NCBI RefSeq assembly: GCF_000424145.1
Contig: NZ_KE384140.1
Location: 1-64,000, forward strand
Reading direction: 5' to 3'
DNA from: Butyrivibrio sp. AC2005
Lineage (GTDB): Bacteria; Bacillota; Clostridia; Lachnospirales; Lachnospiraceae
DNA length: 64,000 nucleotides
The notes beneath the pieces are model-generated. The model searched no databases, was not told the origin of the DNA, and saw nothing but the letters and a program-made list of their open reading frames with translations. A program made the translations under genes and the position numbers. Positions 1 to 64,000 of the stretch are shown in pieces (position 1 is the first letter of the stretch; each line of letters opens with the position of its first letter).

Positions 1-233
1 TTATCTGTGTGCTTGCCTATAGATTATGTACCCTGCTTCGCAAGGAACTTCATCAAAAAGGCATTGACTGCAGCATAGATCAGTGCCTTGAGTCTATGAA
101 TGCGATCAACAGGGTCACCACCTTCTATGGTGATATAGCAAAGCCCAAGAAGATAGAGGCGTTCATCGAAGGTGATGAACTGGCATCACGGATCGAAGAG
201 GTCTACGGACTTCAGCAAAAATACTATAGTTAG
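1..233 (+). CDS. C-terminal part of a probable transposase, cut by the window edge
   Basis: The reading frame is open from the first base (third frame) to a TAG at 231-233, so the gene begins outside the window and only about 75 codons are visible. The visible part starts with a hydrophobic helix (ICVLAYRL), continues with a charged helix and ends in a short tail close to GLQQKYYS. This pattern resembles the extreme C-terminus of IS4/IS1634-type DDE transposases, where a hydrophobic helix carrying the last catalytic acid region precedes a short variable tail. No catalytic residue can be checked here. The family assignment is a recognition call from a short fragment; another DDE transposase family is possible. 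A mobile element beside a polysaccharide locus is a common arrangement. Confidence 0.5.
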   Translation, partial: ICVLAYRLCTLLRKELHQKGIDCSIDQCLESMNAINRVTTFYGDIAKPKKIEAFIEGDELASRIEEVYGLQQKYYS

Positions 234-250
234 GTATACGGCTTGACTTG

Positions 251-282
251 CCTGAAACGCAGATGATTACTGCGTTTCGAGG
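251..282 (+). terminator. Hairpin just after the transposase fragment
   Basis: Bases 251-262 (CCTGAAACGCAG) pair with 270-282 (CTGCGTTTCGAGG) with one bulged base. Only a short, broken T-run follows (CCTTTTAT). It could terminate the transposase transcript or be part of the insertion-sequence end; the sequence does not decide. Confidence 0.4.
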
Positions 283-319
283 CATTAGCCTTTTATAACT
301 TGTAAACTTACGCTAGTAC

Positions 320-353
320 AAAAACAATGCTTATAGTTGTGGCATTGTTTTTT
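320..353. terminator. Intrinsic terminator, possibly bidirectional
   Basis: AAAACAATGC (321-330) pairs perfectly with GCATTGTTTT (342-351), with an 11-base loop, an A-run before and a T-run after. It separates the transposase fragment from the polysaccharide genes. From 354 to 524 the DNA is AT-rich and must hold the promoter of the next gene, but I see no convincing -35/-10 pair. Confidence 0.65.
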
Positions 354-524
354 GTGCGTTATGATGACACTGAAGATTATTATGATAAACGTGAATGATA
401 TTTGTGATTTTGAAAAGTAATACATTATCACATAAATAATATTGTGAAATGGCTGAAATATAGTTTTGGGGTTCCTGGAATCTAGGATGAATGGGAATTT
501 TTTGGTAGAAGTGAGGCGTGAGTA

Positions 525-1691
525 ATGGCTGGCAGCAGTAAGGTAGAACAAACGATTAATAAAAAGATAGATTGGATTGACGTATATAGAGGTCTGGCAA
601 TAATTTTAGTAGTGGTAGGCCATGCAACAGGCAAATTTAATATGATTATTTATCAATTTCATATGGCAGCCTTCTTTATGATATCTGGGTATACCTCAAA
701 ATTAGAACAAAAATCATTTACAAGCGTTTTTATAGAGAAATTTTTTGCGTTGGTAGTTCCATATTTTGGGGTATCCTCAATAGGAATTATTTTTGTGAAA
801 GTATTAGCTCGATTGGGATATTACGATAGACTTTTTCCGAAAGAATATTTGCTTGATATAAAGTCAATGTTTATATGTTTATTCCGGGGAGAATTATATG
901 TTCAGTTTTTAGGGGCCATGTGGTTTTTGATTGCTTTGTTTGGGGCATTCATAGTACAAAAAATAGTTATTGATATTTTAAAGGTGTTCATAAAAAAGTA
1001 TGTAATTATAAGAATGGCAATTTCTTTGTTGCTATATCTGGCAGCGTATTATTTTATTAGAAATGGGATTAGAATAAGGTTGCTATTTATAGATTTGGAT
1101 TTTGTATTATTAGCACAGCTATTTATTTGTTTGGGTGATTGTTCCAGGAGGTTGGTGGCTGTTTGGGATCAGGCAGATAATCGCCGTATATTTTGTGCAT
1201 TTATCTATTTATGCGTTGGCATTTACATATTATATTACTTTGGATTTGTTAAGTGGAATGGTATCGACTATCCAAGTAGATATTTTCATGAGCCATTTAT
1301 AGATTTATTATGTCAGGTAAATGGATCAATTGTTTTATATTTCTTTTCAAGGATAATATGTAGTGTCTCAAAATTGATTAAAAACGCATTGATATATGTA
1401 GGGGGACATACCCAGGGAATTATTTTCTTTCACTTTCTGTTCTTTAAGTTTGTTTTTGTAATATTTAATTATCTGGGTATTATGTCAAATGAGGAGGTAA
1501 TTGGAGCTGTACCGACTCAGGAGATAGGAAACAAATATTGGTTAATAATATCTGCAACATCAATAGTTGGTAGTTTGGTATTATTCTATTTTTTTAGCAA
1601 GGTACCGGTTCTAAGATTTTTGTCAGGGCTTTCAAGGAATAAGTATAAGGCCATTAGCGCTAAAGTCGAGAATTTGTTAGGTAAAAAATAG
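525..1691 (+). CDS. Membrane O-acyltransferase (acyltransferase family 3)
   Basis: 388 residues with about ten hydrophobic segments. The N-terminus has the family signature: DWIDVYRGLAI at residues 16-26 (the family's R-G-hydrophobic region), then VVVGH and the FHMAAFFMISGYT segment, matching the OafA / fucose 4-O-acetylase group (Acyl_transf_3). Such proteins move an acyl group, usually acetyl, from the cytoplasm onto a sugar of a surface glycan. The gene begins the polysaccharide locus, 33 bases before the next gene, with the same AT-rich base use. The ATG at 525 has only a weak purine-rich stretch upstream. The family call is firm; the acceptor sugar is unknown. Confidence 0.85.
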   Translation: MAGSSKVEQTINKKIDWIDVYRGLAIILVVVGHATGKFNMIIYQFHMAAFFMISGYTSKLEQKSFTSVFIEKFFALVVPYFGVSSIGIIFVKVLARLGYYDRLFPKEYLLDIKSMFICLFRGELYVQFLGAMWFLIALFGAFIVQKIVIDILKVFIKKYVIIRMAISLLLYLAAYYFIRNGIRIRLLFIDLDFVLLAQLFICLGDCSRRLVAVWDQADNRRIFCAFIYLCVGIYILYYFGFVKWNGIDYPSRYFHEPFIDLLCQVNGSIVLYFFSRIICSVSKLIKNALIYVGGHTQGIIFFHFLFFKFVFVIFNYLGIMSNEEVIGAVPTQEIGNKYWLIISATSIVGSLVLFYFFSKVPVLRFLSGLSRNKYKAISAKVENLLGKK

Positions 1692-1724
1692 GATATGAAA
1701 CTTAAATAGACATGTGAGGTAATA

Positions 1725-3941
1725 ATGAAATCAGTTTTAAGATGTATTGTACTTAGTGCCGTATCAGCATGGATGCTTTTTTCTGCGTTGGATTTTGTGT
1801 TTTCAGCAGATGGGTTGAAAGATTATTGTATTGTAAATAATAGCTATTTTCCTTATATGGTAATTGAGTTAGGAATAGTAGTTTTATTTCTTCTGGTAGG
1901 GGCAATATGGAGTAATTTGGTAATACCTATATCTGTAATGATTGTCTTTTCATATGTATCTATTTTGTTTTTACCAATTGTATTTGCTATTTTATATGTG
2001 TTAATCACAATTATTGTTGGAGAGTCCATAAACAAGAGGGCTATCAAATTATGTGATAAGGGAAATCTTGAAGTGGATTTTCTTATTGGTGCTATGGTAT
2101 TAACCATTGTCTATGCAGTAATGTCGATGTTCTCTATAGGAGGTTTGAAAAATCTCCGAATAGTGTTTGCTTTTTGTGCTGCATTGGCAATATGTGATAA
2201 CTTTGGCCTCGTTAAAGAAAAATTAAATAAAGTTGGTAAGATTCTTTTGCAAATGCAATGTACTAGAAATAGGTACTTTGTTTTTTCGCTAATGGTGATT
2301 CCAATAATAATACAAATTGGTAGATTAAATAGCTCTATAGATTATGATTCTGCATGGTATGGGCTTAGAGCTCCATATATTTTAGATAATATTAGTGGTA
2401 TATATGATAAAATTCCGTTTACTGCTGTTGTGTACACATACTCTAAGGGATTTGAAACGTATTCACTTCCATTGTCAAGCACTGATTGTTACGCATTTGT
2501 TCCAGCTTTAAATGTGATTTTTACCGTTATGATAATCAGAACAGTATATTCCTTTTGTAAAGAGTTTGTATCAGAAAAAAAATCACTTTTTGCAGCCATA
2601 ATGGTTTCAATAGTTCCGGGGATTATGAATATGTCAACTACTGCTAAGAGTGATACTATGACGCTGATGATACAACTCTTTTTAATGTATTTTTTTGTCT
2701 TATATCTAAGCAGTAGTGATTTTAGGTTTTTGGGGATGACATTTGCTGCGTATATTTACGCACAAACTTTGAAGCCAACTTCTGCTGTGTTTTCAACACT
2801 TATCTTGCTTAGTGTTTTTTATTGTTTGTTACTTGATAAGAAGAATAGAGTAAGGATTAACAATATAGGGATTGTTAGTATACTGTTGGCGTTGACAGAT
2901 TTGGTTTTTATATGGGCGAGAACATATATATTAACAGGTGTTCCTGAGACGCAAGTATGGGGGGGTATATTTAGAAAGATTGGATTTCTTGATAAATATC
3001 CTTTTTCTGTGATAGGGATAAGTTCTCAACCGTTAAGTAGTATATTTAGCATCAGCCAATTGAAAATACTGCTTTTAAATTTATATGATTTTTTAATTGA
3101 TCCTCGGACAGAGAGTGCAATGATAGGGCATATACATGTGGCATGGGGGAGTACGTTTATTACAGGAATAATAATTGTGCTTATTCCTTGTATTGTGTAT
3201 CATTTGTTCAGTGCAAGAAAACGGCAGCTTAAGGAAAGGTTTATTATTTGTGTTTTTATTTTGCAGTTATGTGCATTTATAGGAATAATAATGCTAAGAA
3301 ATTGGCTTGACGGGAATTATTTTATGCTCTTATATGCTTGTGCGATTATTGCAGCGGTAGTAGTAATTAGAGTAGAGAAGAAAAAAGAACGTCAGGTGTT
3401 TGGGTTCTGGTTTGGATGCTTTTATCTGTGCAATATTCTTTTGCTGTTAATAACAAATTGGTCAATGAGTATAAGGTTTACAGAACCGGATTTCCTGAAT
3501 AAGGGCTATTATAATCATCTTGCAGAATTTGAGCAATTTATGAGAGATTCATATAAGTGCGATAGGTTATATAGTGAAATGGCGTCAGATATTCATAATA
3601 AAGTTTTTGCTGTGGGAGATCATATTTCAGGAGCCAGAATACCTTGTGTGGTGGAGGGGGACTTAGATATAGGAGCTTATGGTAACCGACAACTTGCAAC
3701 AAATGGGGAATTTCACAAATATATAGAGTTTGGAGAATTTGATTACATATTTGTATTTTCTAACAGGCTAAGCTATGAGGATGCTTGGTATGATAGCATT
3801 ATTGAACTTTTTGACGCCAGAATGATTTCGAGTGTGGAGGAAGAGAATGGGAATATTCTACTTCGGGTTGGAGAGGCTGACACTGAACAGAGTGAATTAT
3901 TGAAAAGTGAATTTGTAAGAAGTATAGGAAAGGATACTTGA
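1725..3941 (+). CDS. Large polytopic membrane protein, possible GT-C glycosyltransferase
   Basis: 738 residues. The first roughly 580 are mostly hydrophobic with a dozen or more membrane segments; a soluble C-terminal domain of about 150 residues follows. After the first run of membrane helices there is an Asp-rich loop (SIDYDSAWYGLRAPYIL), then a conserved-looking TAKSDT loop. An acidic residue pair in an early extracytoplasmic loop is typical of GT-C enzymes that use lipid-linked sugars, such as GT39/GT83 relatives. I infer, without a firm family match, that it transfers a sugar from a polyprenyl-phosphate carrier. The neighbouring gene encodes a GtrB-type enzyme that could make such a donor, and a GtrA flippase-like protein lies further on. 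The three would form a Gtr-like glycan-decoration set. Confidence 0.6.
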   Translation: MKSVLRCIVLSAVSAWMLFSALDFVFSADGLKDYCIVNNSYFPYMVIELGIVVLFLLVGAIWSNLVIPISVMIVFSYVSILFLPIVFAILYVLITIIVGESINKRAIKLCDKGNLEVDFLIGAMVLTIVYAVMSMFSIGGLKNLRIVFAFCAALAICDNFGLVKEKLNKVGKILLQMQCTRNRYFVFSLMVIPIIIQIGRLNSSIDYDSAWYGLRAPYILDNISGIYDKIPFTAVVYTYSKGFETYSLPLSSTDCYAFVPALNVIFTVMIIRTVYSFCKEFVSEKKSLFAAIMVSIVPGIMNMSTTAKSDTMTLMIQLFLMYFFVLYLSSSDFRFLGMTFAAYIYAQTLKPTSAVFSTLILLSVFYCLLLDKKNRVRINNIGIVSILLALTDLVFIWARTYILTGVPETQVWGGIFRKIGFLDKYPFSVIGISSQPLSSIFSISQLKILLLNLYDFLIDPRTESAMIGHIHVAWGSTFITGIIIVLIPCIVYHLFSARKRQLKERFIICVFILQLCAFIGIIMLRNWLDGNYFMLLYACAIIAAVVVIRVEKKKERQVFGFWFGCFYLCNILLLLITNWSMSIRFTEPDFLNKGYYNHLAEFEQFMRDSYKCDRLYSEMASDIHNKVFAVGDHISGARIPCVVEGDLDIGAYGNRQLATNGEFHKYIEFGEFDYIFVFSNRLSYEDAWYDSIIELFDARMISSVEEENGNILLRVGEADTEQSELLKSEFVRSIGKDT

Positions 3942-4014
3942 TCGAATGTTGGGTTAAGAAATGAAGATGATTAGAGTTGTTATGCTCACAAGATAAGTAG
4001 AAAGAGATTGGAAT

Positions 4015-4980
4015 ATGTCAAACAAGAAAATAATAAGTGTTGTTGTACCAACATATAATGAAATTGAAAATGCAGTTCCTGTGGCAAATGCAATTATAGA
4101 TGAGATTACAACTAATTTGCCGGAATATGAATATGAATTGTTGTTTATTGACAACAACTCTAATGATGGAACTCGTGATGCTATAAGGCAGTTATGCGCA
4201 GAAAATAAGAATATAAAAGCTATTTTTAATTTGAAGAACTTTGGACCGGACAATTCGCCTTACTATGGTATGCTACAAGCTACAGGTGATTGTGTGATTT
4301 TATTCACCGCTGATTTTCAGGATCCTTTAGAAATGATTCATAAGATGGTCAGAGAGTGGGAAAAGGGCTATAAAGTTATTACTGCCATAAAGAAATCCAG
4401 CCAGGAAAGTCCTATAATGAGATTCTTTAGGTCAATATACTATAAGGCTATCAGACAGATTTCAAATACAGATATTATTGAACATTTTACGGGATTTGGT
4501 CTATATGATAGATCATTTATGGATGTATTAAGGACTCTTGATGATCCTATTCCTTTTTTGAGAGGAATAGTAGCAGAGTTTAGTGAGAATAGGCTGGAGA
4601 TGCCGTATGAGCAATTGAAGAGACGTGCAGGCAAAAGCCATATTAAATTCTTCGCTTTGTATGATATTGCAATGAGAAGCATTACTTCTTATACAAAAAT
4701 TGGATTAAGATTAGCTACTTTTGTAGGGTTTATAACAGCTATTTTGTCTTTTATAGTGGCAATTATTTATTTTGTTTATAAGCTTACTCACTGGAATACA
4801 TTTAGTGCCGGTATGGCGCCTGTGACAATAGGAATGTTTTTCCTCGGGGCGGTGCAATTAGCGTTTCTTGGATTGCTGGGTGAGTATGTAATGAGCATTA
4901 ATCTAAGAATTATGAACAGGCCCATCGTTATAGAATCAGAACGTATTAATTTCGATAAGAAGGAAGAATCAGATGTTTAA
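4015..4980 (+). CDS. Family 2 glycosyltransferase, GtrB/DPM1-like
   Basis: 321 residues. Residues 1-230 form a GT-A domain beginning ISVVVPTYNE, with FIDNNSNDGT and the metal-binding DFQD motif (Asp100 to Asp103). Two C-terminal transmembrane segments lie at about 235-260 and 270-300 (GMFFLGAVQLAFLGLLGEYV). That layout is typical of polyprenyl-phosphate glycosyltransferases (GtrB, ArnC, YkoT), which move a nucleotide-activated sugar onto undecaprenyl phosphate at the inner face of the membrane. It overlaps the next gene by 8 bases, so the two are translationally coupled. Likely donor: the nucleotide sugar made by the genes that follow (inference). Flipping would be done by the GtrA protein at 13.4 kb. 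Confidence 0.88.
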   Translation: MSNKKIISVVVPTYNEIENAVPVANAIIDEITTNLPEYEYELLFIDNNSNDGTRDAIRQLCAENKNIKAIFNLKNFGPDNSPYYGMLQATGDCVILFTADFQDPLEMIHKMVREWEKGYKVITAIKKSSQESPIMRFFRSIYYKAIRQISNTDIIEHFTGFGLYDRSFMDVLRTLDDPIPFLRGIVAEFSENRLEMPYEQLKRRAGKSHIKFFALYDIAMRSITSYTKIGLRLATFVGFITAILSFIVAIIYFVYKLTHWNTFSAGMAPVTIGMFFLGAVQLAFLGLLGEYVMSINLRIMNRPIVIESERINFDKKEESDV

Positions 4981-5974
4981 GGATAAGCGGGTTCTTGTAA
5001 TAGGAGCAAGTGGACTCATTGGTAGTAATTTGGTTGAGGAATTACTAAAGCAACAGGCAAATGTAGTTGCAATGGGAAGGAATAAGAATAAGCTGGAAGA
5101 AGTATTTTCATGCTGTGGAAATAAAGAGCGGCTTTCTTATTGCGAGGGTAATATTGTTTTAGGATTAGATTCTGAGCTTGGTTATTTTGATTATGTTTTT
5201 CAGGCTGCAAGTCCTATTTCCGGAGCAGAGATAAAGGCATGTCCAATAGATACGATTGATGCAAATCTTCAAGGAGTTCGTAATTGCCTGGATTATATTA
5301 AGTTTATGCGAGATAAAACAGGAAAAAGTGGAAGACTAATAGTTTTTTCTTCTGCAACTGTCTATGGAAATGCTGATAATAATACCATAAGCTTTAAGGA
5401 AGACAATACAAACAATGGTGAGAATCTTTCTGCACCGGCTATTGCGTATTCTGAATCAAAAAGAATGATAGAAGTGATTGCCGGGGCTTATGTAAAGCAA
5501 TATGATTTGGATGTTTGTATAATAAGACCTAGTTATGTCTACGGATATACTTATAATATGCCTAATACTGCTTTTTATGAATTTATTAAAAAGGCACTTA
5601 ATGGAGAGAATATAGTTATTAATGCTGATAAGATGTCTAAAAGGGATAATATTTATGTAAAGGATGCTGTCAGTGGAATAATTAAGGTCGCCGTTAGTGG
5701 AGCAAAAGGTGAAGCATATAATATCTCAACTAATGGAGAAGGTAATAATTATTTGTCTGCATGTGAGATGGCAGAGATTATTAAAGAGTGTGTATGTACC
5801 GAACTTGATAAAAATATTTCGGTTATTTATTCAAAACAAAAATGTGAAAGTACACCGGGAGTTTTGCTGAACAATGATAAGCTAAAGAATCTTGGATGGG
5901 ATATGAAAACAGATGCCCAAACCGGGATATATGAGACCGTAAAAGAGTATTATGAAAATGAGGTTTTTACATGA
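4973..5974 (+). CDS. NAD-dependent epimerase/dehydratase (extended SDR)
   Basis: 333 residues with an N-terminal Rossmann motif GASGLIG (residues 11-17), an SSATVYG stretch carrying the catalytic Ser/Thr, and the SDR pair Tyr159-x3-Lys163 in AYSESK. The RPSYVYG segment is typical of nucleotide-sugar epimerases and reductases. It probably reduces, epimerises or dehydrates a nucleotide-bound keto sugar. ATG at 4973 lies inside the end of the glycosyltransferase gene, and the next gene starts 4 bases before its stop, so it is part of a tightly coupled operon. In CDP-dideoxyhexose pathways an SDR of this kind makes the final C4 reduction or epimerisation; that role here is inference. Confidence 0.85.
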   Translation: MFKDKRVLVIGASGLIGSNLVEELLKQQANVVAMGRNKNKLEEVFSCCGNKERLSYCEGNIVLGLDSELGYFDYVFQAASPISGAEIKACPIDTIDANLQGVRNCLDYIKFMRDKTGKSGRLIVFSSATVYGNADNNTISFKEDNTNNGENLSAPAIAYSESKRMIEVIAGAYVKQYDLDVCIIRPSYVYGYTYNMPNTAFYEFIKKALNGENIVINADKMSKRDNIYVKDAVSGIIKVAVSGAKGEAYNISTNGEGNNYLSACEMAEIIKECVCTELDKNISVIYSKQKCESTPGVLLNNDKLKNLGWDMKTDAQTGIYETVKEYYENEVFT

Positions 5975-7029
5975 GCTTTGCAAGAAATTTTGACGAGATA
6001 AAAGTATTAGATTGTACACTACGTGATGGTGGATTTGCTTTAGAGGATGCGGATAAGAATGGTATTAAAACGGAAGTGTTTTCTGATATCCAAAGAGATA
6101 TAATAGCTAAACATCTGGTAAAAACTGGAGCCGAGATTATTGAGGTTGGGGCAATAGAGGTATCTGATAAATCAAAAAAAGGGTTTGGGATTTATCAGAC
6201 TATAGAGGATATTTCAGATGTTCTGCCACAGAAGAATGATGAAAATCAGTTATATGCAGCGTTTTATCGTGGCCCGGATATACCTATGGACAGTATACCT
6301 GATTGGAAACCCGGAATGATAGATGCTCCCAGAGTTTGCATTAGATATTCTGAAATAGAGAAGTCGTTGGATTTTTGTGAAGGGTTGTGCAGAAAAGGAT
6401 ATAAGGTTTTTATCCAGCCAATGGTTACTGTAAGATATACTGAGGACCAGTTGGATATGCTTATTGACCGTGCAAACAAGATGGGGGCATACGCTCTTTA
6501 TTTTGTGGACAGTTACGGCTATATGACTTCAAAGGATATAAGCTACTATTTCAAGAAATTTGATTCCGGATTGGATAAAGATATTAGGATAGGCTTTCAT
6601 GCACATAATAACATGGAAATGGCATTTTCTAATGTTATGCATTTTGTCAACAATAGAGGAGACAGAAGAGTAATAATTGATTCCTGTGCAACCGGAATGG
6701 GACAGGGGACAGGTAATGTTCAGTCTGAAGTGGTTATGAATTATTTAAATCATGAATTTGATAAAAACTATGATTTAAATGAGATGTTTGAAGTGTGCGA
6801 TATTGTAAATCAGTTTAACATAGATCAGCTTTGGGGGTATTCTGTTGCCAGATTTATTCCGGCTATTAATAAAACAGCTTATAAATATGCTATGGCATTA
6901 AAGAATAATTATGGATTGAACTTGTCTGAAATACAGAATGTTCTTTCGAAGATGCCTGAAGATTTGAGATATAGGTATACACCTGATAATACTAAAGAGC
7001 TGCTTGAAAGGGTTAAAGGGAATAACTAA
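5971..7029 (+). CDS. HMGL-like (DRE-TIM) aldolase/condensing enzyme
   Basis: 352 residues. The N-terminus has the DRE-TIM metallolyase signature DCTLRDGG (Asp14, Arg18, Asp19). The divalent-metal His-x-His is at 210-212 (GFHAHNN), followed by a SCATGMGQGTGN loop. This places it in the HMG-CoA lyase / homocitrate synthase / 4-hydroxy-2-oxovalerate aldolase superfamily. Members make or break C-C bonds next to a keto acid. It lacks the C-terminal regulatory domain of isopropylmalate synthase and stands apart from any amino-acid operon. It overlaps both neighbours by 1-4 bases, with two TPP enzymes immediately downstream, so it probably supplies or processes a keto acid for glycan synthesis. Substrate unknown. 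Confidence 0.82.
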   Translation: MSFARNFDEIKVLDCTLRDGGFALEDADKNGIKTEVFSDIQRDIIAKHLVKTGAEIIEVGAIEVSDKSKKGFGIYQTIEDISDVLPQKNDENQLYAAFYRGPDIPMDSIPDWKPGMIDAPRVCIRYSEIEKSLDFCEGLCRKGYKVFIQPMVTVRYTEDQLDMLIDRANKMGAYALYFVDSYGYMTSKDISYYFKKFDSGLDKDIRIGFHAHNNMEMAFSNVMHFVNNRGDRRVIIDSCATGMGQGTGNVQSEVVMNYLNHEFDKNYDLNEMFEVCDIVNQFNIDQLWGYSVARFIPAINKTAYKYAMALKNNYGLNLSEIQNVLSKMPEDLRYRYTPDNTKELLERVKGNN

Positions 7030-8684
7030 TGACAGGTGCAGAGTATATTGTAGATGTGATTACTCAAATGGGGACTACTGATGTCTTTGGAATACCCGGT
7101 GCTGTAATATTGGATTTTTTGTATGCTTGCGAGAGTCATCCTGAGATAGAGCCCCATCTTAACTATCATGAACAAATGTCTTCGTATGCTGCTATAGGTT
7201 ATGCAGAGGCTTCAGGTAATCTTGGAGTAGCATATTCTACGAGAGGCCCCGGAGTAGCAAATATGATAACTGCTATAACTGAAGCATATTTTGAATCAGT
7301 AGCAGTTCTTTTTTTAACAGCTCATACTAGTCATGGTAAGTCAAAGCAAAGGTTTTTGACAGATCAGGAAGTGGATTTTACTGAGTCATTAAAACCATTC
7401 TGCAAGCTATCTAAGCGAATCGATACAGTGAGTGAATTAAAAGAAGTGCTTCCGGAGGCATGTAAATTGGCAGTTTCCGGTCGCAGAGGTCCTGTTTTTA
7501 TTGATATAGACACAAAACTGTTTAAGCAGGAGGTGGAGAAAGACTTTATTGAGCTTGATAGCGCCAAAGAGATTACAAGTAAGCTACAGGTGATTGCTGA
7601 GAAACTGAAATTGGCAAAACGGCCAATCATACTTGTCGGAGATGGGGTAAGAAATGCGAATGCATATAACGAAATAGAACAATTTGCGATCAATAATGAT
7701 TTGCCTATTCTTTCCAGCAGAGGAGCTCAGGATATTTTTGCTAAAAGCAGGTGGTACTATGGATATATTGGTAGCCATGGTATTCGTTATAGCAATTTTA
7801 TTCTTTCAAAGGCAGACTTGATTATTAGTTTAGGGAATAGACTTTCGTTTCCTATGGCCTCAAAAAGCTATAAGAGTATATATGAAAACGCGGTAATAAT
7901 CCGTATTGACACGGATGAATATGAGTTGGAAAGAGATATTCCTAATAGCATACCTATTCATGCGGATATACATGATGTTAAGCATGAGATAAAATGTATT
8001 GACGTAATAAAAAATGAAGATTGGATTAAATGCTGTAATACATTAAAGGAACAGCTAAAAGAGGAAGATATAGCAGAAAATGCCAGCATAATAGCTGATT
8101 TTTTGAAGCAAATTGATGAGGATGTTTCATTTGTTTCTGATGTGGGGAATAATGAATTCTGGGTTTCTCGTGCATATGAATTTATTCATCCGAATACATC
8201 GTTGTTTTTCTCTAAATCTTACGGAACTCTGGGAGTAGGAATTGGAAAGGCAATTGGTGTTTACTATGCTTCACATAGACCGGTTATATGTTTCGTGGGA
8301 GATCAGGGATTCCAGTATAATAGTCAGGAAATGCAATTTATATCTCATTGGCAGCTTCCGATTACAATAGTTGTTTTAAATAATAATTGTTCGGCCATGA
8401 TTCGTGATAAGGAATTGCAGAAGTATGATCATGCCATTCATACGACTAAGGAGACAGGCTATTCAACCCCTAAATTTTCGCTTTTGGCTGATGCATATGG
8501 GGTGAAATATATGGAGTTGAATTTAGGTGATAAGGTAAGGTGTGATTTTCACGAGCCTATGCTCATCGAAATGCGTCTGAATCCTGATGAAAGATTGGTA
8601 CCATCATTACCTATAGGTAAATCTTGCCAGGATATGTATCCTGAACTGGATAGAGAAAAGTACAGTAAACTAAACAATTTATAG
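7029..8684 (+). CDS. Acetolactate-synthase-like TPP-dependent enzyme
   Basis: 551 residues, the usual length of the acetolactate synthase/pyruvate oxidase family. The N-terminal PYR domain has the catalytic glutamate at Glu48 (NYHEQ). The C-terminal PP domain has a variant TPP/Mg motif (GDQGFQ instead of GDGxxQ) ending in NNN about 28 residues later. Family members decarboxylate pyruvate or another 2-keto acid and pass the acyl anion to a carbonyl. A known glycan member, YerE, adds a two-carbon unit to a CDP-3,6-dideoxy-4-keto sugar to form branched yersiniose. The CDP-dideoxyhexose genes nearby make a YerE-like role attractive, but it is inference. A true acetolactate synthase is less likely because no ilvN or ilvC is adjacent. 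Confidence 0.8.
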   Translation: MTGAEYIVDVITQMGTTDVFGIPGAVILDFLYACESHPEIEPHLNYHEQMSSYAAIGYAEASGNLGVAYSTRGPGVANMITAITEAYFESVAVLFLTAHTSHGKSKQRFLTDQEVDFTESLKPFCKLSKRIDTVSELKEVLPEACKLAVSGRRGPVFIDIDTKLFKQEVEKDFIELDSAKEITSKLQVIAEKLKLAKRPIILVGDGVRNANAYNEIEQFAINNDLPILSSRGAQDIFAKSRWYYGYIGSHGIRYSNFILSKADLIISLGNRLSFPMASKSYKSIYENAVIIRIDTDEYELERDIPNSIPIHADIHDVKHEIKCIDVIKNEDWIKCCNTLKEQLKEEDIAENASIIADFLKQIDEDVSFVSDVGNNEFWVSRAYEFIHPNTSLFFSKSYGTLGVGIGKAIGVYYASHRPVICFVGDQGFQYNSQEMQFISHWQLPITIVVLNNNCSAMIRDKELQKYDHAIHTTKETGYSTPKFSLLADAYGVKYMELNLGDKVRCDFHEPMLIEMRLNPDERLVPSLPIGKSCQDMYPELDREKYSKLNNL

Positions 8685-8694
8685 AGGAAAAGTC

Positions 8695-10458
8695 ATGTAT
8701 ATTGAGAAAATTAACAATCCAAATGATTTAAAAAAACTCTCTGCCGAGGAGTGTAAGGAGCTTGCTTCCGAAATAAGAGGGCTTCTTTTGGATAGAGCAA
8801 GTAAGATTGGCGGACATGTAGGTTCTAACCTGGGAATGGTTGAGGCTACTATAGCGCTTCATTATGTTTTTAATTCTCCTGTGGATAAGTTTGTATTTGA
8901 TGTATCGCATCAATCCTATACACATAAAATCCTTACAGGGAGAAAATATGGCTTTTTAGATTCTGACAGATATTCGGAAATAAGCGGATATACAAATCCG
9001 GACGAAAGTGAGCATGATCTGTTTCAGGTTGGTCATACTGCAACTTCTATAAGTTTGGCTAGCGGACTTGCAAAAGCAAGAGATATTCGTGGGACAAAAG
9101 AGAATATTATTGCAGTAATTGGAGATGGCTCCATGAGTGGTGGAGAAGCTCTTGAGGGACTGGATTTTTCTGCATCTGAATTAAAGAGTAATTTTATAGT
9201 TCTTTTTAACGACAATGGAATGTCTATAGCAGATAACCATGGCGGAATATATAAGAATTTTGCAGACCTTAAGGTGGGAAAAGGCAGCGCTGCTGATAAT
9301 ATGTTCAAGGCCTTAGGATATGAGTATATTTTTGTAGATGATGGTAATGATGTGGAGAAAATGATTAGTGTATTTCAGAAAGTTAAGGATACAGATCATC
9401 CTGTTGTTATCCATATGGCTACAACAAAGGGAAAAGGGTATGAACCTGCTGAGCATGATAAGGAAGCCTGGCATTGGAGAAGACCTTTTGATTTGGAGAC
9501 AGGTGAACTTAAGAGTGATTTTAATGGCGAGCGCTATGACAGAGTGATGCGTGATCATTTGCTTGAAAAGATGGCAGAAGATCCGGAGGTCGTTACGATG
9601 ATTGCAGCTGTGCCTGATTCTTTGAATTTTACTTCAGAACACAGAAAGAAAGCCGGTAAACAGTTTGTTGACGTAGGAATAGCAGAGGAACATGCTGTAG
9701 CAATGGCAGCCGGGCTTGCAAGGAATGGATGTAAGCCGGTTTTTGCAACAATGTCTACATTCTTCCAAAGAACTTACGATCAGATATCACAGGAATTGTG
9801 CATTAATAATTGTCCTGCGACACTTTTGGTTATAAATGCATCAGTATACTCGGTTAATGATGTAACACATATTGGCATTTTTGATATTCCGATGATGTCC
9901 AATATCCCTAATCTTGTATATTTGGCGCCAACAAATAAGCAGGAATATCTTGCTATGGTGGACTGGAGTATTGATCAAAAGGAGCATCCGGTTGCAATCA
10001 GAGCTCCAAGAAATGGAGTTTTTTATGCTGATGGTGAGGTTGATAAGGACTATAGTAGTTTAAACAAGTATAAGATTACAAAGAATGGCGAAAAAATAGC
10101 TGTATTAGCATTAGGCGATTTTTACCAGATGGGAGAGGAATTAGTTGCTTCGATGGCAGAATCGTTCGGTATTTCTGCTACTTTGGTTAATCCCAGATAT
10201 ATTACCGGTGTTGACTCAGAACTCCTCTCGGAAATTGAGAAAAATCACGATCTGGTTATAACATTAGAAGATGGTGTTGTTGATGGTGGTTGGGGACAGA
10301 AAATCGCAAGCTTTTATGGCACCAGTGATATAAAAGTGATGAATTATGGCTTGAAAAAAGAGTTTATCGATAGATACAATCTTAATGAAGTAATGGAGAA
10401 AAATCATCTTTGTGTAGATTTGATTGTAGAAGATATTAAAAATCTTAGAATGTTTTGA
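8695..10458 (+). CDS. 1-deoxy-D-xylulose-5-phosphate-synthase-like TPP enzyme
   Basis: 587 residues, slightly shorter than true DXS (about 620). It has all three transketolase-type domains: GGHVGSNLG near the N-terminus, FDVSHQSYTHKILTGR, TPP motif GDGSMSGGEAL at 143-153, NDNGMSI, and the catalytic AEEHAV glutamate at about 329-330. Differences from housekeeping DXS include Ser for Gly in DVSHQ and GDGSMS for GDGAMT. True DXS joins pyruvate and glyceraldehyde 3-phosphate for isoprenoid synthesis. Placed between a TPP enzyme and a NUDIX gene in a sugar locus, this copy more likely transfers a two-carbon unit to a sugar or aldehyde intermediate (inference). GAGGAAAAGTC precedes the ATG at 8695. 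Confidence 0.8.
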   Translation: MYIEKINNPNDLKKLSAEECKELASEIRGLLLDRASKIGGHVGSNLGMVEATIALHYVFNSPVDKFVFDVSHQSYTHKILTGRKYGFLDSDRYSEISGYTNPDESEHDLFQVGHTATSISLASGLAKARDIRGTKENIIAVIGDGSMSGGEALEGLDFSASELKSNFIVLFNDNGMSIADNHGGIYKNFADLKVGKGSAADNMFKALGYEYIFVDDGNDVEKMISVFQKVKDTDHPVVIHMATTKGKGYEPAEHDKEAWHWRRPFDLETGELKSDFNGERYDRVMRDHLLEKMAEDPEVVTMIAAVPDSLNFTSEHRKKAGKQFVDVGIAEEHAVAMAAGLARNGCKPVFATMSTFFQRTYDQISQELCINNCPATLLVINASVYSVNDVTHIGIFDIPMMSNIPNLVYLAPTNKQEYLAMVDWSIDQKEHPVAIRAPRNGVFYADGEVDKDYSSLNKYKITKNGEKIAVLALGDFYQMGEELVASMAESFGISATLVNPRYITGVDSELLSEIEKNHDLVITLEDGVVDGGWGQKIASFYGTSDIKVMNYGLKKEFIDRYNLNEVMEKNHLCVDLIVEDIKNLRMF

Positions 10459-10460
10459 GT

Positions 10461-11042
10461 ATGAACAATAATGCTAAAGTGGGTTCAATTGATTACTTGG
10501 TATCAGAGCTTAATAATAGAATGATAAGTGAGGGAATTGACCCTAGAAAAGGATTGCCTGAATCTTTATTTTTACTGACTGCTTCATTAACGCCAATACC
10601 GAATGTGGATCTTTTTGTAACTGATTCTAACAAAAGGTTTTTGCTTAGTTGGAGAGATGACAAATATTACGGATGTGGCTGGCATATCCCCGGTGGGTGC
10701 ATACGAATGCTGGAAACATTTGAAGAACGTGTGCAGAAGACTGCTATTGAGGAACTGGGCACAAGCGTTATATGTGATAATAATCCGGTCTTAACCGTTG
10801 AATCCCTTACTGTGAAGGATAGATTTGCGGAGAATACTAATTTGCAGAGAACGCATAATATTTGTATGCTATTTGAGTGTAAATTACCGGAGGGATATTC
10901 TATAGATGGCTTTAATGCTGGAAAAACAGAAAAAGATCAAGGGTATTTGCGGTGGTTCGATTATTTGCCGGAAGATTTTTTGGATGTGCAGGTGCCATTA
11001 TATAAGGAGTTTATAGAGAGGTGGCTTGAAAGCCAATATTGA
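10461..11042 (+). CDS. NUDIX hydrolase, GDP-mannose mannosyl hydrolase-like
   Basis: From ATG 10461, 193 residues. A TTG two codons upstream overlaps the previous stop and is a poorer choice. Neither has a clear ribosome binding site, so translation may be coupled. The NUDIX box reads GGCIRMLETFEERV then KTAIEELG: the usual R-E pair is replaced by K-T, as in the altered NUDIX box of GDP-mannose mannosyl hydrolase (Gmm), which releases free sugar from a GDP-sugar by attack at C1. WHIPGG just before the box also fits that group. The gene closes the AT-rich block of the sugar locus and may tune a nucleotide-sugar pool; the true substrate is not evident. Confidence 0.75.
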   Translation: MNNNAKVGSIDYLVSELNNRMISEGIDPRKGLPESLFLLTASLTPIPNVDLFVTDSNKRFLLSWRDDKYYGCGWHIPGGCIRMLETFEERVQKTAIEELGTSVICDNNPVLTVESLTVKDRFAENTNLQRTHNICMLFECKLPEGYSIDGFNAGKTEKDQGYLRWFDYLPEDFLDVQVPLYKEFIERWLESQY

Positions 11043-11064
11043 ATTTTAGTAAGGGAGAAACGAA

Positions 11065-11832
11065 GTGAAAGTTGTAATTTTAGCAGGTGGTTTTGGAACC
11101 AGAATTTCAGAGGAATCACAGTATAAGCCCAAGCCGATGATTGAGCTTGGTGAGCAGCCTATTCTCTGGCATATCATGAAATATTATTCATCATATGGAT
11201 ATGATGAGTTCATAATTCTGGCCGGTTATAAACAGTATGTAATTAAGGAATATTTTGCAGATTACTTTTTACATAATTCTGACATTACATTTGATCTGGC
11301 AACTAACAAGATGACTGTCCACAACAATAATTCAGAAAAGTGGAAGGTTACTATTGTTGACACAGGTCTTCATACAATGACCGGCGGTCGTGTGAAGAGG
11401 GTTCAGGAGTATATCGGAAATGAGCCGTTCATGCTGACATATGGTGATGGTGTGTGTGACGTAGATTTGGATGCTCTTAAAAAGTATCATGAAGAGCATG
11501 GAAAAATTGCTACCATAACTATGGCAAGTATCGCTCAGCAGAAGGGCGTCCTGGATGTCAGCAAGGGTGTAATCAAGTCATTCCGTGAGAAGGATGACAT
11601 GGATGGAGCGCTTATTAACGGCGGTTTCATGGTCCTTAATCCTGAGATATTTGATTATCTTGAAGGAGATAAGACTATTCTGGAGAAGGAGCCTATGAGA
11701 AAGCTTGCAGCTGAAGGTCAGCTCATGGGATTTAGGCACGATGGTTTCTGGCAGTGCATGGATACTCAACGTGAAAAACAGAAGCTTGAGGAGCTGTGGG
11801 AGAGCGGCCAGGCACCTTGGAAGAGATGGTAA
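11065..11832 (+). CDS. rfbF: Glucose-1-phosphate cytidylyltransferase
   Basis: 255 residues, full length for RfbF/DdhA. The N-terminal nucleotide-binding loop is LAGGFGTR with the following KPKPM, then YGDGV and GGFMVLNPEIF. The protein joins CTP and glucose 1-phosphate to CDP-glucose, the first step to CDP-3,6-dideoxyhexoses. AGGGAGAAACGAAGTG: the start codon is GTG at 11065 with a good Shine-Dalgarno. The codon use changes sharply here to GAG/AAG/CTT-rich codons like the transporter genes downstream, unlike the AT-rich genes before it. Its pathway partners rfbH (next gene) and rfbG (15.5 kb) are both present. Confidence 0.93.
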   Translation: MKVVILAGGFGTRISEESQYKPKPMIELGEQPILWHIMKYYSSYGYDEFIILAGYKQYVIKEYFADYFLHNSDITFDLATNKMTVHNNNSEKWKVTIVDTGLHTMTGGRVKRVQEYIGNEPFMLTYGDGVCDVDLDALKKYHEEHGKIATITMASIAQQKGVLDVSKGVIKSFREKDDMDGALINGGFMVLNPEIFDYLEGDKTILEKEPMRKLAAEGQLMGFRHDGFWQCMDTQREKQKLEELWESGQAPWKRW

Positions 11833-11914
11833 AGAGTGACTTTTATTTTATAATGTGTTATAAAGAAGGTCTGATTAAAAACAAATTTGATTTTTAATTG
11901 AAAAGGAGATTTAT

Positions 11915-13249
11915 ATGGCTACTCAGGAAGAAGCAAAGAAGCAGATACTGGACTTGGTGGCAGATTACGCCAGGAATTTTCATAATCAGAATAAGGAGTT
12001 CAAGGAGGGCGACCGCATCTCATACGCATCACGTGTGTATGATGAGAAGGAGATGGTAAACCTCGTAGACAGTGCGCTTGAGTTCTGGCTTACATCAGGA
12101 AGATATACAGATGAGTTTGAGGCTAAGCTTGCAAAGTATTTGGGAGTAAAGTTCTGCTCACTTGTTAATTCAGGTTCATCAGCTAACCTTGTGGCATTTA
12201 TGACACTTACTTCACCTCTTCTTGGTGAGAGAAGGGTTAAGCGCGGTGATGAGGTCATCACTGTGGCAGCAGGTTTCCCTACAACAGTTACACCTATCAT
12301 TCAGTATGGTGCAGTTCCGGTGTTCGTTGATGTAACTATTCCGGGATACAATATCGATGTTAATGAGCTTGAGAAGGCTCTGTCAGATAAGACCAAGGCA
12401 GTAATGATTGCACATACTCTTGGTAACCCGTTTGATCTTAAGGGCGTAAAGGAGTTCTGCGATAAGCATAATCTCTGGCTTGTTGAGGATAACTGTGATG
12501 CTCTTGGCAGTCAGTATGAGATTGATGGAGTTAAGAAATTCACTGGTACTATTGGTGATATTGGAACCAGCAGCTTCTATCCTCCGCATCATATGACAAT
12601 GGGTGAGGGCGGTGCTGTTTACACAGATGATGCTCTCCTTAACAAGATCGCAAGATCATTTAGAGACTGGGGACGTGACTGTGTATGTCCTTCAGGCTGC
12701 GACAATCTCTGCGGTCATCGTTTTGATAAGCAGTATGGTGAGCTTCCTCTTGGCTATGATCATAAATATGTATATTCTCACTTTGGATATAACCTTAAGG
12801 CTACTGATCTTCAGGCTTCAATCGGTTGTGCACAGCTTGATAAGTTCCCGTCATTTGTTGAGCGTAGAAAATATAACTTTAAGTTCCTTAAGGATCTGCT
12901 CATTAAGGGTGGCGCTGAGGAGAAGCTTATTCTTCCGGTTGCTACCGAGAATTCAGATCCCAGCTGGTTTGGCTTCATCATGACCTGTAAGGACGGAGTA
13001 GATCGTAATAAGGTTGTTGATTATGTTGAGAGCCATGGCATTCAGACCCGTATGCTCTTTGCCGGTAACCTTACCAAGCACCCTTGCTTCGATGAGATGC
13101 GCGCAAGCGGTGAGGGCTACAGAGTAGTAGGCAATCTTGAGAACACAGACCGTATCATGATGAACAGCTTCTGGGTTGGCGTTTATCCCGGAATGACAGA
13201 CGAGAAGCTGGAATATATGGCGAAGATAATTTTAGAAGCGATACAATAA
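11915..13249 (+). CDS. rfbH: CDP-4-dehydro-6-deoxyglucose 3-dehydratase
   Basis: 444 residues, full length. It is a PMP/PLP-fold enzyme in which the usual Schiff-base lysine is replaced by histidine (PPHHMTMGEGG, His225/226). The [2Fe-2S] cysteines are visible: Cys194 in EDNCDALGS and a Cys256/258/262/266 cluster in CVCPSGCDNLCG. This is the E1/DdhC/RfbH signature. It removes the C3 hydroxyl of CDP-4-keto-6-deoxyglucose, giving the 3,6-dideoxy sugar. The partner reductase E3 (AscD/RfbI type) is not in the window, so electrons must come from another protein. AAAAGGAG precedes the ATG. A TATAAT at 11851-11856 in the 82-base gap may be a promoter -10, without a clear -35. Confidence 0.94.
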   Translation: MATQEEAKKQILDLVADYARNFHNQNKEFKEGDRISYASRVYDEKEMVNLVDSALEFWLTSGRYTDEFEAKLAKYLGVKFCSLVNSGSSANLVAFMTLTSPLLGERRVKRGDEVITVAAGFPTTVTPIIQYGAVPVFVDVTIPGYNIDVNELEKALSDKTKAVMIAHTLGNPFDLKGVKEFCDKHNLWLVEDNCDALGSQYEIDGVKKFTGTIGDIGTSSFYPPHHMTMGEGGAVYTDDALLNKIARSFRDWGRDCVCPSGCDNLCGHRFDKQYGELPLGYDHKYVYSHFGYNLKATDLQASIGCAQLDKFPSFVERRKYNFKFLKDLLIKGGAEEKLILPVATENSDPSWFGFIMTCKDGVDRNKVVDYVESHGIQTRMLFAGNLTKHPCFDEMRASGEGYRVVGNLENTDRIMMNSFWVGVYPGMTDEKLEYMAKIILEAIQ

Positions 13250-13359
13250 AGCCTTCCCTATGGAGGAATGGTAAAGTAGTTAGGGTCCCTTGGGGGAATA
13301 GCAATAATAAAGCCTTCCCCTTTCTAAGGGGAAGGTGTCAGCGAAGCTGACGGATGAGG
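13248..13359 (+). repeat. CCTTCCCC double-hairpin repeat (one degenerate, one full copy)
   Basis: The full copy is 13308-13359. Stem 1 is CTTCCCC/GGGGAAG; stem 2 is GTCAGC-GAA-GCTGAC; the tail is GGATGAGG. A decayed copy lies at 13248-13296 directly after the rfbH stop codon. The same family recurs throughout the window (25620, 33017, 33129, 37889, 52002, 55860, 61770, 63907 and fragments). Confidence 0.85.
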
Positions 13360-13365
13360 TTCTTA

Positions 13366-13392
13366 AAGGTCAGGTAACAAGTGCCTGACCTT
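13366..13392 (+). other. Perfect 9-bp hairpin before the gtrA gene
   Basis: AAGGTCAGG (13366-13374) pairs with CCTGACCTT (13384-13392) around a 9-base loop. There is no T-run after it. It covers an upstream GTG (13381), which argues against that codon as the start of the following gene. Confidence 0.55.
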
Positions 13393-13416
13393 AAACCATG
13401 TAAGATAGGAGTTTTT

Positions 13417-13938
13417 GTGAGTAAGTCAGTTAACATTTTTTGGAATATTATTGAAACTATATCAGGAGCGATATTCCGCTTCCTGTTCAGCATCGTAGGC
13501 AAGGATTATACTGACTCAGCCCATGAGTCTTTAATGCAGTTTATAAAGTTCGGGATAGTAGGTGTCAGCAACACAGTTATATCGTATCTGTTATATACTT
13601 TTACACTCATAGGATTACGTGCAGTAGGACTTTTTGCCGGTTACGATTATCTCATCGCAACCGTCATCGCTTTCGTCCTTAGTGTACTCTGGTCCTTCTA
13701 CTGGAACAACAAGATGGTTTTCGTTATGGAGGAAGGACAGAGCAGAAATCTTTGGAAGGCACTTATAAAGACCTATATTTCATATTCTTTTACAGGGTTA
13801 TTCTTGAACAGTATTCTGATGGTACTTTGGGTGCAGATATTCCATATATCTGAGTTCATTGCACCGATCATAAATCTGCTTGTTAGTGTACCGGTGAACT
13901 TTATTATCAATAAGTTTTGGGCGTTTAAGGCGGAGTGA
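13417..13938 (+). CDS. GtrA-family membrane protein (probable lipid-linked sugar flippase)
   Basis: From GTG 13417, 173 residues. This start has AGGAG five bases upstream; the earlier in-frame GTG at 13381 sits in a hairpin and has none. Four membrane segments and the family motifs QFIKFGIVGVSN (after about residue 34), SFYWNNKMVF and NFIINKFWAF are present. GtrA proteins are thought to flip undecaprenyl-phosphate-linked sugars across the membrane. With the GtrB-like enzyme at 4.0 kb and the possible GT-C protein at 1.7 kb it completes a Gtr-type three-protein set. It shares host-like codon use with rfbH. Confidence 0.87.
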   Translation: MSKSVNIFWNIIETISGAIFRFLFSIVGKDYTDSAHESLMQFIKFGIVGVSNTVISYLLYTFTLIGLRAVGLFAGYDYLIATVIAFVLSVLWSFYWNNKMVFVMEEGQSRNLWKALIKTYISYSFTGLFLNSILMVLWVQIFHISEFIAPIINLLVSVPVNFIINKFWAFKAE

Positions 13939-14021
13939 TACTGTTATTTTTTGAATTAAAGAAGCATATAATAGCGATAACGTAATAGCTTTCCAAACAA
14001 AATAGTGATGCATATTTTTGA

Positions 14022-14072
14022 ATAATGCATCTATAACGCATTATTGACAATTATGCGCTATAGATGCATTAT
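14022..14072 (+). promoter_or_regulatory. satD promoter framed by a 20-bp inverted repeat
   Basis: Bases 14022-14041 and 14053-14072 are inverted repeats matching at 19 of 20 positions, with an 11-base spacer. The spacer holds a consensus -35 (TTGACA, 14044-14049). Seventeen bases on, inside the right arm, is a -10-like CATTAT (14067-14072). The layout suggests an operator that occludes its own promoter. SatD has a C-terminal helix-turn-helix-like stretch and could be the repressor (inference). Confidence 0.6.
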
Positions 14073-14091
14073 TGTGATAAGGAGAAAAGAC

Positions 14092-14751
14092 ATGCAAAAA
14101 TATGTTGCGATAATTGGAGACATAGTACAATCAAAAAAAATCCAAAAAAGGGCGGAAGTTCAAGAAAATTTGAAACAAGTGTTAAATACAATAAATACCA
14201 TATATCATGAAGATATTGCGGCAAATTTTATCATAACATTAGGCGATGAATTTCAGGGATTGTTAAATGATGGATTGTATGTTTTAGAAATAATACGATT
14301 AATTCAACGGCAGCTATATCCTACAGAAGTACGGTTCGGAATCGGATATGGAGAAATAACGACTCAGATTAGTAGAGAAGCTGCAATAGGTGCAGATGGA
14401 CCCGCCTATTATGCTGCAAGAAACATGATAAATGATCTTAGAATTCAAGAAAAAAAATATAAAAGACAAGCTTCAGACGTGCTAGTGAATGTATATGAGG
14501 ATGACAATATATTGGTAGATCAAATTAATACGCTATTTAGAATAAATAATATTATTAAAAATGAGTGGTCTGATGAACAAAGAATCACAATAATGGATAT
14601 GATTCATTACGGAGAAAGCCAGGAATCGTGTGCTAGGAGGCTAGGAACAACGCAATCTACTGTGGCAAGACGATTGTCATCAGGTAAATATATAATATAC
14701 ATGGATGTAGAGAACGTTATAGACAAATCACTTAAGGAGATAACAAAATGA
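14092..14751 (+). CDS. SatD family protein
   Basis: 219 residues from ATG 14092, which has AAGGAG seven bases upstream; an earlier in-frame ATG lies within the promoter palindrome and is rejected. The family pattern is clear: YVAIIGDIVQSKKI (residues 4-17), IAANFIITLGDEFQGL (42-57) and a central GIGYGEI. The GDEF stretch recalls the nucleotidyl-cyclase/GGDEF fold, although its activity is not established here. Residues 177-197 (SQESCARRLG then TTQSTVARRL) look like a helix-turn-helix. SatD was named for an acid-tolerance locus in Streptococcus; its biochemical role is unknown to me. It overlaps the DUF3307 gene by 4 bases. The AT-rich base use differs from the flanking gtrA and rfbG, suggesting later insertion. 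Confidence 0.82.
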   Translation: MQKYVAIIGDIVQSKKIQKRAEVQENLKQVLNTINTIYHEDIAANFIITLGDEFQGLLNDGLYVLEIIRLIQRQLYPTEVRFGIGYGEITTQISREAAIGADGPAYYAARNMINDLRIQEKKYKRQASDVLVNVYEDDNILVDQINTLFRINNIIKNEWSDEQRITIMDMIHYGESQESCARRLGTTQSTVARRLSSGKYIIYMDVENVIDKSLKEITK

Positions 14752-15488
14752 CAAAGTATATTTTACCATTGATGATAGGGCATATACTTGGTGACTACTA
14801 TTTTCAGACAGAAAAAATAGCTGAAGAAAAGGAAAAGAGCTATAGAGGGATAGTTATTCATTCATTAGTGTATATTCTGATTATGATAGTTATGATGGCA
14901 TTGGCATTCAATAAATACTTTGTATGTATTGGGGTAATAGCTGCTATTGTTCATTTTGTAATTGACTCTCTTAAATATGTGATGATAAAGAAAAGGGTCA
15001 TAAAAGATGGGTGGTATACATTTAGTATAGATCAGTTTTTGCATGTGTTAACTATAGCGGGGCTAGGATTTGTATGCTTTAAATATAGTTTTGATATGAA
15101 TACTACTTTATTTGCAAAGATAATGAGTACTTGTTCTTTGGATCCGATTGAATCGTTAAAAGTATGTACCATTATTCTGATGATACATAAGCCTGCTAAT
15201 GTCATTATTCAAAAATTCCTTAAAGAATACAAACCTATAACTGGAAAAGATAAGAATAGTATATTGGCTACAAAAAATGCAGGAAGGACAATAGGAACTA
15301 TAGAACGAGTGGTTATGATAATTTTGATTTATTTACAACAATATTCTGCACTTGGACTTGTTCTTACTGCAAAATCGATAACAAGATATAACAAAATTGT
15401 AGAGGACAAGGAATTTGCCGAATATTATTTACTCGGGACACTTTTTAGCGTCGTTATAGTGTTGGTATTAAGCTTGTTGTTTTTATAG
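14748..15488 (+). CDS. DUF3307 membrane protein, SatD partner
   Basis: 246 residues starting with an ATGA overlap on the satD stop. The N-terminus PLMIGHILGDYYFQTEKIAEEK is the DUF3307 hallmark, followed by HSLVY and a second charged-polar segment HFVIDSLKY. About six or seven hydrophobic segments indicate an integral membrane protein. SatD and DUF3307 genes are commonly adjacent, and the overlap here supports joint function. The conserved His/Asp residues inside membrane segments (GHILGDYYFQ, HFVIDSLK) hint at metal binding or transport, but no function is established. It lies between gtrA and rfbG without an obvious link to glycan synthesis. Confidence 0.82.
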   Translation: MTKYILPLMIGHILGDYYFQTEKIAEEKEKSYRGIVIHSLVYILIMIVMMALAFNKYFVCIGVIAAIVHFVIDSLKYVMIKKRVIKDGWYTFSIDQFLHVLTIAGLGFVCFKYSFDMNTTLFAKIMSTCSLDPIESLKVCTIILMIHKPANVIIQKFLKEYKPITGKDKNSILATKNAGRTIGTIERVVMIILIYLQQYSALGLVLTAKSITRYNKIVEDKEFAEYYLLGTLFSVVIVLVLSLLFL

Positions 15489-15511
15489 ATTTAGGAACGA
15501 AGGAGAAAAAA

Positions 15512-16585
15512 ATGAATTTTGAAAAAATGAAAGATTTCTATAATGGTAAGCGGGTATTCCTTACCGGACACACGGGCTTTAAGGGGAGCTGGCTCTGTGT
15601 TATGTTACAGCTCCTTGGAGCAGATGTATGCGGATATTCACTGGCTCCCAACACAGATCCTGACTTGTTTGGAATCCTTGGGCTTGCTGACGAGGTTCAT
15701 CATACAATCGGAGATATCAGGGATTTTGATGCTCTTGAAAAAGCATATATAGAAGCCAATCCCGACGTGGTTCTTCATCTTGCAGCACAGCCCATTGTGC
15801 GTGATTCCTACAAGGATCCTCGCTATACATATGAGACTAACGTTATGGGGACGGTTAATATCCTGGAGTGCCTGAGAAACCATCCCGGTGCAGTATCGTT
15901 CTTAAACGTTACTACAGATAAGGTATATGAGAATAATGACATTGAGAATCATGGCTTTAAAGAAGATGAGAAGCTTGACGGTTTTGATCCTTACTCTAAT
16001 TCTAAGAGCTGCTCTGAGCTTGTGACTCATTCTTACAAGAAGTCATTTTTCGCAGAGAGTGATTCTACTGCAATTTCAACAGCCCGTGCCGGTAATGTTA
16101 TCGGTGGCGGTGATTTTGCAAATGATCGTATTGTTCCCGATTGTGTTCGTGCGACCGTTAAGGGGGAGAGTATAATTGTTCGCAACCCTTATTCAACACG
16201 TCCTTATCAGCATGTTCTTGAGCCTCTTGCTGCATATCTTATGATTGCCATGGAGCAGGCGTCTGATAAGAAGTATGCTGATTACTACAATATCGGACCC
16301 CGTGATGAGGATTGTATCAATACCGGAGACCTTGCTGATTATTTTGTTAAGTACTGGGGCGAACCTGCAAACTGGAAGAATATGTCAGAGGCTAACGCTC
16401 CTCATGAGGCAAGCTTTCTTAAGCTTGATTGTGCTAAGGCAAGAGAGACATTTGGTTGGGAGCCTGTATGGCATGTGGATGAAGCTATTAGGGAGACTGT
16501 TGCCTGGTATAAGGCTTGGAATGATGGCAAAGATATGAAGGAGTTTACGAGAAAACAGATTAGGGAGTTCATAAATAATGAATGA
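15512..16585 (+). CDS. rfbG: CDP-glucose 4,6-dehydratase
   Basis: 357 residues, full length. Rossmann motif GHTGFKGS at residues 18-25, the SDR pair Tyr-x3-Lys in DPYSNSKSCSEL, TTDKVYEN and the ARAGNVIGGGDFA loop are all typical of RfbG/DdhB. It converts CDP-glucose to CDP-4-keto-6-deoxyglucose, the substrate of RfbH. GAAGGAG lies upstream of the ATG. The gene has the same codon use as rfbF, rfbH and gtrA but is separated from them by the AT-rich satD pair, so one ancestral rfbFHG block appears to have been split. It is the last gene of the polysaccharide region; a hairpin follows. Confidence 0.94.
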   Translation: MNFEKMKDFYNGKRVFLTGHTGFKGSWLCVMLQLLGADVCGYSLAPNTDPDLFGILGLADEVHHTIGDIRDFDALEKAYIEANPDVVLHLAAQPIVRDSYKDPRYTYETNVMGTVNILECLRNHPGAVSFLNVTTDKVYENNDIENHGFKEDEKLDGFDPYSNSKSCSELVTHSYKKSFFAESDSTAISTARAGNVIGGGDFANDRIVPDCVRATVKGESIIVRNPYSTRPYQHVLEPLAAYLMIAMEQASDKKYADYYNIGPRDEDCINTGDLADYFVKYWGEPANWKNMSEANAPHEASFLKLDCAKARETFGWEPVWHVDEAIRETVAWYKAWNDGKDMKEFTRKQIREFINNE

Positions 16586-16642
16586 CAAATTATTGTAAAT
16601 ACAGAGTATATACTGGTTTGAATTGATGTTGATTATTAAATG

Positions 16643-16694
16643 TGGCAGTCTCCATATAGATATTTTTAAATCTTTTATGGAGCTGCCATATTTA
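16643..16694 (+). terminator. Hairpin after rfbG
   Basis: TGGCAG-T-CTCCATA (16643-16656) pairs with TATGGAG-CTGCCA (16676-16688) with a single bulge and a 19-base AT-rich loop. Only a weak T stretch (ATATTTA) follows, so termination may be partial. Confidence 0.55.
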
Positions 16695-16807
16695 AAATGC
16701 ATGAAGTATATATGTGTGTATTTAAAATAAAACAGTTTGTCTATATTATTTGATATGCTATGTTATAGTTTACAAATATATGTCTGTTTTTTATGGGGAT
16801 GGTTATA

Positions 16808-17866
16808 ATGGAGGTAACGACTATTTGGATTTCAATTATTACGTCATTGCTAGCTTCTATAGTGTTTTGGTTTGTGTTTAATTTTCTTCCTTGGATAGGC
16901 AAGCAATTGCGTATTCGTCCAAGAATTGAAAATGATATAATTGATATACAGTTATATTTACTTTTCTTTATTCAGATTCCATTTTTGCAGAGTTTGCATA
17001 CTTCATCTGTTTTTCAATCCGATATTGTTAGAGAAAAATTAGGAAAAGATAATTTTGAAAATGCTTTATATGGTAAATGTTTATCAGCTGAGAGATGTAT
17101 AGGGGAATTTGAGCATAGGCTTTTACCGGTTGGAGAGGAACTGATAAGTAGTGCTGAACAGTTAGATAAGAGATTGGATCGTATACAACGCTATTCAGAT
17201 TACTTAAGTACAAGAGAAATACTTGTTTTGAAAGAAATAGGTGATAGAATACACGCATATGACTTTGTAGAACACAAGGATGTTATAGATGGTATGGAGT
17301 TGGTGCCAGTAGATCCGACAATATCTTACATGAGAGATAACTTTTATGAATTATATCTTTTGTATCATAAACTTAATGGGATATCCGCTTCATATTGTTT
17401 GGCTAAACGTAATGAATATGAGAACTATTTAATTGCAAAGCGAGAGCTAGAAGATAGGCATTATTTGAGGTTAGTCGCTAGGAAATTTTTTCTTAATAGA
17501 GGATATCAAATTCTTATCGATATGCGTTATTATTTCTTGCAGGGTAAAAAGGGAAAAGCAAAACAGAAATTGCAGGAGTATTTAGAACAAGAAAACCAAA
17601 AACTAGTCTATTTGCGTGGGGTTTTAGATGATTATTTATTGGAGAATGAGTTTATAGGTTTATTGGAAACTATCAGAGGAGCAGATGAAGTACAGGAATG
17701 GACTTCTTGTGTGAATTCAGAAATACTCAGTAAAAAAAATATGGAATTAAGAAATGCTGAGAACAAATCAATGATTCATGAGAAATTGAAAAATAATCCT
17801 AAGATAACTGAATATGACAATAAAAAAATCAATATGTTAAATAAACTTTTTAATGGCTATTTGTAA
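16808..17866 (+). CDS. Unknown membrane-anchored helical protein
   Basis: From ATG 16808, 352 residues; two more in-frame ATGs lie 9 and 15 bases upstream and the GGGGATGG they create is the only Shine-Dalgarno-like stretch, so the start is uncertain. A single N-terminal membrane helix (ISIITSLLASIVFWFVF) precedes a long hydrophilic region rich in charged helices, with no Cys/His clusters, Walker motifs or other signature I recognise. The gene stands alone between the rfbG hairpin and the next group. Base use is AT-rich like the following defence-like genes, so it may belong to the same acquired island. Function unknown. Confidence 0.6.
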   Translation: MEVTTIWISIITSLLASIVFWFVFNFLPWIGKQLRIRPRIENDIIDIQLYLLFFIQIPFLQSLHTSSVFQSDIVREKLGKDNFENALYGKCLSAERCIGEFEHRLLPVGEELISSAEQLDKRLDRIQRYSDYLSTREILVLKEIGDRIHAYDFVEHKDVIDGMELVPVDPTISYMRDNFYELYLLYHKLNGISASYCLAKRNEYENYLIAKRELEDRHYLRLVARKFFLNRGYQILIDMRYYFLQGKKGKAKQKLQEYLEQENQKLVYLRGVLDDYLLENEFIGLLETIRGADEVQEWTSCVNSEILSKKNMELRNAENKSMIHEKLKNNPKITEYDNKKINMLNKLFNGYL

Positions 17867-17971
17867 TGGTGATTTTTGTTGACTATGTAAGGATGATTAT
17901 TAAAGATAGATATTGAGGAATAAATGTGGAATAATGCTCTCCTTGGGTTGGCTGACGCGTGAAATGTAGTA

Positions 17972-18070
17972 ATGAAATATATAGCCGATATATATAGTAA
18001 AGCAATAGCACTTGAAGATGCTGCGCAAGATGACAATGGCAAGCTTACAATTTTTGAAGAAGCTGGGTGA
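17972..18070 (+). CDS. Possible 32-residue small protein or gene remnant
   Basis: An ATG-initiated frame of 32 codons that ends 3 bases before the ATG of the next gene, which would suit translational coupling. It is acidic (MKYIADIYSK... DDNGKLTIFEEAG) and has no convincing Shine-Dalgarno. It could be a small gene, a remnant of a larger one, or chance. Confidence 0.25.
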   Translation: MKYIADIYSKAIALEDAAQDDNGKLTIFEEAG

Positions 18071-18072
18071 GT

Positions 18073-18939
18073 ATGGGAAAATTTGAATATGAGAATTTAT
18101 ATAAATTCATAGTATCGGTTGGAGTGTTCTTTTTAGCATTACCGATAGCTGTTGTGTATATGGTATATAGCAGAGATCCTATGCTCATAAGTCAGGAAGA
18201 TTATGATGCGCTTTCGCAATATTCGAAAGAAGCTGTAGAGTTACATAAGAATATTGGTGAAACAGTACAGAATGGATATCCGATAATTTGCTGTATTTCT
18301 TTACTTTTGGGAGTTGTGCTAATAATAGTAGGTATTATTAAATGGAAACAGCTCCAGAATTACGAAGATATAAAGAAGAAAATGGAAGCAGAAAAACTTG
18401 TCAGGGAATATAAAGCAAACAAAAGACCTGATTCTGAGGTTGAAAAATCTAAAGAAGAAGAGGCGTTAAAGGAAGAAGGAAGTCCTTGCCTAGGAAATGA
18501 GGAAAACATAAATAAGAGGATATCGTATATTGACATTGAAAATGCTTTCTTTTCAGTGGGCATATACGATTATTTACAAAAGAGTGACTATAGTATTGTA
18601 CAAAACACGGTAATAAATCATATCGATTATGACGCTATAGCTATTTCTAAAACCAGCGATGAGGATGTGATTTTTGAGATAAAATGGTGGAGAAGATATA
18701 AGAATTACGAAGCTATCCGGTCGTCTGCATACAGGCTCGAAAGGGCAGCAAATAATTATAAGAATACTAAAGGACGAAAGTGTCAAAAGAAACTTGTAAT
18801 CGTAACCAGCGAAAGTATGATTGATGAATTAAGCAGCTATGTCGCTGACACTCTGAATAATCACTTTGATGTCAATGATCCTTTTGTGGACATAATAATT
18901 GTAAGTGAAGAGAAAATTTTGAGGAGAGTAGAGGTCTAA
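18073..18939 (+). CDS. Two-helix membrane protein with PD-(D/E)xK-like cytoplasmic domain
   Basis: 288 residues from ATG 18073 (a GTG two codons earlier is possible; GGTGAG lies just upstream). Two membrane helices (about 11-32 and 70-90) are followed by a charged linker (91-150) and a C-terminal domain. That domain has Asp187 in IDYDAIAIS, then Glu202-x-Lys204 in VIFEIKWW, and then a helix. The order Asp, 10-20 residues, Glu-x-Lys on a beta strand is the PD-(D/E)xK nuclease-fold pattern. A later strand KKLVIVTSES fits the fold's next beta strand. I do not recognise a named family. It starts a run of small genes ending in two ATPases; a DNA- or RNA-cleaving role at the membrane is speculative. 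Confidence 0.6.
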   Translation: MGKFEYENLYKFIVSVGVFFLALPIAVVYMVYSRDPMLISQEDYDALSQYSKEAVELHKNIGETVQNGYPIICCISLLLGVVLIIVGIIKWKQLQNYEDIKKKMEAEKLVREYKANKRPDSEVEKSKEEEALKEEGSPCLGNEENINKRISYIDIENAFFSVGIYDYLQKSDYSIVQNTVINHIDYDAIAISKTSDEDVIFEIKWWRRYKNYEAIRSSAYRLERAANNYKNTKGRKCQKKLVIVTSESMIDELSSYVADTLNNHFDVNDPFVDIIIVSEEKILRRVEV

Positions 18940-18945
18940 TACTAA

Positions 18946-19398
18946 ATGACACATCATAGACTTGATCCATATCCGATTCCAAAGGATGAAATGCCATTGT
19001 ATGTTAATGAGCCCTGGCTTATAGATAAATCCCTTTTGGAATATCCTATGCGTTTTGAGCCTGAAGAAGAGGATGATAATGTTCGTGTCTATGTTCCTCT
19101 TGATCTGAATAAAGAGGCAACTCTCCGTAGATTAGATCACGTTATTGCTCATTATGGAGAGACTAATGAAAATGACGAGATGGATTTCAGTGTGGATGTG
19201 GGAATGATTCTTTCCCAAGTTGAGGTGTATGATCAGGTGTGGTATGTTAGGAATATGCCTGAAGATGGAAAACATAGCAAAGAGGCAGTAGCACTTGTTC
19301 GGGAGATTGTGGAAAGTCTAAAAGCCATTCCGGATGGTTGTGCAGAGAGGTTTCCTTTTGAAGATATCACAGAATTGGAGCGGGAATACTTACAGTAA
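18946..19398 (+). CDS. Unknown small acidic protein
   Basis: 150 residues, strongly acidic, starting 6 bases after the preceding stop and ending 16 bases before the next gene, so it is probably co-transcribed with both. There is no signal peptide, membrane segment or recognisable motif. The N-terminus is rich in proline and aromatic residues (LDPYPIPKDEMPLYVNEPW) and the middle has a short EEEDDN stretch. It could be an accessory or inhibitor of a neighbouring protein, but nothing in the sequence shows this. A modest GAGG lies about 11 bases before the ATG. Confidence 0.6.
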   Translation: MTHHRLDPYPIPKDEMPLYVNEPWLIDKSLLEYPMRFEPEEEDDNVRVYVPLDLNKEATLRRLDHVIAHYGETNENDEMDFSVDVGMILSQVEVYDQVWYVRNMPEDGKHSKEAVALVREIVESLKAIPDGCAERFPFEDITELEREYLQ

Positions 19399-19414
19399 TT
19401 ATGGAGATTGAAAA

Positions 19415-19744
19415 ATGTCTGCAAAATATTACGCAATTAAAGATTTTAAGGATTTAAATGTACCTGAAAATATGGTGATAACACAACATAGCCGTAAAAG
19501 ATTTACAGAAAGAGGAATCTCGATCCATGATGTATGTATGGCTATTGAAACAGGTGAAATTATAGAACAATATTCCGAAGATTTTCCTTTTCCTAGTTGT
19601 CTTATACTTGGAACAAGTAATGGTAAGGTTATACATGTGGTAGCAAGCATTGATGATGGGATTATTTACATTATTACGGCATACATTCCCAATCCTGAAA
19701 AGTGGGAGAATGATTGGAGAACAAGAAAGGAGATTAGATCATGA
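19415..19744 (+). CDS. DUF4258 protein, RelE/MqsR-like toxin candidate
   Basis: 109 residues. The core ITQHSRKRFTERGISIHDVCMA matches the DUF4258 pattern (His-Ser/Ala-x2-R-x3-R-G-I at the start of a helix), followed by strands ending in IIYIITAYIP. DUF4258 proteins have the small RelE/BrnT-like ribonuclease fold and often sit next to a zinc-finger antitoxin. Here the next gene, overlapping by 4 bases, encodes exactly such a YgiT-type zinc finger. A toxin role is inferred from family and context; activity is not shown. Confidence 0.72.
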   Translation: MSAKYYAIKDFKDLNVPENMVITQHSRKRFTERGISIHDVCMAIETGEIIEQYSEDFPFPSCLILGTSNGKVIHVVASIDDGIIYIITAYIPNPEKWENDWRTRKEIRS

Positions 19745-19968
19745 AGTGTATGAAATGTGGGAAGCCTGCATATAAAAGTACAACAACAGAAGCTATTGAA
19801 ATGGGTTTTGGATTATTGATTATTAGAAATATTCCTTGCTATAAATGTGATGAATGTGATGAGATTTTTTATACAGGTGATGTAGCTTTAAAAGTTGAAC
19901 ATATTACTGAAATGGTCAAATCACTTATGCAGGAACTGACTATTATTGATTACGAAAAGGCGGCTTGA
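19741..19968 (+). CDS. YgiT-type zinc-finger protein (MqsA N-terminal-like)
   Basis: 75 residues with two CxxC pairs, MKCMKCGKPAY and CYKCDEC, as in the N-terminal zinc domain of the antitoxin MqsA/YgiT. MqsA itself has a C-terminal helix-turn-helix; here only about 25 residues follow the zinc ribbon, so DNA binding is unlikely by that route. ATGA overlap with the DUF4258 gene indicates coupled translation, toxin first then antitoxin, as in mqsRA. It is likely to bind and neutralise the DUF4258 protein (inference). Confidence 0.75.
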   Translation: MKCMKCGKPAYKSTTTEAIEMGFGLLIIRNIPCYKCDECDEIFYTGDVALKVEHITEMVKSLMQELTIIDYEKAA

Positions 19969-19991
19969 TTACAACAAGGAGATAACCCTAT

Positions 19992-21590
19992 ATGCCGAAA
20001 ACATTTAACACTACCGCTGTATGTTTGCCCGAAAAACATTACATGGTAGATATTACAAATCGTATAGAAGAAATTAAGGAATACGTTGATTGTGGCAAGT
20101 ATTTCACCATCAATCGCGCCAGACAATACGGAAAAACTACGACTCTTGCTGCTTTAAGAAAAGCATTGATAACAGAGTATGTTGTAATCAGTTTGGACTT
20201 TCAGGGGATAGGTAATGCAGGATTTAAGACAGAGCAGACTTTTGTTCAGGAGTTATCAAGACTGATACTTGGGAAAACGAGAAGTGGTTTGAGTATTCCT
20301 GAATCTATTGAAGAACAGCTAAAAGGTTATGTTGCAAGAACTGAGAAGAAAGCTAAGCTGGGAGAGCTGTTTGATACTTTTACAGAGTGGTGTGCCATAT
20401 CTGAAAAAGAAATTGTATTGATTATTGATGAGGTGGATAGCGCCACCAACAATCAGGTGTTTTTTGATTTTTTAGCGCAGCTGAGAGAGGGCTACATCCG
20501 CAGAGATACGGAGGGTGTTAAGACGTTCAAATCCGTAATACTGGCAGGTGTTACTGATGTAAAACATCTAAAGAGCAAGCTTAGAAACGAGGATCAGCAT
20601 AAAGTAAACAGTCCGTGGAATATCGCTGCTGATTTTGATGTAGACATGAGTCTTAAAGCAGATGGAATTGCACAGATGTTAGAGGTCTATAAAGTTGATC
20701 ATAAAATGGATTTTGATTCTACACTAATTGCGAATGAAATATATGATTACACCAACGGTTATCCATATTTAGTAAGTAGGATATGTCAGATAATTGATGA
20801 GAGACTTGTCCCGGGAAGCTTTGTAGATCTTTCTGCGGCTTGGACAAGGGATGGTATAGACGAAGCGGTAAAGTTGCTCCTTAATAGTAGTAATACTTTA
20901 TTTGAGTCACTGTCCGGAAAACTGGATAATTATCCTGATTTAAAAAATGTGCTTAGAAGTATATTGATGGAAGGTACAAGTATTCCATTCAATAATTATC
21001 AGGAAGAGCTGTCTCAGATGAAAATGTATGGCTTTATTCGGAACAATAATGGGACGGTTGTTATTTCCAATAGGATTTTTGAAACCTTTTTATATAACTT
21101 ATTCCTCTCAGAAGAGATTATGAAGAACAATGTTTTTGTGAGAGAAAGTGGGCTTGCTAAGAACATGTTTGTTGAAGGCAATAGGCTGAATATGCCTTTA
21201 ATACTGGAGAGATTTATAGCTACTTATACAGAAGTTTTTGGGCCTCTTGAAGAGAAGTTTAAGGAAAAAGATGGAAGAGAGCAATTTTTACTGTATCTTA
21301 AACCGATTATAAATGGAACCGGTAACTATTATATCGAAGCGCAGACAAGAGATCAGACCAGGACTGATGTCATCGTAGATTATCTCGGGCAGAGATATAT
21401 TATTGAGCTCAAGATATGGCATGGTGACAGCTATAATGAGGCTGGAGAAGAACAGTTAACCGGCTACCTGGATTATTTTGGAGAGAAGACCGGTTATATG
21501 CTTAGCTTTAACTTCAACAAGAAAAAGAAGAAGCAAGGCGTTAGAAGGATAGAATATAAAGATAAAGTACTGTTTGAGGCCATGCTATAG
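19992..21590 (+). CDS. AAA-like ATPase with C-terminal PD-(D/E)xK domain
   Basis: 532 residues. N-terminal P-loop region: INRARQYGKTTTLAAL (about 40-55), a shortened Walker A of the AAA-ATPase_like / DUF1703 type. Walker B is IVLIIDEVDS (about 142-151). A helical middle domain includes a YTNGYPYLVSRIC sensor-like segment. The C-terminus carries a PD-(D/E)xK nuclease pattern: Asp459, then Glu472-x-Lys474 in IIELKIW. Such proteins are abundant and often multicopy in Bacteroidota and Clostridia, with unknown, possibly nucleic-acid-related, function. CAAGGAG precedes the ATG at 19992, and it starts 23 bases after the zinc-finger gene. It could be an independent, selfish-type gene rather than part of the toxin-antitoxin pair. 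Confidence 0.82.
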   Translation: MPKTFNTTAVCLPEKHYMVDITNRIEEIKEYVDCGKYFTINRARQYGKTTTLAALRKALITEYVVISLDFQGIGNAGFKTEQTFVQELSRLILGKTRSGLSIPESIEEQLKGYVARTEKKAKLGELFDTFTEWCAISEKEIVLIIDEVDSATNNQVFFDFLAQLREGYIRRDTEGVKTFKSVILAGVTDVKHLKSKLRNEDQHKVNSPWNIAADFDVDMSLKADGIAQMLEVYKVDHKMDFDSTLIANEIYDYTNGYPYLVSRICQIIDERLVPGSFVDLSAAWTRDGIDEAVKLLLNSSNTLFESLSGKLDNYPDLKNVLRSILMEGTSIPFNNYQEELSQMKMYGFIRNNNGTVVISNRIFETFLYNLFLSEEIMKNNVFVRESGLAKNMFVEGNRLNMPLILERFIATYTEVFGPLEEKFKEKDGREQFLLYLKPIINGTGNYYIEAQTRDQTRTDVIVDYLGQRYIIELKIWHGDSYNEAGEEQLTGYLDYFGEKTGYMLSFNFNKKKKKQGVRRIEYKDKVLFEAML

Positions 21591-21664
21591 CAAAATAGTT
21601 TTCATTGATACTTATGTTGTACAAAATATAGGTCAAGTAACAATAAAAAATAGAGGCTGACAAT

Positions 21665-22831
21665 ATGATTACAAGGTGTTATGTAAATAATTTCAAGTCA
21701 TTAATGAATTTTTCAATAACTCTCAATAATATGAACGTCATAATTGGGAAGAATTTTACCGGAAAGAGTTCCTTTTTGCAGGCACTGGACTTTGTATTTG
21801 GCTCTGCACGGGACGATTTTAACATTTGGCTTGAGAGACGTGGACTTAGAGTTGAAAGTATAAAGTCAAAGTTTGGAAATTCAAATAAGATGACTTTTAT
21901 AAATGAATTTGAGATAGAGGATGAAACTGGGGATTGTTATAAATTAGAGTGGACCCTGGAAGTCAATGCGGTTATTGCTAAGAAGGAGCTATCACTTTTA
22001 TCTGAGAAAATAGTGTCTGATAATGGCGATGAGCTTTTGAAATATAATAAATCAGAACTGGCCCTGTATGTTATGGGAGAGGATATGGTAGGCAATTTTA
22101 GCAATTCCGGCTTGGTTTTCAAATCATCAACACTGAAGAATCTGAGGGATGTAAAAGGGATTGATTATAGGCTCAATCTTCTTATTTCTGAGATAGATAA
22201 GTTTAAATCCTTTGATATGCTTACTCCTGAGAATATGCGCCTTAGTAGTAGGGGCACTTCTGATGTGATAGAAGCTAGCGGAAAGAATTTGCCTGCTTTT
22301 ATTAAGAAAATGAATCCCGAGCAGAAGATGCACTTTTTGGATAAAGTACATTGGCTATTAAACGGAAAGATTTCCGAGGTTGGAACTGAGACTAAGGGTC
22401 AGCCCGGGTGGACACAGATTATTGTTGATGAAAATTATGATGGTCGTAATATAAAGATTAACTCTAAAGAGATGAGCGATGGAATGATAAGACTTCTTGC
22501 TTTTGTTGCCATTACAGAAATGACATCAAAGGGATCTATCTTCATGTTGGACGAGATTGAGAATGGGATCAATTCAGAGTATGCGGAAAAGGTCATGAGG
22601 CTTTTGAACAATACATGTAGGGAAAAGAATGTTCAGATGGTAATAACAACGCATAGCACGGTGATGATGGATTATGTTGATCCGGATAGTCTTATTATGA
22701 TATATCGAAAAAAAGATGGTACTTCAAAAGCTATAAAGCTGCTGGATAATCAGACTTTTAAGGAAAAAGCAGAATATATGTATCCTGGTGAAATTATATT
22801 AAATAATGATATAGAGAAGGATGAGGAGTAA
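21665..22831 (+). CDS. OLD-like / AAA_15 family ATPase
   Basis: 388 residues. The N-terminus CYVNNFKSLMNFSI leads into Walker A GKNFTGKSS (about 28-36). An ABC-type signature region KEMSDGMIRLLAF, Walker B IFMLDEIENGI and the switch histidine in ITTHS follow near the C-terminus. This is the SMC/ABC-like ATPase head of OLD/RecF-type proteins without a TOPRIM nuclease domain. Relatives in defence systems work with a separately encoded nuclease partner encoded just downstream; here only a 33-codon frame follows, joined by a TAATG overlap. The start ATG 21665 lacks a strong Shine-Dalgarno. Confidence 0.82.
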   Translation: MITRCYVNNFKSLMNFSITLNNMNVIIGKNFTGKSSFLQALDFVFGSARDDFNIWLERRGLRVESIKSKFGNSNKMTFINEFEIEDETGDCYKLEWTLEVNAVIAKKELSLLSEKIVSDNGDELLKYNKSELALYVMGEDMVGNFSNSGLVFKSSTLKNLRDVKGIDYRLNLLISEIDKFKSFDMLTPENMRLSSRGTSDVIEASGKNLPAFIKKMNPEQKMHFLDKVHWLLNGKISEVGTETKGQPGWTQIIVDENYDGRNIKINSKEMSDGMIRLLAFVAITEMTSKGSIFMLDEIENGINSEYAEKVMRLLNNTCREKNVQMVITTHSTVMMDYVDPDSLIMIYRKKDGTSKAIKLLDNQTFKEKAEYMYPGEIILNNDIEKDEE

Positions 22832-22932
22832 TGGGAAGTCAGCTTATTACATGTAATATTAGCTATACCGTATTCTATGATGAACTAAATCAAATGTTGA
22901 TTGATGCAGTGCAAGGTAGGTACAACAAATAA
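22831..22932 (+). CDS. 33-codon gene coupled to the AAA_15 ATPase; possible truncated partner
   Basis: The ATG shares its first base with the ATPase stop codon (TAATG) and has GAGG a few bases upstream, so it is well placed for translation. It encodes 33 residues ending VQGRYNK. AAA_15 ATPases are often followed by a DUF4276- or RloB-like partner gene beginning in the same way. This could be the surviving start of such a gene, or a genuine small protein. Confidence 0.4.
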   Translation: MGSQLITCNISYTVFYDELNQMLIDAVQGRYNK

Positions 22933-22956
22933 AAAATTGCAATTTGTATAACAAAA

Positions 22957-23005
22957 ATAGCAATTAGATGCTATACTAGAAATGGAAATAGCATTTGATT
23001 GCTAT
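22957..23005 (+). promoter_or_regulatory. Extended -10 promoter with twin 18-bp palindromes
   Basis: Two copies of ATAGCA-N6-TGCTAT occur at 22957-22974 and 22988-23005, 31 bases apart (about three helical turns). The first overlaps an extended -10 element, TG-C-TATACT (TATACT at 22972-22977). No good -35 is visible, consistent with an extended -10 promoter. This looks like a two-site operator for a dimeric regulator controlling the sensor operon that follows. The second copy would also form a hairpin in the transcript. Confidence 0.6.
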
Positions 23006-23014
23006 TTCTATAAG

Positions 23015-23046
23015 AGGAACAACTCATGATTGAGCTGTTCCTTTTT
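23015..23046 (+). terminator. Intrinsic terminator or leader attenuator
   Basis: AGGAACAACTCA (23015-23026) pairs with TGAGCTGTTCCT (23031-23042), with one mismatch and a 4-base loop, followed by a T-run. It lies downstream of the promoter at about 22972 and upstream of the sensor operon. It either ends a short RNA of about 60 nucleotides or attenuates the operon. Confidence 0.7.
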
Positions 23047-23065
23047 ATCTGCTAAAATTCAGTTT

Positions 23066-24157
23066 ATGGGGACACAGGACAAGGCTGAGAAAGCAGCAGA
23101 AAAATTAAATAATCAAAAGTATTTACTGTTAACAACTGTGCTCTTTACCCTGGCGACGCTGGTGGTGGGAGCACTTGTTTTTCGTTATTATATGGCAGAT
23201 CTTGGCAAAACTCAGGAGGTGACTGAGTACGACAAGTACTATGTCATGATAACGGATAACTATAAATCCGACTTCTGGCAGTCTGTCTACAAGGGGGCAT
23301 TTGATGCTGCTAAGGATCAGAATATCTACGTGGATCTGCTGGGGCAGAACATCGGCGGCGACTATACCTGCGAACAGCTTATGAAAGTCGCAATTGCTTC
23401 ACAGGTTGACGGAATCATCGTATTTGCAAATGAAAATACGGAGATAACGGATCTGATAAATGAGGCAGTTGAAAAGGGGATACCTGTCATTACTTTATAT
23501 GGTGACAGCACGAATTCAAAGAGGCTGAGCTTCGTGGGAGTCGGAAGCTACAATATCGGAAGAGAGTACGGACGTCAGATTTTTAATATCATCAAGGAAA
23601 AGCGAAGAGAAGATTTCATAGAGTCTGAAAAGATGGGGCATCGCAAGACTATGCAGATTGCCGTTCTGGTCAACACGGATTCTCAGGATAGCGGACAAAA
23701 TATCATTATATCAGGTCTTCAGGAGACCCTGGAGCAGGAAAATGCTACCAATTCCGAATTTTCCATATCCATAGTTCCAATAGATAATACAAATGCCTTC
23801 TCAGTGGAGGAGTCTATAAGAGATATTTTCCTGAATGAAAGCATCCCGGATGTAATCGTGTGCCTTAATGAGCTTAACACGGTTTGCGCATATCAGGCTG
23901 TGGTCGATTTCAATAAGGTTGGGGATGTGAATATCCTTGGTTACTACAATTCAGAGGCCATCGTAAGTGCCATAGAAAAGGACGTGGTCTATGCAACGAT
24001 TTCCATAGACACGCAGCAGATGGGACAGTACTGTATAGAGGCTCTCTCCGACTATTATGATTATGGCAATACCAGTGAGTATTTCACCGCGGACATAACC
24101 CTTATCAACAAGGGGAATGTGGCTGAGTACTTGCAGAAGGAGGAGACAGATGAATAG
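23066..24157 (+). CDS. Membrane-anchored sugar-binding protein (RbsB-like), probable sensor
   Basis: From ATG 23066, 363 residues; an upstream TTG lies inside the terminator and is rejected. One N-terminal membrane helix (LLLTTVLFTLATLVVGALVF) replaces the usual lipobox, so the Peripla_BP_4 domain is tethered outside the cell. The domain starts with YVMITDNYKSDFWQSVYKGA and has the two-lobed fold of ribose/galactose binding proteins. It overlaps the histidine kinase gene by 8 bases. With no permease adjacent, its likely role is to present sugar to the kinase rather than to feed a transporter, as with anchored binding proteins in YesMN-type systems (inference). A paralogous gene with the same arrangement is at 43620. 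Confidence 0.8.
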   Translation: MGTQDKAEKAAEKLNNQKYLLLTTVLFTLATLVVGALVFRYYMADLGKTQEVTEYDKYYVMITDNYKSDFWQSVYKGAFDAAKDQNIYVDLLGQNIGGDYTCEQLMKVAIASQVDGIIVFANENTEITDLINEAVEKGIPVITLYGDSTNSKRLSFVGVGSYNIGREYGRQIFNIIKEKRREDFIESEKMGHRKTMQIAVLVNTDSQDSGQNIIISGLQETLEQENATNSEFSISIVPIDNTNAFSVEESIRDIFLNESIPDVIVCLNELNTVCAYQAVVDFNKVGDVNILGYYNSEAIVSAIEKDVVYATISIDTQQMGQYCIEALSDYYDYGNTSEYFTADITLINKGNVAEYLQKEETDE

Positions 24158-25619
24158 ATTTTTCAATCTCCCTCTTCAGAAAAAAATAGTAAGCATATAC
24201 ATGGCGGCCAATCTGATTATTTTCATAGTTAACGTATTTCTGGTTCTGGGAATCAACAACATGGCCAGGGACATGGAGCTGGTCTATCAGGATAACAGAC
24301 AGCTTAATAAGTTTTCCGAGTCCCTGACGGATGTTCAGGATAACATGACGGATTACCTCAGCTCCAAGACTACGGATTCTCTGGAGAATTATTACAGAAG
24401 CGCGCAGAATCTTCAGATGCTTGCAGATGAGCTTGGAGATAAGGTGACGGACCTTGCTTTTAGCAGAATGAAACGCAACATAAAGTATATGACACTAAAT
24501 TACCTTGAAGGTGTGTCGCAGACGGTTGAGGCAAAGCGCGGAAGAAATGTTGAGAAGTACAGAACCCATTACGAAGAGGCCACTGAGCTCTACGAATATA
24601 TAATGGATTATATCAGGGGGCTGAACAACGAGCAGTTTGTCAGTAACTCCCAGCGTTATGCTGAGCTCTCAGGCGCCTTCAGGGCATTTGAAAGTCTGTC
24701 CATCATGGTGCTCACTCTGGTCATGGCAGGAAATATCATCAGTATCATTATCATAGTTGGAATGATGATTAGTCCTCTGAAAAGACTGGCATCATCAGCA
24801 AACGAAGTTGCCGCCGGGAATTTTGATACCACTCTTCCGGGAACGCCTTACCACGATGAAATTGGTATCGTTATCGGTGCCTTCAACAAGATGGTCATCA
24901 GTATAAAGGAATATATCATAAGGCAGCGCGAGAGCATGGAGAAGGAGCGCCTCATGCAGGAAAAGGAACTCACCATGGAGGCTCATCTTAAGGATGCTCA
25001 GCTTAAATACCTTCAGGCTCAGATAAATCCGCACTTCCTTTTCAACACCTTAAATGCCGGTGCTCAGCTTGCCATGATGGAGGGCGCTGACAGAACCTAC
25101 GAATATGTCCAGACTGTGGCAGACTTTTTCAGATATAATGTTAAAAATCATGAGACCGAGGTTACTATTGGGGAAGAGGTAACACTGGTTGATAACTATA
25201 TCAGGATATTGAATGTAAGATTTTCAGGGGACATTCAGTATCACAAGCAGGTTGATGAGAGACTTCTCTCAATATCCATGCCTACCATGGTACTTCAGCC
25301 TGTGGTTGAAAACGCCGTTAACCACGGCATCAGAGAAATGGGTGATAAGGGTGTCATAACCCTTAGGGTATACAGAGAAGACAATGATGTATGCATCAGC
25401 GTAAGCGACAACGGTAAGGGAATCAGCATTGTTGACATCGACAGGATTCTGGACGGAAGCTGGATTAAGGACGAGAAACAGCCTGACACCAACGGAATCG
25501 GAATGGTTAATGTCATCTCGCGCCTCCGTCTCTTCACCGGTAACGACAACGCTGTCGCCATACGAAGCGGTGGCCTTGGCAAGGGCTGCGAAGTCCTGAT
25601 CCGCCTGCCACTCGCATAA
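24150..25619 (+). CDS. Sensor histidine kinase, YesM/LytS-type
   Basis: 489 residues from ATG 24150, which has AGGAGG a few bases upstream; the longer frame starting at 24117 lacks it. One membrane helix near the N-terminus, an extracellular helical region (about 40-180), a second helix (IISIIIIVGMM), and a HAMP segment beginning SPLKRLASSANEV. The His_kinase domain carries the phospho-acceptor His295 in QINPHFLFN. The HATPase domain has N-box VENAVNHG, DNGKGI and GIGMVNV. It probably reads the sugar-loaded state of the anchored binding protein encoded just upstream and phosphorylates the regulator downstream. Confidence 0.92.
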   Translation: MNRFFNLPLQKKIVSIYMAANLIIFIVNVFLVLGINNMARDMELVYQDNRQLNKFSESLTDVQDNMTDYLSSKTTDSLENYYRSAQNLQMLADELGDKVTDLAFSRMKRNIKYMTLNYLEGVSQTVEAKRGRNVEKYRTHYEEATELYEYIMDYIRGLNNEQFVSNSQRYAELSGAFRAFESLSIMVLTLVMAGNIISIIIIVGMMISPLKRLASSANEVAAGNFDTTLPGTPYHDEIGIVIGAFNKMVISIKEYIIRQRESMEKERLMQEKELTMEAHLKDAQLKYLQAQINPHFLFNTLNAGAQLAMMEGADRTYEYVQTVADFFRYNVKNHETEVTIGEEVTLVDNYIRILNVRFSGDIQYHKQVDERLLSISMPTMVLQPVVENAVNHGIREMGDKGVITLRVYREDNDVCISVSDNGKGISIVDIDRILDGSWIKDEKQPDTNGIGMVNVISRLRLFTGNDNAVAIRSGGLGKGCEVLIRLPLA

Positions 25620-25668
25620 TAAAGCCTTCCCCCTCTGGGGGAAGGTGGCCCAAAGGGCCGGATGAGGG
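25620..25668 (+). repeat. CCTTCCCC double-hairpin repeat
   Basis: Lies between the kinase stop and the regulator start. Stem 2 is GGCCC-AAA-GGGCC, different in sequence from other copies but fully paired. The tail GGATGAGGG sits 6 bases before the next ATG and probably serves as its Shine-Dalgarno. Confidence 0.9.
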
Positions 25669-25674
25669 TTACAC

Positions 25675-27291
25675 ATGTACAGAATTATGCTAGCTGATGA
25701 CGAGGGTATCGTCATCGATTCAATGAAATTCATCATAGAGAAGGAATTCGGCTCACTCTGCGAGATCGAATTCGCTAAGACCGGCCGGAGCGTCATAGAA
25801 CTCGCCGAGCGCTTCCGCCCGGACATTGCTGTCATGGATATTCACATGCCCGGCATAAACGGCATCGAAGCCATGAAGGAGATCAAGAAATTTTCCGCAA
25901 ATACCATCTTCATAGTAATGACTGCCTATGATAAATTCGATTACGCAAAAGAGGCCATAAAACTCGGTGTTCTCGACTACATCAACAAGCCCGTGGACAG
26001 GATGAAGATAATCGAAGTCTTAAGAAAAGCCATGGCTCAGATAGACGGGGAACGTGAGAAGAGAAGCAACGACCTTCGTATAAAGGAAAAGCTTGAGACC
26101 ATAGAGCCCATAATCGAGAACGGACTTATCTACGACATCCTCCTTCAGGAGCACTTCGATGAGGACATCGACAGCTACAAGACGATCCTTGGAATTGAGG
26201 AAAACTACGGCTACATGATGGCTATAGTCAGCGGTGACTCCCAGGAGGGAAACCATATGACCAACGCCATCGGAAGCTCTGTAAAAATCTCAGGAAAATA
26301 CCAGGAGATAAGAGAGGGCGTCAAGGAATTTTTTGACTGTAAAATCGGAAACGTAATGGCGAACAAAATCGCAGTCCTTGTACCTTCCTCTTCCCAGAAG
26401 ATGGAATATGCCATGCGAACAGAGGTAGTCGAAAGAGCAAGAGACCTGGCAAGATACCTCAGGAAAAAGACAGACATCAAATTCCGCATAGGAATAGGGA
26501 AAATAAAACCCTTAAGGGAACTGGGGGACTCCTACCACGAAGCCCTTAACGCACTTATCGCTACGACCGGATCAGTGGCACATGTGGAGGATCTTCCAAT
26601 CAGCTGCGACTATGACGAGGGCTATCCCATTGATCTTGAGAAGCCTCTTTTCGATGCGGTTTCCAAGGGTGACCTGGACGGAGCCATAACCATTGCCAAT
26701 AAGTATGCTGACTGGATGAGCACCGCAGCTGCAGGCGGTGACATCATGGACATGCGCCTCAAGGTGCTGGAGTTCTCACTCTATGCAGAGCGCATTATGT
26801 ACCTTAACGGCGGTCAGACCTACCATTACTCCGGACGAAATCATTATCTTCCTGAGATAATGGCACTCGACACCCCGGATCAGCTTAGGGAATGGTTTAT
26901 AGGAAAAATTTCAGATGCCTGCAAAAATGTACTGATAAAGCGTGAGGAAAAATCCACGGATGCCATCAAGACTGCGAAGCGATATATTGAAGAGAACTTT
27001 TCAAAGGATATCTCTCTTGATGATGTATCCAGGGTTGTGAATATTTCGCCTTACTATTTCAGCAAGATTTTCAAGGAGGAGAGTGGCAGCACCTTCATCG
27101 AGTATCTTACGGGAATAAGAATAGAGAAGGCAAAGGACCTTCTTACAAACTCGGATAAGTCCATGAAGGAAATCTGCTCCATGTGCGGATATACTGATCC
27201 CAACTATTTCAGCAGGAGCTTTAAGAAAAATGTGGGAGTGACGCCTACGGAGTATAAGGAAGGGAAGACTTCTGCAAAACAGGCGGAATGA
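25675..27291 (+). CDS. Response regulator, YesN/AraC-type
   Basis: 538 residues. The receiver domain (1-120) has acidic residues Asp8/Asp9, phospho-acceptor Asp55 in VMDIHMPG and the NKPVD lysine. A middle region (about 130-420) of the usual YesN type follows. The C-terminal AraC helix-turn-helix pair (about 430-530) is recognised by SLDDVSRVVNISPYYFSKIFK and GYTDPNYFSRSFKK. It is likely to activate the xylose-type transporter genes that follow. No separate Shine-Dalgarno is present: the end of the intergenic repeat (GATGAGGG) takes its place. The next gene overlaps it by 4 bases. Confidence 0.92.
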   Translation: MYRIMLADDEGIVIDSMKFIIEKEFGSLCEIEFAKTGRSVIELAERFRPDIAVMDIHMPGINGIEAMKEIKKFSANTIFIVMTAYDKFDYAKEAIKLGVLDYINKPVDRMKIIEVLRKAMAQIDGEREKRSNDLRIKEKLETIEPIIENGLIYDILLQEHFDEDIDSYKTILGIEENYGYMMAIVSGDSQEGNHMTNAIGSSVKISGKYQEIREGVKEFFDCKIGNVMANKIAVLVPSSSQKMEYAMRTEVVERARDLARYLRKKTDIKFRIGIGKIKPLRELGDSYHEALNALIATTGSVAHVEDLPISCDYDEGYPIDLEKPLFDAVSKGDLDGAITIANKYADWMSTAAAGGDIMDMRLKVLEFSLYAERIMYLNGGQTYHYSGRNHYLPEIMALDTPDQLREWFIGKISDACKNVLIKREEKSTDAIKTAKRYIEENFSKDISLDDVSRVVNISPYYFSKIFKEESGSTFIEYLTGIRIEKAKDLLTNSDKSMKEICSMCGYTDPNYFSRSFKKNVGVTPTEYKEGKTSAKQAE

Positions 27292-28490
27292 AACTAAGGG
27301 CAGGAATAAATCTAATAATAGGGAACATAATAATAGGAAAACATAATAATAGAATTATGATAGTAAATAATATAACAAAAGTCATAAATAAGAAAAGAAT
27401 AGGTAAGGCTAGCATTTTTTTATTAGTTAAAAAAATCGTTGCTATGACAGTCGTCCTCTCTCTGTTAATTGCCTGCCTTTGCAGCTGCTCCGGTGAAGAA
27501 ATGGGACAGAATAGTCAGAGTAATAACGATAGCGACAAGATACAGATCGGTATGACCTTCGACTCCTTCGTAATTGAGAGATGGCAGAGGGACAGGGACG
27601 TATTTGTGTCCATGGCAAAGGAGCTCGGCGCAGAGGTAAACATCCAGAATGCCAACGGTGACATAGCTGAGCAGAAAAAGCAGATTGAGTACTTTATAAA
27701 AAAAGGTATGGACGTAATTGTCATAGTCAGCATAGATTCTACGTCAATAAGAGCGAACATCAAAAAGGCAAAGGATGCAGGGATAAAGGTCATAGCCTAC
27801 GACAGACTGATCAGTGATTCTGATGTTGACCTGTACATTTCCTTTGATAATGAGATGGTCGGAGAGATGATGGGACAGTCCCTTGTGGACAACGGTCTTA
27901 CGGATGGCAAGGTTCTGATGATTAACGGATCACAGAATGACAATAATGTCCCCATGGTCTGTGAAGGCTTTGAAACCGTGATGGCTGAAAACGGCAACGA
28001 GATACTGGACACTTTTTATACAGATGGATGGAAAGCGGAACTCGCGGGTGAGTACATTTATAACAACATGGACATGGTAAATGAGTGCGATGCCATAATG
28101 TGCGGCAACGACGACCTTGCAAGCAGGGTTGTTACAGCGCTTTCTGAAAAACGTCTCGCTGGAAAAAAGATGGTAGTGGGACAGGATGCGGATCTCGAGG
28201 CATGCCAAAGGATCGTTGAGGGCACGCAGCTCATGACAGTATACAAACCCATCGAGAAGCTGGCTCAGAAAGCAGCGGAGTGTGCCGTGAAGCTGGCAAA
28301 GGGCGAGGCTTTAGGGAGCCCTGAGGAAATAGTTAACACTATGAATGATGGAACCTATGACGTTCCGTATCTGAAAATCGATCCCGTGAGTGTGGATGAG
28401 AGCAACATTGATGATGTAATAATCAAGAGCGGTTTTCATCTAAAAGAGGATGTATATCTGAACGTGCCCTCCAAGATGCCTGAGAATTAA
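27288..28490 (+). CDS. XylF-like sugar-binding lipoprotein
   Basis: 400 residues if read from the overlapping ATG at 27288, 377 from ATG 27357. The first about 45 residues are unusually long, Asn/Ile-rich and low-complexity before a lipoprotein signal (VVLSLLIACLCSC). The binding domain closely follows D-xylose-binding XylF: ERWQRDRDVFV, NANGDIAEQ, AYDRLI, GQDADLEACQRI and MTVYKPI. It could be an extra binding protein for the ChvE/Ggu transporter or, being in the regulator operon, another sensor input. A terminator follows at 28547. Xylose or a related pentose is the likely ligand (family-based inference). Confidence 0.85.
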   Translation: MKLRAGINLIIGNIIIGKHNNRIMIVNNITKVINKKRIGKASIFLLVKKIVAMTVVLSLLIACLCSCSGEEMGQNSQSNNDSDKIQIGMTFDSFVIERWQRDRDVFVSMAKELGAEVNIQNANGDIAEQKKQIEYFIKKGMDVIVIVSIDSTSIRANIKKAKDAGIKVIAYDRLISDSDVDLYISFDNEMVGEMMGQSLVDNGLTDGKVLMINGSQNDNNVPMVCEGFETVMAENGNEILDTFYTDGWKAELAGEYIYNNMDMVNECDAIMCGNDDLASRVVTALSEKRLAGKKMVVGQDADLEACQRIVEGTQLMTVYKPIEKLAQKAAECAVKLAKGEALGSPEEIVNTMNDGTYDVPYLKIDPVSVDESNIDDVIIKSGFHLKEDVYLNVPSKMPEN

Positions 28491-28546
28491 TAGTTTCCTG
28501 ATGGTATCGATTAATCGTGAATAATAGCACAATTTTAAAATCACAG

Positions 28547-28583
28547 GACCCTATAGCAAAAAAATGCTATAAGGGTCTTTTTT
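28547..28583 (+). terminator. Intrinsic terminator of the sensor operon
   Basis: GACCC-TATAGCA pairs with TGCTATAAGGGTC with one bulge around an A-rich loop, followed by seven T. It separates the regulatory operon from the transporter operon. Bases 28584-28726 must hold the chvE promoter; I see no clear consensus. Confidence 0.85.
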
Positions 28584-28726
28584 AATTATTAACAAATTAT
28601 AAAAATTTGAAGAAAGTCGTAAATTATTCCTATTTTTTCTGTGTTAATGTATATCCTGTAAACGGCGGGTAAAAATATCCGCGAGTAAAATTTCTCAGAA
28701 ATTTCTCAATAGGGAGGGAAAAACAA

Positions 28727-29908
28727 ATGAAGAGAAAATTAGTTAGTACTTTTCTTAGTGTAGCAATGGCTGCATCACTTCTTGTAGGCTGCGGCGGTGG
28801 TTCTGCACCTGCATCATCTGACACAAACACAGATACAGCTACAGAAACATCTACAGAGGCTCCTGCAGATACAGCTACAGAGGAAGCTTCTACAGAGACA
28901 ACCGAAGCTGCTGATACTACAGCATCAGGCGGCGGAAAAGTTGGTGTTGCAATGCCTACAAAGGATCTTCAGAGATGGAACCAGGACGGCGACAACATGA
29001 AGAAGCAGCTCGAGGATGCTGGCTATGAAGTTGACCTTCAGTATGCATCAAACGATATCGCTACTCAGGTTAACCAGATTGAGAACATGATTTCTTCAGG
29101 CGCACAGGTTCTTGTTATCGCATCTATCGATGGTGATTCACTTGGAACAGTTCTTGAGCAGGCTAAGGAGCAGGGCATCCAGGTTATCGCTTATGACCGT
29201 CTTATCATGAACTCAGACGCAGTAAGCTACTATGCAACATTCGATAACTACATGGTAGGAACAAAGCAGGGTGAGTACATCAGAGATCAGCTTGATCTTG
29301 ACAATGCTGCAGGTCCTTTCAATCTTGAGATCGTTACAGGTGATCCCGGTGATAACAACGCTAGATTCTTCTACGGCGGTGCAATCGACGTTCTTCAGAA
29401 GTACATCGATGAGGGCAAGCTCGTAGTTAAGTCCGGACAGGTTGAGTTCGACGAAGTTGCTACAGCTAACTGGGCAACAGAGACAGCACAGTCCAGAATG
29501 GATGCTATCATTTCTGCAAACTACGCTGATGGCACAAAGCTTGACGCAGTTCTTTGCTCAAACGACTCTACAGCACTCGGCGTTACAAACTCTCTTGAAG
29601 CTAACTACACAGGCGATTGGCCGATCATCACAGGTCAGGACTGTGACATTGCAAACGTTAAGAACATGATCGCCGGCAAGCAGTCAATGTCAATCTTCAA
29701 GGATACACGTACTCTTGCAGCTAAGACAGTTGAGATGGTTGACGCTATCATGAAGGGCACAGATGCTCCTGTAAACGATACAGAGACATATGACAACGGC
29801 ACAGGTATCATTCCTTCATACCTTTGCGAGCCCGTATTTGCAGATGCAAACAACTATAAGGAACTTCTTATCGACTCTGGTTACTACACAGAGGATCAGC
29901 TTCAGTAA
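28727..29908 (+). CDS. chvE: Multiple-monosaccharide-binding lipoprotein (ChvE type)
   Basis: 393 residues. Lipoprotein signal with lipobox LLVGC (Cys24), then a Thr/Glu/Ala-rich linker (about 25-68), then the sugar-binding domain KVGVAMPTKDLQRW, YASNDIATQVNQIENMI, AYDRLIMNSDAVSYY, GDPGDNNARFFYGGA and ITGQDCDIANVKNMI. These match ChvE/MmsE, which delivers xylose, arabinose, glucose or galactose to the GguAB transporter, encoded next. A strong GGGAGGG precedes the ATG. Codon use is highly biased, as expected for an abundant binding protein. A hairpin before gguA may favour higher expression of this gene. Confidence 0.92.
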   Translation: MKRKLVSTFLSVAMAASLLVGCGGGSAPASSDTNTDTATETSTEAPADTATEEASTETTEAADTTASGGGKVGVAMPTKDLQRWNQDGDNMKKQLEDAGYEVDLQYASNDIATQVNQIENMISSGAQVLVIASIDGDSLGTVLEQAKEQGIQVIAYDRLIMNSDAVSYYATFDNYMVGTKQGEYIRDQLDLDNAAGPFNLEIVTGDPGDNNARFFYGGAIDVLQKYIDEGKLVVKSGQVEFDEVATANWATETAQSRMDAIISANYADGTKLDAVLCSNDSTALGVTNSLEANYTGDWPIITGQDCDIANVKNMIAGKQSMSIFKDTRTLAAKTVEMVDAIMKGTDAPVNDTETYDNGTGIIPSYLCEPVFADANNYKELLIDSGYYTEDQLQ

Positions 29909-29927
29909 TACAAACTAAATGTATTCT

Positions 29928-29958
29928 TTCGGGGCGGGTATACATGACCCGCCTCGAA
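29928..29958 (+). other. Intercistronic hairpin between chvE and gguA
   Basis: TTCGGGGCGGGT (29928-29939) pairs with ACCCGCCTCGAA (29947-29958). There is no T-run, so it is more likely a mRNA-stabilising or partial-termination structure that sets the binding protein above the ATPase. Confidence 0.65.
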
Positions 29959-30041
29959 GTATGAAAAAATCTTCATTACAAATCTCATGGAATAGGGTAA
30001 TTAAATAATGGAAAAGCAGAATGAGAAAAGGAGGGGTTAAG

Positions 30042-31595
30042 TTGGCGAAAATATTACTTGAGATGAAAAATATCACCAAAACCTTCCCCAACGTTAAAGC
30101 ACTGGACAACGTAAATCTCCAGGTTGAAGAAGGCGAAATCCACGCACTGGTAGGTGAAAACGGAGCAGGTAAATCCACACTGATGAACGTACTTAGCGGA
30201 ATCTATCCCTATGGTACCTACGAGGGCGATATCATATATAACGGTGAAGTCTGCAAGTTCAACGATATCAAGGACAGTGAGGGAAAAGGTATCGTTATCA
30301 TTCACCAGGAGCTTGCACTTATACCATACATGACAATTGCGGAGAATATGTTCCTTGGAAATGAAAGAGGAACAAAGTTTAAGATTAACTGGAATGAAAC
30401 CAGTGAGCTTGCCCGCAAGTATCTTGATATTGTCGGACTTAAGGACAGTACCGAGACAATGATTAAGGACATAGGTGTTGGTAAACAGCAGCTTGTTGAG
30501 ATAGCAAAGGCTCTTTCCAAGAACGCAAGACTTCTGATTCTTGACGAGCCTACATCTTCACTTAATGAGTCAGACTCACAGGCGCTTCTGGATCTGATGC
30601 TTAAGCTGAAAAAAGAGCAGGGACTTACATCAATCATTATTTCCCATAAGCTCAATGAGGTCTCCTATGTTGCAGACAAGATTACGGTTATCCGTGACGG
30701 TTCTACAATCGAGACGATGACCAAGGGTATTGATGATTTCTCTGAGGCCAGAATCATAAAGGGCATGGTTGGACGTGAACTCTCCGACCGTTTCCCCAGC
30801 AGAGAGCATCATGTTGGCGAGGTAAAACTGGAAGTTAAGAACTGGAATGTTTACCATCCTTTATATATGGACAGAAAAGTCGTTGATAACGTTAGCATCA
30901 ATGTTAAGAAGGGTGAAGTTGTAGGTATTTCCGGACTTATGGGTGCAGGACGTACAGAGCTTGCAATGAGTATTTTCGGAAGAAGCTACGGCGAGAATAT
31001 TTCCGGTCAGCTTTTCATAGATGGACAGGAAGTTGTATTAAAGACCGTACAGAGTGCGATCAAGCATGGACTTGCGTACGTAACTGAGGATAGAAAGGGT
31101 AACGGACTTATCCTTACAAATCCCATAAAGATAAATACAACACTTGCAAACCTCGAGGAGGTAAGTAAGAGAAGGATAATCGACAAGGATAAGGAGTATC
31201 AGGTTGCTGTTGATTATAAGCAGAAGCTAAACACCAAGGCTCCTACCGTAGAACAGAATGTAGGCAATCTTTCCGGTGGTAACCAGCAGAAGGTACTTCT
31301 TGCAAAATGGATGTTTGCCAATCCTGATATTCTTATACTTGATGAGCCTACAAGAGGTATCGATGTAGGCGCAAAATACGAGATTTACTGCATTATTAAC
31401 CAGTTGGTATCTGAGGGTAAATCAGTTATCATGATTTCCTCCGAGCTTCCCGAGATCCTCGGAATGTGCGACAGAATCTATGTCATGAATGAGGGTAGAA
31501 TGGTTGGAGAACTCGATGGTAAAGAAGCAACTCAGGAAAAGATTATGACTTATATCTTACAGTCGTCCGGAAAGAAGGAGGTTAAACATGAATAA
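30042..31595 (+). CDS. gguA: Sugar ABC transporter ATPase, double NBD (GguA)
   Basis: 517 residues from TTG 30042, chosen because AAAGGAGGGG ends five bases before it; an ATG seven codons earlier contains that Shine-Dalgarno. Two nucleotide-binding domains: first Walker [10 protein letters not shown], signature region [15 protein letters not shown], Walker B LLILDEPT; second a modified Walker [10 protein letters not shown], full LSGGNQQKV, and [13 protein letters not shown]. That asymmetric tandem is typical of the CUT2 family (RbsA/MglA/GguA). It powers uptake with ChvE and GguB. The stop overlaps the gguB start by 8 bases. Confidence 0.93.
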
Positions 31596-32778
31596 GGACC
31601 AGGTACTTGGCTTTTTAAAGAAAAACACTATGATTTTTGTTCTCATCATAGTAGTTGCATTTTTTTCATTGAGAACAGGCGGAGCAATTCTGCTTCCCAT
31701 GAACGTTAGTAACTTGATTTCACAGAATGCATACGTATTTGTTCTTGCAACAGGTATGCTGCTCTGTATCTTAACAGGTGGTAACATCGATCTGTCCGTA
31801 GGTTCGGTTGTCTGCTTCGTAGGTGCTGTCGGAGCCACACTCATGGTTAACTTAAAGGTTCCTGTATGGCTCGCAATCCTTATCATGATCGTGATCGGTA
31901 CTGCAATCGGTGCTTTCCAGGGCTTCTGGATTGCGTTTGTAAGAATTCCTCCTTTCATCGTAACACTTGCAGGAATGCTTGTTTTCAGAGGACTTTCCAA
32001 CGTAGTACTTAACGGACTTACAGTTTCAATCAAGGATAAGAGCTCCTTTGTAAACCTTTTCGGTGGCGGAGCTGACTGCTATATCCACGATATCTTCGGA
32101 AATGGTTCACTCAACCTTACATGTCTCTTCGCAGGACTTGTTGCTACAGCACTTTTCATCATGATGCAGGTTAGCACACGTATGCAGAGATCAAGAAAGA
32201 ATTATGAGGTTGAAAATTTCGGAGCCTTCGTATGTAAGCTTGTTGCAATCTCAGCTGTAATCGTTGTTTTCTCTTACAAGCTTGCTCAGCACAAGGGCCT
32301 TCCTACAGTTCTCATCTGGGTACTCGTAGTAGTTCTTGTTTACGGTTACATCACAAGCAACACAACTGTTGGTCGTTACTTCTACGCAGTAGGTGGTAAT
32401 GAAAAGGCTACAAAGCTTTCAGGTATCAATACAAACAAGGTTTACTTCCTTGCTTACACAAACATGGGATTCCTTGCAGCTCTTGCAGGTATGATCACAA
32501 TCGCAAGACTTACATCTGCTCAGCCCACATACGGCCAGAACTACGAGATGGATGCTATCGGTTCCTGCTTCATCGGTGGAGCATCTGCTTACGGCGGAAT
32601 CGGTACTGTTCCCGGAGTTATCGTCGGTGCGGTTCTCATGGGTGTTATCAACCTTGGTATGTCACTTATGGGTGTCGACGCCAACATGCAGAAGGTGGTT
32701 AAGGGTGTCGTTCTTCTTGCAGCCGTTATCTTCGACGTTGTCTCCAAGCGTGGCGGTAAGATGATCGTTAAGAACTGA
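31588..32778 (+). CDS. gguB: Sugar ABC transporter permease (GguB/MmsB)
   Basis: 396 residues with about ten membrane segments, longer than RbsC/MglC (about 320-340) as is usual for GguB/XylH. CUT2 permease features: [30 protein letters not shown], and [17 protein letters not shown] near the C-terminus. It forms the membrane channel of the ChvE-GguA-GguB system. GAAGGAGG precedes the ATG, which lies inside the end of gguA. A terminator follows 120 bases on. Confidence 0.92.
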
Positions 32779-32896
32779 TTTGGTTGATAATTAAAAAGTT
32801 TGGAAATATCTTGGGAAATGATTAGTTTTTAATTTAGCTTTCTATCTGAAAAAGGATAATCGTTTGGGGGAACAAACGATTATGAGGGGTGAAATG

Positions 32897-32932
32897 AGAG
32901 TGCCTTGCCGGCTACGGTGAGGCACTCTTTTT
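32897..32932 (+). terminator. Intrinsic terminator of the chvE-gguAB operon
   Basis: AGAGTGCCT (32897-32905) pairs with AGGCACTCT (32920-32928), with an inner CCG/CGG pair, followed by TTTTT. Confidence 0.9.
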
Positions 32933-33016
32933 GTGGGTTTAGGCATTTTTCTTTATTATATTTTTACTATTTCATACATTTATATGTGGTAAAATATAAA
33001 TGGTTATTAAAGCCTT

Positions 33017-33173
33017 CCCCTCATCCGCCCCTTCGGGGCACCTTCCCCCCAAGGGGAAGGCAGGGATGTCCAATACAATTTAAAGCCTCCCCCCAAGAGG
33101 AAGGCAGGGATGTTCAATACAATTTAAAGCCTTCCCCTTGGGGGGAAGGTGCCCCGAAGGGGCGGATGAGGGG
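33017..33173. repeat. Inverted pair of CCTTCCCC repeats with a small third copy
   Basis: Bases 33017-33061 are the exact reverse complement of 33129-33173 (45 bases each). A reduced copy is at 33081-33106. Two near-identical 26-base stretches (33062-33087 and 33107-33132, from AGGGATGT to TTAAAGCC) join them. Stem 2 is GCCCC-GAA-GGGGC. Another GGATGAGGGG fragment follows at 33192-33201. Together with the terminator this fills the 450-base gap between gguB and the next gene; 32933-33016 is AT-rich with nothing recognised. Confidence 0.88.
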
Positions 33174-33228
33174 ATCTATACAAGCAGAACTCGGATGAGG
33201 GGACCCCAATTACGCAGGAGGCATTTTC

Positions 33229-34626
33229 ATGAATCCTACAGATATCTACGAAAAATACAAATCCATCGCACAATCTGTCACAAGCCCGTGTGCCATCCTT
33301 GCTGTCACGAAAAACGAGGACGATACAGCAGGTGACATCAGAATCCTTGTGGCCAACGACAAATTCAGCATGACAGGAGAACCCGTAGAGGGCGAACTTT
33401 ACACAAAATTCCTGCCAAGAGAAACTGAATTCGATGATATGTGCATGCGTGCAGCCTTTGGTGGGGAGAAGATCCATACCTATGTAAACTCTACAAAATC
33501 CTTAGGTGCCTGGTCTGACAATATCCTCCTTCCGCTGCAGCCCTCCGAGGACGGGAAAACCGGCTACTGCCAGTTTATCTATGACCTTACAAAGGAGATG
33601 GATGCGGGCAAGTTTTCAACCATATCGCCCACCGTTGCGGGATTTGTAATTAAAAGCTGCCTGGAGCTTAGAAGCGACAATAACTTCAAGGTCAACATGA
33701 GGCAGGTCATTAATGATATAAGGATTTTTACCAATGCATCCTTTGCAGGTGTCATAGCTATGAATCGCGCAAAGGCAAAGTCAGAACTGATTTGTCAGAG
33801 CATTACCGGTGAGGCAATTCCGGCAGGTCAGACTTTTTCAGACCTTACCTATGATATCATTGAAAAATGGGGTGAGCTCATAGGCGAGAGCGACTGTTTC
33901 GTAATGCGTGATAAGGCGGATATCGACAATGTTATAGAACCTGTAGCGCCGAAATGGGCGGGGATGCTCAGGATGGAGGGAATAGAAAGCCTTTGCCTTG
34001 TACCGCTTTTGCAGAGAAAGGACACAGTAGGCTACATTCTCGTCGCGAATTTTGATGTGGAAAAATCGCTCACAATTAAGGAAACCCTGGAAATTCTGTC
34101 ATTGTTCGTATCCTCGGAGATGGCAAATGATCAGTTTTTAAAACGTCTCGAGTGGCTGACAAACGTAGATATGCGAACCGGTGTGAGAAACAGATCCGCC
34201 ATGAACCGCGTAGTTGATGAATATGCGGAGCAGCTTAAGTGGCAAAAGAGTCCCTTTGGCGTTGTCTTTTGCATGATGAACGGACTCAAGGCCCTAAATG
34301 AAAAGCATGGACATGATGCCGGAAACAAGGCACTTGAGAGAGCGGGCAAGATTTTGAGCGAGGTTTTTGATGAGACCGAGGTCTTCAGATCAGCCGGCGA
34401 GGAATTCGCGGTAATCTGTGAAAATGCCAAAGAGAAGGATTTTCAAGAAAAAGTGAAAAAACTAAGGGAGAGAGGTTCTGACCCCGATGGTGTATATTTT
34501 GCCATAGGTTATGACTATGACAATACTGAAGGCGACCTTAGAAAAGCACTTAGAAACGCTAATAAGCAGATGCTTGAGGATAGGGAAGTTTTCTATACTA
34601 AGTTCCCTGAAAAGAAAAGGGATTAA
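33229..34626 (+). CDS. GAF-GGDEF-like protein with degenerate catalytic site
   Basis: 465 residues, soluble. The middle (about 140-300) resembles a GAF domain (SLCLVPLLQRKDTVGYILVA). The C-terminal 160 residues are GGDEF-like: LTNVDMRTGVRNRSAMN, then NEKHGHDAGNKAL, then RSAGEEFAVI. The metal-binding D-x-D of active diguanylate cyclases (as in LDIDGFK) is replaced by MMNGLK, and the signature is AGEEF rather than GGDEF. It therefore probably binds rather than makes a cyclic dinucleotide, or acts through its GAF domain. GCAGGAGG precedes the ATG at 33229. It lies alone between two sugar transport operons with a terminator after it. Confidence 0.8.
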   Translation: MNPTDIYEKYKSIAQSVTSPCAILAVTKNEDDTAGDIRILVANDKFSMTGEPVEGELYTKFLPRETEFDDMCMRAAFGGEKIHTYVNSTKSLGAWSDNILLPLQPSEDGKTGYCQFIYDLTKEMDAGKFSTISPTVAGFVIKSCLELRSDNNFKVNMRQVINDIRIFTNASFAGVIAMNRAKAKSELICQSITGEAIPAGQTFSDLTYDIIEKWGELIGESDCFVMRDKADIDNVIEPVAPKWAGMLRMEGIESLCLVPLLQRKDTVGYILVANFDVEKSLTIKETLEILSLFVSSEMANDQFLKRLEWLTNVDMRTGVRNRSAMNRVVDEYAEQLKWQKSPFGVVFCMMNGLKALNEKHGHDAGNKALERAGKILSEVFDETEVFRSAGEEFAVICENAKEKDFQEKVKKLRERGSDPDGVYFAIGYDYDNTEGDLRKALRNANKQMLEDREVFYTKFPEKKRD

Positions 34627-34695
34627 CTTCCTGGAAAATAAAAGGGAAAAACGTGCTTAAATGGTAAGAATCATACAGTGTATGCTCTTTCACGG

Positions 34696-34732
34696 CGCAT
34701 CCAAATCCATTCGGAGGAGGGTGCGTTTTTTT
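34696..34732 (+). terminator. Intrinsic terminator
   Basis: CGCATCC (34696-34702) pairs with GGGTGCG (34719-34725), including one G-U pair, followed by seven T. It closes the GGDEF-like gene. Bases 34733-34992 are AT-rich and must hold the mglB promoter, which I cannot place confidently. Confidence 0.75.
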
Positions 34733-34992
34733 GTGCTGCATTAGCTATTTTCGCATACAGTTGTAGGATTTTATAGGTTTTGAGCTTTCTTTATAAATTA
34801 TTGAACTGGATATATATCAACTTTTTTTAAAGAAAATTATTAGATTTTATAAAATTGCATAGAATTTTCAAGATTGAAAGAAGAATTCTCTATGTTTTTA
34901 CGAAAGGTCTATTGCTAGAATGGCTAATGTAATCAAAAACGTGTGCGTTTTGCACTAATGAATGCACAAATGTATAGGAGGACAAAGAAATT

Positions 34993-36117
34993 ATGAAAAA
35001 GAAAGTAGTTAGTCTTTTGACAGTAGCAGCTCTTTCAATGTCAATGCTCGCTGGTTGCGGCAACAAGGCAGCAGACACAGCTAAGGACGCAGCTGAGACA
35101 GCAGAGTCAGCAGTAGAGGAAGGCGCTGAGGCAGTTGCAGACGCAGTTGAAGAAACTGGCACAGAAGTTGCTAACGCAGTTAGCGGTGACCTTGCAGACA
35201 AGAAGGTTGGCGTTTGCATTTATCAGTTCTCTGATAACTTCATGACACTTTTCAGAAATGAGCTTCAGAACTACCTTGTAGCACAGGGATTCAACGCTGA
35301 CAACATCACAATCGTTGATGGTGCTAACGACCAGGCTACTCAGACAAACCAGATTCAGAACTTCATCACAAGTGGTGTTGATGTACTTATCATCAACCCT
35401 GTTAACTCTTCATCAGCAGCAACAATTACAGACCTTGTAGTTGGCGCTAACATCCCGCTCGTATACATCAACCGTGAGCCCGATGCAGACGAGGAGCAGA
35501 GATGGGAAGACAACGGCTGGAACGTATGCTACGTAGGATGTGACGCTCGTCAGTCCGGTACATACCAGGGTGAGATCATCGTTGACCTTGGCCTTGACAC
35601 AGTTGACCTTAACAAGGATGGCAAGATCCAGTACATCATGATCGAGGGTGACCCGGAGAACGTTGATGCTCAGTATCGTACAGAGTTCTCAGTTAAGGCT
35701 CTTGAGGATGCAGGTCTTGAGGTTGAGTGCCTTGATGACGAGGTTGGTAACTGGGATCAGGCTACAGCTCAGCAGCTTGTTGCTAACGCACTTTCAGCTC
35801 ATCCTGAGACAGAAGTAGTATTCTGCAACAATGATGCTATGGCACTTGGTGCTCTTCAGTCAATCCAGGCAGCTAACAGAACAGTTGGCACAGACATCTA
35901 TCTTGTAGGTGTTGATGCACTTTCAGAGGCACTTGAGGATGTTATCGCTGGAACAATGACAGGTACAGTATTCAACGATCACTTCTCACAGTCACACAGC
36001 GCAGCTGACGCAGCAATCAACTTCCTTAACGGTCAGACAAACGATCGTTACATCGGTTGTGATTATGTAAAGGTAACAGCTGACAACGCTCAGGAGATTC
36101 TTGACTCAGTTAAGTAA
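34993..36117 (+). CDS. mglB: Galactose/glucose-binding lipoprotein
   Basis: 374 residues. Lipobox MLAGC (Cys22) followed by a roughly 45-residue Ala/Glu-rich linker. The binding domain has features of MglB: YQFSDNFMTLFRNEL, NPVNSSSAATI, YINREPD, a calcium-loop-like DLNKDGKIQY, EGDPENVDAQYRTE, NNDAMALGALQ and VGVDALSEAL. It binds galactose or glucose and delivers it to MglAC, encoded next. TAGGAGG lies upstream. Codon use is extremely biased, implying strong expression. A second MglB-like gene in the neighbouring regulatory operon (44695) may act as a sensor. Confidence 0.93.
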   Translation: MKKKVVSLLTVAALSMSMLAGCGNKAADTAKDAAETAESAVEEGAEAVADAVEETGTEVANAVSGDLADKKVGVCIYQFSDNFMTLFRNELQNYLVAQGFNADNITIVDGANDQATQTNQIQNFITSGVDVLIINPVNSSSAATITDLVVGANIPLVYINREPDADEEQRWEDNGWNVCYVGCDARQSGTYQGEIIVDLGLDTVDLNKDGKIQYIMIEGDPENVDAQYRTEFSVKALEDAGLEVECLDDEVGNWDQATAQQLVANALSAHPETEVVFCNNDAMALGALQSIQAANRTVGTDIYLVGVDALSEALEDVIAGTMTGTVFNDHFSQSHSAADAAINFLNGQTNDRYIGCDYVKVTADNAQEILDSVK

Positions 36118-36220
36118 GCTGAGAGAACTTAGCGAGGTATTTTCGAGCTTAGTTCGAACGTGTTCTGGCGAACCCGAAGGGTGAGAGCAGAACTTCCTTA
36201 TGAAATAATTAGAATATTCG

Positions 36221-36253
36221 GTAGTGCGGATGCACAGGATGCATCCGCATTAC
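36221..36253 (+). other. Intercistronic hairpin between mglB and mglA
   Basis: GTAGTGCGGATGCA (36221-36234) pairs with TGCATCCGCATTAC (36240-36253) with minor irregularity and a 5-base loop; no T-run follows. It mirrors the hairpin between chvE and gguA and probably helps to keep the binding protein mRNA in excess. The rest of the 216-base gap has smaller imperfect hairpins but no gene. Confidence 0.65.
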
Positions 36254-36333
36254 TATTGACTAATCACCAGCCAGCGGTTTGGTCTGGCAAAAAGCATTGA
36301 TATAAAAATTGTTTTTAGTATTTAGGAGGGATT

Positions 36334-37845
36334 ATGGCATCAGAATACAAATTGGAACTGAGGGGCGTATCCAAGTCATTTCCCGGCGTTAAGGCACTAG
36401 ATAACGTTCAGTTAGCAATTCGCCCAGGTACAGTGCATGCACTGATGGGAGAGAACGGTGCCGGAAAATCCACACTTATGAAGTGTCTGTTCGGAATCTA
36501 CAAGATGGACGCCGGTGAAGTTCTTATAGATGGACAGAAAGTAGTAATAAATAATCCTGATGAAGCCATGAAAATGGGTATCGCAATGGTGCATCAGGAA
36601 TTGCAGCCGGTGCCTGCAAGAAGCGTCGGTGAGAATATGTATCTGGGAAGATTTCCGGTTAAGAAAATCGGACCACTCCAGGTAATTGATCATAAAACAA
36701 TGTACGAAGAAACAGAGAAGTGGCTGAACGAAGTTGACATGCACTTTGATCCCAAGGCAATGTTATCAACACTGTCAATCGGACAGATGCAGTCAGTAGA
36801 AATTGCAAAGGCAGTTTCACATGATGCCAAGGTTATCATTTTCGACGAGCCTACATCTTCTCTTTCAGATAATGAAGTTGAAGCGCTTTTCAAAATCATG
36901 GAGAACCTCAGAAGTAAGGGAGTTGCCATGATCTACATCTCACATAAGATGGATGAGATTAAGCGCATTGCAGATGATATAACAGTAATGCGAGACGGAA
37001 CCTACGTCGGAACATGGCCGGCAGCAGATCTTACTATTGATGACATCATAGCTAAGATGGTAGGACGTGAGCTTACAAACATTTATCCTCCTAAGGATAG
37101 AGAGTTCGGAGATGTGATAATGGAGGTAAATGGTTTATCTTCAATTCACACCAGATCCTTCCAGGATGTTTCCTTCAATCTCAGAAAGGGTGAAATCCTT
37201 GGATTTGGCGGACTGGTAGGAGCTCAGAGAACTGAGCTGATGGAAGGTATCTTCGGAATCAGAAACCTTTCAAAGGGAGAAGTAAAGATTCACGGCAAAA
37301 AGGTTGAAATCAAGAACTCCAGAGATGCCATGAAGGCCGGAATAGGAATGATAACTGAGGACAGAAGAGCAAGAGGTATTTTCGGATGTCTTTCCATTAA
37401 GGATAACGTTGGTGTATCAGTTTACAACAAGTTCCTGAAGGCAGGATTTGTACTTGATCACGCAAGTATAAACAAGGTTGTTGATGACAGCATAGACAAG
37501 CTCAGAATTAAGACACCCAGTAAGCAGGAACATATAGCAAACCTTTCAGGTGGTAACCAGCAGAAGGTAATTATTTCCAGATGGCTTGCAAATGATCCGG
37601 ATATCCTCATAATGGATGAGCCTACAAGAGGTATTGATATCGGAGCTAAGCACGAGATATACGAAATAATGACAGAGCTTGCTAAACAGGGCAAGGCAAT
37701 CATCATGATTTCATCAGAAATGCCCGAGCTTCTCGGCATGAGTGACCGAGTAGTCGTAATGTGTAACGGCAAGAAGACCGGTGAGATCGACAACGAAGCA
37801 GATATGACTCAGGAAAAAGTAATGAGCTACGCAACAATGTTTTAA
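36334..37845 (+). CDS. mglA: Galactose/glucose ABC transporter ATPase
   Basis: 503 residues with two tandem nucleotide-binding domains. First: [34 protein letters not shown]. Second: degenerate Walker [38 protein letters not shown]. This is the MglA/RbsA architecture. TTTAGGAGG precedes the ATG. It energises MglC and is paralogous to gguA at 30.0 kb (about the same length, same domain asymmetry). Confidence 0.93.
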   Translation: MASEYKLELRGVSKSFPGVKALDNVQLAIRPGTVHALMGENGAGKSTLMKCLFGIYKMDAGEVLIDGQKVVINNPDEAMKMGIAMVHQELQPVPARSVGENMYLGRFPVKKIGPLQVIDHKTMYEETEKWLNEVDMHFDPKAMLSTLSIGQMQSVEIAKAVSHDAKVIIFDEPTSSLSDNEVEALFKIMENLRSKGVAMIYISHKMDEIKRIADDITVMRDGTYVGTWPAADLTIDDIIAKMVGRELTNIYPPKDREFGDVIMEVNGLSSIHTRSFQDVSFNLRKGEILGFGGLVGAQRTELMEGIFGIRNLSKGEVKIHGKKVEIKNSRDAMKAGIGMITEDRRARGIFGCLSIKDNVGVSVYNKFLKAGFVLDHASINKVVDDSIDKLRIKTPSKQEHIANLSGGNQQKVIISRWLANDPDILIMDEPTRGIDIGAKHEIYEIMTELAKQGKAIIMISSEMPELLGMSDRVVVMCNGKKTGEIDNEADMTQEKVMSYATMF

Positions 37846-37888
37846 AGACTAGAATATATTTTTGGTTGAAATGATGGATATACCTCTT

Positions 37889-37933
37889 GCCTTCCCCTTG
37901 GGGGGAAGGTGGCACGAAGTGCCGGATGAGGGG
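37889..37933 (+). repeat. CCTTCCCC double-hairpin repeat
   Basis: Located between mglA and mglC. Stem 2 is GGCAC-GAA-GTGCC and the tail GGATGAGGGG runs into the mglC Shine-Dalgarno region. Confidence 0.9.
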
Positions 37934-37951
37934 ATAAAAAAGGAGATTAAA

Positions 37952-38941
37952 ATGGAAAAGACAAAGCAGCAGAAAATGAAAGATTTTCTGATCAATAACG
38001 GAGTTATCATAGTTATGTTCATCCTGGTTTTCTACACAGGACTCACAAACAAGAACTTCCTTACATTTGGTAACTTCCTCAATATTCTTACAAACATGGC
38101 ACCCCGTCTTGTTATCGCTCTTGGTATCGCAGGATGCGTTATCACAGCAGGATGTGACCTTTCAGCAGGTCGTATGATCGGTTTTGCAGCATGTATCGCA
38201 GGTACACTGCTCCAGAAGATTGACTACTCAGGAAAATTCTTCCCTGATATGGAACCCATGAACGTATTTGTAGTACTTCTTATTGTACTTGCAATCACAG
38301 GATTTTTTGGAGCAATCACAGGATTCTTCATTGCATTCCTTCACGTTCCGCCATTCATCGCAACACTTGCTATGATGGAAATTGTTTACGGTCTTGCACT
38401 TATCTACACAAACGCAACACCTCTTGGTGGATACGTAAAGCAGTACACAGACATCGCTACAGGTAACATCGCAGGAATCAGCTTCCTTGTACTTATTGCA
38501 ATCGGTGTAGCAATTATCACATGGTTCATCTTCAACATGACTCGTCATGGTAAATACATGTATGCAATCGGTGGAAACCCGCAGGCAGCAGAAGTTGCAG
38601 GTGTTCCGGTTAGACTTACAATGATCCTCATCTACATGAAGGCAGCTATGATGTATGGTCTTGCAGGATTCATGCTTGGCGCAAAGGCCGGTGGTGCATC
38701 AGTTAACCTTGGTTATGGTTACGAGATGGAAGCTATCGCAGCTTGTACAATCGGTGGTGTATCAGTTACAGGTGGACGTGGTAAGGTTTCAAGTGCCATC
38801 ATCGGTGTAGCAGTATTCGAGCTTTTGAAGGCAGCTCTCCAGTACCTTGGAGTAAACGCAAACGCTCAGTACATTGCAATCGGTATCGTTATCTTCGTAG
38901 CTATCTCACTTGATATCAGAAAGTATGTTGCTAAGAAGTAA
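37952..38941 (+). CDS. mglC: Galactose/glucose ABC transporter permease
   Basis: 329 residues from ATG 37952 with AAAGGAG seven bases upstream. A longer frame from 37862 reads through the intergenic repeat and is rejected. About nine or ten membrane segments with the CUT2 permease features AGCVITAGCDLSAGRMIG, HVPPFIATLAMMEIVYGLAL and AACTIGGVSVTGGRG. It forms the channel for MglBA. A strong terminator follows at 38959. Confidence 0.93.
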   Translation: MEKTKQQKMKDFLINNGVIIVMFILVFYTGLTNKNFLTFGNFLNILTNMAPRLVIALGIAGCVITAGCDLSAGRMIGFAACIAGTLLQKIDYSGKFFPDMEPMNVFVVLLIVLAITGFFGAITGFFIAFLHVPPFIATLAMMEIVYGLALIYTNATPLGGYVKQYTDIATGNIAGISFLVLIAIGVAIITWFIFNMTRHGKYMYAIGGNPQAAEVAGVPVRLTMILIYMKAAMMYGLAGFMLGAKAGGASVNLGYGYEMEAIAACTIGGVSVTGGRGKVSSAIIGVAVFELLKAALQYLGVNANAQYIAIGIVIFVAISLDIRKYVAKK

Positions 38942-38958
38942 TTCGTAATGATTTCTAT

Positions 38959-38996
38959 TAGGGCTAAGGGGGTATGTCTCCTTAGTCCTATTTTTT
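38959..38996 (+). terminator. Intrinsic terminator of mglBAC
   Basis: TAGGGCTAAGG (38959-38969) pairs with CCTTAGTCCTA (38980-38990) with one G-U pair, followed by six T. Confidence 0.9.
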
Positions 38997-39131
38997 GTTT
39001 CATAGGAGATTCTAAGTTCGAGAGCAATCTCGATAAGTGATCTGTACACTCTGCGAGAGGAATATGTTACAACTTTTTATGGAAGCTTAATTCTGAAAAA
39101 GATGGAAAGAGTGGTTAGAAAAAGATACAAT

Positions 39132-39209
39132 TAAAGAGAAGTAGCAAGATAACTAAAGAGAAGTAGCAAGATAACTAAAGAGAAGTAGTAAGACAATTAA
39201 AGAGTAGTT
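39132..39209. repeat. Tandem 22-bp repeat, 3.5 copies
   Basis: Units start at 39132, 39154, 39176 and 39198 (partial); the unit begins TAAAGAGAAGTAG. The first two are identical, the third has three changes. The rest of the 350-base gap from 38997 to 39350 is AT-rich without a gene, apart from this repeat and the hairpin at 39284. Confidence 0.85.
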
Positions 39210-39283
39210 TAAAAATACAATTGATGTTATAGGTTAGGGATATATTTAAATAGCATCAAATAGATTATGTAAATATTTAAAGT

Positions 39284-39321
39284 AAACTAAGAGATTCACT
39301 GTAGGCTGTACCTCTTAGTTT
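39284..39321 (+). terminator. Perfect 10-bp hairpin upstream of a small membrane gene
   Basis: AAACTAAGAG (39284-39293) pairs with CTCTTAGTTT (39312-39321) around an 18-base loop. The run after it is GTAGAAA, so it is not a clean terminator; it may be a leader structure. Confidence 0.45.
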
Positions 39322-39350
39322 GTAGAAAATATGTAGAAGAAAGGTAAAAT

Positions 39351-39659
39351 ATGACATTAAACAATATATTAGAACAATCAGGAATTTCACTTTTATTATT
39401 TGTAATTTGTGCTTATTATGCTTTCAGACTTCTTGTTCTGAAGGACTACAAGGCAGTCCGTGGCAAAACGGAGAAGCCACCGAAAGACGTTGAAGGCTAT
39501 TGCAAGGCAGCAGGCCTTGTTATTGTATTCTTCGGGATTTCCACACTTGTCATGGCAGGTCTTGTGCTCGTAAGCCCTGTTGCAGGCCTTGTTCAGATCG
39601 TTGCCTGCACAGCAATCATGGTTGTTATGTGGAAGAAAGTAACAGATAAGTATGCGTGA
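39351..39659 (+). CDS. Small membrane protein of unknown function (DUF3784-like)
   Basis: 102 residues with three hydrophobic segments (about 11-30, 52-70 and 75-93) and a charged loop between the first two. The overall pattern resembles DUF3784-type small membrane proteins, but the match is not firm. GAAAGG lies before the ATG at 39351. Codon use in its second half is host-like. It stands alone between the mgl terminator and the structured repeat region, with no evident operon partner. Confidence 0.6.
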   Translation: MTLNNILEQSGISLLLFVICAYYAFRLLVLKDYKAVRGKTEKPPKDVEGYCKAAGLVIVFFGISTLVMAGLVLVSPVAGLVQIVACTAIMVVMWKKVTDKYA

Positions 39660-39664
39660 GATAA

Positions 39665-40141
39665 TTGTACGCGAGTGGGGTGAATATTAGCAGGGAGATA
39701 TACCCCGCAAGCCAGGCTAATTCATCATATAATAATGAAAACATAAGAAACGGGTGAACAAGTATAAGCTGAAATTCACCCATAGCAAGATAAAATTTGT
39801 TACTGGTTGAATAAACTGCTTACCAAGTTCAACTACAAATAAGATTTGTACGCGAATGGGGTGAATAGTAGCAGGAAGCTATAGCCCGCAAGCCATACGA
39901 TTTCATCCTATAATAAAAATCTGCAGAAAAGGGTGAACAAGCAGAAGATGAAATTCACCCATAGCAAGATAAAATTTGTTACTGGTTGAATAAGCTGATT
40001 ACCAAGTTCAACCACAAATAAGATTTGTACGCGAGTGGGGTGAATAGTAGCAGGAAGCTATAGCCCGCAAGCCGGGCGATTTAATCCTATAGTAAGGAAA
40101 TATGCAGAAACGGGTGAACAAGTAGAATAAAATAGTCACCC
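39665..40141. repeat. Structured tandem repeat element A, about 180-bp unit, 2.6 copies
   Basis: Units begin with TTGTACGCGA at 39665, 39846 and 40025 (periods 181 and 179). Each has CCGCAAGC 40 bases after the unit start. Around these cores the word GGGTGAA recurs in both orientations and forms hairpins: 39752-39758/39775-39781, 39931-39937/39954-39960 and, partly, 40112-40118/40136-40141. A second hairpin GGTTGAA/TTCAAC(C) is at 39805-39811/39828-39833 and 39984-39990/40007-40013. No reading frame of note covers it. A related element is at 49.1-49.57 kb. It fills the gap before the regulator gene. Confidence 0.8.
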
Positions 40142-40233
40142 AAAAAACATGAGATAGAAAAAGTGGATACATAATCTTCAAAAAATAATAGCCAATACAA
40201 CTCACGCCCCCAAAGCGTTTGGAGAATAACTAT

Positions 40234-41826
40234 ATGAAATACTCAGTACTACTTGTGGATGACGAAGAAGAGGTCACCCAGGCGATAAAGAGAAAACTAA
40301 ATTGGGAAGAGATGGGCTTCGAGGAGCCAAGATACGCAAGGAACGGGCTTGAGGCTCTGGAAGTGTCGGAGGATCAGGCTCCGGACGTTGTCATGACAGA
40401 CATACAGATGCCCTACATGACAGGACTTGAGCTGTCGAAAAAGCTAAAGGAACTTTACCCCGGAATCAGAATCATTATCTTCTCCGGTTATGATGAATTC
40501 GAATATGCCAAAGAAGCAATAAGACTTGAGGCAGAGGAATACATCCTAAAGCCCATAGACGCAGGGGAACTCAAGAGCGTATTTGAAAGAATCCATGAAT
40601 CACTTGATAAAGAGCGCGATGAGAGACAAAACCTTGAAAAGCTGAAAAGTTACTACATGGAGTCACTTCCCCTTTTGCAGGAGGACTTCTTTGCGGCGCT
40701 TCTTGATGGAAAGCTTGAGGAAAAGAGAATTCCCAAATACCTTGAAGACTACAGTATAAAGCTTGATGGACCATTCTTCTGTGTAGCCATATGTCACATT
40801 AGTACATCGGAGCTTCCGGAAGGTGTAAGCCACGTGCTTCTCTCGGTTTCGGTAAGGAGGCTTGCTGAGGAGAGAGTTGATTCTTCATATAACGCAAAGT
40901 TCTTCTCATACCTTGGAAGCACAGTCATGATTGCACAGCTCACTTCCACGGAGGCCAAGACAAAATTCACTGATGACTGTGACAGATTCTGCAGACTTGC
41001 AAGAACTGTCTGCAAAGCCAATGTTACAATAGGAATAGGCGAAATTGTCGGAAGTGTGGAAGATCTGAAAACTTCTTATGATGGTGCAAAGGACGCTGTT
41101 TCATACCGAGTTCTCTACGGAACAACAAAGGCCATAAACATCTCTGAGATTGCGCCGCCTGTGGTAAAGCAGACTGTGGACCTTGAGGCTGACCTTCATG
41201 AGATTTTCAAGAAGATAAAAATGGAGGATGAGGCTGCTCTCGGAAAATCGGTTGAAGACTACATAACAAGCGGAACGTCAGTTGACATGTCAGTGTCGGA
41301 ATACAAATTTTTCGTGCTTGAAATGATAAGCGAGATTTACAGATTCATGCGCGGCAATCAGCTAAATACTGATGAAATCTTCGATGCGGAAAACGACGCC
41401 TATGACAAGTTATCACAGCTTGAAAAGACAGAGCTCATGACGTGGCTTAAGGAAACCTGCGCAAAGCTCCAGAATATGCTCCGTGAAAAAAGAACCGACA
41501 CTACAAAGTCATTTGTAAATAAAGCCATAGATTATGTTGCGGATCACTATGCCGATCAGGATTTGTCAGTGGACAGAATCTGCTCTGAGCTATCCGTGAG
41601 CAGTGCCTATTTTTCAACAGTTTTTAAGAAGGAGACAGGAAAAACCTTTGTGACTTATCTTACGGATTACCGCATGGAGAAGGCGCTTCAGCTCCTTATA
41701 GAAAAAAATGAAAAAACCTACGTAATAGCACAACAGGTAGGTTACGGAGACCCTAATTATTTCAGCTATGTTTTCAAAAAACAATTCGGAACCTCACCAT
41801 CTAAATACAAGCAGGGACTATCTTAG
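40234..41826 (+). CDS. Response regulator, YesN/AraC-type
   Basis: 530 residues from ATG 40234, with GGAG ten bases upstream (a TTG five codons earlier overlaps that site). Receiver domain with Asp9/Asp10, phospho-acceptor Asp56 in VMTDIQMPYMTG, and LKPIDAGEL. Central YesN-type region, then the C-terminal AraC domain (LSVDRICSELSVSSAYFSTVFKK and GYGDPNYFSYVFKK). It starts the regulatory operon beside mglBAC and probably controls it. It is the counterpart of the regulator at 25675, but here the gene order is regulator first, then kinase, then binding proteins. The kinase frame begins inside its last 59 bases. Confidence 0.92.
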   Translation: MKYSVLLVDDEEEVTQAIKRKLNWEEMGFEEPRYARNGLEALEVSEDQAPDVVMTDIQMPYMTGLELSKKLKELYPGIRIIIFSGYDEFEYAKEAIRLEAEEYILKPIDAGELKSVFERIHESLDKERDERQNLEKLKSYYMESLPLLQEDFFAALLDGKLEEKRIPKYLEDYSIKLDGPFFCVAICHISTSELPEGVSHVLLSVSVRRLAEERVDSSYNAKFFSYLGSTVMIAQLTSTEAKTKFTDDCDRFCRLARTVCKANVTIGIGEIVGSVEDLKTSYDGAKDAVSYRVLYGTTKAINISEIAPPVVKQTVDLEADLHEIFKKIKMEDEAALGKSVEDYITSGTSVDMSVSEYKFFVLEMISEIYRFMRGNQLNTDEIFDAENDAYDKLSQLEKTELMTWLKETCAKLQNMLREKRTDTTKSFVNKAIDYVADHYADQDLSVDRICSELSVSSAYFSTVFKKETGKTFVTYLTDYRMEKALQLLIEKNEKTYVIAQQVGYGDPNYFSYVFKKQFGTSPSKYKQGLS

Positions 41827-43627
41827 AAAATATCTGCTTAAGCTCTATCCACGTACTATTCAGAGCATCATTCTGATATCCTTCACGCTGGTATCATTGG
41901 TTTGCATGCTCTTTTTAGGTATGTCCATGTATCAGAGATTCGAGGGCCGTTCACGTCAGATGATGACTGACAACTCTCTTCAGATGCTCGCAAGTACCAC
42001 AAGCAGCATCGAGGACTATCTGCGCAGAATGCGAAGAATTTCGGATGCCATGTACTATGACGTAATAAAGGACATGGATTTTGAATCCGAGGATCTTTCC
42101 TCCGAGATGAGTCTTCTCTATGAAGCCAATAAGGACAATCTTGTGAGCTTTGCGCTTTTTGCAAGTAACGGCGATCTCATTAGTGCAGCTCCCATTGCCC
42201 TGAAAAAAGACAATGCGCAGATACCTGAGCAGGGCTGGTTTTCTACGGCCTTTGCCAGTCTGGAAAATCTCCACTTTTCAACACCACATGTTCAAAACCT
42301 GTTCCTGGATGAGACGGACTATCGCTATCACTGGGTAATATCCCTAAGCCGCGCGGTTGAGCTTAACTACGGCGGAAAACCCAGGATGGGCGTTCTTCTC
42401 GTGGATATGAATTATCAGACGATTCAGCAGATGCTTGAGAGCGTAAACAAGACCAACTCAGACCAGTATGTTTACCTGATAACAAGCAACGGGCAGCTCA
42501 TCTATCACCCCAAGGCAGAGCAGATTTCCCTTGGAATTCATAATGAAAACTTTGCCCAGGCAGCAGGCTATGACGACGGAGTTTACGAGGAGAATTTTGA
42601 GGGTGAAAAGAGAATAGTCGTTGTGGACACCGTAAGCTACACCGGATGGAAACTTGTCAGTGTAACTCCGATAAAAAACTTCTATCTGGGCATGCAGAGC
42701 ACGAGATATTTCGTTATCCTTGTTGCCGCACTTACTGCTCTTGCCATGATTTTCATGAACCAGATGGTGACCATGAAGGTTACGCAGCCTCTCAGGAAAC
42801 TGAATGAATCTATTAAGAAAATTGAAGCAGGAAAAACGGATTCTGCAATTTACATAGGCGGAACCTCGGAAGTAGAGCATCTTGGAAAAACGCTTCAGCG
42901 CTCACTTGATGAGATTAACAGACTGATGAAAGACATCGTCATCGAGCAGGAGGAAAAGCGAAAGAGCGAGCTTGATGCCCTGCAATCACAGATAAATCCT
43001 CACTTTTTATATAACACTCTTGATTCCATCGTGTGGATGATTGAGGGAGAGCACTACGAGGAAGCAGTTTTCATGATAACCCAGCTGGCGAGCCTGTTCA
43101 GAGTATCGCTGAGCAAAGGACGCACCATCATTCCGATAGAGGATGAGCTGAGGCATGCTGAAAACTACATGAACATTCAGAAGATAAGGTTTAAAAATGC
43201 CTTCACCGTGGACTATGATATCGCACCGGAAATAAAGGAGTGCCTGACTGTTAAGCTGATTGTGCAGCCACTTCTGGAGAATGCGATTTATTATGGTGTG
43301 AAAAATATGGATGAGGACGGTGAGATTACCGTTCGTGGATACAAGGAAGAGAACGATATTTTCATAGAAGTAATCGACAACGGGTACGGAATTCCTTCTG
43401 AAAAGCTGCCGTATATCCTGACTGAGGATAAGCGCGCAAGCAAGAACGGTTCGGGCGTTGGACTCATCAATGTTCACAAGAGAATTCAGCTGAGATTTGG
43501 TGAGGAATACGGACTTAAGATTGAGAGCGAGCCTGATGAGGGAACGAAGGTCACGATACATCTGCCGGCAATACCTGCTACCGAGGAAAACAGGGAGCGG
43601 CTTGAAAAGGGAGGTGCATATGCCTAA
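41768..43627 (+). CDS. Sensor histidine kinase with extracellular Cache-type domain
   Basis: Up to 619 residues from ATG 41768, which overlaps the regulator gene by 59 bases and has no visible Shine-Dalgarno; no better standard start precedes the first membrane helix (about 32-52), so the true N-terminus is uncertain. An extracellular domain of about 240 residues looks Cache-like (YVYLITSNGQLIYHP, VDTVSYTGWKLVSVTP). Then come a second helix, a HAMP segment (TQPLRKLNESIKKIEAGK), the His_kinase domain with the acceptor in QINPHFLYNT, and HATPase boxes LLENAIYYGV, DNGYGIPS and GVGLINV. It presumably acts with the regulator before it and the anchored sugar sensor after it. Confidence 0.9.
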   Translation: MFSKNNSEPHHLNTSRDYLRKYLLKLYPRTIQSIILISFTLVSLVCMLFLGMSMYQRFEGRSRQMMTDNSLQMLASTTSSIEDYLRRMRRISDAMYYDVIKDMDFESEDLSSEMSLLYEANKDNLVSFALFASNGDLISAAPIALKKDNAQIPEQGWFSTAFASLENLHFSTPHVQNLFLDETDYRYHWVISLSRAVELNYGGKPRMGVLLVDMNYQTIQQMLESVNKTNSDQYVYLITSNGQLIYHPKAEQISLGIHNENFAQAAGYDDGVYEENFEGEKRIVVVDTVSYTGWKLVSVTPIKNFYLGMQSTRYFVILVAALTALAMIFMNQMVTMKVTQPLRKLNESIKKIEAGKTDSAIYIGGTSEVEHLGKTLQRSLDEINRLMKDIVIEQEEKRKSELDALQSQINPHFLYNTLDSIVWMIEGEHYEEAVFMITQLASLFRVSLSKGRTIIPIEDELRHAENYMNIQKIRFKNAFTVDYDIAPEIKECLTVKLIVQPLLENAIYYGVKNMDEDGEITVRGYKEENDIFIEVIDNGYGIPSEKLPYILTEDKRASKNGSGVGLINVHKRIQLRFGEEYGLKIESEPDEGTKVTIHLPAIPATEENRERLEKGGAYA

Positions 43628-44732
43628 GAACAGAAACAGGGCGTTCATCGCGGTGGCAATAGTACTTGTGGTAGCGATTTTTATTTCTGCCTATGCACTT
43701 ATAAAGAGCTCTGCGGAGGATGAAACCTACAATATTTCAGTGGTTGTTGAGGATGGCCAGAATGACAGATGGAACGCCTTCAGACTTGGCGCAGAGAGTG
43801 CAGCTACAGACAGAGGCGTAATGATAGATTTTGTAAACACATCCGCCTTTAATAGTGTGGAGGATGAATTTTCAGTTATTGATAAGCAGATACTGGGCGG
43901 CGCCGATGCGATTGTGACAAATCTGATAAAGAGCGTCGGAACTACGGAGTATATTAAGGATATCAGCGGAAAAGCGGTCCTGGCTTTTACGGAGACCGGA
44001 GTTGAAACGGATATCGACATAGAGGGCAAGTTTGCGACTATTTCACCAAACAATTATGAGATTGGGCGTGCTCTTGGAAACGAGGTGCTGTTGAGGCATC
44101 AGGCAGGGCTTTCCGATCTTAGAATAGGTATTGTCTCAAAGAGGATGGACACTTACTGTGAAAAGGATAAGCTTACAGGGCTCTATGACATTTTGGATGT
44201 GATAAAGACAGATGCCACCTGGTGTATAATACTTGATGGAGAAAACGGAAACGATTTAATCAGGAATAGATCTGCTGATGTGCAGATTTTCAGAAATGAT
44301 CTTCACGAAGGAAATCTGTCATTGATAAAAAAGGTGTACAGGGAAAATCCTGTTGATATTATCATCGCACTGGATGATGAGAGTCTGCAGGCATCGGCCG
44401 AACTTTTGGGAGAAATTGAGAATGCCTATTCCTCAGGTTTGACAGTGTATGATTACAAAATGGATGAGAATGGGAAGCTTACGCCTTCCTATGAACTGTA
44501 CGGAGAGGGGATTTCCATCAGGAATATCTCTTATCTGGACAGCGGCAGGATTGTCAGCATGATCGTGCCAAACGAATTCAGCATGGGCTACAGAGCGGTT
44601 GAAAAAGCTGTAGCAAAGCTCGACCACAAGCTTTCTCCTATGACGGATGATACTGTGGAATACCGTGTAATTAATCAGGAGAATATGTTTAAGGATGATA
44701 ATCAGAAATATCTTTTCACGACGATACAGTAG
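43620..44732 (+). CDS. Membrane-anchored sugar-binding protein, probable sensor
   Basis: 370 residues from ATG 43620, with GGGAGG upstream; a longer frame from 43497 lies in the kinase coding region. One N-terminal membrane helix (AFIAVAIVLVVAIFISAYAL) and no lipobox, then a Peripla_BP_4 domain (NISVVVEDGQNDRWNAFRLG). It is the counterpart of the anchored protein at 23066. It overlaps the kinase gene by 8 bases and the next lipoprotein gene by 38. Likely to pass sugar occupancy to the kinase. The sequence is diverged from MglB: the NNDAMA-type loop reads ALDDES, so ligand identity is open. Confidence 0.8.
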   Translation: MPKNRNRAFIAVAIVLVVAIFISAYALIKSSAEDETYNISVVVEDGQNDRWNAFRLGAESAATDRGVMIDFVNTSAFNSVEDEFSVIDKQILGGADAIVTNLIKSVGTTEYIKDISGKAVLAFTETGVETDIDIEGKFATISPNNYEIGRALGNEVLLRHQAGLSDLRIGIVSKRMDTYCEKDKLTGLYDILDVIKTDATWCIILDGENGNDLIRNRSADVQIFRNDLHEGNLSLIKKVYRENPVDIIIALDDESLQASAELLGEIENAYSSGLTVYDYKMDENGKLTPSYELYGEGISIRNISYLDSGRIVSMIVPNEFSMGYRAVEKAVAKLDHKLSPMTDDTVEYRVINQENMFKDDNQKYLFTTIQ

Positions 44733-45738
44733 AAAAATATTTGTTTGGGTAGTTTGTGTAGTATTGACTGTTGGGATGCTCTCAGGGTGCGAAAAAAAGG
44801 CCCCTGAATCTAATGAGATTAAAATCGGAGTTTGCTGCTATGACCAGTATGATACATTTTTATCCCAGCTAATCAAGTGCTTCGAGAAATGTGTTGAGGA
44901 CGGTGTGAACGTGGAGTATGTCTATGCTTCGCAGAGCCAGATTACGCAAAATGAGCAGGTTGAAAAGCTGATTGCCAAGGGCGTGGATGTGCTGTGCGTC
45001 AATCTTGTGGACAGAACTGCGCCAAATACGATAATCGAACTTGCGAAGAAAGCGGATGTTCCGATAATTTTCTTTAACAGGGAGCTTGTTGAAGAGGATA
45101 TTACCCAGTGGCCAAAGCTCTACTATATCGGCTCTGATGCTTTTGAATCCGGAAGAATGCAGGGAGAACTTGCGGCAAATATGATCAGAAGAGAGTCCTC
45201 CAAGGCAGATAAAAACGGGGACGGACGCATTCAGTATGTTGTGCTGGAGGGCGAAGCCGGGCATCAGGATGCAATTGTGCGTACGGAGTATTCCGTAAAC
45301 ACGCTTATCGATGAGGGTGTGGAGGTTGATAAAGTGGGCTACGCCATTGCAAACTGGAACAGGGCTCAGGCGCAGACCAAGATGGCACAGCTCATTGAGA
45401 GAAACGGTGATGGAATAGAGCTTGTCCTTGCAAATAACGATGACATGGCTCTTGGCGCTGTGGATGCATACAATAGTGCGAAGATTTCAGCTGACGAGAG
45501 ACCACTTATCTTCGGAATTGACGGAACGGATGTTGGTCTCGAAGCGGTGGTCAACAAGACCATCATGGGAACCATCTATAATGATAAGGAAGGCCAGGCG
45601 AGAGCAATGTATGACCTTGCAATGGCGCTGGCTAAGGGTGAATCTGTCAGCTCCCTGAACCTCGAGGACGGCAGATATATCAGGACTCATTATGAAAAAG
45701 TGGATGCAGCAAATGTGCTGCAGTATATACATAAGTAA
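44695..45738 (+). CDS. MglB-like sugar-binding lipoprotein
   Basis: 347 residues from ATG 44695; AGGAG lies 13 bases upstream, longer than ideal. Lipobox MLSGC (Cys32). The domain follows galactose/glucose-binding MglB: YDQYDTFLSQLIKCF, FFNREL, the calcium-loop-like DKNGDGRIQY, EGEAGHQDAIVRTE, NNDDMALGAVDAY and GIDGTDVGLEAV. Unlike mglB at 34993 it has almost no linker and more ordinary codon use, suggesting lower expression. Being last in the regulator operon it may serve signalling or high-affinity uptake of the same sugar. Confidence 0.85.
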   Translation: MIIRNIFSRRYSRKIFVWVVCVVLTVGMLSGCEKKAPESNEIKIGVCCYDQYDTFLSQLIKCFEKCVEDGVNVEYVYASQSQITQNEQVEKLIAKGVDVLCVNLVDRTAPNTIIELAKKADVPIIFFNRELVEEDITQWPKLYYIGSDAFESGRMQGELAANMIRRESSKADKNGDGRIQYVVLEGEAGHQDAIVRTEYSVNTLIDEGVEVDKVGYAIANWNRAQAQTKMAQLIERNGDGIELVLANNDDMALGAVDAYNSAKISADERPLIFGIDGTDVGLEAVVNKTIMGTIYNDKEGQARAMYDLAMALAKGESVSSLNLEDGRYIRTHYEKVDAANVLQYIHK

Positions 45739-45887
45739 GGCGGTTATAAAAGTAGATGTTTTTTCTGCTGAAATGAAGCTGGCTTAGGATTATGTGCAAG
45801 GATTAATGGGGAAAAGCTTAATACTGAGATGGATAAGAAACTTAAATCCTGAGATGGATAAGGAAAATTTAAGCCTGAGGTTTGTTT

Positions 45888-46859
45888 ATGAGAATAGAGA
45901 TTATAGACGATTTCGATCCGAAAAAAATCCAGATAAGCGGTCAGTGTTTCCGTGTAAAGGAAACTATGCCCGGGGTGTTCAGATTTATCACTGGGGAGCA
46001 TGTTCTTTATATTAAGAAAGCAGGGGATGATAATTCTGTATCTGCATCGACTTTGAAGCAATTTGACATTTCGTGTACAGAAAAAGAATGGGAAGAAATC
46101 TGGAAGCCATATTTTGACATGGACAGAAGCTACTCCGAAATCTGCAAAACAGAGTATGGAAAGCATGATTTTTCAGACCGGGCAATTGATTTCGGAAGGG
46201 GCCTTAGGATTCTTAAGCAGGACAAGTGGGAAATGCTGATTTCCTTTATCATATCTCAAAGAAAGAGCATTCCTGCTATATCCAGCGCGGTTGAGGCACT
46301 CTGCACTAAGTTTGGAACACGGATTAACGTTAAGGGAATGGATGATTTTACCAGTGTTCAAGTGGATGGAAAATCTGTAAAAGGTAGCTGCTCGGTAAAT
46401 AACGAGCATGCCTGTGAAGTAACAACCAGTGCACTAAATGCTGAGCATGCTTATGTTACAGATGTGGTTTATGCCTTTCCGACACCGGGTCAGATGGCAA
46501 ATGCCACGCTGGAAGATTTGAAAGAATGCGGGCTTGGCTACAGAGCTCCTTACGTGTATGATGCAATTAGAAAGGTAAATAGTGGCGAGCTTGACCTTGA
46601 GAAGATAGATGAACTGGAGGATGAGGAGCTTTTTAATGCACTTATGGACGTTCATGGCGTCGGTAAAAAAGTTTCTAACTGCGTATGCCTTTTTGCCTAT
46701 GCGAGGATGGGCAGAGCACCTGTGGATGTCTGGATTTCAAGGGCTATTGATGAAGAGTTTGGAGGAGTTAATCCTTTTCCTGAATATGGGGTGAACGCAG
46801 GAATAATACAGCAGTACATTTTTTATTATGAGAAGAATTTTCCCAAAATGGGGGATTGA
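45888..46859 (+). CDS. DNA glycosylase of the OGG1/AlkA (HhH-GPD) family
   Basis: 323 residues from ATG 45888 (a TTG two codons earlier also fits; GAGG is about 8 bases upstream). OGG1-type features: N-terminal domain with SGQCFR, then ISFIISQRKSIPAISSAVE, then the helix-hairpin-helix DVHGVGKKVSNCVCLFA with the catalytic lysine (Lys261 by analogy with OGG1 GVGTKVADC) and the catalytic aspartate in APVDVWI. It excises oxidised or alkylated bases, most likely 8-oxoguanine, and has AP-lyase chemistry through the lysine. It is single-standing, unrelated to the sugar operons on either side. Confidence 0.88.
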   Translation: MRIEIIDDFDPKKIQISGQCFRVKETMPGVFRFITGEHVLYIKKAGDDNSVSASTLKQFDISCTEKEWEEIWKPYFDMDRSYSEICKTEYGKHDFSDRAIDFGRGLRILKQDKWEMLISFIISQRKSIPAISSAVEALCTKFGTRINVKGMDDFTSVQVDGKSVKGSCSVNNEHACEVTTSALNAEHAYVTDVVYAFPTPGQMANATLEDLKECGLGYRAPYVYDAIRKVNSGELDLEKIDELEDEELFNALMDVHGVGKKVSNCVCLFAYARMGRAPVDVWISRAIDEEFGGVNPFPEYGVNAGIIQQYIFYYEKNFPKMGD

Positions 46860-46934
46860 GAACAATAAATAATAATTATATTTTGTGGATAATATTTAAA
46901 TAGAAATATGGGTACCTGTCGTTGGAATTATGTA

Positions 46935-47100
46935 CTAGTGTAGCTGTTTCATATTAACTCGACTATATATTTGCTAAAATCCGAATTTACTGCGTTGTCA
47001 TCAGTCGCCGATGGAGCCCCATCGCCTCCTTCTTCCGCCTTGTAAATTACAGATTTTATCTAAATAATATAGTCGAGAAATATAAAAACAGCTACACTAG
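46935..47100. mobile_element. 166-bp palindromic, MITE-like element
   Basis: The ends are inverted repeats: CTAGTGTAGCTGTTT (46935-46949) with AAACAGCTACACTAG (47086-47100), and further in CTCGACTATAT with ATATAGTCGAG. Inner segments also pair (AAAATC/GATTTT and AATTTAC/GTAAATT), and a small hairpin CGATGG/CCATCG sits near the centre. The whole unit could fold into one long hairpin. It has no coding capacity and lies between the glycosylase gene and the GH114-like gene. Confidence 0.75.
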
Positions 47101-47144
47101 AAGATGAATTGTCTGGATAAATTCGACTTACCAGGAGGTGCACT

Positions 47145-48125
47145 ATGAATCATAGGAAGAGCCTGCTAAACAATAGGAAGAACCTGCTAAATTATTTGAA
47201 GAACCCTCTAAAAAATTGGGAGAACTCACTCAATAAGATTGTTTGTGAACTTCTGTCAGTTGCCTTGGTTTGCTGTATTGTAAGTTCGTTAAGTGTGGCT
47301 ATTTTTCCTGCTTATAGAGCGAAGGCCGAAACGGGACATATCGTGGACATTGATTCACCTGACGGCCCAAGAGGTTATGGCGTGTATATTGGTGCAACCT
47401 CGGAGCAGCTTCACACCAAGCTTGATAAGGACAAAAGCATAGGCCTTGCGATAATCGATGCGCAGAATGTCTCGGCTGAGGATTTGAGATCATTCAGGGC
47501 ACATGGAAGGCGGATTTACAGCTACCTGAATGTGGGATCCATAGAGGATTTCAGGGATTACTTTGACGCCTTTTCAGGAATCACCTTAGGAGAGTATGCG
47601 AACTGGCCGGGCGAATACTGGGTCGATGTTTCTGAACAAGCCTGGCAGGATTTCATAGTGGATAATGTTGCAGCGGAGATAGTCCTAAAGGGGGCGGACG
47701 GATTTTTCATAGATAATACGGACGTCTATTATAATTATCCTCACAGCTGGATTTACAAGGGACTTGTGAATATAATTACAAGGCTCAGGGACACTTATCA
47801 TCTGCCGATTATCATAAACGGTGGCGATACCTTCGTCTCCAAACTGATGGACGAGGGGAAGACAGAGCTCATAACCGGAGTTAATCAGGAGGCTGTTTTT
47901 AGCACCGTTAAAGATTATGAATATGGCTTGTTTGGAGAACAGCCTGCTTTGGACAGGGCGTATTTTGAGGAATATCTTGCCAGAGCAAAGAAAGAGGGTC
48001 TTATTGTGTACATGATCGAGTACACGCGGGATATGAAGCTTGTTGAGAAGATCAAGGAGTTCTGTAAGCAGAATGGATATAAGTGTTATGTTACTGATTC
48101 ATTGAAGCTTGATGGGAATGTGTAA
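47145..48125 (+). CDS. Secreted GH114-like glycoside hydrolase (TM1410 type)
   Basis: 326 residues; AGGAGG lies 9 bases upstream. The N-terminus is odd: a roughly 30-residue Asn/Leu/Lys repeat (SLLNNRKNLLNYLKN pattern) before a signal-peptide hydrophobic core (LLSVALVCCIVSSLSVAIF) and cleavage near KAE. The mature domain has GYGVYIGAT, SYLNVGSIEDFRDYF, ADGFFIDNTDVYY, IIINGGDTFV and NQEAVF, typical of endo-alpha-1,4-polygalactosaminidase-related GH114/TM1410 proteins, which act on galactosaminogalactan-like or other matrix glycans. Substrate here is unknown. No operon partners. Confidence 0.78.
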   Translation: MNHRKSLLNNRKNLLNYLKNPLKNWENSLNKIVCELLSVALVCCIVSSLSVAIFPAYRAKAETGHIVDIDSPDGPRGYGVYIGATSEQLHTKLDKDKSIGLAIIDAQNVSAEDLRSFRAHGRRIYSYLNVGSIEDFRDYFDAFSGITLGEYANWPGEYWVDVSEQAWQDFIVDNVAAEIVLKGADGFFIDNTDVYYNYPHSWIYKGLVNIITRLRDTYHLPIIINGGDTFVSKLMDEGKTELITGVNQEAVFSTVKDYEYGLFGEQPALDRAYFEEYLARAKKEGLIVYMIEYTRDMKLVEKIKEFCKQNGYKCYVTDSLKLDGNV

Positions 48126-48225
48126 ATTCATTTGAGCCTGACAGAGTTGATGCATGTTTTTTGAGGATAGAGTTCCGGTCAGCAGTCATTTTACCACAAA
48201 CAGCTGTTCGGAACAAGCGTGCGAT

Positions 48226-48249
48226 TCATCCTGCACCCTATTAGGATGA
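48226..48249 (+). other. Short hairpin upstream of the thiamine diphosphokinase gene
   Basis: TCATCCT pairs with AGGATGA around a 10-base loop. No TPP riboswitch motif (CTGAGA...ACCTGA) is present in the 172-base gap. Confidence 0.4.
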
Positions 48250-48297
48250 GGTTTTCTCGCCAGGTATCTATAATTATAACAAGAAGGTTGGGGATTT

Positions 48298-49014
48298 ATG
48301 GAAAGATGTGTAATAGTTGGGGGAGCTACAATTGGAAATTATAAGTTTGTCCGTGATCACATTAGGGATACTGATTTTGTAATCTACTGTGATTGCGGAC
48401 TTTCTCATATGGAGAGTCTGGGAGCAGCGCCATCTTTGATAGTCGGAGATTTCGATTCTCATGAAAATCCGCATATGGATGTGGAAACAATTGTGCTTCC
48501 CACTGTGAAGGATGACACTGATACTGTTTATGCGGTTAAGGAAGGAATAAAGAGAGGCTTCACGGATTTCCTGCTGGTGGGAGTTCTGGGCAAGAGGTTT
48601 GATCACTCCCTTGGAAATCTTGCTATCTTGCTGATGCTTGATTCTGAAGAGTTGTCGGGTATGATTGTTGATGACTATTCGGAGATTACGGTGTTGTCCT
48701 GGGGAAGGAATACTAATTGTGGCTGCGCAAAAGAGGCTGACGGAGTTGTGAATTCTTTTGAGGAAGGAAATAGCCTAGTAACTGACACTCCTGTTACTGC
48801 GGAAATAACTGATTCCTGTAAATATTTCTCGCTACTGGCAGCAGGAGGAGATGCGCACGGAGTAACTATCGTTGATGCCAAGTATAATATTGAGGATGCA
48901 GACCTTACCACAAATTTTCCTCTTGGGGTATCCAATGAAGTCCCTGTCGGGAATATAGCAAAGGTGAGCATAAAAGAGGGGCGGCTGTTCTTGATAAAGA
49001 TTTTTCAAGAGTGA
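48298..49014 (+). CDS. thiN: Thiamine diphosphokinase
   Basis: 238 residues, slightly longer than usual (about 210-220) because of an insertion near 140-165. The catalytic motifs are present: IVGDFDSHE, VKDDTDTVYAV and GVLGKRFDHSLGN. It makes thiamine diphosphate from thiamine and ATP, the cofactor of the TPP enzymes in the sugar locus and central metabolism. The start ATG 48298 has GGTTGGGG upstream, a weak Shine-Dalgarno. It is not linked to other thiamine genes. Confidence 0.9.
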   Translation: MERCVIVGGATIGNYKFVRDHIRDTDFVIYCDCGLSHMESLGAAPSLIVGDFDSHENPHMDVETIVLPTVKDDTDTVYAVKEGIKRGFTDFLLVGVLGKRFDHSLGNLAILLMLDSEELSGMIVDDYSEITVLSWGRNTNCGCAKEADGVVNSFEEGNSLVTDTPVTAEITDSCKYFSLLAAGGDAHGVTIVDAKYNIEDADLTTNFPLGVSNEVPVGNIAKVSIKEGRLFLIKIFQE

Positions 49015-49096
49015 ACTTTTATGCTTGGGATTAGTTTATAGATTCTTGAGTCCGCTTTTGTTTTTGTTTGCAAGAAGTCATGACATTGGGAAAAAC

Positions 49097-49572
49097 TTAT
49101 TACGTCAAATAGTACTTTTTAGAGAGAAATGGTGTAACCCTCAAAAGGCTGTTATTCCCAAAGATTGATTTGTTCGCGAATAGACGTAACTCATTTAGGA
49201 AGTGTGTTCCCGCAAGCCTGTGTAATTCAGTCAACGGAGTCGAAAATGTCTATAATGGTCTACCTAAAAAAGGGGGCGGTAGACCAATGAGATAATTTTA
49301 CTGTCAATTGACGTAAAATGCATAGAATCAGATTTTTTCCAGCTCTGAACATTTACGTCAATAACTGGCAGAATTCAAGTGTTGGAATAATGGCTAAAAT
49401 TCGTTTAAGTCTATATTAAGAATTGTTCGCGAGTTGACTTAACTCCTGCAGGAAATATTATTGCCGCAAGCTAAACTGTGTCAGTCAAAAAATACAATAA
49501 TAGGCTTGTTGGGCTATCACCTAAATATCGATTACGTCAACACAAGAATATTATGAAGTATTGACGTAATCC
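49097..49572. repeat. Structured repeat element B, related to element A
   Basis: Two core copies begin TTGTTCGCGA at 49170 and 49423 (254 bases apart), each with CCGCAAGC 40-41 bases on, as in element A. The locus word here is TTGACGTAA: in both orientations at 49100-49108, 49183-49189, 49308-49317/49352-49361 (a 10-bp inverted repeat) and 49530-49540/49561-49571 (an 11-bp perfect stem), with variants at 49434-49442/49483-49488. A further hairpin GGTCTACC/GGTAGACC lies at 49257-49285. From 49573 to 49891 the DNA is A-rich, low complexity, and no gene or clear promoter is seen. Confidence 0.75.
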
Positions 49573-49891
49573 GAAAAACAAGTGTCTATGATTTCTTGCA
49601 AGAAAAAGAGGATTATCATACAGGATACCTATAGAACAAAAAGTACAGAAACTTAGGGTTAAAAAGTATAAAAAATACGGTTACATAAAGAACCAAAACC
49701 ACAGAAAATATACGGTGCAAGAGAAACATAACAAAAGCACACTTGACAACATAGAGGCATGTAAAATGCTAAAAGCAAGTTAAAAAAGAAAGCATGCTAA
49801 ATAGCAAGCAGAACAAGCAAGAAAAATAAGTAAGAAAAGCAAGAAAATAAGAAAAACCAAAGACAAAATCATACAATAGAGAGGTTTACGC

Positions 49892-51964
49892 ATGAAATTT
49901 ACAAATGACAACGGAGCCTTGATCGCAAAGAGGCAGGGAGAGACTGTAAGGATAGAGCCCTGGGGAAAGAATGCCCTGAGAGTGCGCACAACAATGTATC
50001 CTGAATTTACAGGAAGAAACTGGGCACTGACAGCTAATGATGAAGATGATCCGGGCGCATATCACTGTGACAAAGACGACCAGTACATCAGCAAAACAGC
50101 AGAAGCATCAAAAGAGAATACGACAACAAATTCCGTAGTTTCCATCACAGCAAGAGAAGATGGACCCTTCGCAGAAATCAAGAACGGAAGAGTAAAGGCA
50201 ACTGTGAACTTTGCTGGAGTCATTACCTTCTACAAGGATGACGAGATGTTCCTCAGAGAGTATTTCAGATGCTATGGCGGAACAGAGTCAAAGGAATCAA
50301 GATGTCTTAAATATATAAACAGAGATTACAGACCTCATGTGGGTGGAGACTATCGCATCACACAGAAATTCGAGAGCAATGATGGCGAGAAAATCTTTGG
50401 AATGGGTCAGTACCAGCATGCATACACAGATCTCAAGGGATGCATACTTGACCTTGAGCAGAGAAATTCACAGGTATCTGTTCCGTTTGCTGTATCAAGT
50501 CTTGGCTATGGATTCTTGTGGAACAATCCTGCTGTAGGACGTGCAACCTTCGGAAATAACTACACAGAGTGGGTGGCAGAGTCTACGAAGGAGCTTGATT
50601 ACTGGATTACGGTAGCTGATACACCAAGAGAAATTATTGAAAATTACACCGAGGTTACAGGTCGTTCACCTGAGATGCCTGATGACCTTCTGGGACTGTG
50701 GCAGTGCAAGCTTCGCTACCGCACACAGGAAGAAGTGCTTAAGGTAGCACATGACTGCAAGGAGCACGGAGTTCCGATAGATTGCATAGTTATCGATTTC
50801 TTCCACTGGACTGTTCAGGGCGACTGGAAATTTGACAAGACCTACTGGCCTGATCCCAAGGCGATGGTTGACGAACTTCACAGCATGGGTATCAAGGTGG
50901 TGGTATCCGTATGGCCTACAGTTGATAAGAGAAGTGAGCATTTCTACGATATGCTTGAGAGGGGCCTTCTTGTGAAAAATGAGAGAGGCGGACTTCAGAA
51001 CTATGACTTCGAGGGTGACTGCACAGTTTTCGATGCGACTAATCCGGAAGCCAGAGAGTATGTATGGGAAGTATGTAAAAAGAACTACTATGACCTTGGC
51101 ATAGATATGTTCTGGCTGGATAACTCTGAGCCTGATCTTGTAAAATACGATTTCGATTCACTCAGATATTACATGGGACCTGCTCTTGAAGTAAGCAACA
51201 TCTATCCTCAGTACTACAGCAGAGTCTTCTACGATAAGATGACAAAGCTCCAGGATAAGCCGGTTGTAAGCCTTCTTCGTTCCGCATGGGCAGGAAGCCA
51301 GAAGTACGGAAATGTCGTATGGTCAGGTGATGTACCCAGTACCTTTGAGGCATTAAGAGATCAGGTGGCAGCAGGACTCAACATGGGACTTGCAGGAATA
51401 TCCTGGTGGACAACAGACATCGGCGGATTCATGACAGATGATGTAAATGATCCCGATTTCAGACAGCTCCTTATCAGATGGTATGAGTTTGCGGTATTTT
51501 CACCCATCCTCAGAATCCACGGAGACAGAGGCCCTTACGATATCCCGCCGCTTGACAACAGAAGCTTCGGGGGCGGATACCTTCACACAGGTCAGGACAA
51601 CGAGCTTTGGAGCTACGGTGAGGACAACTTCAAGATCATGAAGGATCAGCTTAACCTCCGCCATGAGCTTAAGCCTTACATCAAGGAACTTTTCAAGGAG
51701 ACCAGTGAAAACGGATCACCTATCATACGTACACTCTTCTATGAATTCCCTGAGGACAAGAAGGCTTGGGAAATCTACGATGAGTACATGTTTGGTGACA
51801 AGTATCTGGTAGCACCGATTCTGGAACTCAACAAGTTTGAGAGAGAGGTTTACCTCCCTGCAGGAAAGTGGGAAGATATTAGAAACGGAAGATCCTACAA
51901 CGGCGGAACCACAATTACCGCTGACGCACCGATCGAGTCCATTCCGGTATTTAAGAAATTATAA
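49892..51964 (+). CDS. GH31 glycoside hydrolase, probable alpha-xylosidase
   Basis: 690 residues, no signal peptide, so intracellular. An N-terminal beta domain (1-250) is followed by the (beta/alpha)8 barrel with nucleophile Asp410 in MFWLDNSEPD, and the acid/base Asp480 in VWSGDVPS, then ISWWTTDIGGF and RIHGDRGPYD. The FWLDNSEPD style of nucleophile motif resembles the WLDATEPE group of GH31 alpha-xylosidases. It should remove alpha-linked xylose or glucose from imported oligosaccharides. GAGAGG lies about 10 bases upstream. It leads the third uptake cluster (sensor, kinase, hydrolase, permeases), suggesting import of xyloglucan-like or alpha-glucosidic oligosaccharides (inference). Confidence 0.87.
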   Translation: MKFTNDNGALIAKRQGETVRIEPWGKNALRVRTTMYPEFTGRNWALTANDEDDPGAYHCDKDDQYISKTAEASKENTTTNSVVSITAREDGPFAEIKNGRVKATVNFAGVITFYKDDEMFLREYFRCYGGTESKESRCLKYINRDYRPHVGGDYRITQKFESNDGEKIFGMGQYQHAYTDLKGCILDLEQRNSQVSVPFAVSSLGYGFLWNNPAVGRATFGNNYTEWVAESTKELDYWITVADTPREIIENYTEVTGRSPEMPDDLLGLWQCKLRYRTQEEVLKVAHDCKEHGVPIDCIVIDFFHWTVQGDWKFDKTYWPDPKAMVDELHSMGIKVVVSVWPTVDKRSEHFYDMLERGLLVKNERGGLQNYDFEGDCTVFDATNPEAREYVWEVCKKNYYDLGIDMFWLDNSEPDLVKYDFDSLRYYMGPALEVSNIYPQYYSRVFYDKMTKLQDKPVVSLLRSAWAGSQKYGNVVWSGDVPSTFEALRDQVAAGLNMGLAGISWWTTDIGGFMTDDVNDPDFRQLLIRWYEFAVFSPILRIHGDRGPYDIPPLDNRSFGGGYLHTGQDNELWSYGEDNFKIMKDQLNLRHELKPYIKELFKETSENGSPIIRTLFYEFPEDKKAWEIYDEYMFGDKYLVAPILELNKFEREVYLPAGKWEDIRNGRSYNGGTTITADAPIESIPVFKKL

Positions 51965-52001
51965 AGTAGTAAATAATAAGTTTTGAAAAGATAAAAAGAA
52001 T

Positions 52002-52104
52002 TAAAGCCTTCCCCCTCTGGGGGCGCTCAACGTCCGGGGAACGTTGGCTTAGCGCCGACCGAAGCGGAGCGAAGAAAGGTGTCAGCGAAGCTGACGGATG
52101 AGGG
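52002..52104 (+). repeat. CCTTCCCC repeat, long variant
   Basis: The usual element is interrupted after stem 1's first arm by about 52 bases beginning CGCTCAACGTCC, which has its own hairpin potential (CGCT...AGCG around AACGT...ACGTT). Stem 2 is GTCAGC-GAA-GCTGAC. The tail GGATGAGGG serves as the Shine-Dalgarno of the next gene. Confidence 0.85.
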
Positions 52105-52106
52105 TT

Positions 52107-53960
52107 ATGAGAAAAAGCATCCTTCGCACAATTTCATTAGTTCTTTCAGTCTGCATCCTATCCGGGTGCAGACTTCCTTTTCGTGCAGACAATCTCACAG
52201 AGGGTGAGCGCAAGTACCCTGAATTCCTGACAATCGATGTATACGACACCCAGGCTAACACCCAGGGACTGCAGCGCGGATGGTTTGCAAAAATAGTCCG
52301 CGACAAATTCAACATGCAGATAAACATAATCTCCACCAACACAGATATAAGCTCCGACGCGACCTTTGAGACCATGCGTGCATCGGGAAAACTCGGGGAT
52401 ATCATCCTGACAAATGTGGATAACGGCAGACTTTCCGAACTTGTGCGCGAGGGACTGGTTCTCGATATGACACCTTACCTTGAAAAATGCGAAAATCTCA
52501 GCAAGTACAAAGAGCAGATTGCAGCTACTTCAGCCTTTGCGGAGGTGGAGGGGAACTGGGCGGTGCCAAGCGAGATATCGGATTTTCCAACGACGGAGCC
52601 CTCTGAAAATACAGAGCCCACAAACGCTCCCACCATAAGATGGGATTTATATAAGAAAGCAGGATATCCACAGCTTTCAAGTCTTGAAGATCTTTTACCT
52701 ACTCTTAAGACCATGCAGGAAATGGCAGGTACAAGTGATTCGGGAAAACCGGTCTATGCCTTTAGCCTTTTCGGGGATTGGGATGGAGATGCGATGCAGA
52801 ACGCCGGAGCGCTGGCATCACTCTATGGTTATGACACCCAGGGCTTTGTCATGCTGAATCCTGAAAATGGTGACATTCAGTCCGTAGCAAATACCGACTC
52901 GGTTTACCTTAAAATGCTTCACTTTTTATATGAAGCAAACCAGCTTGGATTGGTGGATCCTGAATCTCCGATGCAGAATTACGAGACAGTCGCTTCCAAG
53001 TTTAAGGACGGGGCAGTGCTCTATTCTTTCTGGCCCTGGATGGGAGAGTCCCTCTACAACTCGGATGAACATCTTGCAGAGGGAAAAGGCTTTGCTTCAG
53101 TGCAGATCGATGATGCCAGCTATATTTGCTGGGGAAATGACCCTGACGGAAAACAGAGCTTTTCCATAATGATCGGAGGAAACACCAGGGATCCGCAGAG
53201 AATGGTGGACTTCGTGGACTGGCTCTATTCGGATGAAGGAATAGAGTGCTGCGGCTCTCCCACTGGTGATTTCAGAGGACCGGAGAATCTTACCTGGGAA
53301 AAAACTGAGGACGGGCCAAAGCTCACGACTTTTGGAATTGATGCCTTTATCAACATGACGCAGGATCTGGAGGTTCCTGAGGAATTTGGCGGTGGAACCT
53401 GGACAGAGGGCGTTTCCGGACTCAATTTTAAACCTGTTGATCAGAAAAACAAGGATGATGAAAACATAGATTTTTATTATCAAAGTTGGGACGACTATAG
53501 GGAAAAGACTGCGGTAGGGATCACCGAGGACTGGCAGGAACATTACAATACAACGCTTACGCCAATACAGTATTTTAATGAAAAAAAACTGATATCCGTA
53601 ATCCCGGGCTCCGACTGGGCGATGCAGGATTATCCTGACTACATCAAAACCGTAGAGCAGCAGTGCAGACAGACCATAATTGATTACTCCTGGAAAATGG
53701 TTTTCGCAAAGGATGAGGAGGAGTTCCAGAGTCTTAAGGAAACCATGCTGAGTACTCTTGTAAGATTAGGATTCGATCAGGTTATTGATATAAACACACA
53801 GTATGCACAGGAGAGATATGAAATCCTGAGAAAAGCAGCAGAAGGAAGAACCAAAGCTACCGAAGATCAGACGGAAGTTCAAAAAACGGAAATAACTGCT
53901 GAGAAAAATAAGGAGTCAGCTGATATTCAAGCTGAGAATTCAGCGGAGGTGACACCATGA
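52107..53960 (+). CDS. Extracellular solute-binding lipoprotein (family 1), possible sensor
   Basis: 617 residues from ATG 52107; an in-frame ATG three codons upstream lies in the repeat. Lipobox ILSGC (Cys22). The mature protein is a large family 1 binding protein. VYDTQANTQGLQRGWFAKIV is a near match to VYDQLANYSGEQTGWFAKVM in the binding protein at 59802, so the two are paralogues. There is no linker, codon use is ordinary, and the gene overlaps the histidine kinase by 4 bases, so this copy is more likely a signal input than the transport receptor. The last about 50 residues are charged and repeat-poor. Confidence 0.83.
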   Translation: MRKSILRTISLVLSVCILSGCRLPFRADNLTEGERKYPEFLTIDVYDTQANTQGLQRGWFAKIVRDKFNMQINIISTNTDISSDATFETMRASGKLGDIILTNVDNGRLSELVREGLVLDMTPYLEKCENLSKYKEQIAATSAFAEVEGNWAVPSEISDFPTTEPSENTEPTNAPTIRWDLYKKAGYPQLSSLEDLLPTLKTMQEMAGTSDSGKPVYAFSLFGDWDGDAMQNAGALASLYGYDTQGFVMLNPENGDIQSVANTDSVYLKMLHFLYEANQLGLVDPESPMQNYETVASKFKDGAVLYSFWPWMGESLYNSDEHLAEGKGFASVQIDDASYICWGNDPDGKQSFSIMIGGNTRDPQRMVDFVDWLYSDEGIECCGSPTGDFRGPENLTWEKTEDGPKLTTFGIDAFINMTQDLEVPEEFGGGTWTEGVSGLNFKPVDQKNKDDENIDFYYQSWDDYREKTAVGITEDWQEHYNTTLTPIQYFNEKKLISVIPGSDWAMQDYPDYIKTVEQQCRQTIIDYSWKMVFAKDEEEFQSLKETMLSTLVRLGFDQVIDINTQYAQERYEILRKAAEGRTKATEDQTEVQKTEITAEKNKESADIQAENSAEVTP

Positions 53961-55807
53961 GCCGCCGGGGAAGAGTCGGCAAGCAGATGTACCTGATCTT
54001 GCTGCTGACTTTGATAATACCGATCGGAATTATAGGTATAATCGCAGCTGTCCTTCTTATGAGACAGATGAACAGCAGATACGAGGAGCAGGTCAAGGCT
54101 GAAAACACCAGAGTTAAGTCCATCCTCTTCGATGTGACTTCCAGCCTTTACACTAACTTGGAGCCTGTGCTTTCCGTTCAGGCCTACAGAGATTTGTTTT
54201 CCTCTGAGACTTTTGGAGAAGTGGAGGAGAGGGAATTTAACGAGGTAAACCGCACAATCACTTCTATGAAAAGGACAACCGCTTCGATTTCAACCATAAA
54301 TGTCTACACCAACAATCCTAAGATTCCCACGGGAAGCTACATTATAAATGTGGGGACAACGGGAGTAGAGGAAAATGGGGATGCAGCAGGAAAAGCTGCG
54401 GGGAGCGGTGTGGCTGACGATCCCTTTTCAAGGTATGAGTGGTATAAGGGGATTGACCCTGACGCCTGGGAATCCTACACCTGCATACATGTGCCGCTAA
54501 ACGAGTACGAGAATGCTTACGAGCTGACTTTGGTCAGAAGATTTAACACGGGTAATTCCGATAACAGGGCCTATGCGGTTGCGACAGTCAGCACCAACTA
54601 CCTAAGGAACAGACTGATAACTACTGACAATTATATGCTGGCCTGCCTCGATGGTACACCTGCCTTTTTCTCATCTGAATATGATGACAGAGAAAAAGAG
54701 ATGCCGGAGATTTTTTCAGAGAACACAAGTAATTACAACTATCTCGGGGATATTATGCTTGACGGAAAAGTGGCTCTGACCTACGTATCAAGCTTTGCAC
54801 CCTATAAAGTTGACAGCAGATTTTTCGTGCTTGTCGGAGACTACGGAGCACATAAGGCAGTAAGGGAAATCCTTTTTGGATTCTTGCTGGTACTTATCCT
54901 TGCAATCCTTGGGCCTGTGATAACGATAGTGCTTTATTCAAGGTATTTTACCAGCAGGGTTTATACCTTAAGAGAAGCCATGCACCGCGCAAGTACGGGA
55001 GATTACGACATAATCGAGAGCATTAGCGGAGACGATGAGCTTTCGGACACTTTTAATGACCTAAAGCTCACTACTGAGCAGATAAGGGACAACGAGGCGA
55101 AATACTACGAGGCAAAGATCCGCGAGCAGGAGCTTGTGAACATGCAGCAGAACATGGAATTCAAGATGCTCTCAGGACAGATAAATCCTCACTTTTTATA
55201 TAACACCTTAGAAGCCATAAGAATGCAGGCTATCCGCGGTGGGGACAGGGATGTTGCAACATCCGTGAAGTATCTTGCCAAGATAATGCACTACGTCCTT
55301 GAGAGTACCGGCACCAGCACCTCGAAGCTCTCGGACGAATTAAAACATGTGGAGAGTTACCTACAGATTCAGAGGCTTCGCTTCGGCGAAAAAGTCGCCT
55401 GGAATTTTTATATTTCAGATGAGGTGAACACGGACGAATACAGAATACTGCCACTTTTGATTCAGCCCATCGTAGAAAACGCCATAAGCCACGGACTTAA
55501 GGATATGGACAAAAACGGACACATCAGCATCGTTGCCGAGTACGAGAGCAAAATAAAGAAAAATGATGGCAATAATTTAATTATCACAATAAATGATGAT
55601 GGCAAGGGAATGACCGAGGAAGAGGTCATCGCCCTTAATAAATCTCTTGATGAAAAGAGAAATGACCAGGACGGAAAAGGTGCGGCGAGCATCGGACTTT
55701 ACAATATTCACCAGAGGATAAAGCTACACTACGGTGAAAACTACGGACTAACAATAAGATCCCAGGAGGGGAAGGGCACCAGTGTGGAGCTTCGACTACC
55801 AGATTAA
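53957..55807 (+). CDS. Sensor histidine kinase, YesM-type
   Basis: 616 residues; GGAGG precedes the ATG, which overlaps the lipoprotein stop. First membrane helix at about 11-35, a large extracellular domain (about 36-300), a second helix (ILFGFLLVLILAILGPVITIVLY), HAMP, then the His_kinase domain with acceptor His in GQINPHFLYNT. HATPase boxes: VENAISHGL, DDGKGMTEEE, SIGLYNIHQR. It presumably pairs with the AraC-type regulator at 61906, seven kilobases on at the other end of the cluster, since no regulator is adjacent. Confidence 0.92.
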   Translation: MSRRGRVGKQMYLILLLTLIIPIGIIGIIAAVLLMRQMNSRYEEQVKAENTRVKSILFDVTSSLYTNLEPVLSVQAYRDLFSSETFGEVEEREFNEVNRTITSMKRTTASISTINVYTNNPKIPTGSYIINVGTTGVEENGDAAGKAAGSGVADDPFSRYEWYKGIDPDAWESYTCIHVPLNEYENAYELTLVRRFNTGNSDNRAYAVATVSTNYLRNRLITTDNYMLACLDGTPAFFSSEYDDREKEMPEIFSENTSNYNYLGDIMLDGKVALTYVSSFAPYKVDSRFFVLVGDYGAHKAVREILFGFLLVLILAILGPVITIVLYSRYFTSRVYTLREAMHRASTGDYDIIESISGDDELSDTFNDLKLTTEQIRDNEAKYYEAKIREQELVNMQQNMEFKMLSGQINPHFLYNTLEAIRMQAIRGGDRDVATSVKYLAKIMHYVLESTGTSTSKLSDELKHVESYLQIQRLRFGEKVAWNFYISDEVNTDEYRILPLLIQPIVENAISHGLKDMDKNGHISIVAEYESKIKKNDGNNLIITINDDGKGMTEEEVIALNKSLDEKRNDQDGKGAASIGLYNIHQRIKLHYGENYGLTIRSQEGKGTSVELRLPD

Positions 55808-55959
55808 AGCCTTCCCCTTGGGGGGAGAAATAAATGTACCTAACTGAGGGCAGCTTAATTAAAGCCTTCCCCCTGGGGGGCGCTCAACGTCCAGTGGACG
55901 TTGGCTTAGCGCGGACCGAAGCGGAGCGTAGACGGTGGCGCAAAGCGCCGGATGAGGGG
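55805..55959 (+). repeat. CCTTCCCC repeats: a partial copy and a long variant
   Basis: A partial copy (55805-55826) overlaps the kinase stop codon. The full long variant is 55860-55959, with the same extra hairpin block as at 52002 (CGCTCAACGTCC...) but compensating changes (AACGTCC/GGACGTT). Stem 2 is GGCGC-AAA-GCGCC. Confidence 0.87.
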
Positions 55960-55972
55960 AAAAGGAGACACC

Positions 55973-57139
55973 ATGAGAGACAAAAAACAATTACTACAAA
56001 ACTGCATGAACAGAATGATCGAGGAAAACGAGCTGGTTGGCGTAAACCTTCTTGTCCTGAAGGACGGTAAGGAAGAACTCTACGCCGAAGCAGGTTACGC
56101 AAACCGCGAGGAGAAAAAGCCTTTTAAGCGTGACACAATTGTAAGACTTTACTCACAGAGTAAGCCCGTCACAGCGGCAGCAGCTATGCTTCTGATTCAG
56201 GATGGCGTGATCGAACCCTACGAACCTGTAGGGAAATATATCGAGAGCTTCAACAATCAGGAAATAGTTGAGGCAGGCGTAAGAAGGCCAGTAAGATGGG
56301 ACCGTCCCATGTTTATCAAGGACCTTCTTGATATGACTTCAGGTCTTGTTTATCCTTTTACAGATTCACCTGCTGAGATTGAGACAGGTAATCTCTACAA
56401 TGAAATGATAGACAGATTTTCCACAGACAATATGATGAGTACCATGGAATTTGCAGAGCGTCTTGGAAAAGTTCCGCTCGCTTTTCAGCCCGGTGACCAC
56501 TTCAGATACGGTACAAGCGCAGACATTCTTGGTGCTGTAATCGAGAAGGCGTCAGGAATGAAGTTTGGTGAATTTCTGCAGGAGAGACTTTTCACACCTC
56601 TTAATATGAAGGACACCGGTTTTTATGTACCTGATGAAAAGATGGACAGATATGCCATGGCATATAACTGCTATGGCGAGGAGCCCGTACCCTACAGTGG
56701 AAACAACTTGGGTATCCGTGATGACGGTAAAAAGAATGCATTCGAGTCAGGCGGCGCCGGACTTTTTTCAACAATTGATGACTATGCCAACTTTGCAAGA
56801 ATGCTCATGAACGGCGGAACCTTCGAAGGAAAGGAAATCCTCACAGAGAGAACGGTTCGCTTCATGACAAGTCCTCAGCTTACGGATGCTCAGCAGAAGG
56901 ACATGGAGAGCTGGGTGTGCCTTGGCGGATTTTCATATGGAAACCTTATGCGTATTATGAAAAATCCTGACAAGTCCGGTATCATGGCCGGCCTCGGAGA
57001 GTACGGCTGGGACGGTTGGCTCGGACCATATTTCTGCAATGATCCGGAGAGTAGGACTACAGTCCTTATGCTCACCCAGAGGGTTGACTACGGCACCGGC
57101 CCTGCAACCCGTAAGTTCAGGAATATAATTTTTTCCTGA
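55973..57139 (+). CDS. Serine hydrolase, beta-lactamase/esterase family (class C-like)
   Basis: 388 residues from ATG 55973 with AAAGGAG upstream. Penicillin-binding-type motifs: Ser61-x-x-Lys64 in YSQSKPV, a tyrosine motif in FRYGTSADILG (about 174), and GGAGLFSTIDDYANFARML. No signal peptide, so cytoplasmic. This family contains esterases and peptidases more often than real beta-lactamases. Its place inside a sugar-uptake cluster suggests it removes an ester group, for example acetyl, from an imported oligosaccharide (inference). A terminator follows, so it closes the sensor part of the cluster. Confidence 0.82.
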   Translation: MRDKKQLLQNCMNRMIEENELVGVNLLVLKDGKEELYAEAGYANREEKKPFKRDTIVRLYSQSKPVTAAAAMLLIQDGVIEPYEPVGKYIESFNNQEIVEAGVRRPVRWDRPMFIKDLLDMTSGLVYPFTDSPAEIETGNLYNEMIDRFSTDNMMSTMEFAERLGKVPLAFQPGDHFRYGTSADILGAVIEKASGMKFGEFLQERLFTPLNMKDTGFYVPDEKMDRYAMAYNCYGEEPVPYSGNNLGIRDDGKKNAFESGGAGLFSTIDDYANFARMLMNGGTFEGKEILTERTVRFMTSPQLTDAQQKDMESWVCLGGFSYGNLMRIMKNPDKSGIMAGLGEYGWDGWLGPYFCNDPESRTTVLMLTQRVDYGTGPATRKFRNIIFS

Positions 57140-57214
57140 TTGGCATGTACAAAAATTACTGTATTTTATGTCAGATTAAACGGGTACTTGAAATTCACAT
57201 ATTCTTCTAAAATG

Positions 57215-57267
57215 ACACTCGTAGGAACGACTGCTAAAAACGGCAGACACCTGCGAGTGTTTTTTAT
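57215..57267 (+). terminator. Intrinsic terminator
   Basis: ACACTCGTAGG (57215-57225) pairs with CCTGCGAGTGT (57250-57260) with one mismatch, an inner CTGC/GCAG extends it, and TTTTTT follows. It separates the hydrolase from the permease genes, so the latter likely have their own promoter. Confidence 0.88.
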
Positions 57268-57303
57268 AAGGACAAAAAAGTTCTTATATGGGAGGATAAA
57301 AAA

Positions 57304-58740
57304 GTGAAAAAGGAAAAAGTGGCGAGAATCGCCTATTATCCCTATCGAATCATTTCTGTTGCGCTTCTTGTGATCCTGTTTTTTCCGGGATTAAACGTAG
57401 CAAGAGTAAGCGGTCTTATTAACAGAAGCACATCGCTTCTTACAACAGGATTTTCCTACGGAAATTTAATATCAAACTTCGGAAGAGCTTTTAGGAAAGG
57501 CTGGGTTCTGGAGTCAACAATGAGGCTTCTCAATCTGTCCAGCCTGGCAATATGCATCGGCATCATCGCTTGTGCGGTGGGTGCGTGCCTGTCACTCGGA
57601 AACAGGAGATGCAAGTTTGCAGGAAACCTCATAAGCACAGTCGGAGCTGTGGTTTCAGCTTGCTCTATGGGAGGCATCTGGTCAGCATATTTTCAGATAG
57701 CTGCAACCACAAAGCCCTCCAAGGTTGAGCCGATGTTCCAGAACTTCTTCTATATTATGCTGATACTTCTGGTGCTTATGGTCATCGTATCGATCGCAGT
57801 TCTCTTCCTTGTCGGAAGACCTGAGAAAGATGAAAAGTTCGAGATGGAAACAAGGTTCAAACTTTTCCTGATGTTCCTTCCGTTCATAGTGCTGACCTTC
57901 GTGTTCTGCTATCTGCCTCTGTGGGGCTGGAGATATGCATTCTTCGATTACAAATCCGGAGATACGCTCAGCATGTCGAACTTCGTGGCCTTCAAGTGGT
58001 TTGCTCAGCTCGTTAGAAACAAGTCCACAACAAGAGACATTGTAAACGTTATGAAAAACACTCTTGCAATGAGCGGACTTGGAATTGCAACAAGCTGGAT
58101 GCCCATGGCCTTCGCGATCTTTTTATCTGAAATTAAAAACAGCAGATTCAGAAGATTTGTACAGACCTTTACGACAATCCCCAATTTCATAAGCTGGGTT
58201 CTCGTGTTTGCAATAGCCTTCTGTATCTTTTCAACAGACGGATTCATCAGTTCAATGATGATCAACCTTGGCATATGGACCGAGGGTAAAAACTTCCTTA
58301 TGAGCGGCTCTAACACATGGCTGAAGATGCTTCTGTGGGGCCTGTGGAAGGGACTTGGCTGGAGCGCAATTATCTACATTGCCGGTATCTCAGGTATTGA
58401 CCAGCAGCTTTACGAGGCTGCAACAGTTGACGGCGCAGGGCGTTTTCAGAAGATGTGGCATGTAACTGTTCCCGGCTTGATGCCTACCTTCTATGTTCTG
58501 CTCCTGATGGCTGTGGCAGGAATCCTGTCCAACGGAATGGATCAGTACCTGGTTTTTGAAAACTCATCAAACACAACACAGATCATGGTTCTTGATCTTT
58601 ACGTTTACAAGATGGGTATCGTAAAAGGAGCTATTCCGCTTTCAACTGTAGTCGGAATGCTGAAATCAGTAATAAGCGTAACGCTTTTGTATGTAGCTAA
58701 CACAATCAGTAAGGTGCTCCGCGGTGAGACCATAGTTTAA
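57304..58740 (+). CDS. Carbohydrate ABC transporter permease, LplB-type with N-terminal extension
   Basis: 478 residues from GTG 57304 with GGGAGG upstream. The C-terminal about 290 residues are a standard LplB/UgpA-like permease (LFLMFLPFIVLTFVFCYLPLWGW, EAATVDGAGRFQKMWHVTVPG as EAA loop). The first about 180 residues form four extra membrane segments not found in the usual 300-residue family members. The extension has no motif I recognise. It pairs with the permease at 58794 and the binding protein at 59802 to import an oligosaccharide. No ATPase gene is present; these systems usually share an MsmX-type ATPase encoded elsewhere. Confidence 0.88.
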   Translation: MKKEKVARIAYYPYRIISVALLVILFFPGLNVARVSGLINRSTSLLTTGFSYGNLISNFGRAFRKGWVLESTMRLLNLSSLAICIGIIACAVGACLSLGNRRCKFAGNLISTVGAVVSACSMGGIWSAYFQIAATTKPSKVEPMFQNFFYIMLILLVLMVIVSIAVLFLVGRPEKDEKFEMETRFKLFLMFLPFIVLTFVFCYLPLWGWRYAFFDYKSGDTLSMSNFVAFKWFAQLVRNKSTTRDIVNVMKNTLAMSGLGIATSWMPMAFAIFLSEIKNSRFRRFVQTFTTIPNFISWVLVFAIAFCIFSTDGFISSMMINLGIWTEGKNFLMSGSNTWLKMLLWGLWKGLGWSAIIYIAGISGIDQQLYEAATVDGAGRFQKMWHVTVPGLMPTFYVLLLMAVAGILSNGMDQYLVFENSSNTTQIMVLDLYVYKMGIVKGAIPLSTVVGMLKSVISVTLLYVANTISKVLRGETIV

Positions 58741-58755
58741 GAATAAATCCTTCAT

Positions 58756-58780
58756 GCCTTCCGAAGTGTCGGATGAGGGG
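58756..58780 (+). repeat. Truncated CCTTCCCC repeat
   Basis: Only GCCTTCC, then GAAGTGTC and the GGATGAGGGG tail remain. The tail leads directly into AAAAGGAG, the next gene's Shine-Dalgarno. Confidence 0.8.
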
Positions 58781-58793
58781 AAAAGGAGTGAGA

Positions 58794-59771
58794 ATGAGTA
58801 GCATGGCAAGTGCGGCAAGACTCGAGGCCAGGGCCGAGAGAGAGTATGAAAAAAGACGCAGCAGGATGATGAAAAAGACACCTGGAGACATAATCTTTAA
58901 CATCGTCAACTATACAGTATTTGCGATTTTTACAATAATATGTATTTTCCCGTTTTACTATCTTTTCATAAACACGATAAGTGATAACGAGCTTGTAAGA
59001 AAAGGACTTATCAACTTCGTTCCGAGGGGAATACATTTTGAAAACTATATAAGACTTCTTCAGGTAAACGACCTCTTTGGAGCATTCGGAATAACCCTTG
59101 CGAGAACTATAATGGGAACACTTTTCATGGTTCTTGCATCAGCCTTCGTTGGTTATCTTGTTACGAAAAAAGAGATGTGGGGAAGAAGCTTCTGGTACAG
59201 ATTCCTTGTGATCACAATGTACTTCAACGCAGGAATTATTCCCTGGTACCTGAATATGGCAATGCTTGGTCTGACCAATTCTTTCTGGGCATATATTATC
59301 CCGGGAATTGTGGCACCCTACAACATCATCCTGGTTAAGACCTATATTGAGTCAGCAATCCCCGGAGAGCTTGAGGAGAGTGCATCCCTTGACGGAGCAT
59401 CACATCTTACGATTTTCGGTACAATAATTCTTCCGCTTTCAAAGCCGATTCTTGCAACCATCGCAATTTTCGGTGCGGTTGGACACTGGAATTCCTTCCA
59501 GGATTCACTGATCCTGATGCAGTCTGCGCCTAAGCTTTACACATTACAGCACAGACTTTACATCTACCTTAATACAACAAGTAACCTGTCAGCACTCATG
59601 AGCGCCGGCAGTACTTCCGGAATCAGTAAGAGCGTTCTCGACTCAGCGCTTAACGGAAAAGTTATTAAATACACAATAGCAATGGTAACAATCATACCGA
59701 TTCTCATGGTTTACCCTTTCATGCAGAGATACTTTGAAAAGGGAATCATGATCGGTGCAGTAAAAGGTTAA
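58794..59771 (+). CDS. Carbohydrate ABC transporter permease, LplC/YtcP-type
   Basis: 325 residues from ATG 58794 (AAGGAG upstream; a longer frame runs into the repeat). An unusual charged N-terminal 30 residues precede six membrane segments. The EAA loop reads ELEESASLDGASHLTIFGTIILP and the C-terminal PFMQRYFEKGIMIGAVKG is typical of the LplC/YtcP group. It is the second half of the membrane pore with the LplB-type permease. Separated from it only by the truncated repeat, and followed after 30 bases by the binding protein. Confidence 0.9.
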   Translation: MSSMASAARLEARAEREYEKRRSRMMKKTPGDIIFNIVNYTVFAIFTIICIFPFYYLFINTISDNELVRKGLINFVPRGIHFENYIRLLQVNDLFGAFGITLARTIMGTLFMVLASAFVGYLVTKKEMWGRSFWYRFLVITMYFNAGIIPWYLNMAMLGLTNSFWAYIIPGIVAPYNIILVKTYIESAIPGELEESASLDGASHLTIFGTIILPLSKPILATIAIFGAVGHWNSFQDSLILMQSAPKLYTLQHRLYIYLNTTSNLSALMSAGSTSGISKSVLDSALNGKVIKYTIAMVTIIPILMVYPFMQRYFEKGIMIGAVKG

Positions 59772-59801
59772 CTCACCCATATGGGTATAAAGGAGGAAAG
59801 T

Positions 59802-61691
59802 ATGAAAAAGAAGGTATTATCAATCTTACTTGCATCCACTATGGCTTTTTCCATGGCGGCATGCGGAACAAGTAACCCTGCAGGAACAACAGATGCAGGT
59901 GCAGATTCAGCTGACGCAGAGGATGCTGATGACACAGCAGATGAAGCAGGAGATGCAGAAGGCGAAGCAGAGGATGCTTCAGACGATGCAGAAAGCACAG
60001 ATTCTGAGACAGAATCAAATGATGCAGACAGCGCAGACAGCGCAGACGCAGGCGAGACATCAGGAGAACTCGAGGGAGATTTATCTGACATCATCCCTTC
60101 AGAGACAGTAACACTTGATGTTTATGATCAGCTTGCTAACTACTCAGGCGAGCAGACAGGCTGGTTTGCAAAAGTTATGCTTGATAAGTTCAATGTTAAG
60201 CTCAACATCATCCCTGAAAATGACGGTGTCTATGACACACGTATGGAGTCAGGAAACCTCGGTGACCTTGTAATCTGGGGTAGTGATGGCGATCAGTATC
60301 AGCAGGCAGTTGATAAGGGAATGCTCTTTGACTGGGAAGAGGATGACCTTATTAAGGAATATGGTCCTTACATCCAGGCAAACATGGGACCTGCACTTGA
60401 GAAAAATAAGGGCATTTCATCTGATGGAAAGCTTTACGGATTTGGTTTTGATGTAACAAGATCAGCAAAGGATCCCGGATCTTTCATGTATACATGGGAT
60501 CTTCGTTATGACCTTTACGACCAGATCGGTTCACCTGAAATCAAGGATCTCGATGGACTTGTAGATGTTCTTGCACAGATGAAGGAAGCCTGCCCCACAG
60601 ATGATAACGGCAATCCGACTTATGGCGTATCACTTTTCAATGACTGGGACGGCGACATGGTTATGTTCGTAAAGTCAACAGCAACAGCTTACTATGGCTA
60701 TGATGAGTTCGGTCTTGGACTTTATGATTCTTCAACCCAGACCTTCCATCCTGTACTTGAGGAAAATGGTCCTTACCTTACAACTCTTAAGTTCTATAAC
60801 ACACTTTACCAGAAAGGCCTTCTTGATCCCGACTCACAGACACAGGGCTTCAATGGTATGCAGGAAGACTATCAGAACGGAACAGCTTTCTTAAATGTAT
60901 TCAACTTCATGGGTTCCGCTCTTTACAATACACCTGATCACCTCGCTGACGGCAAGGGAATGTTCCCTGTAAAGCCCACAGATGCTACACCTATCAGATA
61001 TGGTCTTAACATTTACGGCGGAAACAGAATCTGGTCAATCGGTGCAAACACAGAGTATCCTGAGCTTTGCATGGCTATCATCAACTGGCTTTCAACTCCC
61101 GAGGGACGCATGATTTCTGAGTATGGTCCTAAGGACGTATGCTGGTACTATGATGAAAATGGCAACACATGCTTTACAGAGACAGGTCTTGCATGCAAGA
61201 CAGACATCTCAACAGAGATGGGCAACGGTTATGACGGAACCTATGATGACGGTTCATTCAAGATGAACAACTCTACATGGGCACTTGATGCTCCTAACCC
61301 TGACAGCAACGGTGAGACCTTCAACTATCGTAATTGGGCTAGCTACTCTACAGAGGCAGGCTCTGACATTGAGAAAAAGTGGAGAGAGTTCGCAGGCGCT
61401 AACACACCTGACGGATATCTTGATAAGCAGGATTACATCCTTGCACCCGGCACAATGTACACAGGCGGCGTTCATTCAGATGAGCTCCAGGTAGTTTGGG
61501 ATCAGGTTTCAACCTGCGTAAAGGACAACTCATGGAAGGCTATCTATGCTGAGTCTGATGAAGAGTTCGACAAGATTGTTGCTGACATGATCCAGCAGGC
61601 TGAGGAGTATGGCTACGACGAGTGCATTGCTTTCCAGGAGAACGAGGCTAAGCTTCGCGCTGATGCAGAGAAGGCAGCTCTTGCAGAATAA
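59802..61691 (+). CDS. Extracellular solute-binding lipoprotein (family 1), main transport receptor
   Basis: 629 residues from ATG 59802 with AAAGGAGG upstream. Lipobox MAAC, then an exceptionally acidic Asp/Ala/Glu/Ser linker of about 75 residues, then a large family 1 binding domain (VTLDVYDQLANYSGEQ onward). It is paralogous to the lipoprotein at 52107 over the binding domain. The strong codon bias and position next to the two permeases mark it as the abundant transport receptor. Ligand unknown; the GH31 enzyme in the cluster points to an alpha-linked, possibly xylose-containing oligosaccharide. Confidence 0.9.
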   Translation: MKKKVLSILLASTMAFSMAACGTSNPAGTTDAGADSADAEDADDTADEAGDAEGEAEDASDDAESTDSETESNDADSADSADAGETSGELEGDLSDIIPSETVTLDVYDQLANYSGEQTGWFAKVMLDKFNVKLNIIPENDGVYDTRMESGNLGDLVIWGSDGDQYQQAVDKGMLFDWEEDDLIKEYGPYIQANMGPALEKNKGISSDGKLYGFGFDVTRSAKDPGSFMYTWDLRYDLYDQIGSPEIKDLDGLVDVLAQMKEACPTDDNGNPTYGVSLFNDWDGDMVMFVKSTATAYYGYDEFGLGLYDSSTQTFHPVLEENGPYLTTLKFYNTLYQKGLLDPDSQTQGFNGMQEDYQNGTAFLNVFNFMGSALYNTPDHLADGKGMFPVKPTDATPIRYGLNIYGGNRIWSIGANTEYPELCMAIINWLSTPEGRMISEYGPKDVCWYYDENGNTCFTETGLACKTDISTEMGNGYDGTYDDGSFKMNNSTWALDAPNPDSNGETFNYRNWASYSTEAGSDIEKKWREFAGANTPDGYLDKQDYILAPGTMYTGGVHSDELQVVWDQVSTCVKDNSWKAIYAESDEEFDKIVADMIQQAEEYGYDECIAFQENEAKLRADAEKAALAE

Positions 61692-61732
61692 AATTGTTAA
61701 ACCCACCTCCTAATTTTGGTGTTTAGTTGTAG

Positions 61733-61766
61733 GAAAAGCTGCGGCTTAGTTGGTCGCAGCTTTTTC
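61733..61766 (+). terminator. Intrinsic terminator of the permease-receptor operon
   Basis: GAAAAGCTGCG (61733-61743) pairs with CGCAGCTTTTTC (61755-61766) and provides its own T-run. Confidence 0.88.
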
Positions 61767-61769
61767 ATT

Positions 61770-61818
61770 TAAAGCCTTCCCCTTGGGGGGAAGGTGGCAC
61801 GAAGTGCCGGATGAGGGG
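61770..61818 (+). repeat. CCTTCCCC double-hairpin repeat
   Basis: Directly after the terminator. Stem 2 is GGCAC-GAA-GTGCC, as at 37889. Confidence 0.9.
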
Positions 61819-61905
61819 ATTTTTATACATATTTAACGAATAAACAGCATCCATTGTGATAGAATGTTAATTAGCAGACTGGAAACTAATCGGAAGGAGC
61901 TCTGC

Positions 61906-63693
61906 ATGCAAACCGTACTAATTGCGGATGACGAAGAAAATATCAGAGAAGGCATAAAGCTGATAATAGACTGGGACGAGCTTGGTTTTGAAATCGCAGG
62001 CACAGCATCAAACGGCGAGGAAGCCCTCTCAGCAATAAAAAAGCTTAAACCCACACTTGTAGTGATGGACATGCAGATGCCCAAGATACACGGAATAGAT
62101 GTAATAAAAAAGGCCAGGACCGAAGGTTATGACGGGTACTTCATTATATTATCGGGGTATTCCGATTTTTCCTATGCCCAGGACGCAATCAGAAACAGAG
62201 TAACCAACTATATCACAAAGCCCATCGACGAGGATGAGCTCTACGATACGGTTAAGAAGATAAAAGAAGAAATCGACAAAAACGCCAAGGAAGGTCGCCG
62301 CTCCGGTCAGATGCGAAACAAGGCCAAGAGCGTGGTGACGAGCGAACTATTACTTGGTACATATTTTGAAAAAGATGGAGCTGAAAACATCACTCTGACT
62401 GAGGACATCAAGGAAGAGCTTGATTCGATGCACCTTCTGGCACCTTTGTATCAGGTGGTGATCCACGAGACCTATCAGTCTGGATTAAAAAAGGAGAGCC
62501 AAAAGGATTATAAACTTACAGATTTGCTCTCGACTTTTCTTGATGAAAACAGCTTGGAAATTTTAAACGTCGAAGGCTACGACTGCATTCTTTTAAAGGG
62601 GAAGGCAGCGGTTTCGCGCTTCGAGGATTTTATATCACATTATGAAAAATCGCCGATAGAATCAGACAGCCCGCTTGATGAATTTTTCATAGCAATCGGG
62701 ACTGCGGTGGATTCACCGGTTAATATAGAGGATTCTTACGAGTCCGCCAAAAAACTTGCAGGCAGAAGGTTTTTCTGCGACGAGGGCGAGCACTTTGTAA
62801 GAGCGAAAAATGAGTGCGTAGGAGATTCCTACGGCGCTGGAAATGACAGATACAAAGACTCGTTTGGCACAGATAAAGGGAGTAAAGATATTTCTTCCGG
62901 TGAAGAAAAAGATAATTCATCAAATTCAGATAGAACCGGAAAAGAAATTGATTCGAGCCCTGGAAGTTCCGGAAATAAAAAAGAATCGGGATCCGGAGGT
63001 TCCGGAAATAATTCAGGCAGCACGGACATCAAAGAGACGCAGCGCCGAATCACAGAAGATATTCTGGATGCTCTGATCTCCGGAAACCGAACAGCCATGA
63101 TAAATTCCACCGAGGAATTGTACGATTATATAAAGGAAAACATCGCGGATAACTCGGATGCCTGCCTCTGTGCCACGGAGATTCTCCTTGGAATAAAGGA
63201 CAGACTGACGAAGCAGTACCCGATGATTTCTGAGATTTTTGACACACATGCAGGGATAATCGAGTTCATAGAGGGGCGTTTTTACCTCCATGAAATCCTG
63301 CAATACATGGTCGAGACTCTGGACAAGGCGCTCGGAAAATTGCATGAGCACACTGCTTCGGAGAACATAATTGACGACATCATTTCCTATACAGACAGAA
63401 ATTACGCGCAGCCACTGACTCTTGAAGATCTGGCTTCAAGATTTGGATATAACAGCGGATATCTGGGGCGACTTTTCACCAGGACCACGGGCACCGGCTA
63501 CAACTACTACCTAAACGAATGCCGCATCGGCAAGGCCAAGGAATTCTTGTCCGAGGGTAAGTACAAGGTGTACGAGGTTGCACAGCTTGTGGGCTATAAC
63601 GACGTGGACTATTTCAGTAAAAAGTTCCGCAAGCATGCCGGAATGACACCCGCAGAATTCCGCAGACAGAATAAAGATACTAACCACAATTAA
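61906..63693 (+). CDS. Response regulator, YesN/AraC-type
   Basis: 595 residues from ATG 61906 (GGAAGGAG upstream). Receiver domain with phospho-acceptor Asp55 in VVMDMQMPKIHG and TKPIDEDEL. Middle region with an inserted Ser/Gly/Lys/Asp-rich low-complexity stretch of about 70 residues (around 310-380). C-terminal AraC domain (LTLEDLASRFGYNSGYLGRLFTR and GYNDVDYFSKKFRK). It is the likely partner of the kinase at 53957 and activator of the uptake genes. A 27-base tandem repeat begins at its last codons. Confidence 0.9.
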   Translation: MQTVLIADDEENIREGIKLIIDWDELGFEIAGTASNGEEALSAIKKLKPTLVVMDMQMPKIHGIDVIKKARTEGYDGYFIILSGYSDFSYAQDAIRNRVTNYITKPIDEDELYDTVKKIKEEIDKNAKEGRRSGQMRNKAKSVVTSELLLGTYFEKDGAENITLTEDIKEELDSMHLLAPLYQVVIHETYQSGLKKESQKDYKLTDLLSTFLDENSLEILNVEGYDCILLKGKAAVSRFEDFISHYEKSPIESDSPLDEFFIAIGTAVDSPVNIEDSYESAKKLAGRRFFCDEGEHFVRAKNECVGDSYGAGNDRYKDSFGTDKGSKDISSGEEKDNSSNSDRTGKEIDSSPGSSGNKKESGSGGSGNNSGSTDIKETQRRITEDILDALISGNRTAMINSTEELYDYIKENIADNSDACLCATEILLGIKDRLTKQYPMISEIFDTHAGIIEFIEGRFYLHEILQYMVETLDKALGKLHEHTASENIIDDIISYTDRNYAQPLTLEDLASRFGYNSGYLGRLFTRTTGTGYNYYLNECRIGKAKEFLSEGKYKVYEVAQLVGYNDVDYFSKKFRKHAGMTPAEFRRQNKDTNHN

Positions 63694-63898
63694 ATACAGC
63701 AAAGAAGAAACCACAACTAAATACAGCAAAGAAGAAACCACAACTAAATACAGCAAAGAAGAAACCACAACTAAATACAGCAAAGAAGAAACCACAACTA
63801 AAGACAGCAAAGAAGAAACCATAATTAAAGACAGCAAAGAAGAAACCACAACTAAAGACAGCAAAGAAGAAACCATAATTAAAGACAGCGAAGATGAA
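63683..63898. repeat. Tandem 27-bp repeat, eight copies
   Basis: Units of 27 bases (ACCACAACTAAATACAGC...) run without gaps from 63683; the first overlaps the regulator's last codons and stop. Units 1-4 are nearly identical, 5-8 differ by TAC to GAC and ACAACT to ATAATT changes. In the regulator's frame each unit holds a stop; one base shifted, the array is fully open and would encode TTTKYSKEE-like nonapeptides. Confidence 0.92.
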
Positions 63899-63906
63899 AC
63901 CGCACA

Positions 63907-63958
63907 TAAAGCCTTCCCCCTGAGGGGGAAGGTGTCAGCGTAGCTGACGGATGAGGGG
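63907..63958 (+). repeat. CCTTCCCC double-hairpin repeat
   Basis: Stem 2 is GTCAGC-GTA-GCTGAC. The GGATGAGGGG tail is followed by AAAGGAGG, the Shine-Dalgarno of the last gene. Confidence 0.9.
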
Positions 63959-63973
63959 AGCAAAGGAGGCGAA

Positions 63974-64000
63974 ATGAGCTGGAATGACAATTTGAAAAAA
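63974..64000 (+). CDS. Start of a gene cut by the window end
   Basis: ATG at 63974 is preceded by AAAGGAGG at a good distance, and nine codons (MSWNDNLKK) are open to the last base. Product unknown. Confidence 0.6.

Follow-up and report, generated by a model that had tools for sequence, protein, structure and literature searches.

The usual view of REP and BIME repeats is that they are palindromes which a transposase mobilises. Two other kinds of short intergenic sequence come close in outline: MITEs, which are short non-coding dispersed copies missing at orthologous sites of relatives, and the intergenic mosaic elements of Neisseria, where a short inverted repeat of constant sequence, dRS3, is arrayed with variable stretches in between. 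BIME and REP arrays are described, in the parts of the source drawn on here, as short motifs clustered between genes, with alternating orientation, regular distance, and a mosaic build (PMC2817692). Excerpts of a second account present the GTAG- and CGTC-tagged REPs as dispersed palindrome families, several types per genome, the CGTC repeats having no dedicated transposase and consisting of 8-9 bp stems, loops of 4-5 bases, and an unpaired CGTC end (PMC3733652). Those excerpts place REP/BIME-type repeats mostly in Proteobacteria, and the main text mentions neither Firmicutes nor Clostridi- (0 occurrences; PMC3733652).

The repeats described here were found in Butyrivibrio sp. AC2005, in a stretch of 64,000 nucleotides referred to below as the window. 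With BIMEs they share an intergenic position, alternating orientation, and regular spacing; with MITEs they share the existence of sites without a copy in relatives.

Elements of the window and their family in the same genome

The window holds two such elements, A and B (Table 1). In element A the core starts are separated by steps of 181 and then 179 bp, CCGCAAGC begins exactly 40 bases past the core start in all three units, and GGGTGAA/TTCACCC together with GGTTGAA/TTCAACC recurs in both directions over the whole element. Element B carries GACGTAA/TTACGTC, again in both directions throughout. A sequence-only reading had already pointed to the three cores with their period and box distance, to the two words in both orientations, and to the same core nine kilobases away with GACGTAA as the recurring word; all were present as it had described them. 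The window has two further repeats. Upstream of the DUF3784-like gene, a 22-bp unit (AACTAAAGAGAAGTAGCAAGAT-like) stands in tandem (39129-39216), and the gap before an 8-oxoguanine glycosylase-like gene contains a direct duplication of 25 bp with 84% identity (45813-45862).

Table 1. Coordinates of the two elements, their parts, and the neighbours of element A within the window
Feature	Position	Strand	Remarks
Element A	39665..40141	+	three tandem units, GGGTGAA subfamily, period ~180; between DUF3784-like gene and response-regulator gene
Core 1 of element A	39665..39712	+	TTGTACGCGA (T box), word GGGTGAA, CCGCAAGC at +40
Core 2 of element A	39846..39893	+	
Core 3 of element A	40025..40072	+	
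Plain word pair GGGTGAA ... TTCACCC of element A	39752..39781	+	repeated in following units
Plain word pair GGTTGAA ... TTCAAC of element A	39805..39833	+	
Element B	49100..49569	+	one of 14 GACGTAA composites of ~460 bp; between thiamine pyrophosphokinase and GH31 genes
Core 1 of element B	49170..49217	+	spacing 40
Core 2 of element B	49423..49471	+	spacing 41
Upstream neighbour of A	39351..39659	+	102-aa protein, weak DUF3784 match below Pfam cut-off; outside element
Downstream neighbour of A	40219..41826	+	response regulator with AraC-type HTH; outside element

This pattern far exceeds chance in the window's own genome (G000; 5.13 Mb in 74 contigs), where TTGTWCGCGA-N25..35-CCGCAAGC has 15 exact matches and a reversed-pattern control has none. 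It is close to certain that a dispersed, non-coding, intergenic repeat family exists here. A 3-kb query around one copy leads to 17 places in G000, of which 14, the query included, are full GACGTAA composites of about 460 bp and 3 are short. The composites align end to end with pairwise identities of 68-84% (mean 73%). Their mean pairwise identity is 0.87 in the 148 columns of words and boxes and 0.67 in the other 310, an excess that the mask did not reach in any of its 457 circular shifts. This test is partly circular, since the alignment had already been viewed when the consensus was used to define the mask.

Two boxes are constant in the family, T (TTGTWCGCG) and CCCGC. Near both ends of the composites stand TTACGTCA words in the same direction, and a reversed T box (up to two mismatches) follows just past the 3' end in 9 of the 14. 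A coding remnant at this end was considered and dropped: translation gave no consistent frame, the start being misplaced in several copies. Terminal inverted repeats were not demonstrated, and informal inspection of the copies revealed no target-site duplication.

The recurrent word, on the other hand, does change while the core stays constant, as the sequence-only reading had stated, although its claim that the word is specific to each locus is weakened, because words are common to groups of loci. Two classes exist in G000. The GGRTGAA class comprises element A (C13, 39.6 kb), a copy on C26 of the same GGGTGAA type, and a copy at 75.5 kb of C13 with the related form GGATGAA; GAC-type words occupy the 14 composites and other sites.

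How are these words laid out? One rule is common to elements A and B: the direction of the word alternates. In composites, the distance from an inverted word to the forward word after it is about 30 bp (28-32), and that from a forward word to the next inverted one is about 21-24 or 42-47 bp. Word centres lie at 17 (inverted), 97 (forward), 143 (inverted), 224 (forward), 270 (inverted), 322 (inverted), 350 (forward), 397 (inverted), and 449 (inverted), and those of a second class (GGTCTACC-like) at 47, 173, 300, and 427; they are constant in most copies, weaker words being missed in some. Among the long forward-to-inverted steps are those of the T cores, which enclose CCGCAAGC, and a single one, from 224 to 270, that lacks this box. 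Element A and the C26 copy show identical lattice numbers, with GGGTGAA replacing GACGTAA. Steps between words of the same direction (52-53, 63-64, 126-127, and about 180) would correspond to nearly whole turns of the double helix.

Several G000 loci show variants of the element or further repeats next to it. At about 69 kb of C13 (about 4965-5215 of the extracted stretch), four tandem copies with 62-bp steps keep the TTGTTCGCG and CCCGC boxes, but CTCCCTGGC replaces the word, as though tandem growth did not require it. Near 216 kb of C2, a single core precedes a tandem array with another self-complementary word (CAGGGTAGTTGTTG ... ACAACAAAT), and on C17 and at about 80 kb of C13 minisatellites with a period of about 33 bp and TAGACTT-like words directly adjoin composites.

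Inverted words and the question of RNA structure

Do the inverted words act as the stems of an RNA? A leader, an attenuator, or a non-coding RNA with the word as its hairpin stem would account for the complementary words inside each element, and the sequence-only reading had proposed that the arms co-vary. The arms are indeed complementary in part, but inverted words give such complementarity with or without a stem. Covariation was assessed in two alignments. The first contained 100 units preselected for T and word within two mismatches and for a CCCGC-like box; units that failed were dropped (the G005 matches, from the sister species introduced below, initially numbered 77), and the limited word variation in this alignment follows from that preselection. 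For the upstream inverted word paired with the forward word, together with a short stem of the box, 63.1% of the cells were paired against 63.5% in shuffles, the covariation score was 0.091 against 0.100, and RNAalifold predicted no pairs. Pairing was above that of slid controls (25-38%), and pairs changed on both sides numbered 12 against 9.7, a value reached by 12 of 500 shuffles. In the second alignment, of the 14 composites, four arm pairs were 78.4% paired against 77.8% in shuffles (60 of 500 shuffles), far above slid controls (26-37%), with covariation of 0.031 against 0.026 (80 of 500); a fifth arm pair gave the same picture. Three positions of helix 1 are mismatched in all 14 copies, and one position of helix 3 in 12.

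Folding energies seem at first sight more favourable to a transcript. RNAalifold assigns the composites -84.0, against a mean of -51.4 (sd 5.8) in 30 column shuffles, but the other strand behaves alike (-83.5 against -49.2, sd 4.4), and since the pairs do not co-vary either, we read this excess as the inverted words themselves. Among 11 elements (7 of the 14 composites, A, the C26 copy, and two G005 arrays; 25 shuffles each), element A has z-scores of -5.1 in sense and -2.9 in antisense; the ten others range from +1.5 to -4.1, so that the scatter over all 11 runs from +1.5 to -5.1, and no strand is consistently the stronger (forward in 5, reverse in 6). Rfam gave no match at the gathering score in the window.

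The gene context can be weighed in the same way. By crude frame calls, 11 of the 17 G000 loci lie in the direction of co-directional neighbours and 2 against it, 3 lie between convergent genes, and 1 in a divergent gap. That 11 of 13 copies between co-directional genes are in sense would suit a transcript, whereas the antisense, convergent, and divergent copies would not. On the covariation tests in both alignments, RNAalifold on the units, and the folding energies, structured RNA was rejected as the main reading: with arms that co-vary no more than shuffles and mismatches fixed in 14 of 14 composites, the prediction fails, and we hold such an RNA to be improbable. We take each word to be a site conserved in its own right, its inverted-repeat arrangement being incidental, and the element is probably one of DNA and not of RNA.

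The flanking genes with a Pfam match are varied and mostly ordinary. In a Pfam scan of 57 proteins from the window and from around the copies (7 + 40 + 10), those with a match are mostly metabolic, transport, and regulatory proteins, and many are without one; the matches include one Y1 transposase and one protein of the PD-(D/E)XK transposase family. A gene common to the flanks was sought and discarded: BLASTP of the flanking frames joined an orthologous locus pair, small frames overlapping the arrays, and one pair of frames of 362-467 aa, with nothing common to the loci, and Pfam likewise gave no family shared across the flanks.

Distribution and orthologous sites

The sequence-only reading had suggested a search of related genomes, and further copies were found. 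In an initial set of 61 related genomes, the core pattern TTGTWCGCGA-N25..35-CCGCAAGC is present in 2: G000 itself and a sister species of the same genus, G005, in which TTGTTCGCGNNTAGACNTAA (up to one mismatch) occurs 55 times against 0 for the control. The G005 copies are largely tandem arrays with steps of 63-64 bp, several with halves in opposite direction, and the forward-to-inverted step in their 64-bp units is about 34 bp. A sequence-only model of a 76-nt module (R1), built from 100 units of G000 and G005, has matches in 4 of the 79 genomes of the genus set: 44 in G000 and 68 in G005, counts that are partly by construction since both supplied units, 3 in G020, and 2 in G011. The 396 other genomes of an even sample of the family, which spans 334 genera, gave no R1 match, under filters that, in both the genus and the family search, were strict enough to lose weak matches and would miss copies without a T box.

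G020 and G011 are weak members with other words, read by eye as TAGACTGAA/GAGTCTAT and TTGACTTAAG/AAGTCTA, respectively. Neither genome was used to derive the period, and their direct-repeat spectra peak at 64/128 (G020) and 63-64/127 (G011). In the ten regions pooled for this analysis, inverted 6-mer pairs number 410, compared with 252 after block shuffling, but hardly any one inverted distance is prominent: the fullest bin has 11 pairs and the control maximum is 10. A loose-pattern scan of genome contigs returned at least 117 stretches, and the 80 loci listed look like chance coding matches without recurring words. A plasmid collection gave no matches for elements A and B, and viral contigs none for three patterns; a phage collection, searched with element B only, gave eight Pelagibacter phage records, in short matches over 8-11% of the query that are probably due to chance. 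To judge from these searches, the family appears restricted to one clade of a few related bacteria.

Tandem periods of 63-64 and about 180 raise another question: could slippage, unequal exchange, and template switching keep the words alike in a neutral mosaic minisatellite, with no protein involved? In six G000 loci, inverted 6-mers are indeed shared a little more often inside one locus (611 per million pairs) than across loci (492), but in five G005 loci the excess is absent (508 vs 551). Moreover, the two boxes, T and CCCGC, are constant across loci and species, and the columns of the words are kept although the copies are only about 73% alike. A purely neutral origin seems unlikely to us.

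Comparison of sites adds a historical dimension. Three intergenic sites have both flanks in place and are occupied in G000 and G005: that between the DUF3784-like and response-regulator genes (element A), that between the thiamine pyrophosphokinase and GH31 genes (element B), and the C26/C18 site. The elements do not align along their length. At sites A and C26, G000 has GGGTGAA-type words, and G005 has GACGTAA in the forward slots and GTTCAACC-like words in the inverted ones; at site B both species have GAC-type words, mixed with others in G005. Possibly the ancestor carried a mixture of both word classes, which then sorted between the lineages.

Other sites are short or free of the element in relatives. 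The gap between the matched genes of site A is about 573 bp in G000 and 586 bp in G005; of 24 other loci found, the six closest were inspected, and five of these have short gaps of about 4-118 bp (about 75 bp in G020, 14 in G090, 35 in G030, 117 in G023, and 4 in G067). Site B measures about 107 bp in all in G020. The composite on C17 is a clean case of a site occupied in one species, with 1384 bp in G000, about 112 in G005, and about 217 in G020, and the site at 80.7 kb of C13 measures about 59 bp in G020. The site of the C1 composite is about 90 bp long in G020 and holds other sequence without an R1 match in G005, namely a second, unrelated dispersed repeat (TTGCAAGATGTCCGGGGGACATCTGC...) that also recurs near the G005 arrays. 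For five more composites a single flank was found in G005, with no R1 match and few isolated words in the stretch examined, so that these cases cannot separate insertion from rearrangement. C12 was rejected as a site occupied in both species: its element follows the shared gene in G000, and in G005 the stretch right after that gene is element-free, with arrays beyond the next gene.

A PHP-domain transport operon (68-76 kb of C13 in G000, 119-129 kb of C3 in G005) has elements at both ends in both species. The order in G000 is X - element - operon - element - Y - Z, and in G005 X - element - operon inverted - element - Z inverted - element - Y, with elements at 3 of 3 rearranged junctions. Recombination between inverted copies would explain this one case, and an inversion flanked in this way raises the possibility that inversions are seeded by the repeats.

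A putative array of DNA-binding sites and the known systems

What, then, could these repeats be? With the chances about evenly divided, we see in them a clade-restricted, BIME-like mosaic repeat that forms an array of putative DNA-binding sites and has dispersed as a non-autonomous DNA element. One or two sequence-specific DNA-binding proteins would recognise the words and the T box and might assemble along the lattice; an enzyme supplied in trans would have copied the array into new intergenic sites, and the copies would keep only the sites that the protein needs. The two word classes may represent two specificities, or two subfamilies sorted differently between lineages. Whether a dedicated binding protein exists is, in our estimate, nearly a matter of equal chances. 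That it forms the lattice, with the word changing between lineages and subfamilies around fixed spacing and two fixed boxes, is a narrower proposal that we put forward tentatively and consider rather unlikely. Of the earlier proposals, a paired target/recognition system comes close to this reading, and the structured RNA offered beside it was not borne out.

The site array is supported by the 15 core matches against 0, the identity of the composites, the conservation of words and boxes, and the lattice shared by the GGGTGAA and GACGTAA forms, as well as by the 64-bp steps of G005, the periods of G020 and G011, the lack of covariation, the element-free sites in relatives, and the ordinary, varied nature of the flanking genes with a Pfam match. 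Against it stand the outcome of the searches, which found no binding protein or transposase and demonstrated no target-site duplication, the sense bias of 11 in 13, which could hint at a transcript role or a replication-strand effect, and the folding and pairing values given above (element A z of -5.1/-2.9, RNAalifold energies of the composites beyond shuffles, 12 vs 9.7 double changes). Moreover, from one subfamily to another the forward and inverted words change in concert, as they also would if pairing were their function.

Two kinds of mobile or recombining palindrome have to be set beside the site array. Alternating orientation and tandem clusters recall BIMEs, and the elements might be REP/REPIN-like hairpins of single-stranded DNA that a Y1 (IS200-type) transposase mobilises in trans; of six Y1 genes in G005, two are near arrays, at distances of about 0.2 and 1.8 kb. 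Yet the invariant columns of both alignments contain no GTAG or CGTC tag at the stem foot, the arms are imperfect with fixed mismatches, none of the six Y1 matches in G000 is on a contig with an R1 match, and Y1 occurs in 47 of 61 genomes against 4 of 79 for the elements. Y1 as a partner was left unsupported, and hairpins of this kind are quite unlikely. At 281-283 kb of C2 in G005, an IS200-type Y1 gene and then an apparent second transposon gene adjoin a lattice array.

An integron-like attC array, or another array of tyrosine-recombinase sites, would likewise show imperfect inverted word pairs in tandem, and inspection finds AAC/GTT-like ends in places. The attC consensus is RYYYAAC, which words such as GACGTAAC do not fit; the 64-bp units hold no cassettes or genes, and no integrase is found among the neighbours with a Pfam match, many neighbours being without one. 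This origin is highly improbable.

If a lattice-forming protein is real, the family would be a new nucleoprotein system whose specificity switching is visible at orthologous sites, and if the protein reads the lattice, a natural series for the joint change of DNA-binding specificity and a dispersed site array. If there is no protein, the family is a clear case of mosaic-repeat evolution and of rearrangement of the host chromosome. In either event, spacing and two boxes are conserved while the word changes, and the orthologous sites of two sister species show the change directly.

Within the published descriptions, of which titles and the openings of abstracts name no such family, the nearest relatives can now be compared. 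BIME and REP arrays are built of 20-40 bp palindromes with a tetranucleotide tag, whereas here there are words of 7-10 bp, two constant boxes, a 64-bp lattice, fixed arm mismatches, and no linked RAYT found; since it fails the tag and transposase features tested, the family is not filed as REP, though BIME-like in its working. Like the GTAG- and CGTC-tagged REPs, as far as the excerpts describe them, it consists of dispersed repeats with several types in one genome; unlike the CGTC repeats of the same excerpts, it has CGTC inside the word, and its word pairs enclose longer loops. From MITEs it differs in that the conserved parts lie inside, as a lattice, with neither terminal inverted repeats nor target-site duplication demonstrated. 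It resembles the Neisseria dRS3 elements in joining arrays of a constant short repeat with variable stretches between genes, and differs from them in sequence, in spacing, and in lacking phage-site evidence. Set beside these systems, largely through the portions of their descriptions cited here, the family is apparently an undescribed mosaic repeat.
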